A stretch of DNA of 6,176 nt, from NCBI GenBank assembly GCA_017421145.1, contig JAFOTA010000229.1, forward strand, positions 1-6,176, in the 5' to 3' direction. Below, in pieces: positions 1-6,176 of the stretch (its first letter is position 1; each line of letters begins with the position of its first letter). A model generated the notes under the pieces. The model saw nothing but the letters and a program-made list of their open reading frames with translations, ran no database searches and was not told where the DNA came from. This DNA comes from Treponema sp. (GTDB taxonomy: Bacteria > Spirochaetota > Spirochaetia > Treponematales > Treponemataceae). The position numbers were made by a program, and so were the translations under genes.

Positions 1-1446
1 AGCAAGCTTTGAGCCTGTCTTGTTCTCTTTCACCACGATGTCGTTCATAGAAAGCTTTTTCTTGAGGTCGCGCACTACGAATCTTACGGTAACGTCGGTG
101 TCAGTCTTGGAATATTCAAGCGATTCCTTTTTGAGCGTCGGCGGAACGAACACTTTCGTAGGATCAATCGTGTAAACATGGTCGTCAAGCGGATTTATAG
201 TCTCTCCGTTCTTGTCGAGCGCATAGATTGAGACCGTGCCGTAGCCGATGATTCCCGATACAGTCGCAATGTAAGTGACAGGAACGCCAGGAGTGAATTC
301 CTTCACCGCAGGTTCAATCTCGACCTTCTGAATATAGGATGTCTTGGTTATCTTGAATTCCTTTGACGTGAAGAGGTGGTCTGCCCCGCTGATTTTTATC
401 GGGATGGTCGCGACAGGAGACGTCGATGAATATGAGATTTCACCGTTGACAGCAGTAAGCTCTTCTACCGGCGGCTGAGGATTGTCAAGCTCGTCAAGGA
501 GAACCTCGCAGTATGCCATCTTGCTTGGAGCGTCCTTGTATTCCTTTGCATCGCGGAAATAAGATATGGCTTCCTTTATGTCCGTCCTGGATTTGGAGGC
601 CTTGAATCTATCAAGGTAAATTTCACCGATGTCATAGTTGCAGCCCAGAATCCTGCTTTTCACGTCGCTGTAGCCGCTCTTTTTTGTGTCGCATTTTTTG
701 AACCAGCTGATAGCATCCTTTTTGTCCGAGATGCCGGAAGATTTTGAAAGAAGGTCCCCGATTCCGTATGCAAGAGAAGCCTGTCTGTCAGTGCAGTCGT
801 TCTTTATCGTCGCATTGTATTTGGCGGCTTTTTCATAAAGGTCGAATCCCTTGCGCATCTGGTTGACGGTCGTTCCGGGATACCCTGCCTCAGCAATGGA
901 ATATATGAAAGATGCAACGTCACGGCTTTCAATCTGATAGCGTCCGGCAAAATCATCGCTGTATTTTTCTACATAATAGACTTCTCCCTTGTATGGGTCG
1001 CCTATTTCATACGGCATGTTCTTGACTGCTTTTTGAATCCTGTAAAGGTCCTCGGCACGTATGTACGCGTTTTCAGCCCTTGTGACCGCAGAACGCACGG
1101 AACTTTCGTCGCCTATGTACCCGCCGCTTGCAAGTGACGCTTGGACGGCATCAAGTGCTGCAGAAAGATTCGACGCACCCTTTGAGCTTATGAAAGAGCT
1201 TACTACGTCGGAAACAGTCTCCGGGTTGTCACGTCTCTGATCGACCGCAGAAGCATAGACAGATATAAAAAGATCCGCATCATCCTGATTCGTGCTTTTT
1301 TTCGTAAGGCTTTTCGCAAGCTTTTCTATGGCCGTAACGACATCGCCTTTTTCAACGAGCTGCCTGGCCGAAGCACAACCTATCAACGATGCCGCCACAA
1401 AGACAGCAATCAGCGAAGCAGCAATGCATGAAATGCTTTTTTTCAT
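1..1446 (-). CDS. Predicted lipoprotein with TPR-like helical region and beta-rich C-terminal part (C-terminus beyond window)
   Basis: The frame is open from an ATG at 1446-1444 to the left edge: 482 codons with no stop, so the C-terminus is missing. The N-terminus reads MKKSISC..., followed by a hydrophobic stretch and the lipobox L21-I22-G23-C24. This predicts cleavage before Cys24 and lipid anchoring in the inner or outer membrane. Residues about 30-320 are helix-rich. From about 245 to 315 there are TPR-like patterns (AISWFKKC, AISYFRDAKEYKDAPSKMAYC). After a Pro-rich linker (NPQPPVEE, about 325-332) the sequence becomes beta-rich, with alternating Val/Ile/Thr residues suggesting Ig-like or similar sandwich domains up to the edge. 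I do not recognise a named family. TPR plus beta modules suggest protein-protein interaction or scaffolding at the envelope, which is inference. The start is supported by AAGGAG eight bases upstream and a consensus promoter. It lies downstream of thiI on the same strand but has its own promoter. Confidence 0.85.
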   Translation of the reverse strand, partial: MKKSISCIAASLIAVFVAASLIGCASARQLVEKGDVVTAIEKLAKSLTKKSTNQDDADLFISVYASAVDQRRDNPETVSDVVSSFISSKGASNLSAALDAVQASLASGGYIGDESSVRSAVTRAENAYIRAEDLYRIQKAVKNMPYEIGDPYKGEVYYVEKYSDDFAGRYQIESRDVASFIYSIAEAGYPGTTVNQMRKGFDLYEKAAKYNATIKNDCTDRQASLAYGIGDLLSKSSGISDKKDAISWFKKCDTKKSGYSDVKSRILGCNYDIGEIYLDRFKASKSRTDIKEAISYFRDAKEYKDAPSKMAYCEVLLDELDNPQPPVEELTAVNGEISYSSTSPVATIPIKISGADHLFTSKEFKITKTSYIQKVEIEPAVKEFTPGVPVTYIATVSGIIGYGTVSIYALDKNGETINPLDDHVYTIDPTKVFVPPTLKKESLEYSKTDTDVTVRFVVRDLKKKLSMNDIVVKENKTGSKLA

Positions 1447-1454
1447 AACGCCCT

Positions 1455-1460
1455 CTCCTT
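1455..1460 (-). promoter_or_regulatory. Ribosome binding site of the lipoprotein gene
   Basis: On the minus strand AAGGAG lies eight bases before the ATG at 1446. This spacing and match fix the lipoprotein start, and the signal peptide begins exactly there. Confidence 0.8.
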
Positions 1461-1498
1461 GTTTTCAAATTGTTTTCCAATTACCATTGAAACGTCTA

Positions 1499-1528
1499 AT
1501 TATAACAGCCCGATGCAAATTCTGTCAA
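1499..1528 (-). promoter_or_regulatory. Consensus sigma-70-type promoter of the lipoprotein gene
   Basis: On the minus strand TTGACA (1528-1523) is followed after 18 bases by TATAAT (1504-1499). Both hexamers are perfect matches to the housekeeping consensus. Transcription would start near 1492, giving a leader of about 45 bases before the ATG at 1446. The -35 box begins two bases after the thiI stop codon, so the promoter occupies almost the entire thiI-lipoprotein gap. It implies that the lipoprotein can be expressed independently of thiI. Confidence 0.8.
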
Positions 1529-1540
1529 ATTCATGCATCG
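1511..1540. repeat. Inverted repeat centred on the -35 box (candidate operator)
   Basis: Arms CGATGCA (1511-1517) and TGCATCG (1534-1540) are perfectly complementary and separated by 16 bases. The centre, 1525.5, is exactly the centre of the TTGACA -35 hexamer of the lipoprotein promoter. The half-sites are 23 bases apart centre to centre, about two helical turns on the same face, as expected for a dimeric regulator. One arm overlaps the last codons of thiI. No T-run follows either arm, so it does not look like a terminator. Operator function is inference. Confidence 0.4.
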
Positions 1541-2778
1541 ACATCAGATTTTCCGAATTTTCCTGCGACGGTATCCTCAAGAGAATAATGGATGATCTGC
1601 CTTTCGTCGAATGCCTTCTGAATCAGCGCGTCAACGTCCATGCCTTCGTATATTTTCCTTGCCTCAGCAGGATCGGCACGGAGAACAGGATGCTTGGGGC
1701 TGAAAAGAACGCAGCAGTCTTCATATGGAAGAACGGAAATTCCGTATGTGCCTATTGATTCAGCGGTGCTGACGATTTCTTCCTTGTCAAGACCGATCAA
1801 AGGCCTGTAAAGAGGATGCTCGGCAAAGCTTTCCGTCACCGAAAGGTTGCTCACGGTCTGGCTTGCCACCTGACCAAGGCTTTCGCCGGTTATTATGGCA
1901 TCGGCATGGATTTTTGAAGCAAGCATGTTCGCGGCCTTCATCATGCAGAGCCTGAGCATAAGTGTGGAAAACGCTTCCGGGGATGATTTTTTAATCTGCA
2001 TCTGGACATCCGTAAACGAAATAACGTTGAGGTAGGTCTCGCATCCGAAATCACCAAGAATGCGCGCAAGATCCTCTACTTTTTTCTGGGCTTCCTCGGA
2101 TGTATACGGATATGAATGGAAGTATACGCAGTCAACCCTCATTCCGCGGCACATCATCCTGTAGCCTGCAACCGGACTGTCAAGGCCACCGCTCAAAAGC
2201 AAAAGACCCTTTCCGCTCACACCGACCGGAAGACCACGGCAAGTCCTGTGCTGGGAAGAATAAACGTATGCCCTGTCACGGATCTCAACGTTGATCACCA
2301 CGTCGGGATTGTGGACGTCCACCCTGAGTATTCCTCCGTCGCTTGCATCCCCGGCAGCCTCAACGCAGATTTCGTATGAATTCATCGGGAAAGATTTGTC
2401 TTCGCGCCTTGCTTCCACCTTGAAAGTCGCCGCACCTGAATCACGTGCTTCCATGCATAGATCACAGACCGTTTTTCTTATCATGTCTATGTCCTTTTCA
2501 ACCGCACGCACCTTTGCCCATCCGGTTATTCCGATAAGGTGGTCAAGCACATATTCAACCGCACCGCATGATTTTTCCGGACAGCTCACATAAAGCCTTC
2601 CGTTTCTCAAAAAGACATCGGAATCTACGCTTGCAAGAGCCTGCCTTGCGTTTTTCACAAGCTGCCTTTCAAAAATCTTTTTGTTCGAGCCTTTCAAAGT
2701 CAGCTCACCGAGCTTTCCGAGATACTGCTGCGTATAGGAACTTAAATCCTTCTGCGCCGGAATCCTACGTTCAGACAC
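1531..2778 (-). CDS. thiI: tRNA 4-thiouridine synthase ThiI, short form without rhodanese domain
   Basis: ThiI adenylates U8 of tRNA with ATP and inserts sulfur to make 4-thiouridine; in many bacteria it also supplies sulfur for the thiamine thiazole. It is cytoplasmic. Numbering from the in-frame ATG at 2790: an N-terminal ferredoxin-like segment with YLGKLGELTLKG (23-34), a THUMP region (about 76-175), the ATP-binding PP-loop SGGLDSPVAGY (200-210), the family motif TGESLGQVASQT (301-312) and PYEDCC (355-360) with its Cys pair. It ends at 419, so the C-terminal rhodanese domain of the E. coli-type enzyme is absent; such short forms take sulfur from a cysteine desulfurase by another route. 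I chose GTG 2778 (residue 5) because GGAGG lies five bases before it, while the ATG at 2790 has no ribosome binding site. It probably shares a transcript with the barrel gene just upstream. Confidence 0.95.
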   Translation of the reverse strand: MSERRIPAQKDLSSYTQQYLGKLGELTLKGSNKKIFERQLVKNARQALASVDSDVFLRNGRLYVSCPEKSCGAVEYVLDHLIGITGWAKVRAVEKDIDMIRKTVCDLCMEARDSGAATFKVEARREDKSFPMNSYEICVEAAGDASDGGILRVDVHNPDVVINVEIRDRAYVYSSQHRTCRGLPVGVSGKGLLLLSGGLDSPVAGYRMMCRGMRVDCVYFHSYPYTSEEAQKKVEDLARILGDFGCETYLNVISFTDVQMQIKKSSPEAFSTLMLRLCMMKAANMLASKIHADAIITGESLGQVASQTVSNLSVTESFAEHPLYRPLIGLDKEEIVSTAESIGTYGISVLPYEDCCVLFSPKHPVLRADPAEARKIYEGMDVDALIQKAFDERQIIHYSLEDTVAGKFGKSDVDA

Positions 2779-2783
2779 TTTTT

Positions 2784-2788
2784 CCTCC
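2784..2788 (-). promoter_or_regulatory. Ribosome binding site deciding the thiI start
   Basis: Minus-strand sequence ATGGAGGAAAAAGTG contains GGAGG followed by five A residues and then GTG (2778-2776). The GGAGG overlaps the apparent ATG start at 2790-2788, so the ATG is more likely part of the ribosome binding site than the start. The upstream stop codon TGA (2797-2795) is seven bases before this site, which would favour translational coupling with the barrel gene. Confidence 0.65.
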
Positions 2789-2794
2789 ATTAAT

Positions 2795-4582
2795 TCAGAA
2801 CTGATATTTCACGCCTATAGAAAAATAATTGTTGATTTCGTCCCTGAATCCTGACCTCCACAAATTCCTGAAATGGCTTACGAGATCAGAGGCTGAATAA
2901 TCCGTGCTGTCGCCGTCAATGTGGTATACGCCGGAAGTACAGGTGATTGCAGAACCTTGTCCAGGGAACATGTTTGCGTCAACGCCCTTGTTTCTTATCC
3001 ATTCAAAAAGATAGGAAACTGAGAAAGTGAGCTGTCCCCACGCATATTTTTTAAGAGAGTATTCGGCTCCTATGCTTTCCTGAAGGACATACATTATATC
3101 ATCCTGGTTCAGGAAATTAAGGACTCCTGAAGATGGTATTGCAGTTCCTGAGGTTCCTGTCTGGTTTGACATGAGCGGATGGTTGTAGAGTCCTCCGTCC
3201 GTGGCATAAGTTCCTGCCGGAGACATAAGGTATGCTATGGCCTCCTCGTCGGAAATGGACTGATTGACGTTTCCATGACGCATGAAAGTTGACAAAAGCT
3301 TTACGTGCAGCTCAGGAAGCGGTATGAAATCAAGCTCGAAAGAAAGCCTGTCACTGTTCGGCGGATATGAAGAACCCATCGGAATGCCGTTGTTGCTGTA
3401 GTTCAGGTAATTGTACATCCTGTCGGTAATGGTTCCTGTGGTCGTATCGGTATAATCGGCATGGGTGTACGTGTACGGGAAGAGCATCGTGTAGTCAAGC
3501 GACATGCGCGTGCAGAAAGAGTCGGCAGGAGTGTATATGAGGCCTGTTTTGACCGCCGCGAACATCTTCGTGTTGAATCCGTTGGCAAAAAATCCGGCAA
3601 TATCAAAATCATCTATAAAAATGTCGGTCGCCCACAAAAATCCGTTGTAAGGCCTTACCTTGAAAGCCAGTCCCATCTGAAGATTGTCGTTGTATCCGCC
3701 TATTTCCTGCGCAACGATATAAGGCACGGGCATCAGATATGAAGGATCCAGTCTCTTTCCGAATACGATCGATTCATAATACGCAAGCGAAAACTGCGGT
3801 ACGAATTTGAATTCAAGCGCATGGAATGCCATGTATTTGTCCGGGGCAATCAGGCTTCCGTCAAAGCTCATGGTGGCTCCTATGGCAGAATACTGCTGCG
3901 TGTATGACCATTTCGGATTCACGGCGGTAAAAGACAGGTTCGTTCTATGGTATGAATTGTCGCTCAAAGAAAGCCCTGCATTTATGAAAGGTCCGTATCC
4001 TGAGCGGTAGATTCCCGTCTGAACGAAAATGTTCTTCTTTCCGATTGCGACCACATCGTTCATCTCAAGGAAAAAATCCATCGCTCCGAGAGAAACCTTG
4101 TTGCGGCGTGCATCATGACCGTCGTTTTCATAGATGGCAAGATAATCGGTCACGTTGTGGTTGTAGCATGCAAGCCCCAGGTCGTATCCCATCGAAACGA
4201 AGCCGTTGAAAAAAGACACGTCGCCGTTCACGTTCGGGTACAGCGAAAAAAGTATGCCGCCGAAATCCGAAGTACCGGCATCCTTCTTGTATGTGGCATC
4301 GGTTTCAACAGAAACGTTCCAGGGTTTTCCGGTGACTTTTTCCCAGTAAAGCTTTGCGTTCCTTACATCCCTTTCGTTTCCCTTTTCCATCACGGATTCC
4401 AATATGCTCCGTATGTTGGCGATAGGATAAGGTCTCAAAGGCGGCACTTCCGATATTATGCCCCTAAGCTCCCAGGATTCGACAAGGCTGTAAAAAGTGT
4501 CGTCGGGATCAACGCTCACCTGGGCAAAGGATGCGGAGGCAAACGACAGCAAAAGACAAATTGCAACAAATACTTTTTTCAT
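2795..4582 (-). CDS. Predicted outer-membrane beta-barrel protein, Wzi/capsule-assembly-like
   Basis: The 595-residue protein begins with a Sec signal peptide: MKKVFVAICLLL followed by SFA, cleavage after Ala20. Residues about 27-85 form a helical N-terminal segment (DDTFYSLVESWELRGI, then PLRPYPIANIRSILESV). The rest is rich in alternating aromatic and polar residues and ends in KYQF; a C-terminal Phe is the usual signature of barrels inserted by the BAM machinery. Features resembling the Wzi capsule-assembly family include GKKNIFVQTGIYRSGYGPF (181-199), SLSDNSYHRTNLSF (205-218), MAFHALEFKF through YYESIVFG (251-275) and LWATDIFIDDFDI (316-328). Wzi itself is shorter, about 480 residues, so this is a fold-level guess and not an orthologue claim. 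It could bind or export a surface polysaccharide, or be another Treponema barrel. The start is supported by GGAG seven bases upstream. Four bases separate its stop from the first ATG of thiI, so an operon is likely. Confidence 0.75.
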   Translation of the reverse strand: MKKVFVAICLLLSFASASFAQVSVDPDDTFYSLVESWELRGIISEVPPLRPYPIANIRSILESVMEKGNERDVRNAKLYWEKVTGKPWNVSVETDATYKKDAGTSDFGGILFSLYPNVNGDVSFFNGFVSMGYDLGLACYNHNVTDYLAIYENDGHDARRNKVSLGAMDFFLEMNDVVAIGKKNIFVQTGIYRSGYGPFINAGLSLSDNSYHRTNLSFTAVNPKWSYTQQYSAIGATMSFDGSLIAPDKYMAFHALEFKFVPQFSLAYYESIVFGKRLDPSYLMPVPYIVAQEIGGYNDNLQMGLAFKVRPYNGFLWATDIFIDDFDIAGFFANGFNTKMFAAVKTGLIYTPADSFCTRMSLDYTMLFPYTYTHADYTDTTTGTITDRMYNYLNYSNNGIPMGSSYPPNSDRLSFELDFIPLPELHVKLLSTFMRHGNVNQSISDEEAIAYLMSPAGTYATDGGLYNHPLMSNQTGTSGTAIPSSGVLNFLNQDDIMYVLQESIGAEYSLKKYAWGQLTFSVSYLFEWIRNKGVDANMFPGQGSAITCTSGVYHIDGDSTDYSASDLVSHFRNLWRSGFRDEINNYFSIGVKYQF

Positions 4583-4589
4583 GAATCAG

Positions 4590-4596
4590 CTCCAAG
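4590..4596 (-). promoter_or_regulatory. Ribosome binding site of the barrel gene
   Basis: Minus-strand CTTGGAG lies seven bases before the ATG at 4582, supporting the start that gives a complete signal peptide. Confidence 0.7.
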
Positions 4597-4645
4597 AAAC
4601 ATAAAACCCGCCTGCTGAAGATTCAACGGCAACCAGCGGTTCCTT

Positions 4646-4674
4646 AGTGTACATAATTGGAAGATAATTTACAA
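4646..4674 (-). promoter_or_regulatory. Candidate promoter of the barrel-thiI operon
   Basis: On the minus strand TTGTAA (4674-4669) and TACACT (4651-4646) are separated by 17 bases, each matching the sigma-70 consensus at four of six positions. Transcription would start near 4640, giving a leader of about 57 bases. The short palindrome AACC-AGC-GGTT (4631-4641) covers the predicted start and could be an operator or a 5' hairpin. It is clearly weaker than the other two promoters in the window. Confidence 0.45.
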
Positions 4675-4711
4675 GAGAAAGACAAAACGACGATTTGCCC
4701 CGTGCCTAAAC

Positions 4712-4740
4712 TTGACCAGACTTTCCATCGAACATATAAT
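4712..4740 (+). promoter_or_regulatory. Strong sigma-70-type promoter of the ankyrin gene, giving a leaderless mRNA
   Basis: TTGACC (4712-4717) and TATAAT (4735-4740) are separated by the optimal 17 bases. Only TAA separates the -10 box from the ATG at 4744, and a normal start point 6-7 bases after the box falls at or near the A of the second ATG (4747). No Shine-Dalgarno sequence precedes either ATG. The -35 box lies 38 bases from that of the candidate leftward promoter, so the two could share control. Confidence 0.75.
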
Positions 4741-4743
4741 TAA

Positions 4744-5787
4744 ATGATGAACCGCAAACTTTTCGCAAGACTCACAGCCTCCGCAATACTAGGCCTGATT
4801 TTTATATTTCAGGTCCATGGAGGCACAATCACTGCGGATACGACAGACTATTATGCGCTTGCCCGGCAGGGAACGGCAAAAGAGATATCCGAAGCATTCA
4901 AAAAAGACAAAAAGCTTTCAAAAATGACGTTCGGAGACAAAAAAGAAACGCTTCTCATGATGGCGCTTGAATCTGACAGGGAACTTTCCGTAATAAAGGC
5001 GGTTCTTGAAGGAGGATGCTCGGTTACGGCACAGAATTCCGACGGGAAAACCCCGGTCATGTATGCCTGCGAGCACACAAGCAATCCTTCACTGCTCTCC
5101 TACCTCGTCACCTACGGCACAAGCATGAACATAGGGGTTGCATCAAGGGTTCAGGCGATTGACCACGACGGCCTCACACCCTTCGATTATGCAAGGAAAA
5201 ACTCGACTCCCGGACTCCTACCGATACTTGAAAAATACGGACAGGAACCGTCACAGCAAAAAAAGAACGACACATACGCAAAATACCACCCGGAAAGCGT
5301 AAAATCATCTGCAGAAAAAAATGCTGATCAGGAAACTGATGCGGCAGAAACACAAAATGCAGTGCAAAAAGCCATGAAACCGGCAGAAAAGCTTCCGGCA
5401 GACGACTGGGTGATAAATTCAAGCCGATGGCATTATATCGGAAATGCAAACATAGAAGACAACAGCGAGAACTCTGAAAAGGATGATGAGGAAACGCCAG
5501 AAGAGCCTGAAGAACAAGAGGAACCTGAAGAACAGGAAGAGCCGGAAAAAGAAGAGCCAGGCGAACAGGAAGAAAAAAAGCCCGATGCCGTGACACCGGA
5601 AAAAGAAGAAGAAAAAACAGAGGAAAAAGCCGAAGAAAAACAGCCGGAAGAAGAGCCGAAACAGACGGACGACTCGGATTGGACGGTAAATTCAAGCCGA
5701 TGGCATTATATTGGCTCTGCGAACATAGAGGAAAAAGAAGAAGAACCTCAGATTGAAGAGCCGGAAGAAGAAACTCCAGTCGAATAA
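4744..5787 (+). CDS. Secreted ankyrin-repeat protein with Glu/Pro-rich tail, ended by an in-frame TAA
   Basis: The product has 347 residues. MMNRKLFARL and a hydrophobic segment to about residue 26 form a Sec signal peptide (probable cleavage near VHG). Residues about 34-167 carry three to four ankyrin repeats: YYALARQGTAKEISEAF, ETLLMMALESDRELSVIKAVL, DGKTPVMYACEH with LLSYLVTYG, and DGLTPFDYARK with LLPILEKYG. Ankyrin repeats bind protein partners; this one should act in the periplasm or at the surface, partner unknown. From about 185 the sequence is acidic and Pro-rich, like extended envelope-spanning linkers, and contains two copies of DWxxNSSRWHYIGxANIE. The stop TAA (5785-5787) falls inside a tandem repeat where the other units have GAA, and the same frame stays open to the window edge, so the gene is probably broken or read through. 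The start is ATG 4744 or 4747; translation is probably leaderless. Transcribed away from the other genes. Confidence 0.85.
   Translation: MMNRKLFARLTASAILGLIFIFQVHGGTITADTTDYYALARQGTAKEISEAFKKDKKLSKMTFGDKKETLLMMALESDRELSVIKAVLEGGCSVTAQNSDGKTPVMYACEHTSNPSLLSYLVTYGTSMNIGVASRVQAIDHDGLTPFDYARKNSTPGLLPILEKYGQEPSQQKKNDTYAKYHPESVKSSAEKNADQETDAAETQNAVQKAMKPAEKLPADDWVINSSRWHYIGNANIEDNSENSEKDDEETPEEPEEQEEPEEQEEPEKEEPGEQEEKKPDAVTPEKEEEKTEEKAEEKQPEEEPKQTDDSDWTVNSSRWHYIGSANIEEKEEEPQIEEPEEETPVE
5404..5457 (+). repeat. Motif DWxxNSSRWHYIGxANIE, copy 1
   Basis: Encodes residues 221-238 of the ankyrin protein. It is the only aromatic-rich stretch (two Trp, one Tyr, one His) in the acidic tail besides copy 2. 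A 25-bp core (5414-5438) is identical in DNA to 5687-5711. I do not recognise the motif. Confidence 0.85.
5500..5553 (+). repeat. 18-bp-period repeat encoding EEPEEQ
   Basis: Two clean hexapeptide units EEPEEQ (residues 253-258 and 259-264) and a third degenerate unit EEPEKE. The DNA units vary at third codon positions (caa/cag, gag/gaa), so the repeat is kept at protein level. It lies between the two aromatic motifs. Confidence 0.7.
5677..5730 (+). repeat. Motif DWxxNSSRWHYIGxANIE, copy 2
   Basis: Encodes residues 312-329, exactly 91 residues (273 bp) after copy 1. Thirteen of the fourteen core positions from Asn-Ser-Ser to the final Glu are the same (Asn/Ser is the exception). The flanks on both sides are low-complexity acidic sequence. 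Confidence 0.85.
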
Positions 5788-5889
5788 CCTGAAGAAGAAA
5801 CCCCGGTTGAAGAACCTGAGGAAGAAACCCCGGTTGAAGAGCCTGAGGAAGAAACTCCTGTTGAAGAACCTGAGGAAGAAGTCCAGCCT
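5755..5889 (+). repeat. 27-bp tandem repeat encoding (E)EPEEETPV, containing the TAA
   Basis: Four good units start at 5755, 5782, 5809 and 5836; a fifth (5863-5889) keeps its first six codons and then diverges. Units 1, 3 and 4 encode EEPEEETPV. Unit 2 is the same except that its second codon is TAA instead of GAA/GAG. All other differences among the four units are synonymous third-position changes (gaa/gag, ccg/cct/cca, act/acc, gtc/gtt). Confidence 0.9.
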
Positions 5890-5916
5890 GAACCTGAAGA
5901 AAAGCAGCCTTCAGGA

Positions 5917-5982
5917 GACAGACCGGGTGAAGAAGTATTCTCTGAAGAAAACGTCGAGGAACAGCAGATTGAAGAACCGGAG
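5917..5982 (+). repeat. Module DxPGExV...ENVEEQxIEEPE, copy 1
   Basis: A 66-bp, 22-codon module downstream of the TAA, in the ankyrin frame. It matches the copy at 6085-6150 at 16 of 22 residues. The repeat distance is 168 bp (56 codons). It is related in style to the ANIEE...QIEEPE stretch just before the stop. Confidence 0.65.
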
Positions 5983-6084
5983 CCTGAACCAGAGCATATT
6001 GAAGAACCAATAGAAGAGGAACATCCTGAAGAAACCGTCGAGGATGAAGTTCCTCCTGAACCGGAAGAACCTGAGCCTCAGGAT

Positions 6085-6150
6085 GACAAGCCGGGAGAAA
6101 CTGTCGTTCCTAACGAGAACGTAGAAGAACAGAAGATTGAAGAGCCGGAA
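6085..6150 (+). repeat. Module DxPGExV...ENVEEQxIEEPE, copy 2
   Basis: Second copy of the 22-codon module, beginning DKPGETVVPNENVEEQ. Several identical residues use different codons from copy 1 (ggt/gga, gtc/gta, gag/gaa), so the similarity is at the protein level and not only a recent DNA duplication. Confidence 0.65.
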
Positions 6151-6176
6151 CAGCCTGCTGTAGAAGAACCTGTTGC

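Follow-up and report, generated by a model that had tools for sequence, protein, structure and literature searches.

Does an in-frame TAA codon mark the natural end of a gene, or does it break a gene that runs on? The question is raised by a reading frame for an ankyrin-repeat protein in DNA of a gut-type Treponema sp. (GenBank assembly GCA_017421145.1, contig JAFOTA010000229.1), a stretch of 6,176 nucleotides that was analysed whole and is here called the window. The frame ends at TAA 5785-5787 and then stays open up to the window end. That this TAA is the ancestral end of the gene is very unlikely, because the tail beyond it is coding and 25 of 30 related genomes keep an N-terminal ankyrin block, a linker and a C-terminal ankyrin block in one frame. 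From sequence comparison, the codon appears to interrupt a conserved two-ended ankyrin protein, and its likeliest origin is either an ordinary mutation that broke the gene recently or an error in sequencing.

The ankyrin gene and the repeat that holds its stop

The ankyrin gene and its neighbours up to the stop are laid out as follows.

1-1446, minus strand: gene running off the window start, with no family
1531-2790, minus strand: ThiI (TIGR00342, 327.8 bits, cut-off 264.5)
2795-4582, minus strand: outer-membrane-type protein, labelled by inspection, with no Pfam/NCBIfam family
4744-5787, plus strand: ankyrin reading frame of 347 aa, with ATG at 4744 and ended by TAA 5785-5787 (ORF listing, Ank_2 match)
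4744-4821, plus strand: N-terminal hydrophobic leader, residues 1-26, signal-peptide-like by inspection (predicted helix 5-23, low pLDDT)
4954-5253, plus strand: N-terminal ankyrin block, residues 71-170 (Ank_2 E 9.6e-15; ankyrin solenoid in the model)
5758-5880, plus strand: 27-bp tandem array encoding EPEEETPVE, with four full units and a partial fifth, the stop being the first codon of unit 2 (Tandem Repeats Finder, frame reading)
5785-5787, plus strand: in-frame TAA (reading of the frame)

The reading frame belongs to the ankyrin proteins by its Ank_2 match (55.4 bits, cut-off 27.3). Structurally, its N-terminal block is modelled as an ankyrin solenoid from seven sequences, with pLDDT of 90 or more at 139 of 217 residues and pTM 0.69. 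Solved ankyrin proteins, DARPins and gankyrin among them, match the model at E values of about 1e-5 to 1e-4, with a TM-score near 0.5 over a query that takes in disordered ends. The architecture, including the signal-like leader, suggests that the protein may be exported, and that its two ankyrin blocks may serve as partner-binding platforms joined by a flexible linker.

The first-pass annotation, made from the sequence by itself, placed the end of the gene at this TAA in the second unit of a 27-bp repeat, and the codon does share its frame with the ATG at 4744. Between that ATG and the window end the frame has no other stop, and the TAA is the only lesion in about 1430 bases of visible ankyrin gene. 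Tandem Repeats Finder reports a 27-bp unit with 5.3 copies and 86% matches. Counted in codon register, the full units occupy 5758-5784, 5785-5811, 5812-5838 and 5839-5865, followed by an incomplete fifth at 5866-5880; the annotated unit of 5782-5808 thus falls in the same array, one codon off from unit 2. Where unit 2 has the stop, the other three full units have a codon for Glu, so that a single change explains the stop, as had been proposed.

The remaining differences among the four units, at least seven as counted from the listing, are all synonymous, which also agrees with that first reading. Under random point changes, seven out of seven synonymous differences would have a probability of about 3e-5 to 1.4e-4, depending on the transition bias. 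These differences mostly record constraint before the stop arose, and they are therefore silent on both the persistence of constraint and the recency of the stop. The claim that the tail was under coding constraint until very recently, or still is, holds in that the tail was coding; the synonymous changes on which it leaned prove neither persistence nor recency.

The frame beyond the stop

Two linker motifs, one lying before the stop and one after it, frame the evidence on the tail.

5407-5457, plus strand: motif WxxNSxxWxxxGxANIx, first copy (motif search)
5680-5730, plus strand: motif WxxNSxxWxxxGxANIx, second copy (motif search)
5788-6174, plus strand: 129 open codons that carry the frame on, acidic (45% Glu+Asp), Pro-rich (20%) and homologous to the linkers of relatives
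5917-5958, plus strand: motif D[RK]PGExVxxxENVE, first copy, after the stop (motif search)
6085-6126, plus strand: motif D[RK]PGExVxxxENVE, second copy, after the stop (motif search)

The frame had been said to stay open for at least 129 codons, and 129 open codons do lead up to the window end. None of 2000 dinucleotide shuffles of 5788-6174 is open in the ankyrin frame (mean 6.5 stops); read in its two remaining forward frames, the tail has 3 and 21 stops. Aligned with the linker of the ortholog at locus L001, the 129-residue tail scores 338, against a mean of 179 and a maximum of 220 in 1000 shuffles; with the linker of L079 (from genome G003) it scores 274, against a shuffle maximum of 216. 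The other two tail frames score 19-34 in the linker alignments. The motif D[RK]PGExVxxxENVE is found twice in the window tail and five times in L001, with single copies in L002 and L079; it is unmatched in P0001, P0005, P0006 and P0007, and in the window before the stop.

Because this motif is common to the linkers of the three nearest species and the L001 alignment stands far above its shuffles, the sequence after the stop is real coding sequence and continues the ankyrin gene. Relatedness to the linkers is thus seen in motifs on both sides of the stop, in alignment and in composition. The tail by itself matched no Pfam family. The motif WxxNSxxWxxxGxANIx recurs in the closest relatives (P0004 at 433 and 534, L002 at 245, P0001 at 249, P0005 at 444), and no Pfam/NCBIfam model above cut-off has its best stretch there. 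A further gene with a start of its own in the visible tail was considered and rejected: 5788-6174 holds no in-frame ATG, GTG or TTG, although it does have four ATT/ATA codons.

How recent the stop is can be bounded loosely. The absence of other lesions in the visible gene supports its recency, and does so weakly, because only 69 of the 1161 possible single changes in the tail create a stop. With equal rates assumed, the lack of further tail stops would limit the divergence since the stop to something like 0.13 per site.

A two-ended ankyrin protein in Treponema

The ThiI relatives are found at 31 loci in genome_contigs, and every title reads Treponema, Spirochaetaceae or Spirochaetales; a ruminant host is named in 10 of these titles, and another 5 have RUG labels, which stand for the rumen. 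The best ThiI identities are 90% (L001), 81% (L002) and 80% (L003), and at these three loci, too, the ankyrin gene adjoins the outer-membrane-type gene and ThiI. Among 196 genomes of the genus of G001, drawn from a larger group, the closest are 74-80% DNA-identical over 1531-4582, too distant to count as the window's own species. Compared with its nearest orthologs, the ankyrin protein of the window is about 44-51% identical, the outer-membrane-type neighbour 79% and ThiI 80-90%. The ankyrin protein is thus fast-changing, diverging much faster than its neighbours, and its truncation might be tolerated.

The N-terminal block finds clear homologs in other genomes, including copies in G001 (48% identity, E 2.8e-57) and G002 (49%, E 1.5e-55). 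Among the loci and proteins compared, its identity is 45% to L001, 49% to L002, 46% to P0001, 42% to P0007, 44% to P0008 and 27% to P0002. The N and C blocks lie in one frame with their linker in 25 of 30 related genomes, a count that takes in only the genomes given loci by the search, one locus per genome, best first, and leaves out G003, with its gene divided over separate contigs, and G014, with undetermined bases inside its linker. Four others (G002, G091, G151, G154) run off their contig end after the N block, without a stop. In the last, G020, the N and C blocks lie in two different frames that overlap, and the overlap contains an A-run; the N frame of this copy, too, therefore ends at a linker stop. 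No linker stop occurs in any of the 25 intact relatives. It had been reasoned that relatives consistently carrying the stop with a decayed frame behind it would point to an ordinary ancestral stop; across these genomes of other species that pattern is absent.

The ortholog at L001 (P0004, 3865-7836) is one frame of 1323 aa with two N-terminal ankyrin blocks, a linker and a C-terminal ankyrin block; that of L002 is open for 392 aa up to its contig end. P0005 (1167 aa), P0006 (1065 aa), P0007 (749 aa) and P0008 (750 aa) have ankyrin repeats at both linker ends. No non-ankyrin model was above cut-off for P0004-P0008 in Pfam or for P0004 in NCBIfam. The two-ended ankyrin protein, as predicted from these frames, is present in many Treponema species. 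Broader tallies of ankyrin genes (155 of 200 and 192 of 196 genomes) take in weak, generic ankyrin matches. Linker length in the 25 intact copies is 69-737 aa, a range of about tenfold, with Glu+Asp at 18-42%, Pro at 3-23% and Lys+Arg at 1-23%. Since these ranges are wide, the description "acidic, Pro-rich" suits the window and the relatives closest to it more than it suits the group at large.

Several observations touch on the same family. Two-ended ankyrin proteins also occur in L040-L067 and L073-L076. At L077 (G014), the N and C ankyrin parts are in different frames with undetermined bases between them, and at L078 (G020, 1801-3538) the frame break is either a homopolymer error or a second natural break. 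P0001 is a 362-aa homolog on a 1389-bp contig, whose first 45 residues are, by inspection, those of the L003 fragment; the tail that follows looks unrelated, and the contig was probably broken or misjoined within the linker. A direct search with the ankyrin N-terminal part found no relative in genome_contigs and viral_contigs, a region-limited protein search passed 0 of 786 candidates, and the first protein search, which scored only the 7993 candidates with most words in common, found 3. A literature search on ankyrin repeat proteins in rumen Treponema gave no papers, and none of 10 titles from another search names this family; in PMC4403809, on hypothetical proteins of another Treponema, the words "ankyrin repeat" occur once.

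Weighing the explanations

We favour, with moderate confidence, a genuine and recent nonsense mutation in the sampled cell or population. The gene would encode an N-terminal ankyrin block behind a signal-like leader, then a low-complexity linker of variable length, then a C-terminal ankyrin block, and a single change would have turned one linker codon into TAA. Translation would then end at residue 347. The product would keep the leader, the first ankyrin block and the linker as far as the stop, and would lack the remaining linker and the second ankyrin block. This supposes that the base is real and that the second block lies beyond the window, which stops within the linker. Other species are mostly intact (25 of 30, with four cut by contig ends and one frame change), as a recent pseudogene would predict. 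The reading is limited because the nearest genomes, only 74-80% DNA-identical over the neighbouring genes, give no check on the base itself.

A recent nonsense mutation and a base-call error were both named in the first-pass annotation, and these are the two live options. The main rival, to be entertained tentatively, is thus that the TAA entered a metagenome-type contig through a base-call error, a consensus error or a mixture of strains, and that the gene in living cells has no interruption. It is an isolated single difference in an otherwise open, homologous frame, and the broken copy of G020 has its A-run in the frame overlap, and such runs often carry indel errors. The stop lies 389 bases before the window end, which itself falls within the repeat region, and the contigs of G002, G091, G151 and G154 end in the linker while one of G003 begins there; assembly trouble is plausible because the window and five relatives' contigs end or begin in this part of the gene. 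However, the array of four units spans 108 bases, and ordinary sequencing reads are longer than that; since the units can also be told apart by their synonymous changes, a collapse of the repeat is not obvious.

The other explanations fare far worse. It is improbable that the stop is fixed in the species and that the short product, with its leader, ankyrin block and part of the linker, is a working protein: the upstream frame is intact and its ankyrin block confidently modelled, but most relatives keep both blocks in one frame, and the visible tail is without decay beyond the stop. The first-pass annotation had also offered an on/off surface-protein variant, which finds no support here and whose surface location is putative. 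A reversible switch, in which the stop-bearing unit is gained and lost by recombination between units, would suit a stop in a tandem repeat and a linker that differs so widely in length between species. It is nevertheless a slim prospect, in that no second state of the locus was seen, the intact relatives have no linker stop, and the 27-bp unit is nine codons, so that copy number by itself leaves the frame unchanged and cannot switch it. There is an equally faint chance that a Treponema population mixes short forms, with one ankyrin block, and long two-ended forms through recombination of such a unit; if true, exchange of the unit would be an in-frame, repeat-based switch of protein architecture. 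Least credible is the suggestion that the stop is read through or recoded and the full-length protein also made. The tail is intact in frame, as this would require, but TAA is the commonest stop in long reading frames of L001-L010 (46 of 109, with 33 TGA and 30 TAG), the linkers of the 25 intact relatives are free of stops, and the RNA of 5770-5900 shows no unusual degree of structure (z 0.63, with 143 of 200 shuffles folding just as well). Stop reassignment was likewise rejected on the ordinary use of TAA in these relatives, leaving neither a reassigned stop nor a stimulating RNA structure.

Taken alone, this stop in a fast-changing Treponema protein is either an ordinary event affecting one codon or an error. 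The analysis also yielded something useful, namely the description of a Treponema protein whose ankyrin blocks flank a linker of highly variable length. Additionally, the linker is where several relatives' contigs break, and truncated copies on contigs need reads before a pseudogene is called.

Among known systems, the Dot/Icm ankyrin effectors (NCBIfam NF043022 and others) have only ankyrin repeats in common with the window, which differs by its signal-like leader and long low-complexity linker; membership was rejected at 28.8 bits for the window and 82.5 bits for P0004, against an equivalog cut-off of 500. The two-ended ankyrin proteins of Treponema are like the window in the N block, and the three nearest species also have the D[RK]PGE linker motif, whereas the window copy has a linker stop and a C-terminal block that would lie beyond the window, and the linker of P0006 differs from that of the window with only 1% Pro and 20% Lys+Arg. 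Bacterial genes recently interrupted by a nonsense change, the candidate pseudogenes, resemble the window, here compared with other species only, in having one lesion, a homologous frame that continues after it, and related species that are mostly intact.
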